Assembly (NCBI RefSeq): GCF_037996765.1
Contig: NZ_JBBNAD010000006.1
Location: 186,001 to 250,000, forward strand
Source of the DNA: Bdellovibrio sp. GT3
Lineage (GTDB): Bacteria > Bdellovibrionota > Bdellovibrionia > Bdellovibrionales > Bdellovibrionaceae
Direction: 5' to 3'
DNA: 64,000 bases
The notes beneath the pieces were generated by a model that worked only from the letters and a program-made list of their open reading frames with translations, had not been told where the DNA came from and ran no database searches. Both the position numbers and the translations under genes were made by a program. This document shows positions 1 to 64,000 of the stretch, one piece after another. Position 1 is the stretch's first letter. Each line of letters starts with the position of its first letter.

Positions 1-1
1 T

Positions 2-472
2 CCTTCCTTTCTGGCCGAACACGGCTACGAGGTCTATCACCTGCGCCTGCCGTGGAGTGATTCCCTGCTAAGACAGACCCGTCTGACTGAGTTTTTAAAA
101 TCCCAGGATGCAGCCAACAGACGCTTTCATATGGTTTTGGATTCGTACTCCCTGCAAGAACTGGAACCGGTCTTACGTGAACTAAAACCGGAATGCCTGA
201 TGTCGATCACGGAAATTGCTGACACGGACAGCATCAAGCCCACCAGCCTGAAAGCCTCTTTCGTCCCTCAGGAAACTCTGCAAACCCTGCCCTCCAAGAA
301 AGGCAGCTTCTTTGTTAAGTGGGCCTACGATCTGCATCGCTTGCTTCTTTTCGGTCGCCCCCTGCCGTCACTGAGCTGCCTCGGTGCCGCCAAGGCGACA
401 CAACTCCAAAATGCCCGCCTGCTTTTGGAACGAGCACAGAACCTTGCCGAAATGGACCTGCGCGAAGGCTAA
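2..472 (+). CDS. C-terminal part of an unrecognised protein (cut by window edge)
   Basis: An open frame enters from the left edge and stops with TAA at 470-472, giving about 156 residues with no start in view. The visible part begins PSFLAEHGYEVYHLRLPW, which alternates beta-like and helical stretches and could be part of a Rossmann-like fold. No catalytic motif, signal peptide or membrane helix can be seen. An internal ATG at 131 exists, but the frame upstream of it is open and protein-like, so 131 is probably not the start. I do not recognise the family. The next gene starts 70 bp downstream on the same strand, so the two could be co-transcribed. Confidence 0.6.
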   Translation, partial: PSFLAEHGYEVYHLRLPWSDSLLRQTRLTEFLKSQDAANRRFHMVLDSYSLQELEPVLRELKPECLMSITEIADTDSIKPTSLKASFVPQETLQTLPSKKGSFFVKWAYDLHRLLLFGRPLPSLSCLGAAKATQLQNARLLLERAQNLAEMDLREG

Positions 473-542
473 ACCAAATTCACTAGTTACTTGGGCGCGC
501 TTACCACTTGCTAACGAACTCTTGTCGTGGTGCAATGAGCCT

Positions 543-1106
543 ATGAGTGACTACCGTGACGTAACACCAAATCAATCCCCACATCTACAAACCGCCAAAG
601 AAGTTTTCAATTACATCATTGATTACCTTCGCCATCCGATTCAAAAGATCAAAAATCTGCCGGATTGGAAGTGGTCCACTTTGTTGATCACACTGGCTGT
701 GGTTTCAATTATTTCTGGGGTTATTTCCGGATTGATCCCGCCCAATATCTACCGCATCGGCGCAGGAATTATTTTCGCCCCGTTCGTCGCGTTGGTGATG
801 ACGTGGCTGGGTGCCGTCTTCATTTACTATTACTTTCAGGTGTTCGAAAAAAGAACCTGCTCACTGCGCTTGATCTTCACTTTGATCTTGTTCGCAAACA
901 TTCCATTTTTTATTTTCCAGGCAGGCTCTGAACTGATTCCACCTCTGACCTTGGTGGGCTTTGCGTTCACAACAATGCTGATGGCTGTGGGCTTGACTGA
1001 AAACTTCCAAATGGAAAAACGCCGTTCCTTGCGCCTGGTGACTATCCTGTTTGCGATCGTTTTCTTCCTGTGGCTCTACAACCGCATCGAAGTCGCAAGA
1101 ATGTAG
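543..1106 (+). CDS. Small multi-pass membrane protein, Yip1-like
   Basis: This is a 187-residue protein starting MSDYRDVTPNQ. A hydrophilic N-terminus of about 50 residues is followed by about five hydrophobic segments, at roughly residues 52-70, 78-100, 115-130, 138-152 and 165-180. The layout resembles bacterial Yip1-domain proteins, which are membrane proteins of poorly known function. I chose ATG 543 because the frame upstream (back to 384) overlaps the preceding gene and has an unlikely composition. No clear Shine-Dalgarno sequence is visible before 543, so the start is not certain. It is probably an inner-membrane protein. The Yip1 assignment rests on topology and general resemblance only. 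Confidence 0.65.
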   Translation: MSDYRDVTPNQSPHLQTAKEVFNYIIDYLRHPIQKIKNLPDWKWSTLLITLAVVSIISGVISGLIPPNIYRIGAGIIFAPFVALVMTWLGAVFIYYYFQVFEKRTCSLRLIFTLILFANIPFFIFQAGSELIPPLTLVGFAFTTMLMAVGLTENFQMEKRRSLRLVTILFAIVFFLWLYNRIEVARM

Positions 1107-1299
1107 TTGCATGGTTCAGCCAACGCTTGTTACATCACGCTTGACGCTCGAACCATTCAAACAGTCTGATGCTCAGGATATTTTCAACTATGGGAACCAC
1201 ACACAACACTAGAGGCTTCAAAACAGTTTTTAAAAAAAAGCCTGATACTACAGGGCCAGGTAATTGATACCGCTCACTCGCCTTTGTAAAAGACTAACT

Positions 1300-1327
1300 G
1301 CGGACGTCCGCACATCCGTATCGGATG
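1300..1327. other. Two adjacent palindromes in a 400-bp non-coding stretch
   Basis: The stretch 1107-1506 has no convincing gene. It holds a perfect 12-bp palindrome GCGGACGTCCGC (1300-1311), followed at once by a hairpin of CATCCG and CGGATG around a 3-nt loop (1313-1327). Further left, ATGGTTCAGC at 1111-1120 pairs with GCTCGAACCAT at 1146-1156, with one bulged base. The stretch ends in the terminator at 1396-1432. The arrangement would fit a small structured RNA or an operator region. Nothing identifies a known RNA family. Confidence 0.4.
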
Positions 1328-1395
1328 GAATAGTGCATTAATATCCGCGCGACTAAGAAATATGCGTCAGTTAAAACTCTAGGCGTTTCAAAAAC

Positions 1396-1432
1396 AAAAA
1401 AGCCATGGCTGCTAAAACCATGGCTTTTTTTT
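1396..1432. terminator. Bidirectional intrinsic terminator
   Basis: The 8-bp stem AGCCATGG/CCATGGCT (1401-1408 and 1418-1425) encloses a 9-nt loop. It is flanked by an A-tract on the left and a T-tract on the right, so it can terminate on both strands. On the minus strand it lies about 80 bp past the dut stop and would end the long rimP-dut transcription unit. Confidence 0.8.
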
Positions 1433-1506
1433 ATTGGAGAAAGTAAGTCCGTACCTAAGCCTCCGGGCATTCAACACGCCGTTTACAGAAGTAGGACCGG
1501 CACCTT

Positions 1507-1956
1507 TTAAGCGCGGCCGGTGGAGCCGAAGCCGCCTGCGCCACGCTCTGTCTCAGTCAATTCCTGAGCCATTACGAAGTTTGCTTGGTAAACTGGAGCG
1601 ACTACCAATTGCGCGCAACGCTCTTGATCGCCGATCGTCACAGCTGCATCGCCCAAATTGATCACGATGATTTTAACTTCACCGCGGTAGTCAGCATCGA
1701 TGGTTCCCGGCGTGTTCAAAACAGTCAGACCGTTTTTTGCGGCCCAGCCGCTGCGAGGACGTGCCTGAATTTCGAAACCCATTGGGATTTCAAAGCTCAA
1801 ACCCGTTGGGATCATCGCACGTTGACCTGGCTCAAGAACAACTGGACCATCCAATTGCGCACGAACGTCAACGCCGGAAGCGCCCGCTGATTGATAAGCT
1901 GGCAATTCACCTTTGAAGTTTTCAAGAGTCTTAATTTTTACGTTTACTTTATTCAT
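1507..1956 (-). CDS. dut: dUTP diphosphatase (dUTPase)
   Basis: This 149-residue protein has the usual length of a trimeric dUTPase, which hydrolyses dUTP to dUMP and pyrophosphate and keeps uracil out of DNA. All five family motifs are present: the ASGVD region (residues 26-30), RPRSG (66-70), the substrate-binding loop GTIDADYRGEV (84-94), the GDQERCAQLV region (109-118) and the C-terminal glycine-rich RGAGGFGSTGR (138-148). Its ATG overlaps the stop of the M16 protease gene upstream (ATGA), so the two are translationally coupled. It is the last gene of the minus-strand operon before the terminator at 1396-1432. Confidence 0.97.
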   Translation of the reverse strand: MNKVNVKIKTLENFKGELPAYQSAGASGVDVRAQLDGPVVLEPGQRAMIPTGLSFEIPMGFEIQARPRSGWAAKNGLTVLNTPGTIDADYRGEVKIIVINLGDAAVTIGDQERCAQLVVAPVYQANFVMAQELTETERGAGGFGSTGRA

Positions 1957-3221
1957 AGTTCAAACCCCTCCCACCAGTCTTTGAGTTCCTCAACACCAGT
2001 GCCCAGCAATACGCCGGATGTTTTGTCAGTCTTAAGTTCATTGCGGATATAATCATTCACAGTATCCACTGTGACCAGATTGATTTCCTCGATGACGGAT
2101 TCGACTGATCTGTATTCGCCAAACACCATTTCATTGACGGCCAAAGAAGTCATGCGATTTTCGATGTCGTCGGAGCCCAGCAAAATAGAGCCTTTGACTT
2201 GAGTCTTAAACATCTCAACATCCGCTCTGGTGGCACCTTTGGTGCGCAACTTCTGGAATTCCTTGGCAACAAGATCCGCGACTTTTTTGACGCTTTTCAA
2301 CTCGGAAGCCGCATAGATATTCAGCATTCCTGAATCGATATTGGTATTTAAGCTGGAGAAAATGGAATACACCAATCCGCGCTTTTCGCGCACACTTTGA
2401 TAAAGCTTCGAGGTCATCCCCCCGCCCAACAAAGTATTCGCGATAACAGCCTCAAAGCGATGCTTGTCATGGAAACTTGCGGTCGGTAGTCCCAGCAACA
2501 TGTGCACTTGTTCGGATTGCTTTTCCATCACGCGACGACGACGCAACCAGCTTGGCTTTTTGCGCGTGTTCTTAAGTGTGGATTTTTTCTTTTTACCCAA
2601 GTGCTTTTGCACGCCCGCCATAAACTCATCATGATCCAGGCAGCCCGCTGCGCTGACGATGATGTTTTTGCCGGTGTAGTTTTTCTTATAATAATCCAAA
2701 ACCTGATTTTGCTTCATCAAAGCAATAGAGGCTGGTGTCCCTAAAATCGGACGACCCAGTGGATGCTTGCCATAGGCTTCATCATAAAGAACGTCATAGA
2801 TCACGTCCTCATGAGAATCCTCGGACATCGCAATCTCTTGCAGAATCACACCTTTTTCCAAGGCGAATTCTTTTTTGACCAGATCCATATTGGAAACAAG
2901 ATCAGACAAAACGTCCAATGCCGTCTCCCAATGATCCTTCAAAACAAGGGCGTGGTAGCACGTGTATTCGCGAGTAGTGTAAGCGTTTAGCTCCCCACCC
3001 ACAGATTCCAGTGATTTTGCGATTTGATAAGTATTACGGGTCTTAGTGCCTTTAAACACCAAATGCTCAAGCAAGTGAGACATCCCGGCGATGGCCGGAG
3101 TTTCGTCACGAGTCCCCGTCAAAACCCAGATACCGATAGAAACGGCACGGGACCCTGGATGAAACTCGCTCATCACTCGGATCCCGTTTGCTAGTTCAGA
3201 TTTTTTGAACAGATTTGCCAA
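1953..3221 (-). CDS. M16 family zinc metallopeptidase (processing-protease-like)
   Basis: This 422-residue protein belongs to the pitrilysin/MPP-like M16B family. The inverted zinc motif HLLEH is at residues 49-53 (ligands H49 and H53, catalytic E52), and the third ligand is probably E129 in the ILQEI segment. The C-terminal half has the arginine-rich, glycine-loop region (LLGGGMTSKLYQSVREKRGLVYS) typical of the inactive second M16 domain. There is no signal peptide, so it is probably cytoplasmic. Its placement directly after pnp and before dut matches many Gram-negative and Gram-positive genomes. The substrate is unknown. It starts with ATG 3221, 44 bp after the pnp stop, and its stop overlaps the dut start. 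Confidence 0.93.
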   Translation of the reverse strand: MANLFKKSELANGIRVMSEFHPGSRAVSIGIWVLTGTRDETPAIAGMSHLLEHLVFKGTKTRNTYQIAKSLESVGGELNAYTTREYTCYHALVLKDHWETALDVLSDLVSNMDLVKKEFALEKGVILQEIAMSEDSHEDVIYDVLYDEAYGKHPLGRPILGTPASIALMKQNQVLDYYKKNYTGKNIIVSAAGCLDHDEFMAGVQKHLGKKKKSTLKNTRKKPSWLRRRRVMEKQSEQVHMLLGLPTASFHDKHRFEAVIANTLLGGGMTSKLYQSVREKRGLVYSIFSSLNTNIDSGMLNIYAASELKSVKKVADLVAKEFQKLRTKGATRADVEMFKTQVKGSILLGSDDIENRMTSLAVNEMVFGEYRSVESVIEEINLVTVDTVNDYIRNELKTDKTSGVLLGTGVEELKDWWEGFEL

Positions 3222-3258
3222 TTACAACTCCATCCACCTTCGCCAAGGCTTCGGCGGA

Positions 3259-3284
3259 CAAAGCTTTACTGAAGTAAAGCTTTG
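3259..3284 (-). promoter_or_regulatory. Perfect 11-bp hairpin across the pnp stop codon
   Basis: CAAAGCTTTAC (3259-3269) and GTAAAGCTTTG (3274-3284) form a perfect 11-bp stem with a 4-nt loop. It covers the last codons and the TAA of pnp. A second, shorter stem (CGCC/GGCG) follows at 3241-3256 before the M16 gene. Neither has a U-tract, so this is more likely an RNA-processing or stability element than a terminator. Confidence 0.6.
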
Positions 3285-5359
3285 CGAGAAAGTTTCACGC
3301 GACCTGCGCGGTCAACTTCAAGAACTTTTACGTCGATAGTTTCGCCTTCTTTAAGAACATCAGTCACGGCGCGAACGCGCTCGTTAGAGATCTCAGAGAT
3401 GTGTAGCAAACCTTGAGTGTTCGGAAGGATCTCAACGAATGCACCGAACTCAGCGATTTTTACTACGCGGCCTTTATACGTTTTACCAACTTCAGCTTCA
3501 GCCACGATGTCGTTGATCATGCCGATAGCTTTTTTAGTTGCTTCAGGATCAGCGGATGCAATGTGGATTGTACCGTCGTCTTCGATCTCGATCTTAACGC
3601 CAGTCGCTTCAGTGATACCACGGATAACTTTACCACCAGAACCAATAACCTCGCGGATTTTGTCTGGACGGATTTTGATAGTCTCGATACGTGGAGCAAA
3701 TTCGGAGATTTGACCACGAGGAGTTTTCATCACTTTTTCCATTTCGTTCAAGATGTGGATACGGCCGTCTTTAGCTTGAGACAACGCTTGTTCCATAACT
3801 TCGAAAGAAACAGAGTCAATTTTGATGTCCATTTGAACCGCTGTGATACCTTGAGCAGTACCAGCAACTTTAAAGTCCATGTCACCCAAGTGATCTTCGT
3901 CACCCAGGATGTCAGTCAATACAGCTACGCGGTCGCCTTCTTTGATAAGACCCATCGCCACACCTGCAACGTTGCCTTTAACAGGAACGCCGGCGTCAAG
4001 AAGAGCCATCAAACCAGAACATACAGTACCCATTGAAGAAGAACCGTTGGATTCCAAAACTTCAGACACGATACGGATTGTGTATGGGAATTTCTCATGG
4101 TCAGGAAGAACTGCTTTAAGAGCGCGCTCTGCCAAGTTACCGTGACCGATCTCACGACGAGAAGTACCGCTCATACGACCTACTTCACCTACAGAGTATG
4201 GAGGGAAGTTGTAGTGAAGCAAGAATTTGCGTTTTTGAACGCCCAACAATGAATCAACCATTTGTTCATCGTCACCAGTACCCAAAGTCACAGTACCCAA
4301 TACTTGAGTCTCACCACGAGTGAAAAGACCAGAACCGTGAGCACGTGGCAGGATACCAACTTCGTTCGCAACCGGACGTACAGTTGTCGTGTTACGACCA
4401 TCGATACGAACTTTACGATCCAAGATCATCGCACGAGCTTCTTTGTACTTAAGATCTTCGATAACTGTGTTTAGATCTTTTTTACGTTGTTTCAAAAGGT
4501 CTTTATCAGTGATTGATGCAAGCAATGCTTTTTCAGCGTCAGCTGCTGCAGTTGCAGAAGCTGCGTAACGATCTTGTTTTTCTTTGATCGCAAGAGCTGC
4601 CGCAATTTTAGGTTGCAAGAAAGCTTCTGCAGAAGCTTTGAAATCAGCATCAACTGCAGGTGCTGTGAATGTGCGTTTAGCAACAGAACCCATTTTCTCA
4701 CGCAATTCATCTTGCGCGTTCAAAAGAGGCATCAATGCCTGGTGACCGAATTTCAATGCTGCCAAAGCGTCTGCTTCAGTGATGAATTTCGTTTCGCCTT
4801 CCACCATCAACAAACCATTGCGAGTACCCGCAACGATCATATCCATGTCGGATTTTTCCATTTGTTGTGGAGTTGGGTTGGCGATGAATTGACCATCAAC
4901 GCGAGCGATTTGAACTGCTGCAGTTGGGCCGTTGAATGGAATGTTTGATACGTGAAGGGCTGCAGAAGCACCCAAGCTCGCCAGGATTTCCAATGGGAAA
5001 GAACCGTCAGCAGAAAGTACTGTCGCTACAATTTGTGTCTCGTAGCGGTAGCCTTCTGGGAAAGAAGGACGGATTGGACGATCGATCAAACGAGCAATAA
5101 GAACCGCATCGTTTGTTGGTTTAGCTTCACGTTTGAAGTAACCACCTGGGATTTTACCAGTAGCATAGTATTTTTCGATGTATTCAACAGTCAGAGGGAA
5201 GAAATCCAGCTCAGATTGTTTTTTGGAAGAAACAGCAGTTACGATAACCATGTTGTTACCGCTGGAAACAAGCACTGATCCATCCGCTTGTTTTGCCATA
5301 CGGCCTGCTTCGATTGTGATCTGTTTTCCACCTACAGAAGTAGTTACAGTCGTTTTCAT
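3266..5359 (-). CDS. pnp: Polynucleotide phosphorylase
   Basis: This is a 697-residue protein, the normal PNPase length. The enzyme degrades RNA 3' to 5' by phosphorolysis and is a core part of the degradosome. The order is the first RNase PH domain, a helical linker, the second RNase PH domain, a KH domain (about residues 555-610, with the GSGGK loop of the KH fold) and an S1 domain (about 622-692, beginning GKTYKGRVVKIAEFGAFVE). The ATG at 5359 has a strong AAGGAG site 6 nt upstream. It lies behind rpsO as in many bacteria. The 208-bp gap carries structured RNA (5405-5507, 5523-5544), which would fit autoregulation, but that is inference. Confidence 0.98.
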   Translation of the reverse strand: MKTTVTTSVGGKQITIEAGRMAKQADGSVLVSSGNNMVIVTAVSSKKQSELDFFPLTVEYIEKYYATGKIPGGYFKREAKPTNDAVLIARLIDRPIRPSFPEGYRYETQIVATVLSADGSFPLEILASLGASAALHVSNIPFNGPTAAVQIARVDGQFIANPTPQQMEKSDMDMIVAGTRNGLLMVEGETKFITEADALAALKFGHQALMPLLNAQDELREKMGSVAKRTFTAPAVDADFKASAEAFLQPKIAAALAIKEKQDRYAASATAAADAEKALLASITDKDLLKQRKKDLNTVIEDLKYKEARAMILDRKVRIDGRNTTTVRPVANEVGILPRAHGSGLFTRGETQVLGTVTLGTGDDEQMVDSLLGVQKRKFLLHYNFPPYSVGEVGRMSGTSRREIGHGNLAERALKAVLPDHEKFPYTIRIVSEVLESNGSSSMGTVCSGLMALLDAGVPVKGNVAGVAMGLIKEGDRVAVLTDILGDEDHLGDMDFKVAGTAQGITAVQMDIKIDSVSFEVMEQALSQAKDGRIHILNEMEKVMKTPRGQISEFAPRIETIKIRPDKIREVIGSGGKVIRGITEATGVKIEIEDDGTIHIASADPEATKKAIGMINDIVAEAEVGKTYKGRVVKIAEFGAFVEILPNTQGLLHISEISNERVRAVTDVLKEGETIDVKVLEVDRAGRVKLSRKALLQ

Positions 5360-5404
5360 TAAATCTCCTTATTTAGCGAAATTTCTTTTTCGCCATCCGT
5401 TTGT

Positions 5405-5507
5405 GGAAGCCATCTCAAAAATCATTCTGAGATCCGATCGCCTATCGGCGATCTCGGTTCGCAATCTTGCTCACCTTGAAGTCAGCGGGATTTCTCAGCT
5501 GGCTTCC
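5405..5507 (-). promoter_or_regulatory. Structured pnp leader (long-range and nested hairpins)
   Basis: GGAAGCCA at 5405-5412 pairs with TGGCTTCC at 5500-5507 and encloses about 87 nt. Inside, GAGATC (5429-5434) pairs with GATCTC (5450-5455), with a further CGAT/ATCG pair. This leader sits directly upstream of pnp. In E. coli the pnp leader is an RNase III site used for autoregulation. Whether that applies here is inferred from position only. Confidence 0.5.
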
Positions 5508-5522
5508 TGTTTTTTAAAATTC

Positions 5523-5544
5523 GAAGGGGCTATTACGCCCCTTC
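5523..5544 (-). terminator. Hairpin after rpsO (partial terminator)
   Basis: GAAGGGGC (5523-5530) pairs with GCCCCTTC (5537-5544), giving a GC-rich 8-bp stem with a 6-nt loop, 24 bp past the rpsO stop. On the minus strand it is followed by GAATTTTAAAAAA, a weak U-run. It could be a leaky terminator or attenuator between rpsO and pnp. Confidence 0.55.
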
Positions 5545-5567
5545 TGATTATCTTATTTAAGATGAGA

Positions 5568-5837
5568 TTACTTACGGATATCAAGTTCTTTGATAAGAGT
5601 TTGATATGCAGCCACGTCTTTGCGGTGCAAGTAATCCAAAAGCTTACGACGTTGGTTAACCAAAGTCACAAGACCACGACGACCGTGAAAGTCTTTTTTG
5701 TGAGTTGTGAAGTGACCTGTAAGGTCGTTGATTCTTGCAGTTAGCAAAGCAACTTGTACTTGTGCTGAACCAGTATCAAGGCCCGCAGTTTTAAACTTGT
5801 TAACGATCTGTGCTTTTTGTTCTTTAGTGACTGCCAT
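5568..5837 (-). CDS. rpsO: 30S ribosomal protein S15
   Basis: This is an 89-residue protein, exactly the usual S15 length. S15 is a primary 16S rRNA-binding protein of the small-subunit platform. The sequence has the family signature region [20 protein letters not shown] (about residues 38-57) and the conserved C-terminal RKLLDYL segment. The ATG at 5837 is preceded by AGGAGA 6 nt upstream. It lies between truB and pnp, with hairpins on both sides, which suggests it can be transcribed from its own promoter as well as from the rimP operon. I could not identify that promoter with confidence. Confidence 0.98.
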
Positions 5838-5934
5838 TAGCGTCTCCTGTTTTTGGCGTTGCCGCCGGTTTCTAAACGCCCCGCCTCAGTCGTCATGGCT
5901 GTCGATCCTAGGCAGGTTTGGTAAGGTTCTATCC

Positions 5935-5952
5935 GACCCCGAATGCGGGGTC
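5935..5952 (-). terminator. GC-rich hairpin between truB and rpsO
   Basis: GACCCCG (5935-5941) and CGGGGTC (5946-5952) form a perfect 7-bp stem with a 4-nt loop, 29 bp past the truB stop. There is no U-tract, so termination would be weak or need Rho. It may separate truB from rpsO expression or protect the 3' end. Confidence 0.45.
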
Positions 5953-5980
5953 AAGTAGTGAAAATAACTAAAAAATTGGG

Positions 5981-6934
5981 TCAGTACTTAAAGACCCGCT
6001 TTAAGACAAACCCGCGGCCCGGCTCCAGCCCCACAATGGCTAAAAGCTTCCCGGAATCCAGCGACAGGATCTGTACATATTGGTCTTCTTCGGGCTTAAA
6101 AACCGCTATAAGCTGGCTGCGCAGGTCATGACTGATCTGCCCATTGCCCAAAAGAACCTGATCCTGCCCCTTAACTCGAATACGCTTTACCATCGGCAAG
6201 GCCGCTTCCATCGCAACAAAAGCCCCCGAAAGAGTGTCCTTTTTTACACACTCCTCGATAGCCTCCAAGGTCATGGCCTGCTCCAAATAATAGGGAGCCG
6301 AATAAGTCCGGCGGAGCCCACTCATCGCTGCACCACATCCTAACGCGTTCCCCAGCAGGTCGACCCAAGTGCGGATATAGCTGCCTTTTGAGCAGCGCAG
6401 GTCAAACTCAGCCCAATCAGTCCCCATCCCTAAGAATTTGATATCCCAGAAGTTCATGACCTTTTTAGGGATCACCACGTCTTTATCCTGGCGGGCATAT
6501 TCATAGAGCTTTTTACCCTGCACCTTAATGGCCGAGTAAATCGGAACTTCAACTTCCATCTCGCCCTGAAGTTTCATGGCTTCAGCTAGCAAGCTGGCTT
6601 CATTTATATCCACCGGATGCGTTTCAAGAACTTCCCCTGTCGTATCCAAGGTGTCGGTACGAAGACCGAATTGAATACGCACGCGGTAACCTTTGTCACC
6701 TTCAAGAATGTATTGGGAAAGCTTGGTTGCTTCATTGATCAAACAGGCCATCAAGCCCGACGCCATTGGATCCAAAGTGCCGGAGTGACCGACAGACTTT
6801 GTGCCCATGATGCGACGGAGGCGTGAAACCACGTCGTGACTGGAAATGCCCGATGGTTTATCGACCAGCAATAAGCCATCAAACGGGACAGGGTCCCGCT
6901 TAGGCGGTCTATTATTTTCAGAATTATTCGTCAT
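5981..6934 (-). CDS. truB: tRNA pseudouridine synthase B (Psi55)
   Basis: This 317-residue protein isomerises U55 in the T-loop of tRNAs. The catalytic motif GTLDPMASG holds the nucleophile at Asp55. The upstream GLLLVDKPSGISSHDVV block and the downstream KVQGKKLYEYAR and KGSYIRTW blocks are typical. I prefer ATG 6934 over the in-frame start at 6982. Residues before MTNNSENN have no family counterpart, and 6934 leaves a short 11-nt overlap with rbfA, which fits coupled translation. The C-terminus is PUA-like in position but short. Confidence 0.96.
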   Translation of the reverse strand: MTNNSENNRPPKRDPVPFDGLLLVDKPSGISSHDVVSRLRRIMGTKSVGHSGTLDPMASGLMACLINEATKLSQYILEGDKGYRVRIQFGLRTDTLDTTGEVLETHPVDINEASLLAEAMKLQGEMEVEVPIYSAIKVQGKKLYEYARQDKDVVIPKKVMNFWDIKFLGMGTDWAEFDLRCSKGSYIRTWVDLLGNALGCGAAMSGLRRTYSAPYYLEQAMTLEAIEECVKKDTLSGAFVAMEAALPMVKRIRVKGQDQVLLGNGQISHDLRSQLIAVFKPEEDQYVQILSLDSGKLLAIVGLEPGRGFVLKRVFKY

Positions 6935-7325
6935 CAGATTCGGATTCGTCTTTGGGATTCTTGGCTTTTCGTTCAGCCTCAAGATCAGAGATAATGCGCT
7001 CCACTTTCAAAACCTGTTCTGTCGTATGATCCGGATAGAACTTTAATTTTGGGCAGTAACGCATCTTTAATTCTTTACCGATATAGTTTTGGATTTCGAA
7101 TGCGCGCTCTTGCAAAAGTTCAATCGCTTGTTCTTGATCCGCTTCAGAACCAAGAACGCTGATGTAAACTCTTGCCGCACGCAAATCCGCTGGCATCTTT
7201 ACAGAAGCCACCGTTACCAAACCTGGTAACGGCATTTTGAAACCTCTAATTAAAAATTGAGCAATGGTCGCTTGAATTTGACGCTCAACTTGCGCGACCC
7301 TGCGGCCATCACCCACATTTTTCAT
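6924..7325 (-). CDS. rbfA: 30S ribosome-binding factor A
   Basis: This is a 133-residue protein of the RbfA family, a small KH-fold factor that binds the pre-30S subunit and helps mature the 16S 5' end. The sequence shows the expected RRVAQVERQIQATIAQFL start, the ADLRAARVYISVLG segment and the LKMRYCPKLKFYPD segment, followed by an acidic tail ending ESDDE. Its start overlaps the infB stop by one base (TAATG), and its end overlaps truB by 11 bases. This arrangement (infB-rbfA-truB) is the canonical one. Confidence 0.96.
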   Translation of the reverse strand: MKNVGDGRRVAQVERQIQATIAQFLIRGFKMPLPGLVTVASVKMPADLRAARVYISVLGSEADQEQAIELLQERAFEIQNYIGKELKMRYCPKLKFYPDHTTEQVLKVERIISDLEAERKAKNPKDESESDDE

Positions 7326-10246
7326 TAAAGACCCAACTCTCTGGCAACTTCTTTTTTAATGAAAGCTTCCATCATATCGCCGATTTTAACGTCATTGTAG
7401 TTTTCAATGCCGATACCGCATTCGTAGCCTTGTGCCACTTCTTTAGCATCGTCTTTGAAACGTTTAAGCGATGAGATTTTGCCTTCGTAAATGATCTTAT
7501 CCTGACGAAGTAGACGGATCGAGTTGTTACGTTGAACTTTACCATCAAGTACGAAGCAACCAGCGATCGCTCCGATTTTAGGTACGTTGAACACGTTACG
7601 AACTTCCGCACGACCCATAACTTCTTCAACCATATCTGGAGTAAGAAGACCGGACATAGCGGCTTTCATTTGATCAATCAATTCGTACACGATCGAGTAA
7701 GTTCTGATGTCCACGCCCAATTGTTTCGCTTTAGCTTGTGCGCCCAAGTCAGGACGTACGTTGAAGCCCAAAACGATACCTTTGGAAGTATTCGCCAAAG
7801 TTACGTCATTCTCGTTGATACCACCGACAGCGGCGTGGATCACACGCACTTTAACTTCCGGAGTTACCAATTTACCAAGCATGCCGTTGATGGCCTCAAG
7901 AGAACCATGAACGTCTGCTTTCAAGATGATCGCAAGTTCTTTCACATCGCCTGATTTAACTTTAGAGAAGATCTCGTCCAAAGACATTTTTTGAGCAGGA
8001 ACATTCGCCGCTTTCGCTGCTTGTTCTTTTCTCAATGTAGACATCTCTTCAGCCGTTTTTTCATCAATAACGATGTCAAACTTATCACCCGCAGCTGGAA
8101 CACCATCAAGACCCAAGACTTCCACTGGAAGACCCGGACCGACAGATTCAACTCTTACGCCTTTATCATTCGTCAAAGAACGAACGCGGCCTTTCATTGT
8201 TCCTGCAACAAGGTACTGACCAACTGCCACAGTTCCGTCTTTAACCAGAAGTGTTGCAACAGGCCCTTTGCCTTTTTCCATTTTCGCTTCGATCACAAGA
8301 CCTGTGCCCGAACGTTTAGGATTGGCTTTCAATTCACCCACTTCAGCAAGCAACTTGATTTGTTCAAGAAGCTCTTTCAAGCCGGTTTTCTTAAGTGCTG
8401 AAACTTCCACGAAGATCGTGTTACCACCCCATTCTTCCGGGACGATTTCAAGTTCAGTCAATTGTTGTTTGATACGATCCGGATTTGCACCCGGTTTATC
8501 CATCTTATTCACAGCCACGATAATAGGTACGCCTGCTGCTTTCGCATGGTTAATAGATTCTTGCGTTTGCGGCATCATACCGTCATCCGCAGCTACCACG
8601 ATAACCGCGATATCTGTCGCGTTCGCACCACGAGTACGCATTGCCGTGAAGGCTTCGTGACCCGGAGTATCCAGGAACGTGATCAAAGAACCATCTTCAA
8701 TTTTTACAGAATATGCACCGATGTGCTGAGTGATACCGCCGGCTTCGCCTTTGGCAACGTCAGCATTGCGGATAGCATCCAACAAAGATGTTTTACCATG
8801 GTCAACGTGACCCATGATTGTAACAACCGGTGGACGAGTGATTTTGTCTGCATCCAATTCACCGAATGCAGTCTCAGTCGCAACGTCATCAGCTGTTTTG
8901 AATACGTTTTGTGCTTCCCAACCGAATTCAGGCACGATCAACGCGATCGTATCGAAATCCAAGTCAGTGTTCATGTTCGCCATCACACCATTCGTCATCA
9001 AAACTTTAACCAATTGCGGAGCTTTTAGGCCCATCGCCATCGCCAAGTCTGTCAGCTTCATGGAATTGTTCACTTTAACTACGCGCTTATGGGCAGCAGC
9101 TTTAGTGATTTGAGTTTTTTGACCTTGCTCCGTAACGATCTTCTTCTTTTTAGGTTGGAAGACCATTTCGCGCTTACGGAAATCAACGGCGTTGAAGCTC
9201 TTGATTTCTTCTTCTTTTTCTTTCTCACGAGCATTTTGACCCGCACCGAAAGCTGGTGGAGCCGCCGGAACAGGACCGCCAAAGCGCTTACGCTTGTCAA
9301 AGTCTTTATTCTGGAAGTGCCCAGCACCCTCTGCTGGTGGCATTTCCGGTGGAGCCTGTTGCGCTACAAACCCTGGACGGATATTGCGCGTTGGCGCACC
9401 ACCCGCTGGACGATTGAAACCACCCGGACGAGGACCTGTGAAAGATGCACTTGCACCACCACCTGAACGCGGCTGGAATCCACCTTGTGGGCGATCACCT
9501 TGCTGGCGTGGAGGAGCTTGTGTTTGAACGCGGGATAGATCCATACGTCCAATGATGTTTCTTTTCGGCGCAGATGCTGGAGTGGAAGAACTTGCAACAC
9601 CGCTTGTTCCCACAACAACTTCCTTCTTACGAGCCGCCGGAGCTTGTGGCGCCGGAGCCGCTGCTGCTGCCGGAGCTGCAGGTGCGGCCGCAGGTGCTTC
9701 TGTTTTCACAGGAGCCGGAGCCTCAACCTTCGCTTCAGCAACAGGTGCAACCGGAGTCGACTCTTGTTTTGCGACAAGCTTTTCCTCAACAACTGCCGGA
9801 GTTGGCTCTACCGCCTCTTCCTTGGCAACTGCTGCAGGTTTTTTAACTACAACACGAGTTGTTTTAGAAGCTTCTGTTTCCGCTTCCTCTTCAACGTCGG
9901 GTTTGGAAATAACTTTTGCTTTCGCTTCAACTGGAGCCGCTTCCTCTTTCGTCTTACGACGAATGACTTTAGCTGGAGCTGCTGCTGCTGCAGCCGCCTC
10001 AGCTTCCGCCGCTGCTGCCGCTACTTTTTTAGCTGGCGCTTTGCGAGTTGCTGCTTTTTTGGGTTTAGCTTCTTCAGCCGGCTTATCGCCACCACCCAAC
10101 TTAATTTTAATCTGCTCAAGAACCTGTGGATCCAACTCCGCCATATGACTCTTAATAGGCAAATTCCACTCGCGGATTTTGTCCATCAAGGCCAACGGGG
10201 TCATCCCGATTTCTTTTGCAAATTCAAAAACTTTTGGATTACTCAC
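7325..10246 (-). CDS. infB: Translation initiation factor IF-2
   Basis: A 973-residue GTPase that brings fMet-tRNA to the 30S P site. It has an IF2-N domain at residues 1-50 (KVFEFAKEIGMTPLALMDKI). Next comes a long low-complexity Ala/Pro/Lys/Glu linker (about 55-220) and a Gly/Arg/Pro-rich stretch (about 225-340). A second IF2-N-like segment follows (about 395-445), then the G domain with G1 GHVDHGKT (about 478-485), DTPGHE and NKMD, and domains II-IV. The start is GTG at 10244-10246 with GGGAGA 6 nt before it. The linker is longer and more alanine-rich than in E. coli. It lies 37 bp after nusA and overlaps rbfA by one base. Confidence 0.98.
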   Translation of the reverse strand: MSNPKVFEFAKEIGMTPLALMDKIREWNLPIKSHMAELDPQVLEQIKIKLGGGDKPAEEAKPKKAATRKAPAKKVAAAAAEAEAAAAAAAPAKVIRRKTKEEAAPVEAKAKVISKPDVEEEAETEASKTTRVVVKKPAAVAKEEAVEPTPAVVEEKLVAKQESTPVAPVAEAKVEAPAPVKTEAPAAAPAAPAAAAAPAPQAPAARKKEVVVGTSGVASSSTPASAPKRNIIGRMDLSRVQTQAPPRQQGDRPQGGFQPRSGGGASASFTGPRPGGFNRPAGGAPTRNIRPGFVAQQAPPEMPPAEGAGHFQNKDFDKRKRFGGPVPAAPPAFGAGQNAREKEKEEEIKSFNAVDFRKREMVFQPKKKKIVTEQGQKTQITKAAAHKRVVKVNNSMKLTDLAMAMGLKAPQLVKVLMTNGVMANMNTDLDFDTIALIVPEFGWEAQNVFKTADDVATETAFGELDADKITRPPVVTIMGHVDHGKTSLLDAIRNADVAKGEAGGITQHIGAYSVKIEDGSLITFLDTPGHEAFTAMRTRGANATDIAVIVVAADDGMMPQTQESINHAKAAGVPIIVAVNKMDKPGANPDRIKQQLTELEIVPEEWGGNTIFVEVSALKKTGLKELLEQIKLLAEVGELKANPKRSGTGLVIEAKMEKGKGPVATLLVKDGTVAVGQYLVAGTMKGRVRSLTNDKGVRVESVGPGLPVEVLGLDGVPAAGDKFDIVIDEKTAEEMSTLRKEQAAKAANVPAQKMSLDEIFSKVKSGDVKELAIILKADVHGSLEAINGMLGKLVTPEVKVRVIHAAVGGINENDVTLANTSKGIVLGFNVRPDLGAQAKAKQLGVDIRTYSIVYELIDQMKAAMSGLLTPDMVEEVMGRAEVRNVFNVPKIGAIAGCFVLDGKVQRNNSIRLLRQDKIIYEGKISSLKRFKDDAKEVAQGYECGIGIENYNDVKIGDMMEAFIKKEVARELGL

Positions 10247-10283
10247 TCAGTCTCCCTGTGTAGTAACTGTATCTTTAAAAAAT

Positions 10284-11681
10284 CTATTCTTCTTCAGCTT
10301 CTTGAGAGTTCAATTTCTGCAACTCTTGCTTCAACAATGCATCGGCTTGTGCCTTGGCAGACCCACCAGCTTTTGTCTCTTTTGCAGCAGATGGAGCTGT
10401 TGGAACCGGAGTGCCTTCAGACTCATACTTTTTAAGCAAAGCGTTTGCTTCGTTAGAAAGTTTTTCTGCCTTTTCAGGATCATCGTAACCTGGGATCGTC
10501 ATCAATTCCTGTACGCTCGCCTGAGCTACAGATTGGAATGAACCGAAGCCGGATTGGAAGATGTTTTGTGCCATAGTTTCGTTCATACCCGGGATCAACA
10601 TCAAATTGAAGATGGATTCCGCTGTACGAGAAGCCGCTGAAGACTCAGAAATGATGTCCAATTTCCAAGTTGTCAATTTAGCTGCCAAGCGAACGTTTTG
10701 ACCACGTTTACCGATTGCCAATGACAATTGAGAGTCTGGAACAACGATTTCCATTTCACGATTTGTATCATCAAGGAATACGCGGGAGATTTCAGCCGGA
10801 GCCAAAGCGTTCACCGCGAAACGAGTGATATCCTCGTCCCAAGGAACGATATCGATTTTCTCACCACGAAGTTCCTGTACGATGTTTTGTACACGGGAAC
10901 CCTTCATACCAACGCAAGCCCCTACTGGATCTACAGTGGAGTCATTGGAACGAACTGCGATTTTAGCACGTTGGCCTGGCTCACGAGCCGCCGCCATGAT
11001 CTCAACCACACCGTCATAAATCTCTGGAACTTCCATTTCGAAAAGTTTCATCAAGTAACGCTCGTCTGCACGAGACATGATGATCTGAGGACCACGAGTG
11101 GTTTGACGAACTTCAGACAAGTAACCTTGAATACGGTCACCTGGTTTGTATTGCTCACCTGGGATTTGTTCACGAGGCGGGATGTATGCCTCAGAACGGC
11201 CCAAATCGACAACGATCGCGCCTTTTTCAACACGACGAGCGATACCGGAAGCGATTTCGCCTTTGCGCTCTTCGAATTCAGTAAAGATGATGGAGCGTTC
11301 AGCATCACGCACTTTTTGCATGATGATTTGTTTCGCTGTTTGCGCAGCGATACGGCCCAAATCAGAAGCTTCCAATTTGATACCGATAGAATCGTCCATT
11401 TGAACGTTTGGATCCAATTTAACTGCGTCGTCGTAAGTAATCTCTACTTCTTCGTCGACGAATTTTTCACGAGGAACTACTTCTTTGAACTCAAACAATT
11501 CAACTTCGCCAGTCTCTTCATTGTATGCCGCTTCGATTTCACGGTAAGTACCGTACTTTTTACGGGCTGCTACAAGCATACCTTGAGTGATTGCATCGAT
11601 AACGACCTGTTTGTCGATACCTTTGTCTTTACCAACTTGCTCAATCACTTTGGAAAGATCTGAAAACATATTTTCAGCCAT
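10284..11681 (-). CDS. nusA: Transcription termination/antitermination protein NusA
   Basis: This 465-residue protein binds RNA polymerase and modulates pausing, termination and antitermination. The order is an N-terminal RNAP-binding domain (1-125), S1 (about 130-200, with GIARRVEKGAIVVDLGR), KH1 (about 228-290, DPVGACVGMKGSRVQNI) and KH2 (about 300-345, LAIGKRGQNVRLAAKL). A C-terminal helix-hairpin-helix-like segment follows (about 365-410, LMLIPGMNETMAQNIF and MTIPGYDDPEKAEKL). The tail is Ala/Lys/Glu-rich. ATG 11681 has an AGAGGA site. It is 12 bp after rimP, as in most bacteria. Confidence 0.98.
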   Translation of the reverse strand: MAENMFSDLSKVIEQVGKDKGIDKQVVIDAITQGMLVAARKKYGTYREIEAAYNEETGEVELFEFKEVVPREKFVDEEVEITYDDAVKLDPNVQMDDSIGIKLEASDLGRIAAQTAKQIIMQKVRDAERSIIFTEFEERKGEIASGIARRVEKGAIVVDLGRSEAYIPPREQIPGEQYKPGDRIQGYLSEVRQTTRGPQIIMSRADERYLMKLFEMEVPEIYDGVVEIMAAAREPGQRAKIAVRSNDSTVDPVGACVGMKGSRVQNIVQELRGEKIDIVPWDEDITRFAVNALAPAEISRVFLDDTNREMEIVVPDSQLSLAIGKRGQNVRLAAKLTTWKLDIISESSAASRTAESIFNLMLIPGMNETMAQNIFQSGFGSFQSVAQASVQELMTIPGYDDPEKAEKLSNEANALLKKYESEGTPVPTAPSAAKETKAGGSAKAQADALLKQELQKLNSQEAEEE

Positions 11682-11693
11682 GGCTCATCCTCT

Positions 11694-12218
11694 CTACTTT
11701 TTTTGACCTTTAGTAACTTCAAATAAAACTTTAGCTTTTTCGATCATCGCGTACGGGATTTTGATCTCGACGTCTTTGACCACGAAACGCACACCTTGAT
11801 CGTCAGCGGACTCAATAACTTCCTCGACGGTCTTAACGGCCTTCCATTTTTTATCTGTCACACCCATGCTCTCTAAAGATTTGGATGTTTTCAGATATAC
11901 TTTTTTGCCCACGGCTTTTTGAAAATGCCATGGTTTCACCAGATGACGTTCCAAACCCGGACTGGAAACTTCCAACGCGTAAGCCGCACCCGGGATGATG
12001 TCCTCATCCTTTTCCAACACTTCGTTCAATGCCTTGGAGACATTCGAGCAATCTTCAAGACTGATCCCGCCTTCGTCTTCCTTATCAATGAACAAACGCA
12101 AAGTACGCCCTTTGCCCATGCCTACGAACTCAATATCGTAAAGCAGGCAGCCATTTGCTTTGGCAGCATCATTTGCGATTTTTTCTACTTGATCTAACCA
12201 AGAGGGTCTCTCAGACAT
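11694..12218 (-). CDS. rimP: Ribosome maturation factor RimP
   Basis: This 174-residue protein is needed for 30S maturation. Visible features are the N-terminal GCLLYDIEFVGMGKGRTLRLFID block, the EDCSNVSKALNEVLEKDE segment and YALEVSSPGLERHLVKPWHF, which is the most conserved RimP stretch. The C-terminal SH3-like part ends in lysines. The start ATG 12218 has AAGGAAG about 8 nt upstream. It is the first gene of the rimP-nusA-infB-rbfA-truB-rpsO-pnp-M16-dut unit. Its promoter must lie in 12219-12409. Confidence 0.95.
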   Translation of the reverse strand: MSERPSWLDQVEKIANDAAKANGCLLYDIEFVGMGKGRTLRLFIDKEDEGGISLEDCSNVSKALNEVLEKDEDIIPGAAYALEVSSPGLERHLVKPWHFQKAVGKKVYLKTSKSLESMGVTDKKWKAVKTVEEVIESADDQGVRFVVKDVEIKIPYAMIEKAKVLFEVTKGQKK

Positions 12219-12409
12219 CTCTTCACTTCCTTTAACTTCAGCCCACCAACCCCGTACGGGTGGTTTCAGCTTACTAATGAAGTGACTCCTGCTAAAAGCC
12301 GTTGGGAAATATCCAACTGGGCCTGCAGCGTGTACCTGCTCAAACGCTTAAAGCGTATCTGGCATGCACATCCCGTTTTGTCCGAGGAACTCAAAAAGAA
12401 TTCAGTGGC
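12219..12409 (-). promoter_or_regulatory. Leader/promoter region of the rimP-nusA operon
   Basis: This 191-bp region has no gene. It holds a 13-nt palindrome ACGCTTAAAGCGT (12344-12356), a stem GTTGG/CCAAC (12301-12317) and a short ACCC/GGGT stem near 12251-12263. Together these give a structured untranslated leader on the minus strand. I cannot assign a confident -35/-10 pair. Confidence 0.4.
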
Positions 12410-12436
12410 AAAAAAAAATGGGCCTGTAGGGCCCAT
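12410..12436 (-). terminator. Intrinsic terminator of the rimI-like unit
   Basis: ATGGGCC (12418-12424) pairs with GGCCCAT (12430-12436) around a 5-nt loop. On the minus strand the stem is followed by an uninterrupted U-tract (A-tract 12410-12418 on the plus strand). It insulates the rimP operon from the upstream acetyltransferase gene. Confidence 0.85.
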
Positions 12437-12510
12437 CGAACGTCCTTAAACTAGCAAAAAAATCGAACCAGTGCAAGGACTTATCTGGTCCAAGGTCAGC
12501 AGCAGCCCAT

Positions 12511-12948
12511 TCAGGGACAGGAATAAAGCAAAGCCGTGGCCCCATCCTTATAATAGCGAGGACGTCGCCCATTCAATTTAAACCCGAGCTTTTCATACAA
12601 TTTTTGCGCTGATTCATTGTTTTCATGCACTTCCAACCACAGCTCACGACCCTGACCCTTTGCAGCAATCATATAGCCAATTAGCTTTTCCATCAGTCCG
12701 CGGCGCTGAAATTGAGGATGCGTCGCCACCAAAGAAATCTCCCAAGCGCCTGGTACTTCCCGGTACAAAACAAACCCAGCCAACTCCTCACCCTCAAAAA
12801 TCCCCACGCCCTCTGCCGTGGCCATCTCGGCCCCCAGCATATCCGCCGGCCAATAAAACTGCGGGAGCAATCCCGCCTGGGCGTGAATAGCCTCCACCAA
12901 GGCCCGCATTGCTGGTTTATGAGGTGTATATAAAGATTCGATTTTCAT
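12511..12948 (-). CDS. GNAT acetyltransferase, RimI-like
   Basis: This 145-residue protein has a complete GNAT fold. The acetyl-CoA loop lies in SLVATHPQFQRRGLMEKLI (about residues 71-89), where the usual G-x-G/A ends in Met. The following ELWLEVHENNESAQKLYEKLGFK segment is the standard beta5-alpha4 region. The pattern is closest to RimI, which acetylates the N-terminus of ribosomal protein S18. Without a search the substrate cannot be fixed, so I leave the symbol empty. It follows the SurA-N-like gene by 7 bp and ends at the terminator 12410-12436. Confidence 0.8.
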   Translation of the reverse strand: MKIESLYTPHKPAMRALVEAIHAQAGLLPQFYWPADMLGAEMATAEGVGIFEGEELAGFVLYREVPGAWEISLVATHPQFQRRGLMEKLIGYMIAAKGQGRELWLEVHENNESAQKLYEKLGFKLNGRRPRYYKDGATALLYSCP

Positions 12949-12955
12949 GATCGCC

Positions 12956-13582
12956 CTAGATAAAGTTTCTGACCTTGTATTTGCGCTTCATCAACTCAAA
13001 CCATGCGCGCAAACGCTCTTCCAGCTGTTGCTGTCCCAGGAAAGTTTTGATGCTGTCACGGATCTCCGCGAACGGTGTGCTGCCGAATTTGCTGCGATTC
13101 TTTTGATAGTACTCGTAGGCATCGACGTTGGAAACAATCCCCGCCATGGAGCCGGTTTTAAACTTCATAAAACTTTTCGCCACAAGCTTGCGATCCGTGA
13201 ACCTTTTCACTTCGGCTGCCGTTGGTTGAAGCTGATTCCAATAGGTTTTACCAGAGGCGGTTCTTTCCACTTTGACTATCGCCTCATCCAACTCCGCCAC
13301 AGAGGCTGTACCGACATTGAAAGTCGCAGCTTCCATGGCCACCACGGCCTCCAACAGGACAGCGGTCACGTGATTGCGGAACTCCTTGGATTCAGGCCCG
13401 GTTTCCATCAATGCAGTCGATTTTTTATCTTTGGGAGGAAAAAGAATGTGATCAATCACCGTCGTGATTTGCACTTCACGGCTGGTGATCACATAGTCCC
13501 CGACCTGCCCCACGGTTTCAGAAACCACATTGGCAGCCAAGGCTGGTACGGCAAAAAACAGGGAAAGGATCAGGATGCGCAT
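12956..13582 (-). CDS. Secreted protein resembling the SurA N-terminal chaperone domain
   Basis: The protein has 208 residues with a short signal peptide, MRILILSLFFAVPALA, then VGDYVITSREVQ. That opening is typical of SurA/PpiC-type periplasmic chaperones, whose mature chains often begin with such a VGDxVIT segment. The rest is helical and ends in a basic LEERLRAWFELMKRKYKVR segment. No parvulin (PPIase) domain is present. I chose ATG 13582 because the longer frame (to 13636) would run through the terminator at 13616-13649 and hide the signal peptide. The role is inferred: a periplasmic chaperone for outer-membrane proteins, perhaps the barrel encoded just upstream. Confidence 0.6.
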   Translation of the reverse strand: MRILILSLFFAVPALAANVVSETVGQVGDYVITSREVQITTVIDHILFPPKDKKSTALMETGPESKEFRNHVTAVLLEAVVAMEAATFNVGTASVAELDEAIVKVERTASGKTYWNQLQPTAAEVKRFTDRKLVAKSFMKFKTGSMAGIVSNVDAYEYYQKNRSKFGSTPFAEIRDSIKTFLGQQQLEERLRAWFELMKRKYKVRNFI

Positions 13583-13615
13583 GGACTTATTGTACCGAAG
13601 CGCCGGGCTTTGTCC

Positions 13616-13649
13616 AAAAAAAAAGCGGAGCCCCATTACAGGACTCCGC
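13616..13649 (-). terminator. Intrinsic terminator after the outer-membrane barrel gene
   Basis: GCGGAG (13625-13630) pairs with CTCCGC (13644-13649), with partial extra pairing inside. On the minus strand it is followed by nine U residues (13616-13624). It lies 29 bp past the stop of the gene at 13678-14874. Confidence 0.8.
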
Positions 13650-13677
13650 CACCACTGAGAGATATTTTCGGAAAATA

Positions 13678-14874
13678 CTAGAAATTCATGCGACCGGAAA
13701 CTGTCATTACGTAGTATTGCAGTTTTTCGATCGGATTCGTGTTGTTATATTCGTTCCACGCAGAGTTGTAGTTGCTGCCGTAGTTAATACGGCTGGAAAG
13801 ATTCCACATATATCTGAAGTCCAAACCAATAGAGTACTTCGGAGAGAACTCTAGGTCAGCACCCACCAACGCACCAAAGTCTACTGCATGTGAATTCACA
13901 TCAGAGTTTGAGTTGTTGTATGAGTTCATGTAAGCGTAGCTGTTTTTCATTTCGTAAGTTCTGTAAGAGTAAGCCGCGATACCACCGATTACTGGCTTCA
14001 CGATACCATCAAAGAACTGGATTTTAGCTGCCAACGCACCTGTGTATTGATTCACATCAACGCCATTTTGGTTGTTATAGATATTGCCATACCAATTTTG
14101 GTTCACGGAGTAGTTCGAGTAAAGGAAAGAACCCTCGATGATGAAACCATCAACTTTGCTACCAAACGCTACACCAAGAGCATAGTTGCCCTTAACGTTG
14201 GAAACATCTGGATAGTCACCCATACCAACTAGACCGGAAACGTATTTGCTACGAACTGGCTCTTCTGGTTTGTTTTTTTCCAAAGATGCTGCCATTTCCT
14301 GGCGAACGATTTCGCGAGTTGCAGAATCATCAGTCACTTGTTTTTCAACGATAATAGGAGCCGGAGCCGCTACGGGTGCCACCACTACTGGAGCTACCGG
14401 TTGCTGAACTGGAACCTGTTGCGCTTGATTTAGATTGTTGAATTTATCACCGAACAATACGTCAGCACGGCGTTTTTCATCTTCCATGCGGGATTGCTCA
14501 AGTTTTTCCACGATTTTTTGTTCAGTTTGAACTTCAGCATCCTGACGGCTCTTACGGATGGATTCCGCACGAGACTCCGCCAATGGAGAAGCTTCAATAA
14601 CAGTCGTAGGCTGTTTTTGAACCTGCTGAGTCGCCGCAGTGGCCTGAGCCGCCTGAGCTGGGGAGTTAATAATATAGATAGGTTGTGGCTTAACCGTTTG
14701 CACTTCACCTTGTGCTGCCGCTGGCAACGCAGTTTGTGTGCTTACAACCTGTGGTGTCGTCTGCTTGGAATACATAGCATCCAATTCAGCATCAACATCA
14801 CCTTCTAGGGATTGAGCTAACGCAAATACTGGCGCCATGCTCAAAGCCGCAAGGACATAGAAATACTTTTTCAT
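13678..14874 (-). CDS. Outer-membrane beta-barrel protein with long coiled periplasmic region
   Basis: The protein has 398 residues. It starts with a signal peptide (MKKYFYVLAALSMAPVFALA, cut after A-Q). Then comes an Ala/Gln/Pro-rich, partly coiled region (about 25-200, with charged helix ESIRKSRQDAEVQTEQKIVEKLEQ). The C-terminal half (about 210-398) has alternating aromatic beta strands and ends ...YYVMTVSGRMNF, a classic C-terminal Phe barrel signature. It is probably an 8-stranded OmpA/OmpX-like barrel. The ATG has a GAGGAGA site. It is monocistronic by the terminator behind it. Function unknown; adhesion or envelope structure is possible. Confidence 0.75.
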   Translation of the reverse strand: MKKYFYVLAALSMAPVFALAQSLEGDVDAELDAMYSKQTTPQVVSTQTALPAAAQGEVQTVKPQPIYIINSPAQAAQATAATQQVQKQPTTVIEASPLAESRAESIRKSRQDAEVQTEQKIVEKLEQSRMEDEKRRADVLFGDKFNNLNQAQQVPVQQPVAPVVVAPVAAPAPIIVEKQVTDDSATREIVRQEMAASLEKNKPEEPVRSKYVSGLVGMGDYPDVSNVKGNYALGVAFGSKVDGFIIEGSFLYSNYSVNQNWYGNIYNNQNGVDVNQYTGALAAKIQFFDGIVKPVIGGIAAYSYRTYEMKNSYAYMNSYNNSNSDVNSHAVDFGALVGADLEFSPKYSIGLDFRYMWNLSSRINYGSNYNSAWNEYNNTNPIEKLQYYVMTVSGRMNF

Positions 14875-15203
14875 ACAGTCTCCTCAGTGTGGTTTCTTGG
14901 AACCTTTTTTAATCGAAACCCTGTAAAGCAAGGCCAGTGCCAACAGGGACGGATTTCGGCCTCATCGTGTAAACTATTGAAATCTTGGGATTTAGGGCCT
15001 CAAAGCAGTCCGGGTTTGTTTGCCGGGTTGAATAAAGAAGTGACAACTCTTAGAGCGGTTCCTGAAATCCTTTCAAACTGGGGTCATTTTGGCCAGGGGT
15101 GGCAAACCCGCTGAAAAAGAGGGCAAAAACGCAGAAAAATTAGGGCTTTTTAAAAAATATGTTGAGGATGAAGGCCATCTAATATTACAAAGATCACCTC
15201 ACT
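14875..15203. other. Non-coding divergent region before tRNA-Leu
   Basis: This 329-bp stretch lies between the divergent barrel gene and the tRNA. The open frames in it lack Shine-Dalgarno sequences and protein-like composition. It should hold the promoters of both neighbours, but I cannot place them convincingly. No repeat or strong hairpin was seen. Confidence 0.4.
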
Positions 15204-15285
15204 GCGGGTGTGGTGAAATGGTAGACACAGAAGATTCAAAATCTTCCGCGAAAGCATGGGGGTTCAAGTCCCTCCACCCGCACCA
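15204..15285 (+). tRNA. tRNA-Leu (anticodon CAA)
   Basis: The acceptor stem GCGGGTG (15204-15210) pairs with CACCCGC (15275-15281). It is followed by discriminator A and an encoded CCA (15283-15285). The anticodon stem GAAGA/TCTTC encloses the loop TTCAAAA, so the anticodon is CAA (codon UUG). The D-arm GGTGAAATGGTAGACAC, the long variable arm and the T-arm GGTTCAAGTCC are all typical of a class II leucine tRNA. Confidence 0.97.
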
Positions 15286-15310
15286 AATCTTCTTCGGAAG
15301 TAATAAATCA

Positions 15311-15337
15311 AGCTGACCTTCGAGTCGGCTTTTTTTA
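15311..15337 (+). terminator. Intrinsic terminator of tRNA-Leu
   Basis: AGCTGAC (15311-15317) pairs with GTCGGCT (15324-15330), with one G-U pair and the loop CTTCGA. A run of T follows. It is 25 bp past the tRNA CCA end on the same strand. Confidence 0.85.
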
Positions 15338-15376
15338 TGCCCAAAATCTGCCGGCAATGTGGCGGCGGGCGTAGTT

Positions 15377-15436
15377 CCTCTCGCCAAAAATAGCGAAGGC
15401 ACTGATTTTAAGTCAGTGCCATTCTATAGTGACTCT
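15377..15436 (+). repeat. Two-hairpin direct repeat, copy 1
   Basis: This 60-bp unit starts CCTCTCGCCAAAAATAGCGA and is repeated at 15633-15692 with only a few changes. It holds two stems in a row: TCGC/GCGA around CAAAAATA, then the perfect 8-bp GGCACTGA/TCAGTGCC around TTTTAAG. The second stem looks like a terminator or an anticodon arm, but no tRNA surrounds it. Between the copies lies a CACCCG/CGGGTG stem (15499-15513), and GCGGGTGTGG (15507-15516) matches the first ten bases of the tRNA. Confidence 0.65.
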
Positions 15437-15632
15437 ATCAAGAATGCAGGGCTCCCCGCCCGAATGGGGCTAACCAAGACTACTCCGTCGCGCTGCCGCA
15501 CCCGTAGCGGGTGTGGATATAAGAATAGCCACAACACAAATATCTATTGGGTCGAAACGGATCAAAAAAAACCCACTTCATGACCAGCGAGGCGGCTGCC
15601 TTTTTGAAGATACCATAAAGACCGGGATGAAG

Positions 15633-15692
15633 CCTCTCGCCAAAAACAGCGAAGGCACTGATTTTAAGTCAGTGCCTTTTGATAGTGATTCT
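15633..15692 (+). repeat. Two-hairpin direct repeat, copy 2
   Basis: This is the second copy of the unit at 15377-15436. Both stems are unchanged: TCGC/GCGA and GGCACTGA/TCAGTGCC. The differences fall in the first loop (T to C) and in the segment after the second stem, where the second copy has a longer T-run. The copies are 256 bp apart, in the 448-bp gene-free stretch between tRNA-Leu and the PAN-domain gene. Confidence 0.65.
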
Positions 15693-15733
15693 GTCTAAGT
15701 CTCAAGTGATTACGATTCAACTGGGTGATCGGA

Positions 15734-16606
15734 CTACTTCACTCCACTAATGGATCCGAGTTCCCACTTCTTGCCGCCAACTTCAGACTTCAAAAAACAA
15801 GTATTGGTATTTCGCTGCCAAGTAAAGGCAGCGCATTGCGACTCTTTCACACACTGTTGAGAACAAACATACGGATCATTCGTTGCGAAGGATCGATAGT
15901 CGGCACCCATGTACTCCCAGCCACTACGGAAACCGATAGTTTTTAGCGCCGTAATAGCGTCAGTACGCGCTAAAAGTCGGCCCTCGCGGTTCATGATATT
16001 CAAACTACATTTTTGCATGTGGTAATAGTAGACGCTCGCAAAGCATCTTGCATCCACATTACAACTGGCAGCGCAGCTACTTTCATCAGAAGATGCCAGC
16101 AAAGAATAGCTCTCACCCACAAACTTAAATCCCCGATGAGAGTCCATGAATGTCCCAGAAGTCTTCTGCAAAGAGCCCAGAAGATCGCTGGAGATATTGT
16201 AGTAACGATCATCATAGCCGTTCACACTGACAACTTCATGAACAACCAAAATTTGCCTTTGACTGTCAGAAAGAGCCATCCAACGGGCTCTGTTAATCGC
16301 GATACGTTTTTCTGTCGGCCAATTTTTCGCATCTTTGCTCAGATTGTTAACCACAAGCTGTTCGTCGGTAGAGATGATATTCAATGAAGGGAGGGACTCA
16401 GAGATTTTTCGAACATCAACAACTGAAATTTGTTCCGGAGACGAGCGAAGAGCTGAAAATACGACATTCGCAATAGAAGTAAACTCAGCAACGACACCAT
16501 CTCCGCCGCCGCCACCACTCATCGTACCGCCAATATCAACAGCGTAAACCGACGACGTAAACGTTCCGAAAAAAAACACTGCTGCTATCAATCGCAAAAT
16601 GCCCAT
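15734..16606 (-). CDS. Secreted protein with two PAN/apple-like cysteine domains
   Basis: The protein has 290 residues. It starts with a signal peptide (MGILRLIAAVFFFGTFTSSVYA), followed by a glycine-rich GGTMSGGGGGDG stretch. A helical middle part (about 45-150) contains RARWMALSDSQRQILVVHE and VNGYDDRYYNISSDLL. The C-terminal half has two repeats with the pattern C-x3-C-x4-C-F-A...K-C and C-x3-C-x4-C-A-A-F-T...N-T-C. This is the cysteine spacing of PAN/apple domains, which bind protein or carbohydrate. The middle part is of a kind often seen in Bdellovibrio secreted proteins. It is divergent from the TIGR02147 gene. Function unknown; an envelope or prey-contact role is only a guess. Confidence 0.65.
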   Translation of the reverse strand: MGILRLIAAVFFFGTFTSSVYAVDIGGTMSGGGGGDGVVAEFTSIANVVFSALRSSPEQISVVDVRKISESLPSLNIISTDEQLVVNNLSKDAKNWPTEKRIAINRARWMALSDSQRQILVVHEVVSVNGYDDRYYNISSDLLGSLQKTSGTFMDSHRGFKFVGESYSLLASSDESSCAASCNVDARCFASVYYYHMQKCSLNIMNREGRLLARTDAITALKTIGFRSGWEYMGADYRSFATNDPYVCSQQCVKESQCAAFTWQRNTNTCFLKSEVGGKKWELGSISGVK

Positions 16607-16722
16607 TTTTATCCTCTTTAGCGGGAGATACTACCCATGGCCTCTTTCAGCCAGCAAAACTTGGTATCCGTGTTGAATGTGAAAGCTTTACTCTTCAATG
16701 GGAAGAGAGATAGCCTACCCTC

Positions 16723-16752
16723 TTGACCATGGCTATACCAATTTAGTAAATA
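16723..16752 (+). promoter_or_regulatory. Putative promoter of the TIGR02147 gene
   Basis: TTGACC (16723-16728) and TAAATA (16747-16752) are separated by 18 bp. They would start transcription near 16759, about 40 bp before the gene. The match to the sigma-70 consensus is fair, with no further support. Confidence 0.35.
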
Positions 16753-16797
16753 AGTTAAGAAAGTCTTTACCAAGCAGTAAAATTAAATGTGGGGCCT

Positions 16798-17601
16798 ATG
16801 GAAGTATTTAACGCTCAAAACTATCGAGACCTCGTTCGCGCGCGCATTGAAAATATGCCCAACCGAGGATATGGCCAACTGGGAAAGCTGGCAGATCATC
16901 TCGATGTCAATCAAACCCTCATCAGCCAGGTTCTGTCGGGAAAAAAGGATTTCACTGAGGAGCAGGGAATTCTTTTGGCAAACTTCTTTAGCCTGAACTA
17001 TTCGGAAACATCTTTTTTGCTTCAATTAATTCGCAAAGAACGAGCTGGAAGTCAGAAGCTTAAAGATTTCTTGGAAAAACAACTCGAACAAGCCAGAAAA
17101 GAAGCTTTTAAAGTAAAAAGCCACGTCCAAAAAGAAAAAGATTTATCGCCAGATCAACAGGCGGTCTTTTATTCAAGCTGGATCTACACAGCTGTGCATG
17201 GATTAACCGCCATCCCTGCCACACAAACCGTGGAAAGTATCGCAAGCTACCTGGGTGTCTCGCGCGCTCGAATTGCGGATGTCACAAACTGGCTGATCGA
17301 AGTAGGACTTTGCAAACAAGTTTCAGGAAAAATTGAAGTCGGACCGAAGGCTACTTTTATTGAAAAGGAATCCCCCCTTTCTGACAAACATCTTTCCAAT
17401 TGGCATGTGAAAGCACTGGAAGCCATGGTTGAAAAACAGGAAGACGATTTCTTCTTTTCCGCACCGATGACGCTTTCTAAAGAAGACTACTTCGAGCTGC
17501 GCAAGGAGCTGGTGCTGCAAATTTCCAAGATCTCAAAGCGTGTGGAAAAAAGCGAATCGCAGATTCTTGTCGCCTTCAATATGGACCTATTTAAGGTTTA
17601 A
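16798..17601 (+). CDS. TIGR02147-family DNA-binding regulator
   Basis: The protein has 267 residues from ATG 16798. A GTG at 16789 is also possible, but the GGGG before 16798 favours the later start. The N-terminal part (about 20-75) contains an XRE-type helix-turn-helix (GKLADHLDVNQTLISQVLSGKKDF). A coiled linker follows, then a winged-helix-like segment (SIASYLGVSRARIADVTNWLIEVGL). Both features and the length fit the TIGR02147 family, known mainly from Bdellovibrio and Fibrobacter. Target genes are unknown. It is divergent from the PAN-domain gene, which could be its target. Confidence 0.85.
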   Translation: MEVFNAQNYRDLVRARIENMPNRGYGQLGKLADHLDVNQTLISQVLSGKKDFTEEQGILLANFFSLNYSETSFLLQLIRKERAGSQKLKDFLEKQLEQARKEAFKVKSHVQKEKDLSPDQQAVFYSSWIYTAVHGLTAIPATQTVESIASYLGVSRARIADVTNWLIEVGLCKQVSGKIEVGPKATFIEKESPLSDKHLSNWHVKALEAMVEKQEDDFFFSAPMTLSKEDYFELRKELVLQISKISKRVEKSESQILVAFNMDLFKV

Positions 17602-17613
17602 TAAACCAGGTAA

Positions 17614-18096
17614 CTACTTTTTAGAGGTCGGGATAAAACGGCTGCCACTTTTGCCAGCGGCCTTGGGCTGACCCTTTTTCATTTTTTTGGGGCGCAAGTC
17701 CTCGTCACCAAAATCATCGTCAAAGTCAGTGTCATCTTCAAGCTCAGCATCCGCGGGCTTGGCAACTGCTTTTGGTTTCTTAACCGCAGCAGGTTTTGCT
17801 GCAGGGGTCTTCTCTGCCTTTGGAGCAGTTCTTACCGGGCGTTCTTCACGAGGCTTGGCTTTACCAAACGTTTCGATATCTTCCAAACGAATCAAGGACA
17901 CTTTATTTGCCATGAAGGCTTTCAAACCCTCTTCTGAAAGACCTTTAATTTGTCCGGTGAAACCAAAATGGCCTAATGCTTTGCCTGTGATACGGAACTT
18001 AATCCCCGGCTCTTTTTTCAAAAGTTTGTTAATTTCATTCAGATCCGAAGAACCAAGTTCTTGGGCGATAACTTTGATAATATCCGCTAGCTTCAT
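17614..18096 (-). CDS. Hypothetical protein with Lys/Ala/Pro-rich tail
   Basis: A 160-residue protein. The first 80 residues form a small folded-looking domain (MKLADIIKVIAQELGSSD...). After that it is low-complexity: a Lys/Ala/Pro stretch (about 85-115), an acidic patch DDTDFDDDFGDED (about 118-130) and a basic end. There is no signal peptide. The composition suggests a nucleic-acid-associated or disordered protein. I do not recognise the family. It starts at ATG 18096 with AGGTG upstream and is convergent with the TIGR02147 gene, 12 bp apart. Confidence 0.65.
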   Translation of the reverse strand: MKLADIIKVIAQELGSSDLNEINKLLKKEPGIKFRITGKALGHFGFTGQIKGLSEEGLKAFMANKVSLIRLEDIETFGKAKPREERPVRTAPKAEKTPAAKPAAVKKPKAVAKPADAELEDDTDFDDDFGDEDLRPKKMKKGQPKAAGKSGSRFIPTSKK

Positions 18097-18189
18097 GGGG
18101 CACCTTTGATTGTCGACTGCCTATTCTTATATTACTGATCAGGAGTTAGTGCAATTCCCAAAGGCCCACTATGTATTTAGCGCAAAAAC

Positions 18190-18597
18190 CTAAGTAAGGG
18201 CGCCATATCCTTGTTCGTTGAATTCAATCAGACAAAACCCATGACCGAAGGGATCTGAAAACATCGCCAATTTGCCATAAGGCTCTTCCTTGGTATCACT
18301 TTCAATCCGGGCCCCGTGGGCCAGAACCCTTTGGGAGGCGAGCTCGATATTATCGACGACAAAATCCAGATGAACAGGACTCCAGTGGCGGGAGTAACTT
18401 CTCCCCTCCCGGGCGGTTGGAAATGGCAATGTCCCCGCCTGATTCTGAAGGAGGTACACAGGACATGGAAGCCCCAAGAGCTCCACGAATTCAGCATCAA
18501 ACCTACGGCCCAACCGCAAACCCAACCCTTCCGTGTAGAAGAGAATGGCTTTTTCAATATTATCGACATCAATGTTAACGAGTGCAGTTTTAAGCAT
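18190..18597 (-). CDS. VOC/glyoxalase-like protein
   Basis: The protein has 135 residues with the paired beta-alpha-beta-beta-beta units of the vicinal oxygen chelate fold. The first unit starts ALVNIDVDNIEKAILFYTEGLGLRLGRRF. The second has HLDFVVDNIELASQRVLAHGARIESDTKE and ends YGKLAMFSDPFGHGFCLIEF, the usual DPxGHxFxLxE end. Metal ligands could be H in HLDFVV and E in CLIEF. The substrate cannot be read from the sequence. It stands alone between gene-free stretches of 93 and 68 bp, in which I see nothing. Confidence 0.8.
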   Translation of the reverse strand: MLKTALVNIDVDNIEKAILFYTEGLGLRLGRRFDAEFVELLGLPCPVYLLQNQAGTLPFPTAREGRSYSRHWSPVHLDFVVDNIELASQRVLAHGARIESDTKEEPYGKLAMFSDPFGHGFCLIEFNEQGYGALT

Positions 18598-18665
18598 GCA
18601 TAAAGTGTAGTGCGATAGTCAGAAGCTGCAATTTGATTCCTGACAAGCGCCCTGCACTTCAGTGA

Positions 18666-19901
18666 TTACGGTGCGACTTTATCCATATCCATTTTTCGAA
18701 GCGCCGGGAATTTCCAGCTCACAAATCCCACCGTCAGCAGACACATCACCGCCCCAAAACAGGCAGCCGGAACCGTCCCCAGGAATTTGGCGGCAACTCC
18801 GGATTCAAACTCCCCGACTTCGTTGGAAGAGCCAATGAACATCGAATTCACCGAAGAGATGCGACCGCGCATGTGATCCGGCGACGCCAACTGAACGGCG
18901 GTGCTGCGAATCACGACACTGACACTGTCAAACACGCCACTGAATATCAGCGCGAAAATAGACAGATAGAAGTCCTTGCTGACAGCAAAAACCAAAATGC
19001 TTAATCCAAATCCAAACACCGCACTTAGCAAATACCTGCCCGCGTTTTTACGGATTGCGAAGCGAGTTAGAATAAATCCCATCACCATCGCGCCCACCGC
19101 GGGTGCGGCTCTTAGGATACCCAAGCCCCGTGGTCCGATCTCCAGAATTTCTTTCGCATAGATCGGTAACAAGGCCGTCACTCCGCCGAAGAGGACTGAA
19201 ATCATATCCAGGGTTAAGGCCGGTAATAAAATCGGATGGCCGAATACAAACTTCACACCGGATTTCAATTCCTCCACCATCGCGCGGGGCTCCCCATCCA
19301 GGGCGGGGGCTTCGATTTTCATTTTAATTCCGTAGGTGGCAGCCAGCGCCCCCAAAAGCAGAACAAAAATTACTCCGAAAGAAACCTTCATTCCCATGAA
19401 ACCAAAAATCAAACCGCCCAATGCCGGTCCCGAGACCCGCGCCACTTGCATGGCAGTACTCATCCACGCCAAAGCCTTGGACAAACCATCTCGCTTGGTC
19501 ATCTTGGGAAGAATCGCATACATCGAGGGCTGAGAAAATGCACGGGCCGCTCCGGAACATACCGAAGACAAATACAGTGCAAAGATATGCATTCCCGTGC
19601 TCCATTGATCACCGAACAATGAGGCCGTCAGCAAAATCCCTGATGCCAACAAGCTGCCTTCCAAAACCCAGCGGTAAACTTTAATCGGACGAGAGCGATC
19701 CACAACGTATCCAGCGTATAGCGCCAAACTTAGCGCAGGAATCGCTTCGGCTAGGCCCACCAGTCCCAGAGACAAGGGATCATTGGTGAGCTCGTAAATT
19801 CTCCACCCCACCACGACCGCCTGCATTTGCACGGCCAGGGTGAATAGAAAACGAGCGGAAATAAGCTTTTTGAAATCAGAAAGAGCAGAGGATGAGAGCA
19901 T
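18666..19901 (-). CDS. MFS transporter, EntS-like
   Basis: The protein has 411 residues from ATG 19901, starting MLSSSALSDFKKLISARF. About 12 membrane helices are visible. The DRSRPIKVYRW segment after helix 2 is the MFS motif A region, and RGRISSVNSMFIGSSNEVGEFESG is characteristic of the MFS_3/EntS group that exports small molecules such as siderophores. A longer frame reaching 20039 is rejected because its first 46 residues are polar and would share the ATG of the divergent porin gene. The substrate is unknown. Confidence 0.82.
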   Translation of the reverse strand: MLSSSALSDFKKLISARFLFTLAVQMQAVVVGWRIYELTNDPLSLGLVGLAEAIPALSLALYAGYVVDRSRPIKVYRWVLEGSLLASGILLTASLFGDQWSTGMHIFALYLSSVCSGAARAFSQPSMYAILPKMTKRDGLSKALAWMSTAMQVARVSGPALGGLIFGFMGMKVSFGVIFVLLLGALAATYGIKMKIEAPALDGEPRAMVEELKSGVKFVFGHPILLPALTLDMISVLFGGVTALLPIYAKEILEIGPRGLGILRAAPAVGAMVMGFILTRFAIRKNAGRYLLSAVFGFGLSILVFAVSKDFYLSIFALIFSGVFDSVSVVIRSTAVQLASPDHMRGRISSVNSMFIGSSNEVGEFESGVAAKFLGTVPAACFGAVMCLLTVGFVSWKFPALRKMDMDKVAP

Positions 19902-20037
19902 GTGGATACTTGTACACTGCTTTTCGCCCGCAGGCAATTTGCCAAACACCACATTACAACCTTGATTCTTGTCATTTGGCTGAAGTTTTTGAATTTTACC
20001 ACCAAGCATACAACTCATACTTTGGGGGACGACAGTC

Positions 20038-21180
20038 ATGAAGAAGTCTGTAGGAACACTTATATTAGGTCTTGTGATGGCAAACTCTGCTTATGCAGAT
20101 TTTGAAGTCTATGGATTTGCCCAATTGGACTATGTGCAGGATTTCAAAAGAACAGATCCCGATTGGATCAGCACTCTAAGACCTTCAAAAATTCCCACTC
20201 AGGACAACCAGTATGGCAGTGATGGACAGGCGATATTAAGTCCCCGTCAAACTCGCTTGGGAGTTCAAGGCAACACCCCTGTTTCCGGAGACAACTTAAA
20301 ATCACGTATTGAATTCGATTTCTTTGGCGTCGGAAAAGATGCCGGCAAAGTGACGCCTCGCTTGCGTCACGCCTATGGCGAATGGGGCACAGTACTTGTG
20401 GGCCAAACTTGGTCAAACTTTATGGATGTTGATGGCTTTCCCAATGTCGTGGATTATTGGGGGCCAACAGGTATGGTCTTTATTCGTACTCCACAAATCA
20501 GATACACTCCGATCACTGGAACAACCACTGTTTCCGTGGCGCTTGAGAACCCTTGCGCCGACCTGGATGCTTCGTTGGGTGCCGTCACTATGGATAACAA
20601 ATATCCGGATCTTTCTGCGAAATATCGCTACAGTCCGGAATGGGGTCACCTGAATGTATCAGGAATAGTTCGTTACCTGGGGTTTGATTCTCCGGGCGCT
20701 GCCAACGCGGATCCTAAAGACCACAAGATGGGTTGGGGTGTTAATCTCTCCACGTCTTACGTGATTGGCTCTGCAGACAAATTGATTCTATCTGCAGTCT
20801 ATGGCGATGGTATTGCAAATTATATGAATGACGGCGGCACCGACCTCGCAGCCGACGGCCCACCGGGTGACTTGCAGGCGAAAGCTGTTCCACTATTAGG
20901 ATGGGTGGCCTACTTTGATCATCGTTGGAGCGAGATCTGGTCATCATCAATTGGTTTTTCCAAAACCGAAGTCACAAACACCAATTATCAGGCAGCAGAC
21001 GCTTATAAGTTTGGCGAGTACTCCTCCGTGAATATGCTCTATACGCCTGACAAAAATGTCTTGATGGGAGCGGAGTTCCTGTATGGATTGCGTGAGGATA
21101 AAGACGGCGACCGTGGCGAGGACTATCGCGTGCAATTTACGTTTAAATATATTTTTGCAAACAAGTGGGCGAATCTTTAG
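20038..21180 (+). CDS. DcaP-like outer-membrane porin
   Basis: A 380-residue protein with a signal peptide (cut after NSAYA-D) and an all-beta mature chain. The opening FEVYGFAQLDYVQDF and the segments SPRQTRLGVQGNTPVSGDNLKSRIEFDFFG, PRLRHAYGEWGTVLVGQTWSNFMDV and FPNVVDYWGPTG are characteristic of DcaP-type trimeric porins, which take up dicarboxylic acids and other small anions. It ends ...FTFKYIFANKWANL. The start ATG has GGGGGA about 8 nt upstream. It is convergent with the histidine kinase gene, 3 bp apart. Confidence 0.85.
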   Translation: MKKSVGTLILGLVMANSAYADFEVYGFAQLDYVQDFKRTDPDWISTLRPSKIPTQDNQYGSDGQAILSPRQTRLGVQGNTPVSGDNLKSRIEFDFFGVGKDAGKVTPRLRHAYGEWGTVLVGQTWSNFMDVDGFPNVVDYWGPTGMVFIRTPQIRYTPITGTTTVSVALENPCADLDASLGAVTMDNKYPDLSAKYRYSPEWGHLNVSGIVRYLGFDSPGAANADPKDHKMGWGVNLSTSYVIGSADKLILSAVYGDGIANYMNDGGTDLAADGPPGDLQAKAVPLLGWVAYFDHRWSEIWSSSIGFSKTEVTNTNYQAADAYKFGEYSSVNMLYTPDKNVLMGAEFLYGLREDKDGDRGEDYRVQFTFKYIFANKWANL

Positions 21181-21183
21181 GGA

Positions 21184-22461
21184 TTAGCTTATTGGAGTTA
21201 GCGGAATTTTTAGAACAACCTTTGTGCCCCTTGGATGAGCGGGCACATGTTCTTCCTGGGAGGTGATCATGATACTTCCCCCCATCATCGTCAGATACTC
21301 TTTAACCAAAGGCATCCCATAACCGGTGCCTTTCTCCCCTTGCGTTCCCGTGCGCGTGGTGGCCGTGTCCAGACTGAAGATTTTGTTCAGCAGCGTTTCC
21401 GGCATACCAATGCCGTAGTCCTGAATTTCTATGACGGCCATGGTTTCTTGAGAATAGGCCCGCAAATCAATGCGCTCCCCTGGAAGAGAAAATTTAACTG
21501 CGTTATTAATCAGATTTGCCAATACCACATTGCTTAGAATCGTCTTTTCACTATTCACGACCATTTTATCGCGAGTCAAATCAAGGGCGATTTTAATCCC
21601 TTTTTGCGTGGCCAGAGTTTCTGACTTCTCCATCACCTCATTCAAAACAATGGCAATGGATACTGGGTTTAATGGCATCATGGCTTTTCCATCCTTGACG
21701 GATTTCAAATGGCGCACCTGGTTCAATAGGTTGTTGATGTCATTCACAGCCCGCTCCATCTTATCCAGTTCCAAAACCATGGGAGCTGCTTGTTCCTGGT
21801 CTTCGCGCACCTTGATCAGATTGTAAGTCATGGCTGACAACGTGTTTGCCACGTCATGCAAAAGAACCCGCAAAAGGTTTTCAACGTCCCAGTGTTTTTC
21901 CTGCAGTCTTGTCGTGAATTTCTGTTCGCCTTTGATATATAAATGAGTGGTTATGCCGGCAAAAATCAGAAAGGTGCAAACATTGAAACTTTTCTCAAAG
22001 TCGTAGTCACCATGGGTGGCGATGATATTCACACCCCCACCCTGCATTTTCAAAATCCAAAACCAGATCATCGCCACAAACACAGAAAAATAACCGTAAA
22101 CGGCGCCTCGCACCTTTAACAATACCCCTGACACCAACGGAACGGCCGCAAGCCAAAAGATCCCGGGTGCCTCAACGCCTCCGGATAGATACAAAAGATA
22201 TATCAATAGACCCGAAGCAAGCCCCACACAAGTCAGTGCCGCCGCCGTATAACTTTTGAAATAGTACAGAAACAAAGGTGGCAAAATCGCTGTCGCAATC
22301 CACAAAGTGAACAGCATCCCGTTATAGGTGGAAACGTGATATTCGAAATTGAATTTAAGCAGATAGACGCTGGATATTAGCAAACAGATGACGTAGATCA
22401 TCTTCAGATAAAAGAGTCGTTTTTGTTGAGCTTCCTCAGCTGTGATCTTGAACTCGAACAT
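21184..22461 (-). CDS. Membrane sensor histidine kinase
   Basis: A 425-residue protein. It has six membrane helices (about residues 18-38, 45-67, 72-92, 98-115, 120-140, 160-177) with no periplasmic sensor domain. The HisKA dimerisation helix follows, with the phospho-accepting His202 in LLHDVANTLSAM. The HATPase domain (about 300-420) has the N-box NVVLANLINNAVKFS, EIQDYGIGMPE and GTGYGMPLVKEYL. The H-box has Asp-Val in place of the usual Glu-Leu/Ile, and NTL rather than RTPL. No response regulator is adjacent, so it is an orphan. Confidence 0.9.
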   Translation of the reverse strand: MFEFKITAEEAQQKRLFYLKMIYVICLLISSVYLLKFNFEYHVSTYNGMLFTLWIATAILPPLFLYYFKSYTAAALTCVGLASGLLIYLLYLSGGVEAPGIFWLAAVPLVSGVLLKVRGAVYGYFSVFVAMIWFWILKMQGGGVNIIATHGDYDFEKSFNVCTFLIFAGITTHLYIKGEQKFTTRLQEKHWDVENLLRVLLHDVANTLSAMTYNLIKVREDQEQAAPMVLELDKMERAVNDINNLLNQVRHLKSVKDGKAMMPLNPVSIAIVLNEVMEKSETLATQKGIKIALDLTRDKMVVNSEKTILSNVVLANLINNAVKFSLPGERIDLRAYSQETMAVIEIQDYGIGMPETLLNKIFSLDTATTRTGTQGEKGTGYGMPLVKEYLTMMGGSIMITSQEEHVPAHPRGTKVVLKIPLTPIS

Positions 22462-22704
22462 TCTGGCTGTATTTCCAATTCTTTTCTGTTTATATATCGG
22501 CAGAAGGACATTTGTGCGGGAGAGTCATACAAAGTTTTAATATTTGTTGTCTCAACATGAGACCACCTCCGCGACCTAAGTCTCGCGACTCTAATGCGTC
22601 CTTTTTATTGGGTTTTCCGCCCACCGCTCCTTGGTCTGCATTGACTGTTGTTTATTTACTGCCTTTTTCAATCCACCTATCCTTTGTTAAACAAAAGGAA
22701 TTCA

Positions 22705-24447
22705 ATGACCTCTTCAAGAACCTCACTCGAGTTCACCGAGCGAATGGCTGGCCACTATATTTCAAAACCATTTGCCCTTTCCACCAACAGCCCACTTAAA
22801 AAATCGGATTTTGAAAACCTGGTGGAGTCACCTTCCCGAGTCCCATTTGAATTCACCCTCACCATCCAAGTTTCTGATTTGGATTCTTTCATCGTCGATC
22901 CGCAGTTAGAGGCTGATGCCGTGGGAGAAATCACGGATTTTAAGATTGAAAAAGGTCTGTTCAATCTTTTTGTGCGACCGGAAGCAAGCTCCGCCCTGGA
23001 TACCGCTAAAGAAATGCACTACACGCTTTTCCTGCGTGATCCTCAGGGGAAGCCATGGACGTTCTTTGGTTTTAAGGAAGTCATTAAAGAAGACTCCTTC
23101 GAGATGTGGTCACAGACAACGACACTGTATTACTACCTTTATGAAGGCCACTCTGCCTACAATCCGGGCGAAACCAAGAATGTCAGCGGCGTTGGTATTT
23201 TGCACATATCCGTCAGCGACTTTATCAAGCAATTGACCACATTCAAAAGCAACGCTCCAACGCAAATTCAGGAACAGGAGGCGGTTGCCAAGTTTCTGAA
23301 TGTCTTTGCGAAAAATCTTTGGCAGTCCTATGCGCCGTTTGTGTTCACAACCACCACAGCTCGTTGGAATGAACACTTTTATCCCATGCACACCACCCAG
23401 GGTGTCGCCATTGGCGAAAAGACTCTTTATCCTCTGGACACTCCGGATGGTTTGACGATTTCAATTCAGCGCTTCAAAGCCAAAGAAACCAAAAACGTTA
23501 TTTTGCTGCTTCATGGATTAACCACCTCCACTGACATGTTCATCATGCCCGAGCACCAAAATTTTGTGAACTACCTGCACAGCAACGGATACACCGATGT
23601 GTGGTCCCTGGACTGGCGTGGCAGCGGCCGCTTCACTTACAATCTGGGACCTCATCGCTATAATCTGGATGACATTGCCAAAAACGACATCCCCACAGCA
23701 GTGGATTTCATTCGCAAACAATGTGGTGAAGACGTAAAAATCCACGTGGTCTGCCACTGTGTGGGCTCCATTTCCTTTATGGCTTCCTTGGCTGCCGGTC
23801 ATGTCAAAGGCATCACCAGTGTCATTTCAAACAGTGTTTCGCTGACTCCCAAAGTGCGCTGGCAGGCATTTATCAAAATGCTTTTCGGTCCCGACTTGCT
23901 GGAATATGTTTTTGGTTATGCTTACATCAGTCCCCGCATGGCTTACTTTCCGGGGCCCGGTTTTGGAAAATGGCTTTATTGGATGGAACGTGGCATCCGT
24001 CACGAGTGTAAAGAACCTGCATGTCACCTGGTGAGCTTTATGTGGGGCTGGGGGTATCCAGCGGCCTACGTTCATCGCAACATTCACCCGACCACGCACC
24101 GTCGTCTGAAGGATTTATTCGGCGGCACCAGCTTTCATTACTACCGTCACATCAGAAAAATGCTTTTCGCAAAGGCCTCTGTATCTTTTGATAAGTCCAA
24201 AAACTATCTGGAGGAAAGCCAAAAAGGAACTCTGCCTCCGACTCTGTTCCTTAGTGGTTCAGACAACAACATCTTCCCGGGCTCAAACAAAATGACCTAC
24301 GAGGCATTGAAAAATAGCAAGAATGCCGCGCATGTCGAATATCTGGAGGTCCCCGGTTATGGACATCAGGACACCTTCATGGGGCAGTACGCGCACATCG
24401 AAGTCTTCCCTAAACTTTTGGCATTCCTGAACAAGCAAAGGGTCTGA
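22705..24447 (+). CDS. Alpha/beta hydrolase with GMC-associated N-terminal domain; Cys nucleophile
   Basis: The protein has 580 residues from ATG 22705 with AAAAGGA upstream. The N-terminal domain (about 1-230, starting FTERMAGHYISK) matches the region that precedes the hydrolase in large GMC-oxidoreductase/hydrolase fusion proteins. The hydrolase domain (about 260-575) has the oxyanion region LLLHGLTTSTDMF. The nucleophile elbow reads VVCHCVGSI, so the nucleophile is Cys352 rather than Ser. His554 (GYGHQD) is the likely base. The rest of the triad is probably in LSGSDNNIFPG. No signal peptide. The gene is one base from DUF6765 and close to a cholesterol-oxidase-like enzyme, so a sterol or lipid substrate is likely but unproven. 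The 243-bp region upstream (22462-22704) holds a GTCTC/GAGAC inverted repeat (22549-22563). Confidence 0.82.
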   Translation: MTSSRTSLEFTERMAGHYISKPFALSTNSPLKKSDFENLVESPSRVPFEFTLTIQVSDLDSFIVDPQLEADAVGEITDFKIEKGLFNLFVRPEASSALDTAKEMHYTLFLRDPQGKPWTFFGFKEVIKEDSFEMWSQTTTLYYYLYEGHSAYNPGETKNVSGVGILHISVSDFIKQLTTFKSNAPTQIQEQEAVAKFLNVFAKNLWQSYAPFVFTTTTARWNEHFYPMHTTQGVAIGEKTLYPLDTPDGLTISIQRFKAKETKNVILLLHGLTTSTDMFIMPEHQNFVNYLHSNGYTDVWSLDWRGSGRFTYNLGPHRYNLDDIAKNDIPTAVDFIRKQCGEDVKIHVVCHCVGSISFMASLAAGHVKGITSVISNSVSLTPKVRWQAFIKMLFGPDLLEYVFGYAYISPRMAYFPGPGFGKWLYWMERGIRHECKEPACHLVSFMWGWGYPAAYVHRNIHPTTHRRLKDLFGGTSFHYYRHIRKMLFAKASVSFDKSKNYLEESQKGTLPPTLFLSGSDNNIFPGSNKMTYEALKNSKNAAHVEYLEVPGYGHQDTFMGQYAHIEVFPKLLAFLNKQRV

Positions 24448-24448
24448 T

Positions 24449-25570
24449 ATGCAAATCGATTTTCATCTGGGTGTGACCTATGTACTTGCGCGCATGAGTG
24501 GATTTTCCCCTTATGAGGCCAACACCATCGCCAGCAGCTCACAGTATGTTGACGATGCGGTGAACTCCGGTACTATTTTTTTTGAAAACCGCTCTGTTTA
24601 TGAATTTCGCGCCAGCGCCCACAAGATGCTGGACTACCGAAACTTCAAAGAACTGGCAAACCATCATGTGTGGATTCCCTTTCACTTTATTCCCGGCAAT
24701 GAAGTCCGCGATCAAGGTATCGACTCCTTGGCGCAGAAGCTGGTGTGTCGTCCGAATAGTAAAATTGCCCAGGATGTCGTCCACAGTTGTGTGACCAATT
24801 TCAATAAACCCTTTGGCTATCATCTGCTGGGCGTAACAACCCACGCCTTCGTGGACACTTGGGCTCACCAAGGGTTTGCTGGTATCACTCACGAACTGAA
24901 TAAAGTCAGCGAGATCTATGACGGCGAAGGCGCCCTGGATGCTGACATGATGAACTACCGCAAGAAGTTCTATCGCAGAAACCCATTCCGTCGCATGTAC
25001 GATTGGGTTCTTTCATTCTTTGTGGGTGAATACAATCCCATCGGCCATGGCACGGTCTTGTCGTACCCTGATCTGCCCTACTTACGCTGGAGCTACCAGG
25101 ACTGGCAGGGCCGCACCATTCAGCGCGACAACCCTTCCGACTATATGCAGGCGATTCACCACGTGTTGGCCTTTTATCAGGAAGTCCGCAAAACCCACGG
25201 TCTGCCTGTGGTGAAAATTTTCGATGAAGATCTGAAAAAACTAAAAGAGCTGATTCAGACAATCGATAACGAAGAGGGCGAGGAACGCCTGCAAAAATGG
25301 CGCGAGCATATTCAATGCGGCACCTTTCAATTTGGCACGGACACCTGGAACTACTCTGTTGAAGGCAAAGATGGCTGGCTGAGTGAAGCCTTTGAAGACA
25401 TCGAAACCAATGATGACTTTGACTTCAACTCCGACCTGGAGCTGTTAAATGTTCCGTATAAGGAAGAGTTTTTAAAGTCCAACTGGAAGCTGATGCATGA
25501 TGCTTTGCTGTTTTATCGCTTTACAGTTTTGCACGATGTTCTTCCCAGATATCAAATTTGTGTCGCATAA
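24449..25570 (+). CDS. DUF6765-like protein, possible metal-dependent hydrolase
   Basis: The protein has 373 residues. It begins MQIDFHLGVTYVLARMSGF and has EANTIASSSQYVDDAV and HLLGVTTHAFVDTWAHQGFAG. These His/Asp-rich helices (H at about 6 and at about 131-145) recall the zinc phospholipase C-like fold and the DUF6765 family. No signal peptide is seen. The stop of the hydrolase gene and this ATG are 1 bp apart, and the GMC gene starts 12 bp after its end, so the three form one unit. The reaction is unknown. Confidence 0.75.
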   Translation: MQIDFHLGVTYVLARMSGFSPYEANTIASSSQYVDDAVNSGTIFFENRSVYEFRASAHKMLDYRNFKELANHHVWIPFHFIPGNEVRDQGIDSLAQKLVCRPNSKIAQDVVHSCVTNFNKPFGYHLLGVTTHAFVDTWAHQGFAGITHELNKVSEIYDGEGALDADMMNYRKKFYRRNPFRRMYDWVLSFFVGEYNPIGHGTVLSYPDLPYLRWSYQDWQGRTIQRDNPSDYMQAIHHVLAFYQEVRKTHGLPVVKIFDEDLKKLKELIQTIDNEEGEERLQKWREHIQCGTFQFGTDTWNYSVEGKDGWLSEAFEDIETNDDFDFNSDLELLNVPYKEEFLKSNWKLMHDALLFYRFTVLHDVLPRYQICVA

Positions 25571-25582
25571 GGATTTTACTGT

Positions 25583-27286
25583 ATGAAACTTGATTTCGAC
25601 TACGTGGTGATTGGTTCAGGATTTGGCGGCTCTGTGATGAGCTGCCGTCTGGTTGAAAAAGGCTACAACGTCTGCCTGCTGGAGCGCGGACGCCAATGGA
25701 AAATGCACGAATTCCCTCGTCGCCCCCATGAGATTCAGGACAATATGTTCTGGGATCCGGAAGATGGCAAATACGGTTTGATGGAATTCCGCGACACCCC
25801 GGACAGCGACGTCATGACGTTGACGGCGAGCGGTCTGGGCGGAGGCAGCCTGATTTATGCGAATGTTCTTTACCGCATGCCAGAAGAGCTTTTTGCGGGA
25901 TGGCCCGGTGGTTTCACTCGCAACAAGCTTGAGCCTTACTATGATAAAGTGATCTCCATGATGGAGGCTCGCCCCTATCCGTACAACTCCGATCCGTATT
26001 ACACGGACACTCCGAAGACCACGGCCATGAAAAATGCCGCACAACAGATGCAGCAGAATCCCGCCTCCCTGACGCCTGCGGAATTTCAACTTCCGCCACT
26101 GGCTGTCCGTTTTGAAGGCGAGTTTCCAGGACAACAATCCTTGAATTCCCATGGCGCAGTTCAATCAAAGTGCAACAAGTGTGGTGAGTGCGACCTGGGT
26201 TGCAATATTCACGCAAAAAACACCCTGGATCTGAATTATATTTTTCGCGCCAGAAATCTAAAAAATTCCACAGGCACTTTGGATTTACGAACACAGGCCG
26301 AAGTCAGCAAGATTGAACAAGTTGGCGACCACTACAAAATCACTTTCCACGTCCCGCAATTCCCCTCTCAGGAAATCGTTTTAACCGCCGGCAAAGTCAT
26401 TGTCTCTGCGGGTTCCGTGGGCTCCACATCGCTTTTGTTGAAAATGAAACAAAAGGGCCTGTTACCGAAACTGAACAACTGGCTGGGACAGAAATGGTGC
26501 GGGAATGGTGATCTGTTGGGAATGGTCTTAAATACCAAAGACAACCATGATCCCACGAATGGCCCGGTCATCACGAGTGCCATCAAATACTCAATGAAAA
26601 ACTATCCTGATGGTTTCCCTCACGGAATGTATCTGGAGGACGCGGGCTTCCCGATTGGCATGGCCTGGTATCTGTCAGGAAAAGTTCCGCAGATCACGGG
26701 CATAACAGGTGTGCTGTCACTGGTATGCAAAACTTTGAAAAAATACGCCTGCAAAATTTTGCGCATCAAATACAAGTCTGAAATCAATGTGGGTGATGAC
26801 TTTGCAGCGGCACTGGATCGCGGCACTTTCACCCGCAAAGCGATGGTTCTGCTGGGTATGGGACGCGATCGTTCTGACGGCGTGGTCTCCTTACGTGATG
26901 ACGGACAGACCGTGATTAACTGGGACATCAAAACCAGTGACCTGCACTTTGATCGCATGCGCGAGGAAATGAAAAAGGTCGCGGAAAACCTGGACGGAAC
27001 TTTTATGGACAACCCTCTGACTCATTTGGATAAGGTCATTGCGGTTCATCCCCTGGGAGGCTGCCCGATGGGTGACAGCGCTGATTCAGGCCTGGTGAGC
27101 CCTCGTGGTGAAGTCTACGGGTATGAGGGGCTTTACGTCGTTGATGGCAGCATCTTGCCCACCTCAACCGGCACGAACCCTTCCTTGACCATTGCCGCCG
27201 TGGCAGAGTTTATCGCTGACCAAATCCCAGCGAAACCATCCATTATGGCTGCTTCCAATTTGAGCGATACTCAAAAAAATCAATAA
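25583..27286 (+). CDS. GMC oxidoreductase, cholesterol-oxidase-like
   Basis: A 567-residue flavoenzyme. The FAD-binding motif GSGFGGS is at about residues 12-18, and the substrate/FAD segment TASGLGGGSLIYANVLYRMP at about 91-110. A cysteine set C-x2-C-x2-C-x3-C (Cys197, 200, 203, 207) lies in CNKCGECDLGCNIHAKNT, typical of cholesterol-oxidase-like GMC proteins. The C-terminal end has HPLGGCPMGD and VVDGSILPTSTGTNPSLTIAA, with the catalytic His and Asn region. There is no signal peptide or Tat motif, unlike secreted cholesterol oxidases. A weak GGGGG/CCCCC stem follows at 27292-27310. The sterol substrate is inferred. Confidence 0.88.
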   Translation: MKLDFDYVVIGSGFGGSVMSCRLVEKGYNVCLLERGRQWKMHEFPRRPHEIQDNMFWDPEDGKYGLMEFRDTPDSDVMTLTASGLGGGSLIYANVLYRMPEELFAGWPGGFTRNKLEPYYDKVISMMEARPYPYNSDPYYTDTPKTTAMKNAAQQMQQNPASLTPAEFQLPPLAVRFEGEFPGQQSLNSHGAVQSKCNKCGECDLGCNIHAKNTLDLNYIFRARNLKNSTGTLDLRTQAEVSKIEQVGDHYKITFHVPQFPSQEIVLTAGKVIVSAGSVGSTSLLLKMKQKGLLPKLNNWLGQKWCGNGDLLGMVLNTKDNHDPTNGPVITSAIKYSMKNYPDGFPHGMYLEDAGFPIGMAWYLSGKVPQITGITGVLSLVCKTLKKYACKILRIKYKSEINVGDDFAAALDRGTFTRKAMVLLGMGRDRSDGVVSLRDDGQTVINWDIKTSDLHFDRMREEMKKVAENLDGTFMDNPLTHLDKVIAVHPLGGCPMGDSADSGLVSPRGEVYGYEGLYVVDGSILPTSTGTNPSLTIAAVAEFIADQIPAKPSIMAASNLSDTQKNQ

Positions 27287-27365
27287 TCTAAGGGGGTTAC
27301 TTATGCCCCCGTTGTAAATAACCAAAGAAGCTTAGTTGCCTTAGTATTTAACTTTTGATAAGCTC

Positions 27366-27389
27366 AGGACATTCCAAATGGAGTGTCCT
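27366..27389 (+). promoter_or_regulatory. Inverted repeat that holds the RBS of the efflux operon
   Basis: AGGACATTCC (27366-27375) and GGAGTGTCCT (27380-27389) can pair over 10 bp (one G-U) around the loop AAAT. The second arm contains the GGAG ribosome binding site and ends one base before ATG 27391. As DNA it looks like a TetR/MarR-type operator; as RNA it would bury the RBS. A weak promoter TTGCCT-N17-TAAGCT (27336-27364) would place the start of transcription near it. Confidence 0.6.
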
Positions 27390-27390
27390 T

Positions 27391-28314
27391 ATGTCTTCTG
27401 CTACCACGCCTTTATCAAATCTAACGTTTCGGTCTCTTTCCAGATTACTAATTCCCACCCCACTGAAAGAGAAAATCAAACAGAGTCCTCTTGGAAAAAT
27501 CAACCTCACACCAAAGCAGCAACGAACCGCAAAGTTCGCGGGCCTCATTGCAATAATTTTGATTTCCATCACCACCTATAACATTTTCTTTTTTGAAGGC
27601 ACCGATGATGCTTTCGTTAAAGCTCACCTGCACACCGTCAGTCCACGCATTGTTGGAACCGTTGTGGAAGTTCTGGTGAAGGACAATCAGCACGTCAAAA
27701 AAGGCGATGTCCTGGTTCGTCTGGACAAACGCGATTATGAAGTGCAAGTGAAGGCCGCTCAAGCTCGCTACGGGAAATCACATCGTGACCTGGGTCGCTT
27801 CAATGGTTTTGCCAACCTGGGACCTTCCGAACGCCCGGTGTTCGATCAATACCAATCCGATGCACTCGTGACTGAGGCTGAATTACAGAAAGCACAGTTG
27901 CAGTTGGAGTACACTTCCATCGTGGCTCCTGAGGACGGAAAGATCGGTAAACGAAATGTTGAAACCGGTGAATTGGTTCAACCCGGACAACCGTTGATGG
28001 CCCTGATTGAAAATGAACCATGGATCGAGGCAAACTTTAAGGAAAGTCAGATTCGTCATTTCCAAATCGGTCAGAATGTTGAAATCAAAATCGACGCCAT
28101 CCCTGGCAAGACTTTCAAAGGGCATCTGGACAGTATTGCTCCGGGCTCTGGTTCCACTTTCTCGCTACTGCCTCCGGACAATGCGACAGGAAACTTCACT
28201 AAGATTGTTCAACGTATTCCCGTAAAAATAGTTTTCGATAAAGAAGATATGAAAGGTTACGAAGATAAGCTGATCTCAGGCATGTCCACAGAAGTCTCCG
28301 TTAGAATTCACTAA
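27391..28314 (+). CDS. EmrA-like membrane fusion (periplasmic adaptor) protein
   Basis: The protein has 307 residues from ATG 27391. One membrane helix lies at about residues 48-65. Then comes GTDDAFVKAHLHTVSPRIVGTVVEVLVKDNQHVKKGDVLVRLD, the lipoyl-like half typical of EmrA/HlyD adaptors. A short coiled hairpin and the second lipoyl half (YTSIVAPEDGKIGKRNVETGELVQPGQPL) follow. The coiled hairpin is shorter than in EmrA (about 390 residues), which may change how it meets an outer-membrane channel. Its stop overlaps the start of the transporter (TAATG). It works with the DHA2 transporter behind it. Confidence 0.9.
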   Translation: MSSATTPLSNLTFRSLSRLLIPTPLKEKIKQSPLGKINLTPKQQRTAKFAGLIAIILISITTYNIFFFEGTDDAFVKAHLHTVSPRIVGTVVEVLVKDNQHVKKGDVLVRLDKRDYEVQVKAAQARYGKSHRDLGRFNGFANLGPSERPVFDQYQSDALVTEAELQKAQLQLEYTSIVAPEDGKIGKRNVETGELVQPGQPLMALIENEPWIEANFKESQIRHFQIGQNVEIKIDAIPGKTFKGHLDSIAPGSGSTFSLLPPDNATGNFTKIVQRIPVKIVFDKEDMKGYEDKLISGMSTEVSVRIH

Positions 28315-29888
28315 TGTCTGCCGATATCGCTCATGGTTCAAGCACTGAACCCCCGATGACTTTTAAATCCTGGCTGGCCGTTTTCGGAGCGGTGCTGGGG
28401 GCCTTTATGGCCATTCTGGATATTCAAATCACCAATGCCTCCATCCGTGACATCACCGGCGGTTTGGGAGCCACGCTTGAAGAGGGCTCCTGGATTTCAA
28501 CCTCGTACCTGGTCGCAGAAATCGTGATCATTCCGATCAGCGGCTGGCTGACGCGGGTGTTTTCACTGCGCACTTATCTGACGTGGACTTCGATTCTGTT
28601 TCTAATCTTTTCCGTGGCCTGTGGTCTGGCGTGGAATCTGGAATCGATGATTATCTTCCGCGCCCTGCAAGGTGCAACCGGCGGAGCACTGATTCCCCTC
28701 GCCTTTCAAGTCATCCTTAGAATGCCCACAAGCAAACGCAATATCGGTATGGCGATGTTTGCCATCACTGCGACCTTTGCTCCAGCGATCGGCCCCACTG
28801 TCGGTGGCTACCTGACCCAAATGTTTCACTGGTCCGTGGTCTTTTACATGAATCTGATTCCCGGCGCATTCCTGATGGCCGCGATCTACTTCGGTATCGA
28901 CAAAGCCCCCAAGCAACTGGATCTGCTAAAACAGATCGATCGCTGGGGTATTATCACCATGGCAATCGGTTTATCCTCTTTGACGATCTTTCTGGAGGAA
29001 GGTGAACGCAAAGACTGGTTTAACTCCTCGACAATTATTTGGCTTGCGATTTCCTCACTGGTTTTCCTGACAGCTTTCCTGTGGATTGAACTTAAAATCA
29101 AAAATCCATTCATCAATCTGCGCTTGCTGATGCAAAAGAATTTCGGTTTCGGCTGCCTGGTGAACTTCGTCGTGGGCCTTGCGATGTATGGAGCACTTTA
29201 CCTGTTGCCACTGTATCTGGCGACGATTCAAGGGTACAACTCCGTCGACATCGGTCGCACGATGATGTGGGCTGGTATTCCTCAATTGCTGATCCTGCCC
29301 TTTGTTCCGAAGATTTTGGCGCGTGTCGATGCGCGCTGGTTGGCTTTTATTGGTATTAATATTTTCGGCATCAGCTGTTTGATGAACAGCCATATGACCG
29401 CGGATGTTGGTTATGACCAGCTGATGTGGTCGCAAATTGTGCGCGCCATGGGGCAACCGCTGCTGATGATTCCGCTTTCCACAATCACGACGGGCCTTGT
29501 AGCCCCGCAAGACGTGGGATCCGCTTCCGGATTGTTCAATATGCTTCGCAACCTGGGTGGCTCCGTGGGGATCGCTCTATTGGGAACCATGATGAGCCAC
29601 CGCGAGAAGTTTCACTCAGCCATGCTAACTGAAGGTGTCAGTCTGTTTCACAAAAACACCCAGCAGCGCATAGCTGACTTGGAAGGATTTTTCATGAGTC
29701 GTGGTGCAGATGTCGTGACCGCTCATCAAAAGGCCATCGCCACACTGGATGTTCTGGTTCGCAAACAAGCGAACCTTTTAAGTTTCAACGACTGCTTTAA
29801 GTTCGTGGCTATTGCTCTGGTGGCAAGTTCTGTCTTGATTCTTCTGTGTGACAAGGTCAAAGGCGGCGGTGGCGGCGAAGCGCACTGA
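28314..29888 (+). CDS. EmrB/QacA-type (DHA2) drug exporter
   Basis: This 524-residue protein has 14 membrane helices. The N-terminal LDIQITNASIRDITGGLGATLEEGSWISTSYLVAEIVIIPISGWL is the DHA2 motif D1/A region. FRALQGATGGALIPLAF is motif B and FAPAIGPTVGGYLTQ is motif C, as in drug/H+ antiporters. A soluble loop of about 70 residues lies before the last helix. With the adaptor gene it forms an EmrAB-like pump that expels hydrophobic compounds. No outer-membrane factor gene is adjacent. The pump follows the GMC cluster but has its own control site (27366-27389). Confidence 0.93.
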   Translation: MSADIAHGSSTEPPMTFKSWLAVFGAVLGAFMAILDIQITNASIRDITGGLGATLEEGSWISTSYLVAEIVIIPISGWLTRVFSLRTYLTWTSILFLIFSVACGLAWNLESMIIFRALQGATGGALIPLAFQVILRMPTSKRNIGMAMFAITATFAPAIGPTVGGYLTQMFHWSVVFYMNLIPGAFLMAAIYFGIDKAPKQLDLLKQIDRWGIITMAIGLSSLTIFLEEGERKDWFNSSTIIWLAISSLVFLTAFLWIELKIKNPFINLRLLMQKNFGFGCLVNFVVGLAMYGALYLLPLYLATIQGYNSVDIGRTMMWAGIPQLLILPFVPKILARVDARWLAFIGINIFGISCLMNSHMTADVGYDQLMWSQIVRAMGQPLLMIPLSTITTGLVAPQDVGSASGLFNMLRNLGGSVGIALLGTMMSHREKFHSAMLTEGVSLFHKNTQQRIADLEGFFMSRGADVVTAHQKAIATLDVLVRKQANLLSFNDCFKFVAIALVASSVLILLCDKVKGGGGGEAH

Positions 29889-29952
29889 TTTCCACTGTCT
29901 CCGAGTGAGATCGTCCAGATCCTGACAGCTGTCTAAAATTATTTATACGTTA

Positions 29953-29976
29953 GGCTTCCAAATCACCCTGGAAGCC
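29953..29976. terminator. Hairpin after the efflux operon
   Basis: GGCTTCCA (29953-29960) and TGGAAGCC (29969-29976) form a perfect 8-bp stem with an 8-nt loop, 65 bp past the DHA2 stop. No T-run follows, so it may be a Rho-assisted end or a 3'-protecting hairpin. Confidence 0.4.
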
Positions 29977-30023
29977 CCACCAAATGCACTGGAGTCGGCA
30001 TTTCCCTGGCCTCTAATTTGAAT

Positions 30024-30045
30024 ATCTTAATCACATGATTAAGAT
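30024..30045 (+). promoter_or_regulatory. Perfect 10-bp inverted repeat centred on the rlpA-like start codon
   Basis: ATCTTAATCA (30024-30033) and TGATTAAGAT (30036-30045) are exact inverted repeats with 2 bp between them. The ATG at 30035 lies at their centre. No Shine-Dalgarno sequence is visible upstream. It could be an operator, or a structure that controls access to the start codon. Confidence 0.6.
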
Positions 30046-30592
30046 TCAATTTGCCTCCACACTTCTGATTTTCCTGATGGTCCCCTTGATGTCTCAAGGT
30101 AAGACAGCACCGGCCTGCGAGCCCACGGGCTCTCTTTCGAAGTTTACAACGGATATCTCCGACGTAAAAAAACATATTTCCGAAAAGCCCAAGGAAGTTC
30201 CCGGCTACAACTCCTGCAAAGGCAAAGAGTCTGGAGTGGCTTCCGTTTACGGCATTCGCGGCCGCGATAGCTTCGCGGGCAAACGCACCGCCAGTGGCGA
30301 AGTCATGAGACCGGAAAAACTTCGCGCAGCCATTCTACGAAGCGCTTCCCGACAATACCCGATGGGCAGCTGGGTTCGCGTTTCCAGTGGTGATCGCTCA
30401 GTGGTGGTTTGTATCAACGATAAAGGTGGCGGCAAACGCGGCCGGGTGATTGACCTTTCCGCTGCCGCTTCCCGCGCGCTGGGAGGCGATGATTTGACTG
30501 ATGTGGAAGTTGAGTGTCTGTTAAAGCCTGCAGATGGATCGGGCCGCTGTGATGACAAGGTCGCAGCCCAAATTTCGGCGAATGATTTCTAA
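30035..30592 (+). CDS. RlpA-like double-psi beta-barrel protein
   Basis: A 185-residue protein with a signal peptide (about residues 1-23, ending SQGKTA). The C-terminal half (about 65-160) is a double-psi beta-barrel with GVASVYGIRGRDSFAGKRTASGE, YPMGSWVRVSSGDRSVVVCINDKG and RGRVIDLSAAASRALG. This is the RlpA pattern, including the Asp in VIDLS that acts in lytic transglycosylases of denuded peptidoglycan. It has no SPOR domain, so it may bind or cut septal or prey wall without SPOR targeting. No Shine-Dalgarno is visible, and the start codon sits in a palindrome. Confidence 0.85.
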   Translation: MIKIQFASTLLIFLMVPLMSQGKTAPACEPTGSLSKFTTDISDVKKHISEKPKEVPGYNSCKGKESGVASVYGIRGRDSFAGKRTASGEVMRPEKLRAAILRSASRQYPMGSWVRVSSGDRSVVVCINDKGGGKRGRVIDLSAAASRALGGDDLTDVEVECLLKPADGSGRCDDKVAAQISANDF

Positions 30593-30595
30593 TTC

Positions 30596-31180
30596 CTACT
30601 TAAGAATGACCTGCTCGGCTTTGCCGTCTTTGATTTCATAGACGCTGGCCGTGCCCATATAACTTTCAATTTGAATACCGGTACTTTTGCCAAGCTTCTT
30701 GGCGTGCTCATCCTGGGCTGGAATCACGTATAACGGGATGCCGACCTCTTTTTGCTTGTTCTCATTTTTAGTGACGGTTTTTTCGATATTTGAGATTTTC
30801 CATTTCTGGATTTCCACGGCCTTCCAACCTGAGCCTGACTTGGTCAGTGCCACGGCATATTGCTGACTTAAATCTGCACCCAGAAGAACAATGTCTTTCT
30901 CGCCGTTATTATCGAAGTCCGCGATGAACGCCATTGGTACACCACTGGGTTCAACTTCTTTAACCAAACTCACGACAGAGCTGCCATAGTCCTTCAGATC
31001 AAAAACCAAGAATTCAGGATTCCATTGCGCAAGAGCCTTTTTAGCTTCGGCTGGCACTGAAATCTTCGTCTTCCCGTCTTGAACCGAGATCTCCACCCCA
31101 TTGTCCTTGGAAACCGCGATCGGAGCAGCCACCGCAGAACAACTTACGCCACATAGAATGCCCAGCAAAACTGTTTTCAT
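30596..31180 (-). CDS. Hypothetical secreted protein
   Basis: The protein has 194 residues with a signal peptide (MKTVLLGILCGVSCSAVAA, cut after AVAA). The mature part is beta-rich. One segment, MAFIADFDNNGEKDIVLLGADL, looks like an FG-GAP/integrin-type calcium-binding repeat (DFDNNGEKD). No enzymatic motif is seen. Its ATG overlaps the stop of the SleB-like gene by one base (TAATG), so it is translated with it. It is convergent with the RlpA-like gene, 3 bp apart. I do not recognise the family. Confidence 0.65.
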   Translation of the reverse strand: MKTVLLGILCGVSCSAVAAPIAVSKDNGVEISVQDGKTKISVPAEAKKALAQWNPEFLVFDLKDYGSSVVSLVKEVEPSGVPMAFIADFDNNGEKDIVLLGADLSQQYAVALTKSGSGWKAVEIQKWKISNIEKTVTKNENKQKEVGIPLYVIPAQDEHAKKLGKSTGIQIESYMGTASVYEIKDGKAEQVILK

Positions 31181-31761
31181 TATTGACGTCCTCCTTTGGA
31201 TTTCGCAGGAGTTTTTCCAGCCGGTGCATCCGTATACTTTTTATTGGCGCCCAATTTACGAGGACATTTGTCTTCGCGAGGAACCAGGAATACGTGACTG
31301 TCGACTTTACCGCACTTTTTCATTCTGCGTGCCCAACCTGGAGAAGCCAGACTTGGATTGTAGTAATAGATCACATCATTCGGGCCTTCACGAACTGACA
31401 GGTTCACAGCCTTTTTGCATTTCTCCAAGGCGTCTTTGTCATCATCCTTTGTCGCTCTGATGTTGTTGTTTAAATTATCCTGAGTCCAACTGAATTGGGA
31501 GTCATCAAAAACAACTCCACAAACCGTACTTGGAAAAGCGTCATCTTCCGCCCGTGACAAAACGACTTTATTCACGGCAACCATTCCGTCAAAATTCTCT
31601 CCGCGAGTTTCGTGATAGCAATTGCAGATCATGCAAGTCGTTGCCGATTGCCTTTTATTACAGGTTAAAGAAGCCGCCCAAGCAGAAGCATCCACGAACG
31701 ACAAACCGACAATCATCAGAAAGGCACTGGAAAATAGTCTCATCTCTCTTATTTTACTCAT
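31180..31761 (-). CDS. SleB-type cell wall hydrolase
   Basis: The protein has 193 residues with an N-terminal signal (about residues 9-30, ending DASAWA). The domain at about 38-150 matches Hydrolase_2/SleB. It has CNCYHETRGENFDGMVAVNKVVLSR with the catalytic Glu in HETRGE, FPSTVCGVVFDDSQFSW, and a late YYNPSLASPGWARRMKKCGKVDSHVFLV. SleB enzymes are lytic transglycosylases, best known in spore germination but common in Gram-negatives. It has a basic Lys-rich tail and several cysteines that may pair. In this lineage it could act on own or prey wall. It is first in a two-gene unit with the protein at 30596-31180. Confidence 0.85.
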   Translation of the reverse strand: MSKIREMRLFSSAFLMIVGLSFVDASAWAASLTCNKRQSATTCMICNCYHETRGENFDGMVAVNKVVLSRAEDDAFPSTVCGVVFDDSQFSWTQDNLNNNIRATKDDDKDALEKCKKAVNLSVREGPNDVIYYYNPSLASPGWARRMKKCGKVDSHVFLVPREDKCPRKLGANKKYTDAPAGKTPAKSKGGRQ

Positions 31762-31898
31762 TTACCTCACATTCGGAAGACCTTTCTCTCCTGCCCGAAC
31801 AGTTTGAACTTTCGCATACGCCTTTGGTCCAACCCCTTACCCAATCCAGGCGCAGGAAACACTTCATTTCAAACAAGCTCCTGTCGATAAGGTCTTGT

Positions 31899-32414
31899 AT
31901 GGCAAAACTTCTGCGTAAATTTATGCGAATCCTGCGCAATGCCCTCAGCGCACTTACTGCACTTGTTCTAATTTCTTTCTTAGTGACGTCTCAACAGCGC
32001 GTTTCAATGTGGGTCGGCTGCTCAGGTTTGGTTCTACTGCTAGCTTGGCTTGGTTATAAATTTAGACCCCGAAATGAAAAGTATCTGGATTCCCGTGGGT
32101 ATGTTGTCTTACGCAAATATGACGAATTCGAGCATCGTTTTATCGCAAAACGGTTTTTACGAAGACGCCTCTATCACAATGAAGTGGTTCATCACATTAA
32201 CGGTCGCAAAACCGACAATGCCCTCGACAACCTCTGTGTGATGGATCGTAAGAAACATGATGCATTCCATTCGTGGCTGCGCTGGAAAAAAATCAAATCG
32301 GGCGAGTACCCAAGCTTGCAAAGGCAAAAAAGAATTCTTGTGGATGAATACCATGGCATCCTCCTCACTGAAAAACACACCTCGCTCTTTAAGCAAAGAA
32401 AGTTCAATTCCTGA
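31899..32414 (+). CDS. Membrane-anchored HNH nuclease-like protein
   Basis: The protein has 171 residues from ATG 31899 with AAGG 6 nt upstream. A longer frame to 31530 runs antisense through the SleB gene and is rejected. Two hydrophobic helices (about 15-30 and 38-53) are followed by an HNH-like domain with NEVVHHINGRKTDNALDNL (about 94-112) and His120/His124 in RKKHDAFH. The second histidine of VVHH is the likely general base. The domain is that of small HNH endonucleases. A membrane anchor on such a domain is unusual. No partner gene is obvious; the SleB gene is divergent, 137 bp away. Confidence 0.72.
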   Translation: MAKLLRKFMRILRNALSALTALVLISFLVTSQQRVSMWVGCSGLVLLLAWLGYKFRPRNEKYLDSRGYVVLRKYDEFEHRFIAKRFLRRRLYHNEVVHHINGRKTDNALDNLCVMDRKKHDAFHSWLRWKKIKSGEYPSLQRQKRILVDEYHGILLTEKHTSLFKQRKFNS

Positions 32415-32526
32415 TACCATTGGAGTCACACCAAGAAGCCCCAGACTGAGACAAAAATGCGCTTGGAAACAAGACTTGGACCATTGTTTACTTCTCAGAG
32501 GGCCAGGGTCGTGGCTTAATAGATTC

Positions 32527-32928
32527 ATGAGCTTGAAGATGAAAACTAATTTTCTGACGACTATTGTACTTGGACTGGCACTCTTGGCACCACTGAGCTG
32601 TGGTCAGTCCTACAATTCGTCATACTACGACGCTGACATTTACGGTGAAGGTGGTGGCGGCACTCCCGCTTTTCAGGCAGCCCAGGCTATTTTAAGAACT
32701 GAATGCGCCACTTGCCACACTCAGGCCAGCCATCAAAGCTGGGGTAATATTTCTGAAGCTCAGTTTATTGCTTTGGGATTGGTTTCCCCGGGAAATCTTT
32801 CAGGTTCGCAAATTTATACCAAGCTCAGAAACAACAGCGTCAATTCGACCGGCAACATGCCGCCTTCTTACAGTTTGAGCAATTCACAGATTCAAACAAT
32901 CGAAACCTGGATTTTAGGTATCATGTAA
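32527..32928 (+). CDS. Small c-type cytochrome lipoprotein
   Basis: The protein has 133 residues from ATG 32527 (ATG 32539 is an alternative). The signal region TIVLGLALLAPLSC ends at a Cys followed by Gly, which looks like a lipidation site though Pro replaces the usual Leu/Ala at -3. The heme motif CATCH (TECATCHTQ) lies about 60 residues in. It ends with a helical NSQIQTIETWILG segment typical of small mono-heme domains, with NMPPSYSL as a possible Met-ligand loop. It is convergent with the barrel gene and shares a hairpin terminator with it. It sits beside the minus-strand cytochrome cluster. Confidence 0.75.
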   Translation: MSLKMKTNFLTTIVLGLALLAPLSCGQSYNSSYYDADIYGEGGGGTPAFQAAQAILRTECATCHTQASHQSWGNISEAQFIALGLVSPGNLSGSQIYTKLRNNSVNSTGNMPPSYSLSNSQIQTIETWILGIM

Positions 32929-32929
32929 A

Positions 32930-32952
32930 CTCGCTTACATTCTGTAAGCGAG
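32930..32952. terminator. Hairpin between two convergent genes
   Basis: CTCGCTTACA (32930-32939) and TGTAAGCGAG (32943-32952) form a perfect 10-bp stem with a 3-nt loop. It lies just past the stop of the cytochrome gene and covers the stop of the barrel gene. It can act on both strands, though neither side has a U-run. Confidence 0.6.
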
Positions 32953-33531
32953 GCCAATTCTCCAATACATCGTCTCGTCCTTGTAAACCATCCCCATGCT
33001 CTGAATGTATTCAAAGCGTTCGCTTAAACGGGCACGCAAATCCACAAAGCCACCGGAAATTAATTTTGAACCCGACTGAACAGTCATATTGCCATTGGAT
33101 CCGGAAGACCAATTTACGTTCTTCATGTAGGTCGACAAATCCAGCCCCAAATCAACCTTCGGTCCCAAGCGGTAAAAGATACGCGGTGTGATTCTGAACG
33201 CCATCCACGGCACGCGGGCCTCGAAGTAATTCAGACCAGAGTTCTTATCGCCCCCCACAGCACTGCCGCTGGCAATACCACCACCAACACCCCATCCCCA
33301 GTTCGCGTGGTAGATGTTTTTCTCAACCCCCACTCCAAACCCGTAGTAGGACGCTTTGGATTCCTGTGTGCCGCCGACATTGTCGGTTATCGAAAGTTTC
33401 TCAACCCAGGAGTTAAACTCCGCCGACAACAACCACTTTTCCATCGGAGGCACGACACGAGTCACCGATCTTTGTGCATGACAGTTTAAAGAAACCAGAA
33501 TGATCAGAGGTAACAAAATAATACTTCTCAT
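32935..33531 (-). CDS. Small outer-membrane beta-barrel protein
   Basis: A 198-residue protein with a signal peptide (about 1-19, MRSIILLPLIILVSLNCHAQ, with Cys near the cut) and an all-beta mature chain of about 8 strands. It contains the turn GWGVGGGIASGSAVGG and a late MYWRIGLAYRM end. The ATG has a GGAGG site upstream. It is the last gene of the minus-strand block, 9 bp from the heme-barrel gene. Function unknown. Co-orientation with the cytochrome genes suggests it is part of the same envelope assembly. Confidence 0.7.
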   Translation of the reverse strand: MRSIILLPLIILVSLNCHAQRSVTRVVPPMEKWLLSAEFNSWVEKLSITDNVGGTQESKASYYGFGVGVEKNIYHANWGWGVGGGIASGSAVGGDKNSGLNYFEARVPWMAFRITPRIFYRLGPKVDLGLDLSTYMKNVNWSSGSNGNMTVQSGSKLISGGFVDLRARLSERFEYIQSMGMVYKDETMYWRIGLAYRM

Positions 33532-33540
33532 ACCCGCCTC

Positions 33541-34710
33541 CTACAGTGACAAGTGCAGCTGACTTTGCAGCATCCACGTGTCTTGAGTGACACTGTCGTC
33601 GTTGATAGTACGTCCATTAACAAAGCCGGCACGGAACTCCATGCGTGGCATCGGGAAAGCCAAAAGACCAAAGGACCATTTGAACATATCCGAGGAATCT
33701 GCAGACAGCGTTGGATTGTAGTATTCAACCTGACTCAGAATATTGTAGCCGCGGGAAATCCGGGTCAGATTCCGCAACATCAAATAGCCACCCATTTTGT
33801 CACTGGGATTGGAAAGAGGGCTGTCTTTAACAAACCCCAGTTCCGTCAGCAAACTGTCGCCCTTGGAAAAACCCAGCTTTTGGTGCACAGCCATTCGGGT
33901 TTTCTCGACGTATTCGTTGCGTGAAGCCAGAGCTGATATCCCGACGCGATTTTGATCAGCGACGTCGTACTCAAACATGACCGACGCCCCTTTTTGCCGG
34001 ACGTCCTCTTTTTCCTGAAGCAGGTTTCCAACGAACAAGTTCCCCGTTACTTCCCAGCCATCGGCGTAATACTGGGTAATCACCCCTGTGGATTGATCGT
34101 TTTGCGCGAGATCCGTGACATTGCGACTGTAGGCCGTGTGGTCAGCGATACGGATACCAAAAACTTTATCCATCAATCCCACATAAGTGAAAAGCGACTT
34201 GCTGTACTTCCAACGGAAATAATGTTCACGGGAGATCATGTTCTTATTATCAGGATCTTCGATGTTGGCGCGAGACGCCGGCGTGGGTTGATATCCCCCC
34301 GACAAAACAAACAAATACTTGCCGGCACGATCCAACTGAAGAGCGACATTGGCATCAGCCTGCATCGTGATATACTTACTGACGGCAGCAGAGCCACCTG
34401 GATTGTTTTGAAAATAGATCCCGCGATATTTAATCCCAGGACGAACCCACCATGGCAGTTGCGTGGAGCCCAGAAAACCTGAACTGGCAGCGATCTCTTC
34501 CTCGGTTGTTGTGGATTTAAAAACAGCACGGGACGCGATCTCGGTTGCGAAAAGAGCGCGACCATAATCGGTCAAGGGTCCATTTCCCTGGCCGTTATAA
34601 TGACAAGTGATGCATGTATTGTATCCATAAGAAATAAAATCTGGATACGCTTGCGCAGGTTCGGAAACCAGGCTTCCCAAAAATAACAATATCGGCAAAA
34701 CAAAAATCAC
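33541..34710 (-). CDS. Outer-membrane beta-barrel with N-terminal CXXCH heme motif
   Basis: The protein has 389 residues. It starts with GTG 34710 and a signal peptide (VLPILLFLGSLVSEPAQA). Directly after the cut comes YPDFISYGYNTCITCHYNGQ, a mono-heme CXXCH at about residues 35-39, and then NGPLTDYGRALFATEIA. The remaining about 300 residues are alternating amphipathic strands with many aromatic residues and end ...WMLQSQLHLSL. Putting a heme at the periplasmic mouth of a barrel recalls electron conduits, in which a barrel carries a cytochrome through the outer membrane. Here heme and barrel are one chain. Function is inferred. Confidence 0.72.
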   Translation of the reverse strand: MIFVLPILLFLGSLVSEPAQAYPDFISYGYNTCITCHYNGQGNGPLTDYGRALFATEIASRAVFKSTTTEEEIAASSGFLGSTQLPWWVRPGIKYRGIYFQNNPGGSAAVSKYITMQADANVALQLDRAGKYLFVLSGGYQPTPASRANIEDPDNKNMISREHYFRWKYSKSLFTYVGLMDKVFGIRIADHTAYSRNVTDLAQNDQSTGVITQYYADGWEVTGNLFVGNLLQEKEDVRQKGASVMFEYDVADQNRVGISALASRNEYVEKTRMAVHQKLGFSKGDSLLTELGFVKDSPLSNPSDKMGGYLMLRNLTRISRGYNILSQVEYYNPTLSADSSDMFKWSFGLLAFPMPRMEFRAGFVNGRTINDDSVTQDTWMLQSQLHLSL

Positions 34711-34814
34711 GCTGCAACCTCATTTGAAGAACAAAACCGAATTGGAGCTTCAGTTTAGGGTTCCTGTCCATGAGGCGCAAATCAAAAGCACGGAATATGA
34801 AGGAGTATTTTGCA

Positions 34815-34835
34815 GTGCTCCCTACTGAGGAGCAC
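34815..34835 (-). terminator. Hairpin around the stop codon of the cytochrome lipoprotein gene
   Basis: GTGCTCC (34815-34821) and GGAGCAC (34829-34835) form a perfect 7-bp stem; the TAG stop lies in the 7-nt loop. No U-tract follows on the minus strand. It may reduce read-through from the cytochrome gene into the heme-barrel gene. Confidence 0.4.
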
Positions 34836-35994
34836 CGTTATCCACCCAAGAGTTGACGATATTGCGTTGGGCTTCCGCCAAGATTCCACTTGTCGGCATC
34901 GGATTGTTGGCGTTGTTCATACGGGATTTGATATTCGCTGCCGCCAGTCTTGCCGCTGCATAATTGGTCAAATCCAATCCCCCGCTGGCTTTACCGGGAG
35001 CATGACAGGACACGCAGCTGTTCGTGAACACACCACCGCTGGCCACCAACTGCGAGAATGTCACATTCGTCGGAGAAGCTGTTGGCGACGCCGTGGCCGT
35101 GGCTGTTGGAGTCGGCGTTGGATTCGTCGCACTGGTCGATCTCAGAGTCGCAAACTCCAATGCGATTTTATCCGTGGTATTTGGAGTCATCACCAGAAGC
35201 GCATTTGCAGTTCCAGCGGACAGATTTGTCGCTGCCGTGGTTGAAATAACCGCATTCACGTTTTGATAAGTTGTTACTTCAGAAGCCAAAACATCGTTCG
35301 CATGGATCGTGATCATCTGTACCTGATAACTTCCGGACGAGGTGTTTTTCAAACGCAAAGATGGATTGCGGAACTCATAACCCTGAGTCACACCACCCAC
35401 CACAGCACGGCGGATTTCAATAGTCGCCGTTAACGGTGTGGACGGAGTTGCCGCAGCCAAATCAAATGTCATGGTTTGGAAAGCAGTTGTAGTCGCCAAA
35501 TTTGCTGGAACAGTGACTGAAGCAGACTTCACGGCGCTGGAAGGAGCCGTCACACCGGTCTCAACCAAACACTCTGCATACTTTTCCTGAGCCGCAGACC
35601 AGTAAGTATTGATTTCAGTGATACGCGCCTGATTCGCAGGTCCCGTATAAGGTGGTTTATGGGAAGCGTTGACCGCTTGAGATGAAATTTTCGCAGCACC
35701 TACCGCCGCAAAGGCCACATAGGAAGTTTTCACATCTTGAGAACCAAAGACACCCAAACCCGGACCATCGGTAATATGGCAGCCACTGCACGTTTGTGCC
35801 AGGAAGGGATGAAAAGTATTTGCATACACTTTTACGATCGCTTCCTCGCAGGTTTCCCCGCTGGCAGTTGAGAAATACGCACTTCCACCGGACACACTGC
35901 TCATGATGAAGCCCTCGCCACAGTTGTTGAATGCAACAAGCGTGACCACAGCCCCAACGGCCCAGAATAATTTTTGTCCTATCTTAGTCCCCAT
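34822..35994 (-). CDS. Di-heme c-type cytochrome lipoprotein
   Basis: The protein has 390 residues from ATG 35994, with GGGGGAG directly upstream (a TTG at 36009 is an alternative). The signal ends VVTLVAFNNCG, with Cys as the probable lipid site. Two heme motifs are present: CSGCH at about residue 70 and CVSCH at about 355. Between them is a beta-rich domain (about 150-330) with repeated Thr/Ala and the spacer SATNPTPTPTATATASPTASP (Pro/Thr linker). So it is cytochrome, beta domain, linker, cytochrome. The middle domain, with RLKNTSSGSYQVQMITIHAND, could bind a ligand. It is near-adjacent to the DUF1501-like gene (35 bp). Confidence 0.78.
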   Translation of the reverse strand: MGTKIGQKLFWAVGAVVTLVAFNNCGEGFIMSSVSGGSAYFSTASGETCEEAIVKVYANTFHPFLAQTCSGCHITDGPGLGVFGSQDVKTSYVAFAAVGAAKISSQAVNASHKPPYTGPANQARITEINTYWSAAQEKYAECLVETGVTAPSSAVKSASVTVPANLATTTAFQTMTFDLAAATPSTPLTATIEIRRAVVGGVTQGYEFRNPSLRLKNTSSGSYQVQMITIHANDVLASEVTTYQNVNAVISTTAATNLSAGTANALLVMTPNTTDKIALEFATLRSTSATNPTPTPTATATASPTASPTNVTFSQLVASGGVFTNSCVSCHAPGKASGGLDLTNYAAARLAAANIKSRMNNANNPMPTSGILAEAQRNIVNSWVDNGAPQ

Positions 35995-36029
35995 CACTCC
36001 CCCGAGCAAACGAACAAATACAATATCAC

Positions 36030-37439
36030 TTAGGCGACTTTGATCACTTGAGAAAGCTGATTCGTATCCAGGATACGACCACCCACCCGATCAAACAAAT
36101 CCATACGTTTATTGGCCTGACACCAGTTCGCAAATACCGCTGCTGCCACCAATTCAGGATTCGAACCCGTCACAAATGTCGGATCAGAAGCCTGGTTGTT
36201 GTTGAAGTGCCCCACTTGATAGTCACTTGTTGCAGGACGACCCGCAGGATCGTAATAAAACAAGTACGCAATACCATGACCGCGATCGCCAACCCAAGGT
36301 GCCGCACGGTCCTCAGAAGGATCACTGTACACAGAGCCATCCGAAACAACCAACACCATCACAGGCTTACCCAGAACATTGGCAGTTTCAAGGATACGGC
36401 CCACTTCATTACCAGCGTCCAGGTCCTTGGCATCACCCGCAGTACGAGTGTTGTTGTGGTAGTCATAACCACCAATTTCAAGATTGGAAGAACCGGCTTG
36501 TCCAAGCAGCGTGTTATAAACCATCGCACCAAATAACAACTCACGGTTGTTATTTGCAGTATTGGCATTGATACCCCAAACACTGGCAACGCTGGCGCTG
36601 GAACGTGGATCCACAGCCGAGTTCCCTTTTGCCAGGACATCAATATTCTTGATACCCGCACAATCCAGAACTGTCTTTACGGTTTCGCCGCCCTGAATGG
36701 AGGCGATCTTACGAGTTTGAGATTCAGTAAGGTTGCTCATCAATTTAACCAAGGAACCTTTTTGAGAGGCGTTCAGCGAGGTGTTTAATGATGAACTGTA
36801 ACCAATCGAAGTAAGCAACGAAGTATAGTTATTCACCACCAACGGCGCTGGTGGCGCGGCAAAGCCCGAAGACTGATTCATACCCGTGCGCGTGTTGCGA
36901 TTGCCCATATTAGGCAAATTGGAACCAACAAGCCCGGCCTTGGTGATAGCACCAGACACGTCAAACTTGTTCGCATTGGTATCATTCTGGGAGTCCACAC
37001 AAAACGCGATGAACGCTGTTTTTGAAATGGTCGTTGTTGAAGCTCGGGCTTTAAGCCCGGTCAAAAACTTACTGATGCCATTGCCGGCAAACGGCGCATT
37101 ACCGAATGTGCGCTCGATAGGAACCTGGTTGTTTCCCAGACCCAGTTTGTTATAGGTCGAAATCGGCTGGCGAGCAGCATTCTGTGGCACATAGTTCGCG
37201 GCCATCGCGGCACCGCCACTTAGATTGACTGTCACAAAGGGAATCAATGAATTTGGAATCGGGCACTCCGCCGCTGTCGCTGCGTGAGCGGAATTCCCCA
37301 ACACTAAAGACATCCAGTTTGGCACAAACATGTGCGCTGCAAACGGAATCATTCCCGCTGACAAAAAGTCACGACGGCTGACTGGTTTCTTATGACCAGA
37401 TTGCGCCCACATAGGGATGTCTTTTTTATTTTTTGCCAT
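36030..37439 (-). CDS. Tat-exported DUF1501-like protein
   Basis: The protein has 469 residues. The twin-arginine signal SRRDFLSAGMIPFAAHMFVPNW is at about residues 21-42, so it is exported folded, probably with a cofactor or metal. The mature part has VTVNLSGGAAMAANYVP near its start, then GGYDYHNNTR (about 315-325) and VVSDGSVYSDPSEDRAAPWVGDRGHG (about 360-385). These resemble the D-x-H and S-E-F-G-R...D-H-G blocks of DUF1501 proteins, which belong to the alkaline-phosphatase/sulfatase-like fold. The Glu-Phe-Gly-Arg core is not conserved, so the match is distant. The SD is GGGGGGAGAAT. In planctomycetes DUF1501 genes sit beside cytochrome-domain genes, as here. Confidence 0.65.
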   Translation of the reverse strand: MAKNKKDIPMWAQSGHKKPVSRRDFLSAGMIPFAAHMFVPNWMSLVLGNSAHAATAAECPIPNSLIPFVTVNLSGGAAMAANYVPQNAARQPISTYNKLGLGNNQVPIERTFGNAPFAGNGISKFLTGLKARASTTTISKTAFIAFCVDSQNDTNANKFDVSGAITKAGLVGSNLPNMGNRNTRTGMNQSSGFAAPPAPLVVNNYTSLLTSIGYSSSLNTSLNASQKGSLVKLMSNLTESQTRKIASIQGGETVKTVLDCAGIKNIDVLAKGNSAVDPRSSASVASVWGINANTANNNRELLFGAMVYNTLLGQAGSSNLEIGGYDYHNNTRTAGDAKDLDAGNEVGRILETANVLGKPVMVLVVSDGSVYSDPSEDRAAPWVGDRGHGIAYLFYYDPAGRPATSDYQVGHFNNNQASDPTFVTGSNPELVAAAVFANWCQANKRMDLFDRVGGRILDTNQLSQVIKVA

Positions 37440-37484
37440 ATTCTCCCCCCAGAGAAGTCCTGCTAATAAAACTTAAATCAAAAA

Positions 37485-38147
37485 CTAGTACGTAATAGCA
37501 TCGAAACTGGATAGCATTGCCGCACAAGTCGACAACATCAATCCATTCGTGGATGCCGCCTGAGTACGCGCCGCTGCTGCCAGGGCCGCTATGAACTCAG
37601 TCTTATATCCTTGCAAAAGAGCCAATTCTTCCATGCTGATATTTCTGCCCCAATAAGAGCGAGCCATGCCACGCACGCTGGATTCGAAAGCTGCGTCGGT
37701 CAACGAACTCACACCTGCGGCGAAATTCACACTGCCAAAGAAAGCACGTTGCGCTGCCGCCTGTGCTTTCTCTGTTGTCAGCAATGAGTTACAAACTTCA
37801 CCGGCCAGACTGGTCGCACTTAGCATCAAAGGACCGTTGGCCATGCTTAGGTCATTCCCCGCTGCCAGGGCTCCGTAGCGATTGTTATATTCTGATGACA
37901 AAGCCGTGCTCACCGCAGTTACGTTCGTCACACGCATCATGGAAGCCATGGTCTGTTCAGCTGAAAGCAGGGCATAAGGAATTCCCAGCTTCTCGGAGTC
38001 GGTTTCCTGAACTGTCCCGCCGCTGGTAGAGGAAAAATCCTCACTCACCGGCAATTCACCGTAGCGACCACAGTTATTGAAACTGACCGTCACGAAGATC
38101 ATCGAAGGAAGAACGTAAAATAGAAACTTGATATACTTCTTATTCAT
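37485..38147 (-). CDS. Lipoprotein with FNNCG lipidation site
   Basis: The protein has 220 residues from ATG 38147 with GGGGGGA upstream. The signal region YIKFLFYVLPSMIFVTVSFNNCG ends in the same FNNCG as the cytochrome lipoprotein at 34822-35994. The mature chain is Ala/Ser-rich and helical with no heme motif. Segments include LSAEQTMASMMRVTNVTAVSTALSSEYNNRYG and RSYWGRNISMEELALLQGYKTEFIAA, the latter resembling helices in DUF1592-type proteins. It is 45 bp before the DUF1501-like gene and 16 bp after the cytochrome-like gene upstream, so it is in the same operon. Function unknown. Confidence 0.7.
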   Translation of the reverse strand: MNKKYIKFLFYVLPSMIFVTVSFNNCGRYGELPVSEDFSSTSGGTVQETDSEKLGIPYALLSAEQTMASMMRVTNVTAVSTALSSEYNNRYGALAAGNDLSMANGPLMLSATSLAGEVCNSLLTTEKAQAAAQRAFFGSVNFAAGVSSLTDAAFESSVRGMARSYWGRNISMEELALLQGYKTEFIAALAAAARTQAASTNGLMLSTCAAMLSSFDAITY

Positions 38148-38163
38148 AAATCCCCCCTTCACC

Positions 38164-39435
38164 TTAGTTCAAACACTCTGTTTTAGTGGCCATTCTTTCG
38201 AACAATGCTTTTAGCTTGTAACCGTTTTGTTCGAACTCATCCCCCCACTCTTTCAAGCGGGCCTTGTCGTTGACAGGGTCCAGAGTCTTACGACAAACAG
38301 TTTCAAACACTGTTTTTGCCATACACTGACTGAACCGGCGGGAATTCGAAACCACGCGGCCGAAACCGGCTGCGCCATTGCCACTGAGTGCATCACCGCG
38401 CCACTCAAAGAAATCAGCATTCTTGGTTCTGATCGCATTGTTAACAAAGGAAGTGTTGGTGGTCACATAGCCGGATGGGAATACCGAGTTGTTGCGATTC
38501 ATTTTAATCACAACACCTGTGTTGGTATCCGCGGCGATACGATACTCCGCCGGAGAACCACCACGCGTGTTCACATCTGAATGCTTGATACCCAAGGCAT
38601 CAAAATCCCATTTGGCAAAAGCCCCACGGAAACCATCCATCACGGTGTGACACCCTTTGCAGGACGTCGCAAACTTCATATGGTCGCCACCTGGAAAACG
38701 GTCGATATCGCGACCGATACGCACGTCAGAAGCGCCCGTGTCGGCCCAGTCATTCAAAGGCACACACATAAATTCACGGAAAGTATATTCAACAAGACGA
38801 CGGTTTGTCCCGGCCGTGGCATGCGCACCCATAAATGCACGCAACGTCAATACACCGGCAGGATCCGGATTCGCCACAGACGTTGTCGCACTGGTCGCAA
38901 TCTGCTGGCCAGTTCTGCGCACCAGATTTGTTGCCAGGTTCACGCGTTGTGTTTCCAAATCCATATAGTGATTATTGGAGATCAACAAATCCGCCACCAT
39001 ATCAGAGCGCACGTTCGCACCGCTGCCCATGTAGTAGATATTGCCCGTCAATAGTTCGCGGGCATCGGTCTGATCACGAGTGACGCCGATAAAGGTCGCC
39101 ACCATGTCATTCAATTCTGTTTTGATTGTTTCATCACGAGTTGAAAGCTTCAACGCCATCAACTTTACAGTGATGTTCAGGAAGTTGTTATCGGCTGTCG
39201 CGATTTGCGCAGCACCCATCACATCGCCTCTGTTCAGCAATGCAACCATTTGAGAAACAATGGGACTGTCTGCAGGAAGTTTTGTTCCGGTCAGACGCTC
39301 ATAGATCTTACGCGCTTTCAATTCCATTGCAGAAGGGTCCGCAGCACCTGTCACAGGTTTTACCTGTGCATGCACCGACTGCCCTACAGACAGCAGCCCT
39401 ACAACAATGAGTGTGGTCATCAAGAATCGCATCAT
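38164..39435 (-). CDS. Secreted protein with CKGCH heme motif, DUF1588-like
   Basis: The protein has 423 residues from ATG 39435 with GGGGGAT upstream; ATG 39432 is an alternative. The signal peptide ends SVGQSVHAQ. The body is helical. The block TFREFMCVPLNDWAD and the following ATSCKGCHTVMDGFRGAFAKWDFDALG (heme Cys-x2-Cys-His) resemble DUF1588-type modules, in which a CxxCH site precedes a conserved Asp-Pro-Gly-Phe-like stretch. The C-terminal part has conserved cysteines (RRFSQCMAKTVFETVCRKTL). It is first in the four-gene minus-strand set 39435-34822. Role in redox or carbohydrate processing is inferred from the planctomycete-like domain set. Confidence 0.68.
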   Translation of the reverse strand: MMRFLMTTLIVVGLLSVGQSVHAQVKPVTGAADPSAMELKARKIYERLTGTKLPADSPIVSQMVALLNRGDVMGAAQIATADNNFLNITVKLMALKLSTRDETIKTELNDMVATFIGVTRDQTDARELLTGNIYYMGSGANVRSDMVADLLISNNHYMDLETQRVNLATNLVRRTGQQIATSATTSVANPDPAGVLTLRAFMGAHATAGTNRRLVEYTFREFMCVPLNDWADTGASDVRIGRDIDRFPGGDHMKFATSCKGCHTVMDGFRGAFAKWDFDALGIKHSDVNTRGGSPAEYRIAADTNTGVVIKMNRNNSVFPSGYVTTNTSFVNNAIRTKNADFFEWRGDALSGNGAAGFGRVVSNSRRFSQCMAKTVFETVCRKTLDPVNDKARLKEWGDEFEQNGYKLKALFERMATKTECLN

Positions 39436-39678
39436 ATCCCCCAAGCCCTTATCGACAATTTTCGCTTGAAAATGACCCAACCCCCACAAAAAAAGGTTGC
39501 AATCTCAACTTGATACTGGAGAAGTTTTTTGCACCAGGGGGTTTTCGTCTAAGAGATTTCCAATGGTCGGTCTTGACTCCACGTTTTGCTCAGAATTCAG
39601 AGAGGAAAATTGACATTTTGCCCGGTTTTTAAGCACGGAAACAGGGGCCTTTTGAGCGCATATTTTTAAAAGAAGTAC

Positions 39679-40377
39679 TTATCGCGGAGCTTGGGAAGGT
39701 GGTCCGATACTTCCCGGAACAACATTCTCCAGTTCCCGAACATCCTTGGCCGAGGGGCGATTAAGTTTCTCAATACTCCGAATCACTTCCACGGTGGATA
39801 AGTTACTGCTATCGACAAAATCACAGCTTCTTTTTTTAAGGATATCTTTAAGAGTCTTAACACCTGCGCCCAGGTTTGCCGCAAAGGGATCTTTTTTTTG
39901 TCGAGGGGGACCAATCCAAATACATTTACTTGCCACTTTCTCCACTTCATTGAGAATTTTCCCGATGGCATCTCTCTGATTTTCCATTCCCCGGGGACTG
40001 TTTAGCATGTAAGTTCCCAGAGCAATGACGGTCAAATCCGGATTTGCCTTTGCCAGCTCTTCAGGAATCATTCGGCGCTTCACTTCCTTGCTGACACTTT
40101 CCTGCCCTTCCTCATTGCGTTGCCAGAATCCACAACTGGAGGGCGCATAGTCCGTACTGACTCCAATCCAGGTATCTGCAGTCGAGCCACAAACCGCCAC
40201 AGTATTGACATCCACGGCTATTGTCCGCAAATAGCGATCCACGGTATTTCCAAATGTGCCCGCCACGCGATCGTCGCCAACAAATAAAACGCTCTCATAT
40301 AATGGTGGAGCCTCGCCGGAGGCCATCGCTTTTGGATTTGCAAACAGAATCAGAAATAGCAACGCTGTAATTCCCAT
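39679..40377 (-). CDS. SGNH/GDSL-like secreted protein
   Basis: The protein has 232 residues with a short signal (ALLFLILFANPKAMA). The fold looks SGNH: block I is VLFVGDDRVAGTFGN (Asp-Asp where Gly-Asp-Ser is usual, so the nucleophile Ser is replaced by Asp). A Gly/Thr block VCGSTADTWIG and an LTVIALGTYMLNSPRG block (usually GxND) follow. The final His block is not evident, with DFVDSSNLS in its place. It resembles SGNH proteins in alginate/peptidoglycan acetylation loci, but lacks the usual catalytic Ser, so it may be inactive or non-enzymatic. It is 189 bp from the cytochrome operon. Confidence 0.6.
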   Translation of the reverse strand: MGITALLFLILFANPKAMASGEAPPLYESVLFVGDDRVAGTFGNTVDRYLRTIAVDVNTVAVCGSTADTWIGVSTDYAPSSCGFWQRNEEGQESVSKEVKRRMIPEELAKANPDLTVIALGTYMLNSPRGMENQRDAIGKILNEVEKVASKCIWIGPPRQKKDPFAANLGAGVKTLKDILKKRSCDFVDSSNLSTVEVIRSIEKLNRPSAKDVRELENVVPGSIGPPSQAPR

Positions 40378-40498
40378 AGTCTCATTGTAAGGGATTCCAT
40401 TTCAGAGAGAATTTGAAGTTTCGCACTGGATCCCAAAGCCCTTGGCCTTGTGTTGGCAGTCAGCTTGCAAATCGGTACAGGTGCATAAAAATAGAGAT

Positions 40499-41755
40499 AT
40501 GAAAAAACTAATTCTGGGTCTTGCCATTATATTAGTTGCCTTGTCAGTGACACCTGCGGCTGAATCCAGAGAGTCCGCGGTGAATATCATCACATACTGG
40601 TCCAGTGGCTTTCGCATCGACAATACAGAGCAAGGTAATCGCGTACGACGCCTTCTACAGAAAATTAAGGACCTTGGTGTGACCACCGTTATCTTTAATT
40701 TTCGCGGGCAGATGATTGGGGGAACCTCAAACACCGTATTTTCCGTCGTACCCGTGGATCAACAGGCCGAAGAGGAACGTAATCTGGAAGCCACACTCCA
40801 ATATGCCAGAAGCATCGGGCTGAGAGTCGCCTTCAGACCCATCCTCTTGGTGATTGGTCCCAAATGGGAATTCCCCTATGAAGATGAAAATGGTTACCTG
40901 TGGTGGCATGGAAACATCAATCCCACAGATCCCGAGTTGTGGTTTCGCAGTTTCTTCACCTACCATGCGCGCTACATGAGGATCGCCGCACGAACTGGTG
41001 CCGCCTGGTATTCCATCGGTGCAGAAATGCATTCACTCACCTCGGGAATGGGCAGTCGCAGTCGCAATCAAAGATTCGGTCGTCCTGATCTGTGGATTCA
41101 ATTTATCTATCGGGCCCGACAAATTCTTGGCAACAAAGTGCAAATCACTTACGGCGTGAATTACACAGATCAATACGTCATGGAGGATGGAGTTAAAACC
41201 TGGGGTGGCGAATTTGAACAGTGGCGCCACGACCTCACTTACTCTCCCCGCACCAATCAGGAAATTCTGCACCAGCAGTACCTACGCAGTTTCTGGAGTG
41301 AACTGGACTTTATCGGGGTCGACTACTATCGCGCCCTAGGGGCCGCCAGCACCAAGTACCCCACTGAATATGAAAAATTAAAACAAGTACTTACTCCTTT
41401 TTCCATGCAGTATGCACTGCAACTGCAAAATTCACTCAACCAAATCAACACGGCCACAAACACCCGTAAGACTCTGGCAGTTCAGGAGGTCGGCTATCGC
41501 AGCGTCGACAAGTGCTTCGTCTCCCCTTATCTTTATGAAGACGACGAGGCCCCGATCAATGTGCAACACCAGGCTGTGGCCTGGGACGCATTGCTAATGT
41601 CTCTGTGGAATCCCCAGACTCCGTGGATGACCAGCCTGGGTATCTGGCAAGTATTGGTGGATGACGACACTGATCTGACACCCAACGGAGGATTCTCCCC
41701 ACTGGGCAAAGAGCCCACAGAGCAGGTCTTGAAAAGATATTTCAGAACGAAATAA
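40499..41755 (+). CDS. Secreted glycosidase of the GH113/TIM-barrel type
   Basis: The protein has 418 residues from ATG 40499. A signal peptide lies at about 1-21. The TIM-barrel chain starts with VNIITYWSSGFRID. Two acids fit the catalytic pair of a clan A glycosidase: Glu176 in SIGAEMHSL (acid/base, end of strand 4) and Glu330 in AVQEVGYRS (nucleophile, end of strand 7). Other typical features are FRPILLVIGPKW and ELDFIGVDYYRAL. GH113 enzymes are beta-mannanases, but the true substrate may be another beta-glucan or a murein glycan. There is no clear RBS (AGAGAT). It is convergent with the DJ-1 gene, 8 bp apart. Confidence 0.75.
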   Translation: MKKLILGLAIILVALSVTPAAESRESAVNIITYWSSGFRIDNTEQGNRVRRLLQKIKDLGVTTVIFNFRGQMIGGTSNTVFSVVPVDQQAEEERNLEATLQYARSIGLRVAFRPILLVIGPKWEFPYEDENGYLWWHGNINPTDPELWFRSFFTYHARYMRIAARTGAAWYSIGAEMHSLTSGMGSRSRNQRFGRPDLWIQFIYRARQILGNKVQITYGVNYTDQYVMEDGVKTWGGEFEQWRHDLTYSPRTNQEILHQQYLRSFWSELDFIGVDYYRALGAASTKYPTEYEKLKQVLTPFSMQYALQLQNSLNQINTATNTRKTLAVQEVGYRSVDKCFVSPYLYEDDEAPINVQHQAVAWDALLMSLWNPQTPWMTSLGIWQVLVDDDTDLTPNGGFSPLGKEPTEQVLKRYFRTK

Positions 41756-41763
41756 ATATTAAA

Positions 41764-42498
41764 CTACAATTGAGCGTGCCATTCGCACCAGTTGACGGCT
41801 GGTAAATCCAGCCCTTGCTCGATAAACTCCAACATTTCCACAACCGATTGCCCCACACCCATCGCAGAGGCTGGATTTTGTCCCGTAACCAGGCGTCCAC
41901 TTTTAACGACGTGTGCTGAGAACTTGGGACCGCTGGTGTATGTGGCGCCCAAAGATTCAATTTTACTTTGCAATAAAAACGGCACGACGTTATCCATCCC
42001 AACCATTTCCTCTTCGGCATTGCTAAAACCCGTGACTTCGTGATCTCGTAACAAAAATTCGCCTTGGGAATTTCGGCAGTTCACCAGCCCCGCGGTGCCA
42101 TGACAGACAGCTGCTATGACGCCATCGTTTTCGTAAATTTCTGAAACCAAGCGCTGCAACTCTGAACTATCCGGAAGATCAAACATCGCTCCATGGCCAC
42201 CGGATACATAGAGGGCGCAGTAGTCTTCGGACTTGAGTTTTGAAAGATTCAGACTGCTTTGGATTTTTTCCAAAAAATCCTCATCATTCATCCACACCGC
42301 ATTCATCGGATCATCCATTTTGATGCCATCCAGGGGAATTTCACCTCCCAAGGGGCTGGCTAAATCTATTTCATAACCTGCGGCTGTAATTTCCTCATAC
42401 GGATGAGTCAGCTCCGACAAAAAGGCTCCGGTGCGATGACCGGTCTCCCCTAAATGAACCGTGTTGGTGGCGACAAAAAGGACCTTTTTTTGCTTCAT
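41764..42498 (-). CDS. DJ-1/PfpI family protein, HSP31-like
   Basis: The protein has 244 residues. The nucleophile elbow AAVCHGTAG carries Cys132 with His133 next to it. LYVSGGHGAMFDLP (about 97-110) is the usual oxyanion loop. GETGHRTGAFLSELTHPYEEITAAGYEI at 17-44 is the start of the HSP31-type chain (Glu near residue 18-28). This family includes glyoxalase III/chaperone Hsp31 and putative peptidases. The ATG has a strong GGAGGGG site. It is expected to act in the cytosol against methylglyoxal or protein damage; the exact reaction is not visible. Confidence 0.87.
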   Translation of the reverse strand: MKQKKVLFVATNTVHLGETGHRTGAFLSELTHPYEEITAAGYEIDLASPLGGEIPLDGIKMDDPMNAVWMNDEDFLEKIQSSLNLSKLKSEDYCALYVSGGHGAMFDLPDSSELQRLVSEIYENDGVIAAVCHGTAGLVNCRNSQGEFLLRDHEVTGFSNAEEEMVGMDNVVPFLLQSKIESLGATYTSGPKFSAHVVKSGRLVTGQNPASAMGVGQSVVEMLEFIEQGLDLPAVNWCEWHAQL

Positions 42499-42650
42499 AA
42501 TCCCCTCCGTACACCTAGAATCCCCTATAGAATCCAGAAGAACTATTTTTTTACTCTGATTTGCGAATGATCAAACTTCGCGCAAACGAACCACGGACTT
42601 TGGCTGAGGAATCTCTGGACAAAAGCACGCTCACCGCCTAGGTTGGCGCC

Positions 42651-43382
42651 ATGAAATTGCTGTACCAGGATCCTCATTTTATCGCCGTGGATAAGCCCTC
42701 GGGCTTCCACGTTCATCCGCCGGAGGATTCTCAATTCAAAGTCCCGCGGGATAAAATTTGCCTCTACCTGGTTCGCAATATGATGAAGCAGCATGTATTT
42801 CCTGTTCACCGCCTGGATGCTGCCACCAGCGGCGTATTGTTGTTTGCGCTGTCTTCGGAAGCTGCAGGCACCATCTGCAAAATGTTCGCGCAACGTTCGC
42901 CGCAAAAAACCTACTGGGCTGTGGCCCGGGGTTTCACACCTGAACAGGGTGATATTAAAGTCCCTTTGGAATTGGATTCCACCGGCGACCTGGTGGATGC
43001 TCACACGTCCTTCGTGCGCAAAGCCACCATTGAAATTCCAGTCGCTGTAGGGAAAAAATTCCCCGCTGCCCGCTACTCTTTGCTGGAGGCCAAGCCCCAT
43101 TCCGGCCGCTACCACCAGATTCGCCGGCACTTCAACCGGATCTCCCACCCTCTTTTGGGAGACGCCTATCACGGCGATTCGCATCACAATCGCTTCTTTA
43201 GGAACGAACTGGGAATTCCCGGCCTTTGCCTAAAAGCCCGCAGTATCGAATTTACGAACCCTTGGAGCGGTGAAAACGTCTATATTGAGTCCCCAACCTG
43301 CGAAAAATGGGAAAAGATTCACGATCTGTTTGATTCCACCACGCCCTTGCCTGACAAATTCAAATCCCCTTTGACGACCTAA
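42651..43382 (+). CDS. Pseudouridine synthase, RluA/TruC-like
   Basis: The protein has 243 residues. The catalytic motif HRLDAATSG holds the Asp at 56. The opening LLYQDPHFIAVDKPSGFHVHP and KTYWAVARG are typical of the RluA family. The length and the lack of an S4 domain match TruC, which modifies U65 of tRNA(Ile/Asp), rather than RluC/RluD. The VLLFALSSEAAGTICKMF and GRYHQIRRHFNRISHPLLGD segments support it. A small overlapping reverse frame is a shadow. Divergent from the DJ-1 gene. Confidence 0.87.
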   Translation: MKLLYQDPHFIAVDKPSGFHVHPPEDSQFKVPRDKICLYLVRNMMKQHVFPVHRLDAATSGVLLFALSSEAAGTICKMFAQRSPQKTYWAVARGFTPEQGDIKVPLELDSTGDLVDAHTSFVRKATIEIPVAVGKKFPAARYSLLEAKPHSGRYHQIRRHFNRISHPLLGDAYHGDSHHNRFFRNELGIPGLCLKARSIEFTNPWSGENVYIESPTCEKWEKIHDLFDSTTPLPDKFKSPLTT

Positions 43383-43422
43383 TCCAAGCAGCGTAGAACA
43401 CCACCTTCACGAGGTTTTCCCT

Positions 43423-43515
43423 ATGTTGTGTTCAAAATCCCAGGCAATGCAGAAATTGCTATTCGTTGTCGGGCTTCTATTCTTCCTATTGGTGACTCTA
43501 AACACCGGTACTTAG
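43423..43515 (+). CDS. Candidate 30-residue single-helix membrane peptide
   Basis: An ATG at 43423 opens a 30-codon frame ending TAG at 43513-43515. After a short polar start (MLCSKSQAMQK) the peptide has one hydrophobic helix, LLFVVGLLFFLLVTL, and a short NTGT tail. A GAGG lies about 8 nt upstream. It sits in the 292-bp gap between the TruC-like and solute-binding genes. Length, RBS and composition fit a small membrane protein, but chance cannot be excluded. Confidence 0.4.
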   Translation: MLCSKSQAMQKLLFVVGLLFFLLVTLNTGT

Positions 43516-43674
43516 TCTTCAATGTTAAAAATGTGTAAAACGACTCCCTAATCGCCCCGTGGTGTCGTCGCAAATCGTCCCTTAACCTGCCCGCGATAGT
43601 TCGTCTGGCAATATTTTTTATCTTTTCACAATGGTAATTAACATTTTGATTAGAATTTGTTTTAGAGTGCGCCC

Positions 43675-44463
43675 ATGCCAATTGTTAAATCACACGGACT
43701 ACTACTAGCCATCGTACTTTGCTTTGCACTTCCTGTGCACGCGAAGAAGGCATTCCGTATTCTGGTTGAAGACAATTGGCCCCCATATGCCTACGTGAAA
43801 AACGGTCAACCTGCGGGCCTGACCATCGACCTTATCAAAGCTGCTCTTCGACTGGGCGGCGCTGATGCTAAAATTCAACAAGTGACTTACCTGCGCTGCA
43901 TGGCTTTGACTGAGCCCGCTGGTAAAGACGTTGCCTGCGCCAACACGGCCCGCAACGAGGATCTGGATCTAAAATACAACTTCCCCAGCCACTACCTATT
44001 CCGCAGCCGTGGCTTGATTGTCACCAGCAAGGAATTCAATAAAGCCAACCACAAGAAATACAAAAAGGTTTCTGATCTTGAGTACAAGATGGTGGCTCTA
44101 CCGAGCAGCTTTACCTTTGGTAAAGAGTTCGATGAAAACACACGCATTCTTCGCTATTACACAGTCAATGACCTGAACGCCCTTCGCCTGGTGGAATCCG
44201 GTCGAGTGAAGTTTGCCGCCATTGACGAGATGGTTCTTTATTACTACCTAAATCACCATCCGGAGCTGAAAGAAGTCATCACTCCGATTCTGGAACTGAC
44301 CAACGAGCCGATTTACATGCAGCTTTCAAAAACGCATATCGATACGATCGAGCTGAAGGACAAATTTGATCGCGGCATGGCGGCCCTTAAAGCCTCCCCC
44401 GAATACGATCAGATGCTGCAAAAATACCTGGGTAAAGGTATTCCGGTCGATAAATTCAAATAA
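43675..44463 (+). CDS. Periplasmic solute-binding protein (SBP_bac_3-like)
   Basis: The protein has 262 residues with a signal peptide (LLLAIVLCFALPVHA, cut at AHA-K). The mature start KKAFRILVEDNWPPYAYVKNGQPAGLTIDLIKAALRLGG is the standard opening of amino-acid-type binding proteins (family 3). The late MAALKASPEYDQMLQKYLG is a standard end. Unlike most, it has no ABC transporter gene nearby, so it may be an orphan receptor or a sensor partner. No good RBS is seen before ATG 43675. Confidence 0.85.
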   Translation: MPIVKSHGLLLAIVLCFALPVHAKKAFRILVEDNWPPYAYVKNGQPAGLTIDLIKAALRLGGADAKIQQVTYLRCMALTEPAGKDVACANTARNEDLDLKYNFPSHYLFRSRGLIVTSKEFNKANHKKYKKVSDLEYKMVALPSSFTFGKEFDENTRILRYYTVNDLNALRLVESGRVKFAAIDEMVLYYYLNHHPELKEVITPILELTNEPIYMQLSKTHIDTIELKDKFDRGMAALKASPEYDQMLQKYLGKGIPVDKFK

Positions 44464-44483
44464 TCAGACTTTTTAAATTCGCC

Positions 44484-44514
44484 CAGTTTCCCGACGGAAT
44501 TGATCAGGAAACTG
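44484..44514 (+). terminator. Hairpin after the solute-binding gene
   Basis: CAGTTTCC (44484-44491) and GGAAACTG (44507-44514) form an 8-bp stem with a 15-nt loop, 20 bp past the stop. No T-run follows, so it may be a weak or Rho-assisted terminator. Confidence 0.4.
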
Positions 44515-44640
44515 ACAATGCTGTTTCGTCACCTGTTGGCTGATCGTCTTATTTTGAGAAACCATCTGCAGACCTGAGAATTTTCCAGCAAGCCCTCCTA
44601 CATCACGCTATATTTAAATAAACACCAACGAGGACCGGCC

Positions 44641-45075
44641 ATGGGTATTTTCAAACACCGTCGCAAACTGATTGTAAATCGCGAAGTACAATACGACGCT
44701 TTGATGTTTGTTGGACTTTTTGTGACTGGTATTTTCATTGCTCAGGTTATTGCCGGGTGGGTGCTGATCAGCAAGCTGGAAAGCAAAGCCCTGGCTGGTG
44801 AGTACGGCTCCATGACCATTGCGGAATTCATCGCTCATCATAAAACCATTTTCCTGGTCAATGAACTTCTGGTCGTGATTGTCTGCTTGGTTGCGGGATT
44901 TTACCTGACTAATAAAGTGACCAGCAAAATCGTGGGTCCTCTCTTCAATATCCGTCGCATCCTCAACAAAGCGGCAAAACCTGAAGCCGAACCTGTTGAA
45001 ATCAAATTGCGTGAGGGTGATTACTTCCAGGATCTTGCCAAAGATCTGAATGTGGCCCTGCAAAAGCGCAAGTAA
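44641..45075 (+). CDS. Two-helix membrane protein with HAMP-like tail
   Basis: The protein has 144 residues. Membrane helices lie at about 22-45 and 76-95, with a short periplasmic loop between them. The segment after the second helix, NKVTSKIVGPLFNIRRILNKAAKP, has the HAMP pattern (Pro after the helix, then a second amphipathic helix, KDLNVALQKRK). It ends there with no kinase, cyclase or methyl-accepting domain. An AT-rich TATATTTAAAT lies just upstream. The RBS is AACGAGGA. It could act as a signalling adaptor. The gene stands alone, ending 18 bp before the convergent DUF1254 gene. Confidence 0.7.
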   Translation: MGIFKHRRKLIVNREVQYDALMFVGLFVTGIFIAQVIAGWVLISKLESKALAGEYGSMTIAEFIAHHKTIFLVNELLVVIVCLVAGFYLTNKVTSKIVGPLFNIRRILNKAAKPEAEPVEIKLREGDYFQDLAKDLNVALQKRK

Positions 45076-45093
45076 TAAATCTTTTTGCGAAAA

Positions 45094-46536
45094 TCAGTTT
45101 AAGTTTTCAGACAGATTTTTAAATTCCGGTATTTTTTGAAGACTCGGAATTTTCCACTTTCCATCCAACACTGACGTTTCCGGCCAGTACATTCTAATCA
45201 CCAGACTGAAATCCTCGCCGGCGGGCGACGGCAGCCAGTTGGACTCCCACTCTTTCCCTGGCGAAACATTCTGTACGTAGATATCAATCGATCCGTCAGG
45301 ATTTCTGCGATAAGGGCTTACACTGTTCAGGGAGTGACGATTCATAGGATTTTCAAAGAAAAATTTGCGGGTGTTGTAAAGGGAGAGTGACCAAAAGCCC
45401 CGCACCGGAGGCGTCTGACCTTGAGGGAATCTGAGTGTGTACTTAAACCCACCATTCAACCGTTCTCCGCGACCATCCACCAAAGCCTGCGCAAAGGCCA
45501 TATCCTGGGCTTCATCTTTTTCAAATCCCAGTTTTGTCATAAGAGCCCGCACCTGGTAGTTTTTTTCATACTTACCGGTCAGGATCGGCTGCCCCCAGCC
45601 ATTGACGATGCGTAAGTTCGGCGTACCTCGCTGAAAATCAGCAAACTGATTTTGCCCGGCAAAATATCCTGAGTTCAAAGCTTCTTTCACTGCAGCAGGA
45701 AGCTTGTCATAGTTGAATTCCTTGTCCGGAAAAATCCCCAGCGCCGCCATTTTAGAAACAATTGCGCCATCTGTTTGCGCCGGTGGATTGCGTTTCATTT
45801 CATCGGCAAAGGTTGCAAAAAAGATCCGCGCATCCATGTTTGCAACCTGGTCCAGAATCGGAGTTCTTTGATCCACATCAACATTGAAATTCACAGCACT
45901 TGGTGGCTCCACGTTGGTTTTGTGCATGGCCAGTGGCACGATTCGCAGTTTATCCTGGTAGGCATAAACCCGATTGTAATCAGAGCTTCCTTTAACCTGC
46001 ACTTTGCCGATCATCCACACTGATTGTGTGGGCGCCGCTATATGCTGAAGTCCTGCGGGCACGTTGCCTTTCCAACCCGGTCCGGTAAGCAGCAGCTGTT
46101 TTTCACTATTGCCACCCACTCTGCTGCCGGGAGATGCAAACACCTCACCCCAGGCACTGATCATTGAAAAAACCACGAACCGGTTTCCGGCATAAGGAAT
46201 CGATACCACCTGCGGTTCTTTTAAGTCCAACCACGCAAGACTGGTCAGAGTATCCGGTTCCGGATAAGCCTGAGTTGCTTTTCCATCGGGAAGCACTCTT
46301 TTGTTGGCCAACTGATTGATCGGTGCCTGATCATGGTTGGCCCGTGGCACAGCCGTCATCACCTCCCGGGTGGTCGCCATCACAACCATCGGATAAGCGT
46401 AAATGTAGGTATCCGCGGCAATCTTTTTCAAATCCTCGCGCTGGGCTACCATACTCTGTGCCTGCACGCTTTCAATACTTGCACAACACAGCAAAGCCAC
46501 ACCGAACAGCGAAAGAACCTTGCGTCTTGATCCCAT
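45094..46536 (-). CDS. Secreted DUF1254/DUF1214 protein
   Basis: The protein has 480 residues with a signal peptide (VLSLFGVALLCCASIESVQA). The N-terminal DUF1254 domain has AADTYIYAYPMVVM and NQLANKRVLPDGKATQAYPEPDTLTSLAWLDLKEPQVVSIP. The C-terminal DUF1214 domain has LRFPQGQTPPVRGFWSLSLYNTRKFFFENPMNRHSL and ends in PAGEDFSLVIRMYWPE. DUF1254/1214 proteins are widespread and their role is not settled. The ATG has GGGGAGG upstream. It is divergent from the 46636 gene. Confidence 0.92.
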   Translation of the reverse strand: MGSRRKVLSLFGVALLCCASIESVQAQSMVAQREDLKKIAADTYIYAYPMVVMATTREVMTAVPRANHDQAPINQLANKRVLPDGKATQAYPEPDTLTSLAWLDLKEPQVVSIPYAGNRFVVFSMISAWGEVFASPGSRVGGNSEKQLLLTGPGWKGNVPAGLQHIAAPTQSVWMIGKVQVKGSSDYNRVYAYQDKLRIVPLAMHKTNVEPPSAVNFNVDVDQRTPILDQVANMDARIFFATFADEMKRNPPAQTDGAIVSKMAALGIFPDKEFNYDKLPAAVKEALNSGYFAGQNQFADFQRGTPNLRIVNGWGQPILTGKYEKNYQVRALMTKLGFEKDEAQDMAFAQALVDGRGERLNGGFKYTLRFPQGQTPPVRGFWSLSLYNTRKFFFENPMNRHSLNSVSPYRRNPDGSIDIYVQNVSPGKEWESNWLPSPAGEDFSLVIRMYWPETSVLDGKWKIPSLQKIPEFKNLSENLN

Positions 46537-46598
46537 GGAGCCTCCCCGAGACAGTGCTTTCAGATTCGTTTCAACTCCCCTTCAAAACAATAAGGCTT

Positions 46599-46628
46599 TT
46601 GACAAACTCCGGACCTCCGTCATAAATT
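46599..46628 (+). promoter_or_regulatory. Sigma-70 promoter giving a possibly leaderless transcript
   Basis: TTGACA (46599-46604) and TAAATT (46623-46628) with an 18-bp spacer predict a start near 46635-46636, which is the A of ATG 46636. No Shine-Dalgarno lies before this ATG. This is a prediction from consensus matches only. Confidence 0.45.
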
Positions 46629-46635
46629 GCGCCCC

Positions 46636-47124
46636 ATGAATGTTCCCCTGTCCCCCGAATCCCAACAAGCTCTCACTGAATCACAGCGAAATTTCCGCCA
46701 GGACTTTTCGACTTCACGGGGATATTTTACGGAAGCCGATGAACTGCGCCTGCGAGAGATCGCTTTGCAAAAACTGGATGCGAAGCTTGTGCAATCCTGT
46801 GAAAACACGGTCAGTTCAGCCCAGCTTCGTGAAGCATGGAATGCGGTGGTCACGGACTTTCATCGCAATCAATACTGGGGCTTTGCACCGACCTTTGAAA
46901 AACGCCCGAAAGTGCAAACCGAAGAGCAAAGGACATTTTGGGAGATGTTCCCCTATGTCTGGACCGTGATTCAATCCGGTTTGATTCTAAAAACAGCTGT
47001 TTATTATTTTGGGATTCAATCATCCAACGAACCCACAACAGAAAATCGCATTTATCTGATTCTTGCCTTGGCAACATCCGCTGGCACGTTGATTTTCTTT
47101 GCCTGGAGAAAGTCCCGCAAATGA
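46636..47124 (+). CDS. Hypothetical protein with two C-terminal membrane helices
   Basis: The protein has 162 residues from ATG 46636 (an in-frame TTG at 46627 is less likely). Residues 1-95 are soluble and helical, with EADELRLREIALQKLDAKLVQS. Two hydrophobic segments follow at about 103-123 and 133-155, and the C-terminus is basic (RKSRK). Its last codons overlap the antiporter ATG (ATGA), so the two are coupled. Perhaps it is a regulatory or assembly partner of the antiporter. I do not recognise the family. Confidence 0.65.
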   Translation: MNVPLSPESQQALTESQRNFRQDFSTSRGYFTEADELRLREIALQKLDAKLVQSCENTVSSAQLREAWNAVVTDFHRNQYWGFAPTFEKRPKVQTEEQRTFWEMFPYVWTVIQSGLILKTAVYYFGIQSSNEPTTENRIYLILALATSAGTLIFFAWRKSRK

Positions 47125-48017
47125 AACTGTTTCTTTTTCTCTTTGCAGGATTATTGCTGGGGCCTTCCGCGCTTAAAATCCCACTCCCAACTGCTGCCAC
47201 ACCCATCGCCAGCATGTGCTCTTATCTGTTTTTATTTGTGGCCGGACTTGAACTCAGCTTCAAATCACTGGGGCGTCAATTATTGCCAGCAGCCAAACTG
47301 AGTGTCGGAGCTTTTCTATTCCCCTTCGTAGCGGGGTTGCTCACGGCGATGGTAGTCCTGCGCGACACCCCTTTGGCGGGCTCTGCGAGCTACGTATTTA
47401 TCGCCTTGGCTTTGGCGGTTTCAGCCCTGCCGGTTGCAATCCAAATTCTGAAAGATCTGAAAATTTATCACACGGACCTAGGACGTCTGATCATAGCAAC
47501 AGCAACTCTTTGTGATATTCTGGCCTGGGTGTTCTTTGCCCTGATCCTGCCCGCAGACAGTTTTAAAAGCTGGTTCATCACTCACTTGTCATTGGTCTTT
47601 TTCTTTTTGGGATTGGCTCTTTCCGATACGCCCTTCCCAAGTGTAAAACTGCGCTCGACCTTGTTGCGTTTGAATTCATGGATTTTTGCACCGGTGTTTT
47701 TTGTGAGCATCGGCTGGAAGCTGAACTTGTGGCAAAACTTGGATGTCTACCAGGTTCTGGTGGTGTTTGTTTTGGCCAGCGCCAGCAAATGGGGCGGCAG
47801 CTATTGGGTCGCCAGAAAAATGGGCTACACTGCTAAAAATAGTATTCTGATTGGCGTCACGCTGAACTCCCGTGGAGCGGTGGAAATCATCATCGCCAAC
47901 TTAGCCCTGCAACAAGGACTGATTGGCGAAAAGATTTTCGCAACACTTGTGGTGCTGGCGATTGCCACATCATTGCTTCCGGGCCCGGCGACCCGACTCC
48001 TGAAGCTGCGGGAATAA
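47121..48017 (+). CDS. Compact CPA-type Na+/H+ antiporter
   Basis: The protein has 298 residues and about ten membrane helices. Features of the cation/proton antiporter family are YLFLFVAGLELSFKSLGRQ (helix after the usual LLLF-AGLE), a LCDILAWVFF helix with the expected acidic Asp, and a late SRGAVEIIIANLALQQGLI with the RG-E segment. It is about 90-100 residues shorter than common CPA2 proteins, mainly at the N-terminus, where the first helix is missing or replaced by the upstream protein. No TrkA/RCK domain is attached. It ends before the terminator at 48032-48059. Confidence 0.78.
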   Translation: MKLFLFLFAGLLLGPSALKIPLPTAATPIASMCSYLFLFVAGLELSFKSLGRQLLPAAKLSVGAFLFPFVAGLLTAMVVLRDTPLAGSASYVFIALALAVSALPVAIQILKDLKIYHTDLGRLIIATATLCDILAWVFFALILPADSFKSWFITHLSLVFFFLGLALSDTPFPSVKLRSTLLRLNSWIFAPVFFVSIGWKLNLWQNLDVYQVLVVFVLASASKWGGSYWVARKMGYTAKNSILIGVTLNSRGAVEIIIANLALQQGLIGEKIFATLVVLAIATSLLPGPATRLLKLRE

Positions 48018-48031
48018 CAGATTCCGGGCAT

Positions 48032-48059
48032 AAAAAAAGCACCCTTATGGGGTGCTTTT
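48032..48059. terminator. Bidirectional intrinsic terminator
   Basis: GCACCC (48039-48044) and GGGTGC (48050-48055) pair around a 5-nt loop, with A-runs before and T-runs after. It separates the convergent antiporter and DUF1232 genes and can act on both strands. Confidence 0.85.
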
Positions 48060-48064
48060 CATTT

Positions 48065-48697
48065 TTAACCTTTTAGGTTTTTGAATCGCAGGTAGTGATC
48101 CACCGCAATCGACAGGATCGCGTAGTCATCCAACAATCCCACCCCAGGAACTGAATCCGGGATAAAATCAAAAGGAAACACCAAGTAGTACATGGCACCG
48201 ACAGCCACGTATTTGGATGTCTTTTGCAGATCGCCATCTTTAAGCACGTTCCAAAGTGTCATCACTTTCTCACGGATGCTTGGACTCTTGTTTTGCAGAC
48301 CTTGTAGCGTCGCTTCATTGTTTTGAACGTAAGTCAGACTGTCATCACGCTGACCTAGACGAAGACATAGATCCATCAGACCATCTTCGTTGGCACCAGA
48401 TTGTTCAAACTGAGTTGCTTGCAGGTCCATCATCATAAATGAATTGTTAGCAAACAAGGACTGAGAAAACTCGTAAGCTTCCTTCACGCACTCATGGTCT
48501 TTATCGATAACGCCATCTTTTACCATGGTCAAAATGCCTTGATAAAGATTCGTATCGTACTGAGCAGGAACTCTGACAGTTCCACCCTTTTTCAACCAAC
48601 GACGCAAAGTCATGTTGGAAACTTGAAAATAGACGGCCAATTTTTCAGGACTCAATCCGGTATCTTTACTGATTTTGCTTAATTGGCTGATTTTCAT
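48065..48697 (-). CDS. DUF1232 (YkvA-like) protein with N-terminal helix-turn-helix
   Basis: The protein has 210 residues. Residues 5-40 (SKISKDTGLSPEKLAVYFQVSNMTLRRWLKK) look like a helix-turn-helix of the MerR/XRE type. The middle is helical. Residues 160-205 are the DUF1232 segment (KYVAVGAMYYLVFPFDFIPDSVPGVGLLDDYAILSIA), a membrane-inserting motif known from YkvA. The combination of DNA-binding-like start and DUF1232 end is unusual. The role is not known. It ends next to the terminator and is divergent from the YtkA-like gene (237-bp gap, no clear sites). Confidence 0.75.
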   Translation of the reverse strand: MKISQLSKISKDTGLSPEKLAVYFQVSNMTLRRWLKKGGTVRVPAQYDTNLYQGILTMVKDGVIDKDHECVKEAYEFSQSLFANNSFMMMDLQATQFEQSGANEDGLMDLCLRLGQRDDSLTYVQNNEATLQGLQNKSPSIREKVMTLWNVLKDGDLQKTSKYVAVGAMYYLVFPFDFIPDSVPGVGLLDDYAILSIAVDHYLRFKNLKG

Positions 48698-48934
48698 AAA
48701 TATATAGTATCACAGTGTTTGTTACATTTAAAGGGATGCTTCCTTGCCGTCCTGAGCCGAAAAACTGACGGCCAATCGTATAAACAACTTCAAATCCTAT
48801 AAAACCGCCCTCATCTCTAAGTCCTTAACATCTGTGATTTAAAGACGCCCACAGCAACCCTTTGTTGCGCTCGAAATATTCCCATGGCAATCCGCAGAAT
48901 CCCTGCTATATCAACAGCATATAAGGGAGAGTTT

Positions 48935-49372
48935 ATGAGTCTAATGATGTCCATCGCGACACTTCTTGCATCCATCACTTTAAGTTTTTCAGCTTCTGCG
49001 CAAACCTTTAACGCCCCTACTTCGCCAAAAGCTGGTGAATTGAGCGCCATTGTTTGTTCCGAAAAAACTCCATCCGTATGCGCGCAGCTTCTTTATAGAA
49101 CAGACATTTCTTCTGAAACAGAAGGTCAGTTTCAAGTTCTAATTCAAGGTTTCGATGGCACAACCATCAACAACTTCAAAGCGGATCTTTGGATGAACAT
49201 GGGCCATCATGGTCATGGCTCATCTCCTGTTGATATCGTAGAAAACGCCAACGGCGTTTATCTGGTGACCAACGCATGGTTCGTGATGCGCGGAAAATGG
49301 GATGTGCGTCTTGATTTCGTTCTGAACGGTCAGGCTGAGCACTTGGAAATTCCGGTTTACGTGGCGAAATAA
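48935..49372 (+). CDS. YtkA-like secreted protein
   Basis: The protein has 145 residues from ATG 48935 with AAGGGAGAG upstream. A signal peptide (MMSIATLLASITLSFSASA, cut at ASA-Q) is present. The mature part has an Ig-like beta fold with FKADLWMNMGHHGHGSSPV, the His-rich loop of the YtkA/FixH family, which can bind copper, and a late VMRGKWDVRLDFVLNG strand. Two cysteines (Cys48 and about Cys55) may form a disulfide or bind metal. It may help metal loading of an envelope enzyme, perhaps an oxidase. Ends in the terminator at 49397-49431. Confidence 0.8.
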   Translation: MSLMMSIATLLASITLSFSASAQTFNAPTSPKAGELSAIVCSEKTPSVCAQLLYRTDISSETEGQFQVLIQGFDGTTINNFKADLWMNMGHHGHGSSPVDIVENANGVYLVTNAWFVMRGKWDVRLDFVLNGQAEHLEIPVYVAK

Positions 49373-49396
49373 TTGCCCCACACACACATCTGAAAC

Positions 49397-49431
49397 GAAA
49401 AAAAGCCAGGATCACTCCTGGCTTTTTTTTA
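49397..49431. terminator. Bidirectional intrinsic terminator
   Basis: GCCAGGA (49405-49411) and TCCTGGC (49416-49422) pair around a 4-nt loop, with A-runs before and T-runs after. It lies between the YtkA-like gene and the convergent ferritin-like gene and serves both. Confidence 0.9.
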
Positions 49432-49450
49432 TTCAAATATCTTCGTAGTT

Positions 49451-49885
49451 TTAGTGATTTACATCCAACATCTTACGAACTTCTTCAACGTGCTCAGTCT
49501 CCAAACGGATCTGACCGCGCACCAGTTCTTCAAGAGCCACGTCGTCACCAACATGTTTCAAAAGATCTTTATACTTAGCCAAAGCTTTCAATTCGAAATC
49601 CAGGCTTTCTGCCAAAATATCCAAAACTTTGTGCGTGTTGGTTTCCGGCACCGGAGACACCTTCAATGAAGGATGCCCCCCGTATGCTGTGATCTTTTCA
49701 CCGATCATGGAGGCGTGGGCATAACCCTCGTTCGCCTGATCATGGAACCATTTAACGATAGGAATACGATTCGGTCCTTTGATCATCAGCGCATAGTGCA
49801 AATAACGAATAACCGCAGAGATTTCCATTTCGATAATCTCATTCAGCAATTCCACGATTTTCTTTTTGTCTTCTGGCACTGACAT
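49451..49885 (-). CDS. Ferritin-like iron protein
   Basis: The protein has 144 residues and four helices. Likely di-iron ligands are Glu21 (EMEISAVIRY), Glu53 and His57 (ANEGYAHA), Glu98 (DFELKAL) and Glu131/His132 (LETEHVEEV). The pattern is that of bacterioferritin/ferritin-like iron proteins. The ATG is preceded by AAGGAGG within the palindrome AGGAG-C-CTCCT (49887-49897). It probably stores or detoxifies iron. It lies downstream of pilR behind three short repeats, so it may be read through from the pil unit. Confidence 0.82.
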   Translation of the reverse strand: MSVPEDKKKIVELLNEIIEMEISAVIRYLHYALMIKGPNRIPIVKWFHDQANEGYAHASMIGEKITAYGGHPSLKVSPVPETNTHKVLDILAESLDFELKALAKYKDLLKHVGDDVALEELVRGQIRLETEHVEEVRKMLDVNH

Positions 49886-49902
49886 TAGGAGCCTCCTTAA
49901 CT

Positions 49903-49938
49903 ATTCCGCTAATTATTCCGCTAATTATTCCGCTAATT
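49903..49938. repeat. Three 12-bp tandem repeats at the pilR stop
   Basis: ATTCCGCTAATT is repeated three times in a row. On the minus strand this gives GAA-TAA-TTA-GCG repeated, so the stop codon context of pilR is triplicated: each unit holds a TAA in the same frame as the gene. It looks like slippage-type expansion and may vary between strains. Confidence 0.75.
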
Positions 49939-51343
49939 ATTCGTCATCCAGCTCGTCATCACCGACGACGCCCAGATTGTATTTCTCAATGCGATAACGC
50001 ATAGAACGGAAAGAAATATGAAGCAATTTTGCTGCTCTCTTCTTAACGCCACCCGCAGAGTGAATCGCTTTGATCAAAAGTTCTTTTTCAATTTGGCCCA
50101 TGACCTTATCCAAGTCAACACCGTCATCACCCATCTCAATTTCATTGGATGACGCCATTTTGCGGCCAGAAGATGTGTTCACCATTGGCGGCAATGATTC
50201 AGGCAGAATCGTCGCACCACCCTCCAAGGCCACAGTACGCTCGATCATGTTTTCAAGCTCACGCACGTTACCTGGATAGTCATACTTCTTCAGAATTTCC
50301 ATGGCTTCAACACTGATCGCACCGATGTTTTTATTCAGGCGCTCATTGTATTTCTTCAGGAAATGGTTGGCCAAAAGTGGCACGTCCTCACGACGCTCAC
50401 GCAAGCCCGGAGTTCTGATATTGATTACATTCAAACGATAGAACAAATCCTGACGGAAAGTGCCCTTAGCCACCATCTCCTCAAGATTTCTGTTTGTCGC
50501 AGCGATGATACGCACTTCCACTTTCGCGTCTTCTGTGGCACCCACACGACGAATCACGCGTTCTTGAATTGCACGAAGAAGCTTAACCTGAATCGTCAAT
50601 GGCAACTCACCGACCTCATCCAGGAACAGTGTTCCGCCATCAGCAACTTCAAATAGACCGGCCTTATCAACCACTGCACCGGTAAAGGAGCCTTTTTTAT
50701 GACCGAACATTTCTGATTCCATCAGATTTTCAGGAATCGCACCGCAGTTCACGGTAACGAAAGGACGATCTTTCAACGGACCGTTATAATGGATCGCTTT
50801 GGCAACGACCTCTTTACCTGTACCTGATTCCCCCGTGATCAAAACGTTTGTTGGCGTTTGTGATACACGTTTAACCATGTCAAAGATGACGTGCATTGCC
50901 GGGGAGTTCCCCACCATGCTTTGGAATGAGTATTCCTTGGTAAGTTCTTTTTTAAGAGTTCTATTTTCAACTTCCAAATTGCGCGAACGAAGCGCGTTTT
51001 GAATGTTCAAACGAACTTCATCGATCTTAAATGGCTTCGTCAGATAGTCGTAGGCGCCCATTTTCATGGCTTCAACAGCTGTCTCTGTCGTGCCGAATGC
51101 GGTGATCAACATAAACACTGTATCCGGATAGGATTCTTTCACGTGTTTAAGAAGTTCAATCCCCGTCACATGAGGCATCTGCAAATCGGAGATGATCATA
51201 TCGAATGATTTTTTTGTCAGAAGGTCTTTCGCTTTTTGGCCGTCTTCAGCCAAAGTGATCTCATAGCCTTCTTTTTTCAGCATGATCTCTAGAAATTCGC
51301 GTATTGATTCTTCGTCGTCGACAACAAGAATTCTCGGCTTCAT
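49937..51343 (-). CDS. Sigma-54-dependent response regulator, PilR-like
   Basis: The protein has 468 residues from ATG 51343 (upstream GGGAGCGAG). The receiver domain has the phospho-acceptor Asp53 (IISDLQMP). The AAA+ domain has Walker A GESGTGKE (171-178), GSFTGA (218-223, usually GAFTGA, contacts sigma-54), Walker B and the R-finger region. The Fis-type HTH is at about 435-460 (GVKKRAAKLLHISFRSMRYRIEKY). It follows the PilS-like kinase (gap 40 bp), so the pair resembles PilS/PilR that control pilin genes from -24/-12 promoters. The pilin gene is not in the window. Confidence 0.9.
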   Translation of the reverse strand: MKPRILVVDDEESIREFLEIMLKKEGYEITLAEDGQKAKDLLTKKSFDMIISDLQMPHVTGIELLKHVKESYPDTVFMLITAFGTTETAVEAMKMGAYDYLTKPFKIDEVRLNIQNALRSRNLEVENRTLKKELTKEYSFQSMVGNSPAMHVIFDMVKRVSQTPTNVLITGESGTGKEVVAKAIHYNGPLKDRPFVTVNCGAIPENLMESEMFGHKKGSFTGAVVDKAGLFEVADGGTLFLDEVGELPLTIQVKLLRAIQERVIRRVGATEDAKVEVRIIAATNRNLEEMVAKGTFRQDLFYRLNVINIRTPGLRERREDVPLLANHFLKKYNERLNKNIGAISVEAMEILKKYDYPGNVRELENMIERTVALEGGATILPESLPPMVNTSSGRKMASSNEIEMGDDGVDLDKVMGQIEKELLIKAIHSAGGVKKRAAKLLHISFRSMRYRIEKYNLGVVGDDELDDE

Positions 51344-51383
51344 GTATCTCGCTCCCACATCCTGTGAATATAGTCTTTATTCT

Positions 51384-52961
51384 TTAGTTTGCTTTAGGGA
51401 AAGTCAAAACAAACTCTGTCCCCACACCTTGCTCACTCTCAACAAAGATCTGCGCCCCGTGGCCTTCCAGAATTTTATGAGTAATAGCTAGACCAAGGCC
51501 TGTACCTTTGGGTTTCGTCGTGTGAAAAGGTTCAAACATTTTTTTGCGTGTGGCTTCACTCATACCACATCCAGAATCGCGCAAACTGATCACGATGGCT
51601 TTTTCATTTGCCACTGCTTTAACGATCATTTGAGCTTTGCTCGAATCCTGCATCGCCTGATAAGAATTCAAAACGATGTTCAGAAAAACCTGCTTAAGCT
51701 TATCACGATGACCCAGGATTTTTAAGTCCTGACTGATTTCACGGATCTGCTCGATGTCGGCTCTGACCTTCCCGTCCGTTTTGATCGCATCCAGGACTTC
51801 ATTCAACAGAAACGCCATATCCACCGCATCCGTAGGCGGCTTTTCCGGACGGGCATAATCCAAAAACTCAGTGATTAGGTTATTCAGACGATCGATCTCG
51901 CGCAGGACGATTTTCATCAACTTGCGATCATCATCGTTGGTCACGGTCTGAGTCAGCATTTCAATGCTGCCACTGATTCCCGCCAACGGGTTGCGTATTT
52001 CATGTGCAATCCCAGCAGCCAAACCACCCACTGCCGCCAGTTTTTCATTCTGACGAGCAGCAAATTCAAACTGACGAATCTTGGTCAAATCATCAACCAA
52101 AGCAATCGAAAGAGGTGCTTGCAGGTCCGGACTGTACACTTTGGATAAAGTCACACCCAGAATCTTTGCCGTTTGATCGGAGCTTTCAACATACTTCAAA
52201 TCACCTCTGAAACCGTCAGAGGCTTTTTCCGTTTCAGGAAACAGACGGTACCAGTTAAGACCGGTGATTTCAGTTTTACCCAGGATATCCAAAGCGGAAT
52301 TATTCGCAGTCAGCACCTGTCCGTCTGATGTAAAAGAAAGCATTCCCGATGGAATGTTCTCCATGATGAACTGATTTAATTCCTGTGCAGAACGCAGACT
52401 TAAGCCGGTTTGTTTTAATTCTTTACCGACTGACTGCAATTGCTCACTCAGGAAACCCGCAAGTCCCGCCACCGAGAAAAATGCGATATTATTAAGCGCC
52501 AACAGAAAAAAGAAATTCAACGCCTTCATTTCCGGCGAAAACAAAGCCGCCGTTGTGAAGGTGATACTGGTGAATAGAGCCAGAGTTAAGGCACCCACTC
52601 CCCGACATGCAATTCCCGCCAGCAGAATGTTCACCAGATGCAGGAACATCAATAAGGACTGATTCAAACCGAAGTAATAAATCAAAAGCGATATGAAGAC
52701 TGAATCCAGAACAAAACCCAAAAACAGGGCGCGCGGATTCTGCAGCAACTGATCCCACTCAGAAATCCAGATAATGTGCAGACCCAACGCCAATGTCAGC
52801 ACCAGGTAAAAAGGCGCCTGCACGGACCAGTTTACGAAACTTCCCTGAGCCATCGTTGAAACCACACTGATCAACAAGACAATGGCAAAAAGACTGACGC
52901 GAGCAAACTCGACCGTCAGTCCTTGTTTCTTATTACTCTGAAGGGCGTAACTTAAGCGCAA
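51384..52961 (-). CDS. PilS-like sensor histidine kinase with PAS domain
   Basis: The protein has 525 residues. Its start is a TTG (52959-52961) with GGGGGA just before it, immediately after the pilC stop. Membrane helices (about six, residues 20-170) are followed by a PAS-like region (about 200-290). The HisKA H-box AAGIAHEIRNPLAGISG has the His at about residue 321. The HATPase domain has VFLNIVLNSYQAM, SLRDSGCGMSE and GTGLGLAITHKI. The pattern is that of PilS, which senses pilin in the inner membrane. It is adjacent to pilC and pilR, so it controls the pilus. Confidence 0.9.
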   Translation of the reverse strand: MRLSYALQSNKKQGLTVEFARVSLFAIVLLISVVSTMAQGSFVNWSVQAPFYLVLTLALGLHIIWISEWDQLLQNPRALFLGFVLDSVFISLLIYYFGLNQSLLMFLHLVNILLAGIACRGVGALTLALFTSITFTTAALFSPEMKALNFFFLLALNNIAFFSVAGLAGFLSEQLQSVGKELKQTGLSLRSAQELNQFIMENIPSGMLSFTSDGQVLTANNSALDILGKTEITGLNWYRLFPETEKASDGFRGDLKYVESSDQTAKILGVTLSKVYSPDLQAPLSIALVDDLTKIRQFEFAARQNEKLAAVGGLAAGIAHEIRNPLAGISGSIEMLTQTVTNDDDRKLMKIVLREIDRLNNLITEFLDYARPEKPPTDAVDMAFLLNEVLDAIKTDGKVRADIEQIREISQDLKILGHRDKLKQVFLNIVLNSYQAMQDSSKAQMIVKAVANEKAIVISLRDSGCGMSEATRKKMFEPFHTTKPKGTGLGLAITHKILEGHGAQIFVESEQGVGTEFVLTFPKAN

Positions 52962-54188
52962 TTATCCCCCGCCGACAACGTCTGCCATACTGAAGATTGG
53001 CAAGTACATGGCAATAACCAGGATCGCGATGATACCACCCAGGAAAACCATCATCAAAGGTTCCAGCAATGAAGTCATGGCTTTCACGGCAGTTTCAACT
53101 TCGTCCTCATAGAAATCGGCAATCTTACCCAGCATGATATCCATTGTACCGGATTGCTCACCGATGGAGATCATCTGCACCACCATCTCAGGGAAAACTT
53201 TTTCTTTACCCAATGGAGCGGCGAAAGTACGCCCCTCTGTGACTGAGGCTTTACAACGAAGCAAAGCTTGCTCGATGACGATGTTGCCGGCAGTTTTTGC
53301 GGAAATGTCGATCGCTTCAATCAAACCCACACCCGATGACAACAAGGTCGAAAGAGTACGAGTCAAACGGGCAATTGCCGACTTCTGAATCACTTCACCG
53401 AAAACCGGGACATTAAAGAAAAGTCGATCCATGGTATCGCGCCCCTCGTCGGTGCGATAATATTGAAGAATCGCAAACGGAATACCCACCACACCCGCCA
53501 AATACAGATACCACTGATTGATCATGGAATTGGAAAGTGCAATCACGGCCTGAGTCAGTGCAGGTGGTTCTTTACCAGCAGAGTTAAAAAACTCCATAAA
53601 TTTAGGAAGGATGAAAACCAGGATACCGGTGATAACTGCAAATGCCACCACCAGAATGACGGCTGGATAAACCAAAGCGCCCTTCACCTGACTTTTCAAT
53701 TTTTCTGATTTCTCCATATAGAGAGCCAGACGATTCAAGATACCATCCAGGATACCGGCTTCTTCACCGGCCTGGATCATGTTCACATAAAGTTTATCGA
53801 AAACCAGCGGCACTTGCGCCATGGAATCGGCCAAACGACGACCGCTTTCGATCGAAGTCTTAACCTGACCTGCAGCACTTCTTAGAGGCCCCGGACGTAA
53901 ACCTTCAGAAAGAATTTTCAGACAATCCACCACCGGAATACCGGCGTTGATCAATGTTGCAAACTGACGAGTGAAGATCTGCAGATCCTTCCCCTTGACG
54001 CGTCCACCGAACATGGGTTGCGAAGCACCCGGCTTTTTTCCACCAGCTCTTGCCACCACCACAAGTTTTGTTGGCATCAACTGCTGCGCACGCAGACGAA
54101 TGATCGCCTCCTGCTGAGTTGCCGCCTCGATCTCTCCCGAGACGATTCCACCTGTGGCCGCTTTGGCCTGATACTGGAACTTAGCCAT
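52962..54188 (-). CDS. pilC: Type IV pilus platform protein PilC
   Basis: The protein has 408 residues and the two repeated GspF-like halves of the inner-membrane platform. Visible blocks are FTRQFATLINAGIPVVDCLKIL, GILDGILNRLALYMEKSEKLKSQVKGALVYPAVILV, LSTLLSSGVGLIEAIDISAKTAGN and SLLEPLMMVFLGGIIAILVIAMYLPIF at the end. Three membrane segments are expected. It takes torque from the ATPases PilB and PilT. It abuts both neighbours with no spacer. Confidence 0.95.
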   Translation of the reverse strand: MAKFQYQAKAATGGIVSGEIEAATQQEAIIRLRAQQLMPTKLVVVARAGGKKPGASQPMFGGRVKGKDLQIFTRQFATLINAGIPVVDCLKILSEGLRPGPLRSAAGQVKTSIESGRRLADSMAQVPLVFDKLYVNMIQAGEEAGILDGILNRLALYMEKSEKLKSQVKGALVYPAVILVVAFAVITGILVFILPKFMEFFNSAGKEPPALTQAVIALSNSMINQWYLYLAGVVGIPFAILQYYRTDEGRDTMDRLFFNVPVFGEVIQKSAIARLTRTLSTLLSSGVGLIEAIDISAKTAGNIVIEQALLRCKASVTEGRTFAAPLGKEKVFPEMVVQMISIGEQSGTMDIMLGKIADFYEDEVETAVKAMTSLLEPLMMVFLGGIIAILVIAMYLPIFSMADVVGGG

Positions 54189-55232
54189 CTAGATGCCCAC
54201 CTTTTTGAGCAACTGATCCAAATGATCCGGATCGCGGGATGTTTCAAAGGCTGTTTTCAAATCCACACGACGGCGAATCAAATGCTGCAACAGGGATTGA
54301 TTCAAAGTCAAAATTCCTGAGTGCTCTGGTGCTGTTGTCAAAACAGACTGTAGCGCTGTCATTTCCTGACGCTCGATAAAGTCACGAATCTGTGGTTTTA
54401 CCAATAGCAGCTCGTGAGCAAATACGCGATCATTGCCAAGTCCTGGCATCGCATACTGCCCCAACCCCATGGAAAACACCTCTGCAAAACGAGATGATCC
54501 ATGCTGACCGAAACGATCCGTCATCACCGACAAACAGCGACGAAGCGCATTCATCAAAGACGGTGCACGCATGGAATAGATCACAAAAACGCCACGTTCC
54601 GCCAAGGCCATCGCCTCAAGGAAGCTGCCATCATCAGAAGCTCCGTCGTAAACCACGACATCCACTCCGTTCAACAGACTGTCACGCTCGTCTTTGCTGG
54701 CAAAAATGCCGTTATGATATAGAAAACAGGATTTTTCCTCGCGCATTTGCGGGAATGGTCTGGTGGAGAAAACCACACCCATGAATGATTTTTCCTCACC
54801 CATTTTTTGCATGGTTTTATACAGCGTCCCCGTCTGCCCGGATTCACCGGCACCAGAGACAATCACCAGTCCCTTCATGCGCAGGCAGGTTTCCAGATAG
54901 CTTCCCGGTAGCGGCATATCGAATCTTGAACCGTCCAGATCCAGATCGATGATCGCCTTCATGGTACTTTCATGCTGAAAGAACGAAAACCCAATGCGCA
55001 TATTCTCAAGCGCGGTTTCACCAACCACAGCACCTGTTGTTTCCAGAACCGTTTTTTGATTGTCATCCAAAAAGCTCTGCTGAAGAAGCTTCCACTCCGT
55101 CATCAATCCCGGAGACTTTCTTAAACTTTCCCAACCCGTGGTGCTGCGTGCACGAGGCTCGCTACCAACGACAAACAGGAATTCCTGGGATTTCTTTGCT
55201 TTTGCTTGCATTAACAATTCAGTCAAACTCAT
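54189..55232 (-). CDS. PilT-like pseudo-ATPase (degenerate motor protein)
   Basis: The protein has 347 residues, the usual PilT length, and sits where pilT is expected (pilB - this - pilC). The fold resembles PilT but the motor motifs are lost. The Walker A site reads GAGESGQT (residues 127-134): the catalytic Lys is Gln133 and Glu130 replaces Gly. The Walker B/Glu site VVVYDGASDD (192-201) lacks the catalytic Glu of the usual VGEMRD. The His-box TLHT reads SMRAPS. The protein should therefore not hydrolyse ATP. It may be a regulator or structural subunit of the retraction machine. The start overlaps the pilB stop by one base. A standard PilT must be encoded elsewhere if retraction occurs. 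Confidence 0.82.
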   Translation of the reverse strand: MSLTELLMQAKAKKSQEFLFVVGSEPRARSTTGWESLRKSPGLMTEWKLLQQSFLDDNQKTVLETTGAVVGETALENMRIGFSFFQHESTMKAIIDLDLDGSRFDMPLPGSYLETCLRMKGLVIVSGAGESGQTGTLYKTMQKMGEEKSFMGVVFSTRPFPQMREEKSCFLYHNGIFASKDERDSLLNGVDVVVYDGASDDGSFLEAMALAERGVFVIYSMRAPSLMNALRRCLSVMTDRFGQHGSSRFAEVFSMGLGQYAMPGLGNDRVFAHELLLVKPQIRDFIERQEMTALQSVLTTAPEHSGILTLNQSLLQHLIRRRVDLKTAFETSRDPDHLDQLLKKVGI

Positions 55233-56932
55233 TATGTGTCCTTCACAGATGCATTCAAGACTTCTTCAATTGTTGTTTGGCCTCGTTTAAGTTTCAACAA
55301 TGCAGAACGGCGAAGCGTTTTCATTCCTTGCTCACGCGCCAGGAAACGCAACTGCCCCGTCGAGGCCCCTTTAAGAATGGCCTCTTTCATTTTTTCCGTC
55401 ATGGACAGCAACTCGTACACTGCCAAACGACCTTTGATGCCGGAGTTGTTACAGTTTGAACAACCTTTTCCGCGCATCAGCTTATAATCACCGACTTCCG
55501 CCTGCGGCACACCCAGATTAATCAGGGTTTGAGCCGGAACTTCAATCGGCGCTTTACATGATTCACAGTTTTTACCAACCAGACGCTGAGCCACCACCAG
55601 ATTCACACAGGAAGTGATGATATAGTTCGCCACACCCATTTCGGTCAGACGAACAACAGTACCAGGAGCATCATTGGTATGCAGAGTACTTACAACCAAG
55701 TGACCCGTGGAGGCCGCTTTAAAGGCAATCTCTGCAGTTTCAAGGTCACGAATCTCCCCCACCATGACGATATCCGGGTCCTGACGAAGGAAGGATTTAA
55801 GCGCGCTGGAGAAATTCAAGTCGATATCAGGATTCATCTGAACCTGATTGATACCTTCAAGATTGAACTCGACCGGATCTTCTGCCGTGGAGATATTCAC
55901 GTCCGGTTTGTTCAATTCCGCCAAGGCAGAATAAATTGTCGTGGTTTTACCAGAACCCGTAGGCCCCGTGATCAACACCATCCCCTGCGGAAGATTGATC
56001 ATGGATTTGAAAAGTTTCAAATCGTCTTCTTCGAAACCAAGCTTGGTCATGTCCAATTGAAGATTGGATTTATCAAGCAAACGCATAACGACTTTTTCGC
56101 CCCAAATCGTTGGCAGAATGCTGACACGGAAGTCCATCTCGCGGCCTTTTTTGGTACGAACTTTCAGACGACCATCCTGCGGACGGCGCTTTTCAGCGAT
56201 ATCAAGCTTGGACATGATCTTGATACGCGAGGCAATGGCGGCACCCGTTCCTTGTGGGGGTTGCGTGGCTTCAACCAGATTACCGTCAATACGAAAACGT
56301 ACACGGAATCTTTTTTCATAAGGTTCAAAATGAATATCCGAAACCTTCTTGATGATCGCATCGCCCAAAATCTGATTCACGAATTTTACAATGGGAGCTT
56401 CCTCGCCGCCAGAGTCGGAATCGATGATTTCAGCGGTGGTAGAGGCTGCATACTCCTCCTCCATACTTTCTGCGATGGTATTAAGATTCTTAACGTTGAT
56501 GTTACCGCCGTAGTATCTTTCGATACTGGCAGCAATCGCCGTTTCAGTCGCAACCACGGCCTGGATTTTACAGCGCGTGATAAAGCGCAAGTCTTCCTTA
56601 ACCATGATATTGCTGGGATCTGCAAAAGCCACGACCAGCGTGGATCCGGCTTTTTGCAATGGAATCAATTGATTACGATCACAAACATCTCGGGGAATCA
56701 GCTGTAAAACTGTCGCATCAATTTCAAAAGAGGAAACTTCCACGCCGGGCACTGCAAAGTGCTTTTCCATCGCGCGAAGGATTTGATTTTCCTTAAGAAA
56801 ACCAAGCTGTGTGATAACTCCCGTCAGTCTAGCTGTCCCGGATTTCTTTTGTTCTTCAACAGCGTGCGCAAGCTGATCCGGTTTGAGCAGACCCTGCTTA
56901 ACTAATATTTCACCAATCTTGAAAGAAGACAT
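55232..56932 (-). CDS. pilB: Type IV pilus extension ATPase PilB
   Basis: A 566-residue protein, the usual PilB length. It has an N1 domain (about 1-150, GEILVKQGLLKPDQLAHAVEEQ), an N2 domain, the Walker A site GPTGSGKTTT (about 326), Asp box and Walker B VMVGEIRDLETAEIAF, the His-box VSTLHTNDAPGT and a tetracysteine zinc motif (CESCKAP and CSNCNNSG, about 455-500). All catalytic residues are intact. PilB powers pilin extension on the PilC platform. The ATG has GGGGAG upstream. Gene order here is pilB, PilT-like, pilC, pilS, pilR. Confidence 0.97.
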   Translation of the reverse strand: MSSFKIGEILVKQGLLKPDQLAHAVEEQKKSGTARLTGVITQLGFLKENQILRAMEKHFAVPGVEVSSFEIDATVLQLIPRDVCDRNQLIPLQKAGSTLVVAFADPSNIMVKEDLRFITRCKIQAVVATETAIAASIERYYGGNINVKNLNTIAESMEEEYAASTTAEIIDSDSGGEEAPIVKFVNQILGDAIIKKVSDIHFEPYEKRFRVRFRIDGNLVEATQPPQGTGAAIASRIKIMSKLDIAEKRRPQDGRLKVRTKKGREMDFRVSILPTIWGEKVVMRLLDKSNLQLDMTKLGFEEDDLKLFKSMINLPQGMVLITGPTGSGKTTTIYSALAELNKPDVNISTAEDPVEFNLEGINQVQMNPDIDLNFSSALKSFLRQDPDIVMVGEIRDLETAEIAFKAASTGHLVVSTLHTNDAPGTVVRLTEMGVANYIITSCVNLVVAQRLVGKNCESCKAPIEVPAQTLINLGVPQAEVGDYKLMRGKGCSNCNNSGIKGRLAVYELLSMTEKMKEAILKGASTGQLRFLAREQGMKTLRRSALLKLKRGQTTIEEVLNASVKDT

Positions 56933-56979
56933 TGTGGCTCCCCAGATATAACTTTATACCAGGGTGCCGTTTTTTGTAA

Positions 56980-57813
56980 CTAGACGGAAGAAGAGTTTTC
57001 GTTCTTGAACTCTTCGATCCAATTCGCAAGGTCAGAGGGCTTCAGCAGATGAGATTGCTTGAGTTTCTCGAAAACTGTCTCGACCAAAGCCTGCAACATA
57101 TCTTTGGGGAACAGAGCCTTCAACTCCGCCTGCTTTGCCTCGTCCATCAACTCACTTTGCAGATTGCCAAGGTGCAAATCAAACGCATACCCGCCAGTTG
57201 TCATGAAATTGAAATATGACAAATCGGTCAGGAGCTCACTCTCCGAGTCCAGTTGAACTGTGTTGATGATCAATGAAGCGTTGATCGGCTGAATGGTCAA
57301 TTCCTCCATCGGCAGAACCTTGAACTTGATCCCCAGATTTCCCCGGGACAGAATGCGGGCTTCGCGATACAGCTGGGTGATGTTCTCCCCCATCAAATAG
57401 ATTTCAGCGAATCCCAATTCTGTGCAAACCGCCGCGGCGATTCGCAGACACTCACCCTCACCAACGACAAAAGCTGGCATGCGAATATCCACATCACGGG
57501 CCTGCTCCACCAAAACTTTATGAAGTGCCTCATAACTTAGAAGCCGAGGATACCACTTCGCACCTTCCGGCAGATACATATCAAAGCATTCCAGCAAACG
57601 AACCTGCGTTGGCAAAACCTGCAGCGAAGGATAAAGAGCGCGAGATTGCTCGAAAGAAAAAAATGCGGCATCCGCGCCCGCCAAAAGCTCCTCGGAAAAC
57701 GTGGGGTGCTGCTCTGGAACAGGAAAATCCGGATTTTTTTTCGCAATAAACTGCAAAAATCGAAACAATGTACTGGATTCGCCCTCACGGAACTCAAGAA
57801 TTTTTTTGTTCAT
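56980..57813 (-). CDS. Hypothetical protein, distant shikimate-dehydrogenase-like
   Basis: The protein has 277 residues from ATG 57813 (a TTG at 57816 is possible). It overlaps the ribF end by 20 bp. The central part AFVVGEGECLRIAAAVCTELGFAEIYLMGEN (about 116-146) resembles the second (NAD-binding) domain of AroE-like proteins, but GxGxxG reads GEGECL. The rest has few conserved catalytic residues, so an enzymatic role is doubtful. It lies between ribF and pilB on the same strand. I do not recognise a closer family. Confidence 0.6.
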   Translation of the reverse strand: MNKKILEFREGESSTLFRFLQFIAKKNPDFPVPEQHPTFSEELLAGADAAFFSFEQSRALYPSLQVLPTQVRLLECFDMYLPEGAKWYPRLLSYEALHKVLVEQARDVDIRMPAFVVGEGECLRIAAAVCTELGFAEIYLMGENITQLYREARILSRGNLGIKFKVLPMEELTIQPINASLIINTVQLDSESELLTDLSYFNFMTTGGYAFDLHLGNLQSELMDEAKQAELKALFPKDMLQALVETVFEKLKQSHLLKPSDLANWIEEFKNENSSSV

Positions 57814-58741
57814 CAAAATACTTTCGGGCGGCTGCCATATCGGAAAAAATCTGCTGCTTCAAAGAATCAATCCCGGAAAACTTCATTTCATCCCTTAAAA
57901 AATACAACAACTCCACTTCGACTTCCACGCCGTAAAGCTGCGCATCCATATCGAAAATATGACTTTCAATTTTTACCGGACCCGCTTTGCCGTCTTCCTG
58001 GAAAGTGGGATTCACACCGATATTTGTGATGGAAGGATGATTGTGCCCGTTGATTCTGGTGTAAGTGAAATACACACCTTTGCGAGGCACAAACTCCACA
58101 TCCGGATGAATATTGGCAGTGGGCACCCCGATGGTGCGACCGCGCTGAAAGCCTTTTTCCACGTTGCCACGCAGGTAATAACGACGCCCCAAAAGTTGCG
58201 CCGCTTTGTCCACCTCACCCGCCTGCAAAGCCTCACGAATGCGCGTCGATGAAACCACCTGGCCATTCAACTGAAAGGGGGGAATCACAATCAAACGTAT
58301 CCCCTGTTGCGCACAAAATCCCTCAAGGAAAGAGATGTTTCCGGTGCGATTGGCGCCGAAATTAAAATCGTGCCCGACGACCAGAGTCTTGGGATTCAGA
58401 TTTTTCATTACATAGTTTTGCAGGAAATCCTGAGCGGAAACCTGCGCAAACTCACGAGTGAAATTTTCGATGATCACACACTCGATACCACCAGCGGCAA
58501 AGCGCTCCTGCTGGTCGCGAAGATCGAACATTCTCTGGGTTTGGCGCTCTGGAAAAAGCACTTTTACAGGGTGAGGATGGAAAGTATACACAACCCCAGG
58601 AACACCATAGTGCTGGGCTTCGCGAGTAACAGTTTCAATCAGTTGCTGATGCCCCAGATGAACACCGTCAAAATTGCCAATTGTGACGACAGAGGACTCT
58701 ATAACAGACCCCATCTGCCCTACGCCTTGATAGATATGCAT
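57794..58741 (-). CDS. ribF: Bifunctional riboflavin kinase / FAD synthetase
   Basis: The protein has 315 residues from ATG 58741 (TTG 58750 also possible). The FAD-synthetase half opens VVTIGNFDGVHLGHQQLIE (GNFDGVHxGH is the nucleotidyltransferase motif). It has VVGHDFNFGANRTG and SSTRIREALQAGEVDKAAQLLGR (SSTxIR region). The flavokinase half begins at about 185 with GNVEKGFQRGRTIGVPTANI and has FTYTRINGHNHPSITNIGVNPTF and EVEVELLYFLRDEMKF. It makes FMN and FAD. It leads the minus-strand block that continues into pilB. Confidence 0.96.
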   Translation of the reverse strand: MHIYQGVGQMGSVIESSVVTIGNFDGVHLGHQQLIETVTREAQHYGVPGVVYTFHPHPVKVLFPERQTQRMFDLRDQQERFAAGGIECVIIENFTREFAQVSAQDFLQNYVMKNLNPKTLVVGHDFNFGANRTGNISFLEGFCAQQGIRLIVIPPFQLNGQVVSSTRIREALQAGEVDKAAQLLGRRYYLRGNVEKGFQRGRTIGVPTANIHPDVEFVPRKGVYFTYTRINGHNHPSITNIGVNPTFQEDGKAGPVKIESHIFDMDAQLYGVEVEVELLYFLRDEMKFSGIDSLKQQIFSDMAAARKYFDEQKNS

Positions 58742-58813
58742 ATTTTTCAATATACCTGTTTCCGCGCCCGGCGGTAAGGGCTTTTAATAGTTGATATTTT
58801 TAATAAATTTGCT

Positions 58814-60691
58814 ATGTTGCAACGCGTGCAACAAGGGACCTTTCAACAGTATTTAAATCGCGTTTTACACCGCAGCGAGGTCCTGCTGAGGTACTTCTTA
58901 CGCCAACGCGGTTTCTTTCTTCGTTGCTTGTTGTGTTGGGCGATCGGATGCCTGGCTCTTTCCACTGATGAAGTCACGTCCTATGACCAGCGTTTCAAGC
59001 TTCGCGGTGACCAAAAAGTCTCCTCACAAATCGTTCTAATCACGATTCGCCAATCTGACTTCACCGGTATCTACACCAAACATTCCTCTTTGCTGGATCT
59101 GGACTCGGCAACCGACGTCACTGACAGCTACTTTTGGAACAAACGCATCTGGAGCCAGTTGCTGGCGAAAGTTCTGAAGCAAAACCCCCAGGCCGTGGGT
59201 GTGACTCTTTATTTTGGCGATAACATCGGCGGCGTTCAACTGACTCCTGCCGAACAAAAGACCTTCCTCGACCCCCGTGTCGTTTGGTCCACAACGACGA
59301 ACAGTCTTGAGCGCGTTTTGACTCCGGCCTTCAGCAATCGTGATCACACCAATCTTGGCGCCAACGAAGTTCGCCGTGACGAAGACGGCTTGGTGCGCCG
59401 GGTATTCCCGCAGCGCGCGGACATGCCCCATTTGGTTGAAAAAATCACAGGCAAGACCTTCCCCACAAGTCTTGCGGGACTTCCCATCAACTATCGCGGC
59501 TCCATTTATAATTTCACCCAATATGGTCTGAGCGAAATTCTCTACGATGAACTTCCAGCCAACGCCTTTGCCGGAAAAATCATCCTGATCGGGGCTGAAA
59601 CCTCGGCCTCTCCGGTTTACCTGACTCCGGTGGGAACACTCACTCGCACGGAGATTATGGCCCACATCACCGACACCCTGCTTGGCAACAAATGGATTCA
59701 ACGTCTGGATTTCTGGTGGTACGCCCTGGGCTTTTTGTTTTTGATGGGCTTTGCCATTTTCATCATCACAACCTACCCGCAATCGGTGGCGTTGTTTTTT
59801 GTGTTGTGGATTGCGACTTTATTGGCGGCCTTGTCAGCCTGGGTTTTCGACAGCTTCTATTTCTGGTCCCCGGCTTTTGCGCCGTTCGTTCTATTGGCTG
59901 CGACCTGGACGATCTTCATTGGATACCAGGCAACAAAAATTGAACGCAAGAACTTCGCCCTCCAGCAGGAACAGCAGTACCTGGCAGAGCTGGAACAGCT
60001 TAAAAACAATTTCGTGAGCCTCATTTCCCACGACCTGAAAACACCGATCGCAAAAATTCAGGCGATCGTGGACCGCTTGTTGACGCAAAATCAGGATCAA
60101 GAACTGCAAACGGATTTAAAATCCCTGCGCACATTCGGTGACGAACTGAATCGCTATATTCAGTCCATCCTCAAAGTCCTGCGCATTGAGTCCCGCGAAT
60201 TTAAAATCAACAAAGACGCCGCGGACATCAACGAGGTGATCGAAGATGCTCTTTCCACTCTGCGCCCCCTGGCTGCAGAAAAAGGCATCCGTATTCAGAC
60301 TCATCTTGAGCCCATGTTCTCTGTTGAGTTTGATACGACCCTGATCAAAGAGGTTGTTATCAACCTGGTTGAGAACGCGATCAAGTACACGCCCGCCCAA
60401 GGGTTGATTGAGGTGACTTCCTCTGAAACGAACGAAGATATCAAAGTCGAAGTCAAAGACACCGGTGACGGTATCAAACCCGAGGATCTGGACAAAGTCT
60501 GGGGCAAATTCACCCGCGGCAGTGATCAGGATTTAAAAACCAAAGGGACCGGTTTGGGTCTTTACTTAGTTAAATATTTTATTGAACTTCATGGTGGCAA
60601 AGTTGCGATGGATAGCAAATGGGGGCAAGGCACGACTGTGTCCTTCACCCTTCCACTGGAATCTGAAGATGTTATCGAGGAGATGTTATGA
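58814..60691 (+). CDS. CHASE2-domain sensor histidine kinase
   Basis: The protein has 625 residues from ATG 58814. No Shine-Dalgarno is visible, and the 63-bp divergent gap to ribF is AT-rich. A membrane helix at about 34-50 is followed by a CHASE2 periplasmic domain (about 55-290, with FAGKIILIGAETSASP and HITDTLLGNKW). Three helices follow (about 296-380). HisKA has its His in VSLISHDLKTPIAKIQ (about 405). HATPase has VVINLVENAIKYT, VKDTGDGI and GTGLGLYLVKYF. Its stop overlaps the next gene (ATGA), so the two are a two-component pair. The signal sensed is unknown. Confidence 0.9.
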   Translation: MLQRVQQGTFQQYLNRVLHRSEVLLRYFLRQRGFFLRCLLCWAIGCLALSTDEVTSYDQRFKLRGDQKVSSQIVLITIRQSDFTGIYTKHSSLLDLDSATDVTDSYFWNKRIWSQLLAKVLKQNPQAVGVTLYFGDNIGGVQLTPAEQKTFLDPRVVWSTTTNSLERVLTPAFSNRDHTNLGANEVRRDEDGLVRRVFPQRADMPHLVEKITGKTFPTSLAGLPINYRGSIYNFTQYGLSEILYDELPANAFAGKIILIGAETSASPVYLTPVGTLTRTEIMAHITDTLLGNKWIQRLDFWWYALGFLFLMGFAIFIITTYPQSVALFFVLWIATLLAALSAWVFDSFYFWSPAFAPFVLLAATWTIFIGYQATKIERKNFALQQEQQYLAELEQLKNNFVSLISHDLKTPIAKIQAIVDRLLTQNQDQELQTDLKSLRTFGDELNRYIQSILKVLRIESREFKINKDAADINEVIEDALSTLRPLAAEKGIRIQTHLEPMFSVEFDTTLIKEVVINLVENAIKYTPAQGLIEVTSSETNEDIKVEVKDTGDGIKPEDLDKVWGKFTRGSDQDLKTKGTGLGLYLVKYFIELHGGKVAMDSKWGQGTTVSFTLPLESEDVIEEML

Positions 60692-62100
60692 TCAATCAAC
60701 TAAGCACTCTGATTGTGGACGACGAGGCGGAACTGCGCCGTTCGGTCATTTCCATTCTAAAATCCACCATGCCGGAAATTGAATTTACAATTGACGAGGC
60801 CTCCACAGGTAAAGAGGCTTTGGATAAAGTAAAACAACAATCCTGGGATCTGGTTTTGATGGACGTGAAGATGCCGGAAATGAATGGCCTGGAAGCGTTG
60901 ACCGCCATCAAGGAGCATGATCCTCGCACCTTCGTGGTGTTGATGACCGCACACTCCAATCTTCACGATGCTGTCCTTGCAATCAAAGAAGGCGCTTACG
61001 ACTACGTTGAAAAACCGGTCAATCCACAAACGTTGACAGAGATCGTTCGCAAAAGCCAGGAAGCCCGTGATCTGGTTTCCAGCCTGGCCTTGTCGAATCC
61101 GATCTTTGACGATGATATCGAATCAGAGTTCGTGGGTTCTTCGCAAAAAATGAAAGAGGTCTTCAACCTGATCTATCGCCTGTGCAAAGTGGATACGACA
61201 GTGTTGATCCGCGGTGAAAATGGAACTGGTAAAGAACTGGTGGCACGCGCGATTCATTTCAACTCCCCTCGCAAATCCGGAAGCTTCGTGGCAATCAACT
61301 GCGGCGCGATCCCGGAAAGCCTGATGGAGAGCGAACTCTTCGGTCACGAAAAAGGTGCCTTCACCGGCGCCATCGAGCGCAAAATCGGCAAATTCCAGAT
61401 GGCCAACAACGGAACTTTGTTCCTGGATGAAATTGGCGAGCTTCGCCCTGACATGCAGGTCAAACTTTTGCGCGTGCTTCAGGAAAAGAAGTTCACTCCT
61501 GTGGGCAGCAACCGCGAAGTAAAAACCAACACACGTATTATCGCGGCGACAAACCGCAACCTTGAAAAAATGATGGCCGATGGCACCTTCCGCGAAGATC
61601 TTTTCTATCGTTTGAATGTCATGCCCATCTTTTTGCCGCCATTGCGTGATCGCTCTGACGACATCCAGGCGCTGGCACAGCACTTTATCAAAAAGTTTGC
61701 CCGTCAGCATGGTCGCACCATTAATGGAATCGACAACGAGGCCTTGGAGATGCTTAAAGCCTATCGCTGGCCAGGAAACATCCGCGAACTTGAAAACGTG
61801 ATCGAACGCGCCTTCATCGTGGAGAACTCCCAAAATATCACACTGGAATCCTTACCGGAATCCTTGAAGCTTGCTCCCAAGGAAGCTCCCGAGAAAACGG
61901 CCAATGTCGGTTACTCCGGCCCGTTGGACTTTGACGTGTTCAAAGAAGGCATGGAAAAGGAATTCATCGTGAGTGCTTTGAAAGCAAATCAGGGTCGAAT
62001 CAATCAAACTGTGGCTCAGGCAAATATTCCGAAAAACACCTTGCTAAGAAAAATCCGCAAGTACGGAATCAACGTCAAAGACTTTACGAGCGAAGAATAG
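60688..62100 (+). CDS. Sigma-54-dependent NtrC-family response regulator
   Basis: The protein has 470 residues. The receiver domain has phospho-acceptor Asp59 ([10 protein letters not shown]). The AAA+ domain has Walker [15 protein letters not shown] (standard), [13 protein letters not shown] (Walker B) and the sensor/R-finger region. A Fis-type HTH ends the protein ([28 protein letters not shown]). It is translationally coupled to the CHASE2 kinase and ends 17 bp into the convergent GT9 gene. Its target promoters should be -24/-12 type; none was identified in the window. Confidence 0.92.
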
Positions 62101-63178
62101 TTTCGGCTTTATCGACCACCTGCTCTGCTGGCAGGTGGGTCATGCAGACGTGAGTTTTGATAGGACACACTTTATGCCCGTGCTTGCCACAGGGACGGCA
62201 CGGCAAGTTTTCCTTCTGAGCAATATATGAATCTGCTGACCACGGTCTGAATCCAAATCTTAAAACAGTGGGACCAAATACGGCGATCAAGGGAGTTTCA
62301 CAAGAAGCCGCCATATGAGAGGCCGCACTGTCATTCCCGATCAACAATCGCGCACGGGCAATAATCTGCGTCGACTCTAAAATAGAGGTCTTTCCGGCAA
62401 TACAAATCGAACCCGGAATCAAGTCGGTCACTTCCTGCGCCAGAGCTTCCTCGCCCGGCCCGCCCATTACATAAATCTGAAAGCCTTGTTCCTGAAGTGA
62501 TTTACCGGTTGCGACGAATCCCTCTTTGGTCCAACGCTTAGTTGCCCAAACGGATCCCGGGAACATCAGTACACCACGACCTTCACTCAACGCATTCAGG
62601 TTGTAGCGAGATTGCAAGCCCGCATACACATCCGTGCATTGCATGATTTTTTCGCGAACACTCATCGATGACCATTCCGGAGGGGAAGGCAGCTTACCCT
62701 TCGAATCGAGTTCATAAGGTTTGACGCTGTTTTGATAACTAAGCAATAACTCTGGCAACTTGCCATCCACTGGTTGCAACAGACTCATTTGGCGCATTGG
62801 ATCCGGAAGCATCATGGGCTTTTTCACCGTCTGGGAAAAAGCCAGAAAGCTGAATGGTTTTTTAAAACCGATTTTATGCTGAGCCTTGATTTTGCGACAA
62901 AAGAAAATCGTGCGCATGGATTCGTGGGGGGACAAAAGGTAATTGACCTGGTGCTTTGCAATCACCTGCAGTGCCTGCACATAAGAATCTGCATCACCTT
63001 TTTTGATTTCAAAAATATGATCTACCAATTTTGTTTTGATAAAGAAGTCGCCAAAACCTTTGCGACACACCAGCCCCAGCTCGTGATCAGGCCAAATCTG
63101 ACGACAACGTTTCAGGAGTGGAATTGCCAAGAGCAAGTCCCCCAGAAAGGCTGTTTGTACGACAAGATTCAACGGCAT
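62084..63178 (-). CDS. Glycosyltransferase family 9 (heptosyltransferase-like)
   Basis: The protein has 364 residues. The opening NLVVQTAFLGDLLLAIPLLKRCRQIWP is the GT9 N-terminal motif. In the C-terminal half are GVLMFPGSVWATKRWTKEGF (acceptor/donor site) and LLIGNDSAASHMAASCETPLIAVFGPT, the GT9 nucleotide-sugar region. The Cys-rich LPCRPCGKHGHKVCPIKTHVC segment near the end is common in this family. It transfers heptose (or another sugar) to the inner core of LPS. Its start lies 92 bp inside the preceding gene, and its end overlaps the NtrC gene by 17 bp. Confidence 0.88.
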   Translation of the reverse strand: MPLNLVVQTAFLGDLLLAIPLLKRCRQIWPDHELGLVCRKGFGDFFIKTKLVDHIFEIKKGDADSYVQALQVIAKHQVNYLLSPHESMRTIFFCRKIKAQHKIGFKKPFSFLAFSQTVKKPMMLPDPMRQMSLLQPVDGKLPELLLSYQNSVKPYELDSKGKLPSPPEWSSMSVREKIMQCTDVYAGLQSRYNLNALSEGRGVLMFPGSVWATKRWTKEGFVATGKSLQEQGFQIYVMGGPGEEALAQEVTDLIPGSICIAGKTSILESTQIIARARLLIGNDSAASHMAASCETPLIAVFGPTVLRFGFRPWSADSYIAQKENLPCRPCGKHGHKVCPIKTHVCMTHLPAEQVVDKAETILRS

Positions 63179-64000
63179 GAACGATCTCCTGCAAAGAGAC
63201 CTGATCGTAGCACATTATGCTTTTTTCACAAGCTCTCTTCCAGCAAGGACTGCATGAGCTCTTGGTTAGAATAGATACTCCGCGGCCATACAAATCAATT
63301 TCATGAGCACAGGTTGGGCCGAACCAGGCCACCACTTGTCGCCCCTGAGAAATCGCCATATGCATGCCCAGGCTGTCACCGGTGATCACCACATCACACG
63401 CTGCAACGCTGATCAGACCATCGCGCAAGCCGCTTTCAGTGGCAGTGGAAATAACTGGCAAACCGCGGGCGATCTGCACATTTCGCTCAGTGTCTTCGGG
63501 ACCACCCAATAGCACAATTTGCGCCTCAGGATATCTGCTTTGCAAAGAAGCTATCATCAATCGATGAAACTCCACTGTAAGCTTTTTCGCTGCAATAACA
63601 TTGCTGCATCCGGTGTTAAAACCCAACACCCACTTCTTGCCGTTGGTCAAAAACCCCGAGCGACGCTCCTGCAACTGCGTCTGCTCTGACTCCGTCAGCG
63701 GCAACCAGTAGGAATCTCTTTTATACGGACCCAGTTCCAAGGCTTCAATCATGAGCTGCGTCTCGGGCTTTTGGTTTTCGAAGAACTTTTTTTGATTATT
63801 CAGACCCAGCTCCCACAACTCTTCTGCGGCGGGAGTTGCCGGAAGAATCGCTCCGTTCACTGGATTTGCGGTAAAGCCAAATACCTGTAGCACTTGCGTG
63901 TGACGAAGTACACCGACAGCTTTAAGAGATTTATCAATAACAAATGCGACATCAAATTCCAGAGACCGCAACTGCAATAGATCAGCCTCGCGAGTTGTCA
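63087..64000 (-). CDS. Glycosyltransferase family 9, 5' end outside window
   Basis: About 304 residues are visible, open through the right edge (first visible codons read TTREADLLQLRSLEFDVAF), so the true N-terminus is outside the window. GT9 features include WVLGFNTGCSNVIAAKKLT, YPEAQIVLLGGPEDTERNVQIARG, ACDVVITGDSLGMHMAISQGRQVVAWFGPT and a Cys pair region SSCSPCWKRACEKSIMCYDQ. The normal end would be near QEIVHAVES. The frame continues about 20 residues further, through the start of the next gene. An LPS core assembly role is likely. Confidence 0.82.
   Translation of the reverse strand, partial: TTREADLLQLRSLEFDVAFVIDKSLKAVGVLRHTQVLQVFGFTANPVNGAILPATPAAEELWELGLNNQKKFFENQKPETQLMIEALELGPYKRDSYWLPLTESEQTQLQERRSGFLTNGKKWVLGFNTGCSNVIAAKKLTVEFHRLMIASLQSRYPEAQIVLLGGPEDTERNVQIARGLPVISTATESGLRDGLISVAACDVVITGDSLGMHMAISQGRQVVAWFGPTCAHEIDLYGRGVSILTKSSCSPCWKRACEKSIMCYDQVSLQEIVHAVESCRTNSLSGGLALGNSTPETLSSDLA

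Follow-up and report, generated by a model that had tools for sequence, protein, structure and literature searches.

The window, a stretch of 64,000 nucleotides, carries a block of pil genes on its minus strand, in which the open reading frame of interest, pilT1, begins with ATG and sits between pilB and pilC, as pilT does in operons of the pilB-pilT-pilC type. The genes, together with the segments of PilT1 considered below, are as follows.

49937–51358, minus strand: pilR-like sigma-54 response regulator
51384–52961, minus strand: pilS-like sensor kinase (6TM_PilS, HisKA, HATPase)
52962–54188, minus strand: pilC, platform protein (T2SSF)
54189–55232, minus strand: pilT1, pseudo-ATPase PilT, 347 aa (TIGR01420, PDB, profile comparison, motif alignment)
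54192–54317, minus strand: conserved C-terminal region of PilT1, residues 306–347 (GILTLNQSLLQHLIRRRVDLKTAFETSRDPDHLDQLLKKVGI)
54567–54590, minus strand: His-box position, residues 215–222, VFVIYSMR, both His gone
54633–54659, minus strand: Walker B position, residues 192–200, VVVYDGASD, catalytic Glu replaced by Gly197
54753–54767, minus strand: Asp-box position, residues 156–160, STRPF for EDPIE (alignment)
54828–54854, minus strand: Walker A position, residues 127–135, GAGESGQTG, Lys replaced by Gln133
55232–56932, minus strand: pilB, extension ATPase with intact motifs (T2SSE)

Comparison with the PilT/PilU family model TIGR01420 revealed homology over the full length of PilT1 (residues 3–336 on model positions 2–342, E 5.8e-18), at a score of 65 bits that lies under the curated cut-off of 319 bits. 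A Pfam search gave only a sub-threshold T2SSE match; a PDB search matched Aquifex PilT (2gsz, E 2.8e-18), and profile comparison with intact operonic PilTs reached 99.9% probability over 341 aligned columns. The neighbouring PilB was intact (T2SSE E 1.5e-139), with GPTGSGKTT, VGEIRD and STLHT in its sequence. These results agree with the initial annotation, which had read the frame as a gene of the right length in the place of pilT, next to an intact pilB.

The same annotation had reported that Gln133 stands for the Walker A Lys, that the Walker B Glu is absent and that the His box is gone, and alignment to PilT confirmed each loss. The canonical Walker A GPTGSGKST aligned to GAGESGQTG, which leaves no GxxxxGK[ST]; the canonical Walker B VIFVGEMRD aligned to VVVYDGASD, and the canonical His box HLVFGTLH to VFVIYSMR. 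PilT1 therefore lacks the Walker B Glu, Asp box and His box that mark PilT retraction ATPases, as well as the working ATPase motifs of PilU. Two N-domain arginines that are near-invariant in intact operonic PilTs were also replaced (Gly81, Asp96), and in a sample of eight PilT1 sequences the replacement residues G127, G129, E130, G132 and Q133 were fixed. The divergent pocket may still bind nucleotide. An AlphaFold2 monomer model built from eight congeneric sequences was too poor for use (pLDDT 49).

At the other end of the gene, the pilT1 stop codon abuts the pilC start (TAG directly followed by ATG; window 54186–54205). The arrangement suggests translational coupling from pilT1 to pilC, and the last pilT1 codons, which read AAG GTR GG just 5' of the stop in Bdellovibrio, probably double as the pilC ribosome-binding site.

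Directly upstream of pilB lies a very degenerate AroE-like (shikimate dehydrogenase) gene (56980–57816, minus strand; NCBIfam E 0.016), so that the pil region has a second enzyme-derived gene seemingly stripped of its enzyme identity. In other families of the order, the corresponding gene ahead of pilB matched AroE models with E between 1e-9 and 1e-13 and scored far under the curated cut-offs. A whole-genome search with aroE models gave one match only, likewise below cut-off, in a 621-aa frame away from the pil region (G000:C5:214760-215125, L215).

Analysis of the genus revealed pilT1 with the same lesions, in the same place, in 24 of 24 sampled Bdellovibrio species, with the pilB-pilT1-pilC order retained; lesions shared by 24 species cannot be a sequencing error or a recent mutation. 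In a codon model of the 24 species, omega was 0.060 for pilT1, 0.048 for pilB, 0.046 for pilC and 0.027 for pilT2; it was 0.037 for pilT1 in the closest clade of five species, and three segments of pilT1 were all constrained (0.049, 0.051 and 0.072). High dS between many pairs makes the exact values rough, and the contrast of pilT1 with its neighbours in the operon is more robust than any single value. The dN/dS comparison, which had been proposed as a check on the gene, thus placed pilT1 (0.04–0.06) at a level comparable to pilB and pilC and rejected random decay. The reading as a conserved pseudo-ATPase and not a product of general decay is upheld, since the catalytic motifs were lost in all congeners under strong purifying selection. 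A contig search with the single PilT1 sequence gave no matches, and a search with an alignment gave seven Bdellovibrio loci.

We extended the survey to 66 genomes from 20 genera of the Bdellovibrionaceae, five of them incomplete at the pilT1 locus (G061, G065, G067, G074 and G084). Wherever the operon was assembled, every PilT1 found was without hydrolysis motifs; the exception was genus g5, in two genomes of which (G027 and G064) pilT1 was absent and pilB led straight to pilC. The gene is therefore dispensable in g5, where the joined pilB and pilC lie at L091 3366–6304 and L156 1495–4421. The P-loop GxxxxGK[ST] persisted in many family genera other than Bdellovibrio, which indicates that the hydrolysis residues were lost before the P-loop. 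In genera g2, g6 and g10, PilT1 was short (about 208–257 aa) and had no N-terminal domain. Across the family genera, mean pairwise identity was 46% in the C-terminal ~50 residues and 22–23% in the N-domain and core, and the ribosome-binding site of pilC cannot account for ~50 conserved residues. Intact copies in close relatives, which would have pointed to a local mutation, were sought and none occurred within the family; they were confined to other families and classes.

Since pilB-pilT-pilC with an intact PilT is the prevailing arrangement in the order outside this family, and in other classes of the phylum, the ancestral state is an intact operonic PilT. For one such outgroup copy the best PDB match was 6ojx. 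Wherever an outgroup genome had an intact PilT in the operon, PilT1 matched that copy best, by a wide margin over the other PilTs, which leaves replacement of the operonic gene by another paralogue unsupported. Outside the Bdellovibrionaceae, degenerate operonic PilTs were found in G040 (family f5, partly) and in G039, G094, G110 and G117 (family f4). On the PilB tree the minimum number of degeneration changes was three, and on this phylogeny at least two lineages besides the Bdellovibrionaceae are placed as independent degenerations.

An intact PilT2 is present in the genome that carries the window, and nearly every family genome that we searched for canonical PilTs had exactly one intact copy beside PilT1. 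In each degenerate lineage the PilT2 orthologue was the one canonical PilT present, and a third paralogue was not detected at the thresholds applied. Because several genomes without a third paralogue retain an intact operonic PilT, lack of that paralogue is insufficient for decay; decay and absence of the third paralogue went in the same direction (p 0.25, three independent changes only), and the association is a pattern and not a test. The small-genome members of family f4 (L178–L186) showed the reverse of the Bdellovibrio arrangement: they had an intact operonic PilT and no PilT2 orthologue, most of them with a third paralogue. Identification of the third paralogue as PilU was unsupported; its best PDB match was a PilT, and PilU (9n32) scored lower.

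The central observation is not new, because Chanyi & Koval (2014; PMC4237445) reported that PilT1 of B. bacteriovorus (Bd1510), which shares an operon with pilB, pilC, pilS and pilR, is without a Walker A box and may take no part in retraction; on this point the initial annotation had been anticipated. Bd1510 is the orthologue of the window PilT1 and occupies the same position in the operon; three of the four pilT1 primers of that study match one genome of our set (G006) without mismatch, and the PilT1 encoded there is 67% identical to that of the window. Chanyi & Koval reported a Walker B box in Bd1510, whereas no family sequence analysed here has the catalytic Glu. What appears to be new is the depth to which the dead PilT1 is conserved across genus and family; in the literature that we found there was no description of the family-wide depth, the selection, the order of losses or the independent repeats, and a literature search yielded no report of a pseudo-ATPase or pseudoenzyme in type IV pili.

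As regards the role in predator-prey contact put forward in the initial annotation, the published pilT1 mutants still prey; deletion of pilT1 gave slightly faster predation and changes in piliation (PMC4237445). The deletion does not resemble that of pilT2, and it brings back part of the biofilm predation that a pilT2 mutant has lost. The phenotypes are small, the strain was host-independent, and the piliation results disagree between methods: by electron microscopy 8.2% of pilT1 mutant cells were piliated against 22.3% in the wild type, but by immunofluorescence 33.4% against 27.0% (PMC4237445). The genes bd1509–1512 are transcribed, in host-independent strains at a level below that of the attack phase. 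Neither PilT1 nor PilT2 restored twitching in a P. aeruginosa pilT mutant.

Taken together, PilT1 is very probably a conserved non-catalytic PilT. With somewhat more belief than doubt, we regard it as a vertical descendant of the operon's working retraction motor that survives as a non-catalytic subunit and modulates pilus dynamics, most likely as a brake. The residues for ATP hydrolysis would have been lost before the Bdellovibrionaceae radiated, and PilT1 would no longer hydrolyse ATP; it could still dock on the pilus base, at PilC and/or PilB, through the retained C-terminal region. Occupying the base, it would stabilise the extended pilus or oppose its release, and a separate canonical PilT2 would do the pulling. 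Of the roles first proposed for the protein, braking fits the mutant phenotypes best; it is nevertheless a best guess, because the two methods disagree on piliation and the strain is host-independent, and taken alone we consider it plausible with the balance slightly against it.

That PilT1 instead serves as a docking adaptor, sitting dead on PilC so that PilT2 can drive retraction, has a direct precedent in V. cholerae, where PilU retracts pili with the ATPase-dead PilT K136A and not without PilT (Chlebek 2019, PMC6821130; Adams 2019), and the single intact canonical PilT beside PilT1 in nearly all family genomes searched would suit it. However, the pilT1 deletion does not copy the pilT2 deletion, and predation on biofilm is better when both genes are deleted than when pilT2 alone is, which argues against an obligate adaptor and fits an element opposing retraction or release; one genus, moreover, has PilT2 without PilT1, and some PilT1s lack the N-terminal domain. 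We therefore hold the adaptor to be unlikely. The missing domain also bears on the suggestion that PilT1 mixes with a real PilT in hexamers: in PilT and PilU rings the N-terminal domain packs on the neighbouring subunit (PMC13142100), and mixed hexamers are not supported as a general mechanism because three family genera are without it. Help with extension or with initiation of pilus assembly, as PilT gives to the MSHA pilus, would agree with the electron-microscopy counts of the pilT1 deletion, and PilT does promote MSHA extension and contacts the platform protein and extension motors; but the immunofluorescence counts run the other way, the MSHA role requires an ATPase-active retraction motor, and predation was not lowered in the deletion, so that we see little chance of it.

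A signalling role of the kind that Chanyi & Koval proposed, in which PilT1 reports the state of the pilus or keeps secreted hydrolases repressed, would account for the partial relief of the pilT2 defect without any mechanical action. It seems highly improbable, since domain searches of PilT1 found no signalling domain and the conserved part of the protein is PilT-like. Least probable of these readings is that pilT1 is a disappearing relic, preserved chiefly because of where it sits in the operon, for instance through translational coupling to pilC: the junction with pilC, the truncated forms in three genera and the complete loss in one are what such a relic would show, but 347 conserved residues are not needed for coupling, genus g5 simply links pilB to pilC, and the low omega across the whole protein, near that of pilB and pilC, disfavours a relic for Bdellovibrio itself.

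The modulator reading can be widened to the order. There the retraction motor of the operon could have turned, at least three times independently, into a non-catalytic protein devoted to regulating the pilus base. Each time PilT2 would have been left as the sole canonical PilT, the C-terminal region would be the working part that was kept, and the forms with a P-loop but without the hydrolysis residues would be natural intermediates. This extension is tentative, and we hold it with clear doubt. Pilus motors are usually viewed as ATPases that push or pull. If the reading is true, a natural and long-conserved dead PilT, encoded in a predator's main pilus operon, would show that a motor subunit can be retained purely for docking or control, and the intact, P-loop-only, fully dead, N-domain-less and absent forms offer a natural series for roles of PilT beyond ATP hydrolysis.

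PilT1 matches the canonical operonic PilT of the outgroups in position, length and the overall course of its sequence, and both have the conserved NQSL and the C-terminal region, whereas PilT1 alone is without the Walker A Lys, Asp box, Walker B Glu and His box. Because in V. cholerae the ATPase-dead PilT lets PilU retract pili, and both PilT and PilU touch the platform protein, a PilT can matter without hydrolysis, and PilT K136A resembles PilT1 as a PilT without ATPase activity that is still of use to the machine. K136A, however, is a laboratory point mutant, while PilT1 is natural, ancient and altered throughout, and deletion of PilT1 leaves PilT2-dependent predation unblocked. PilU is, like PilT1, a second PilT-family protein alongside a canonical PilT, but PilU is a working ATPase and PilT1, by its sequence, is not.
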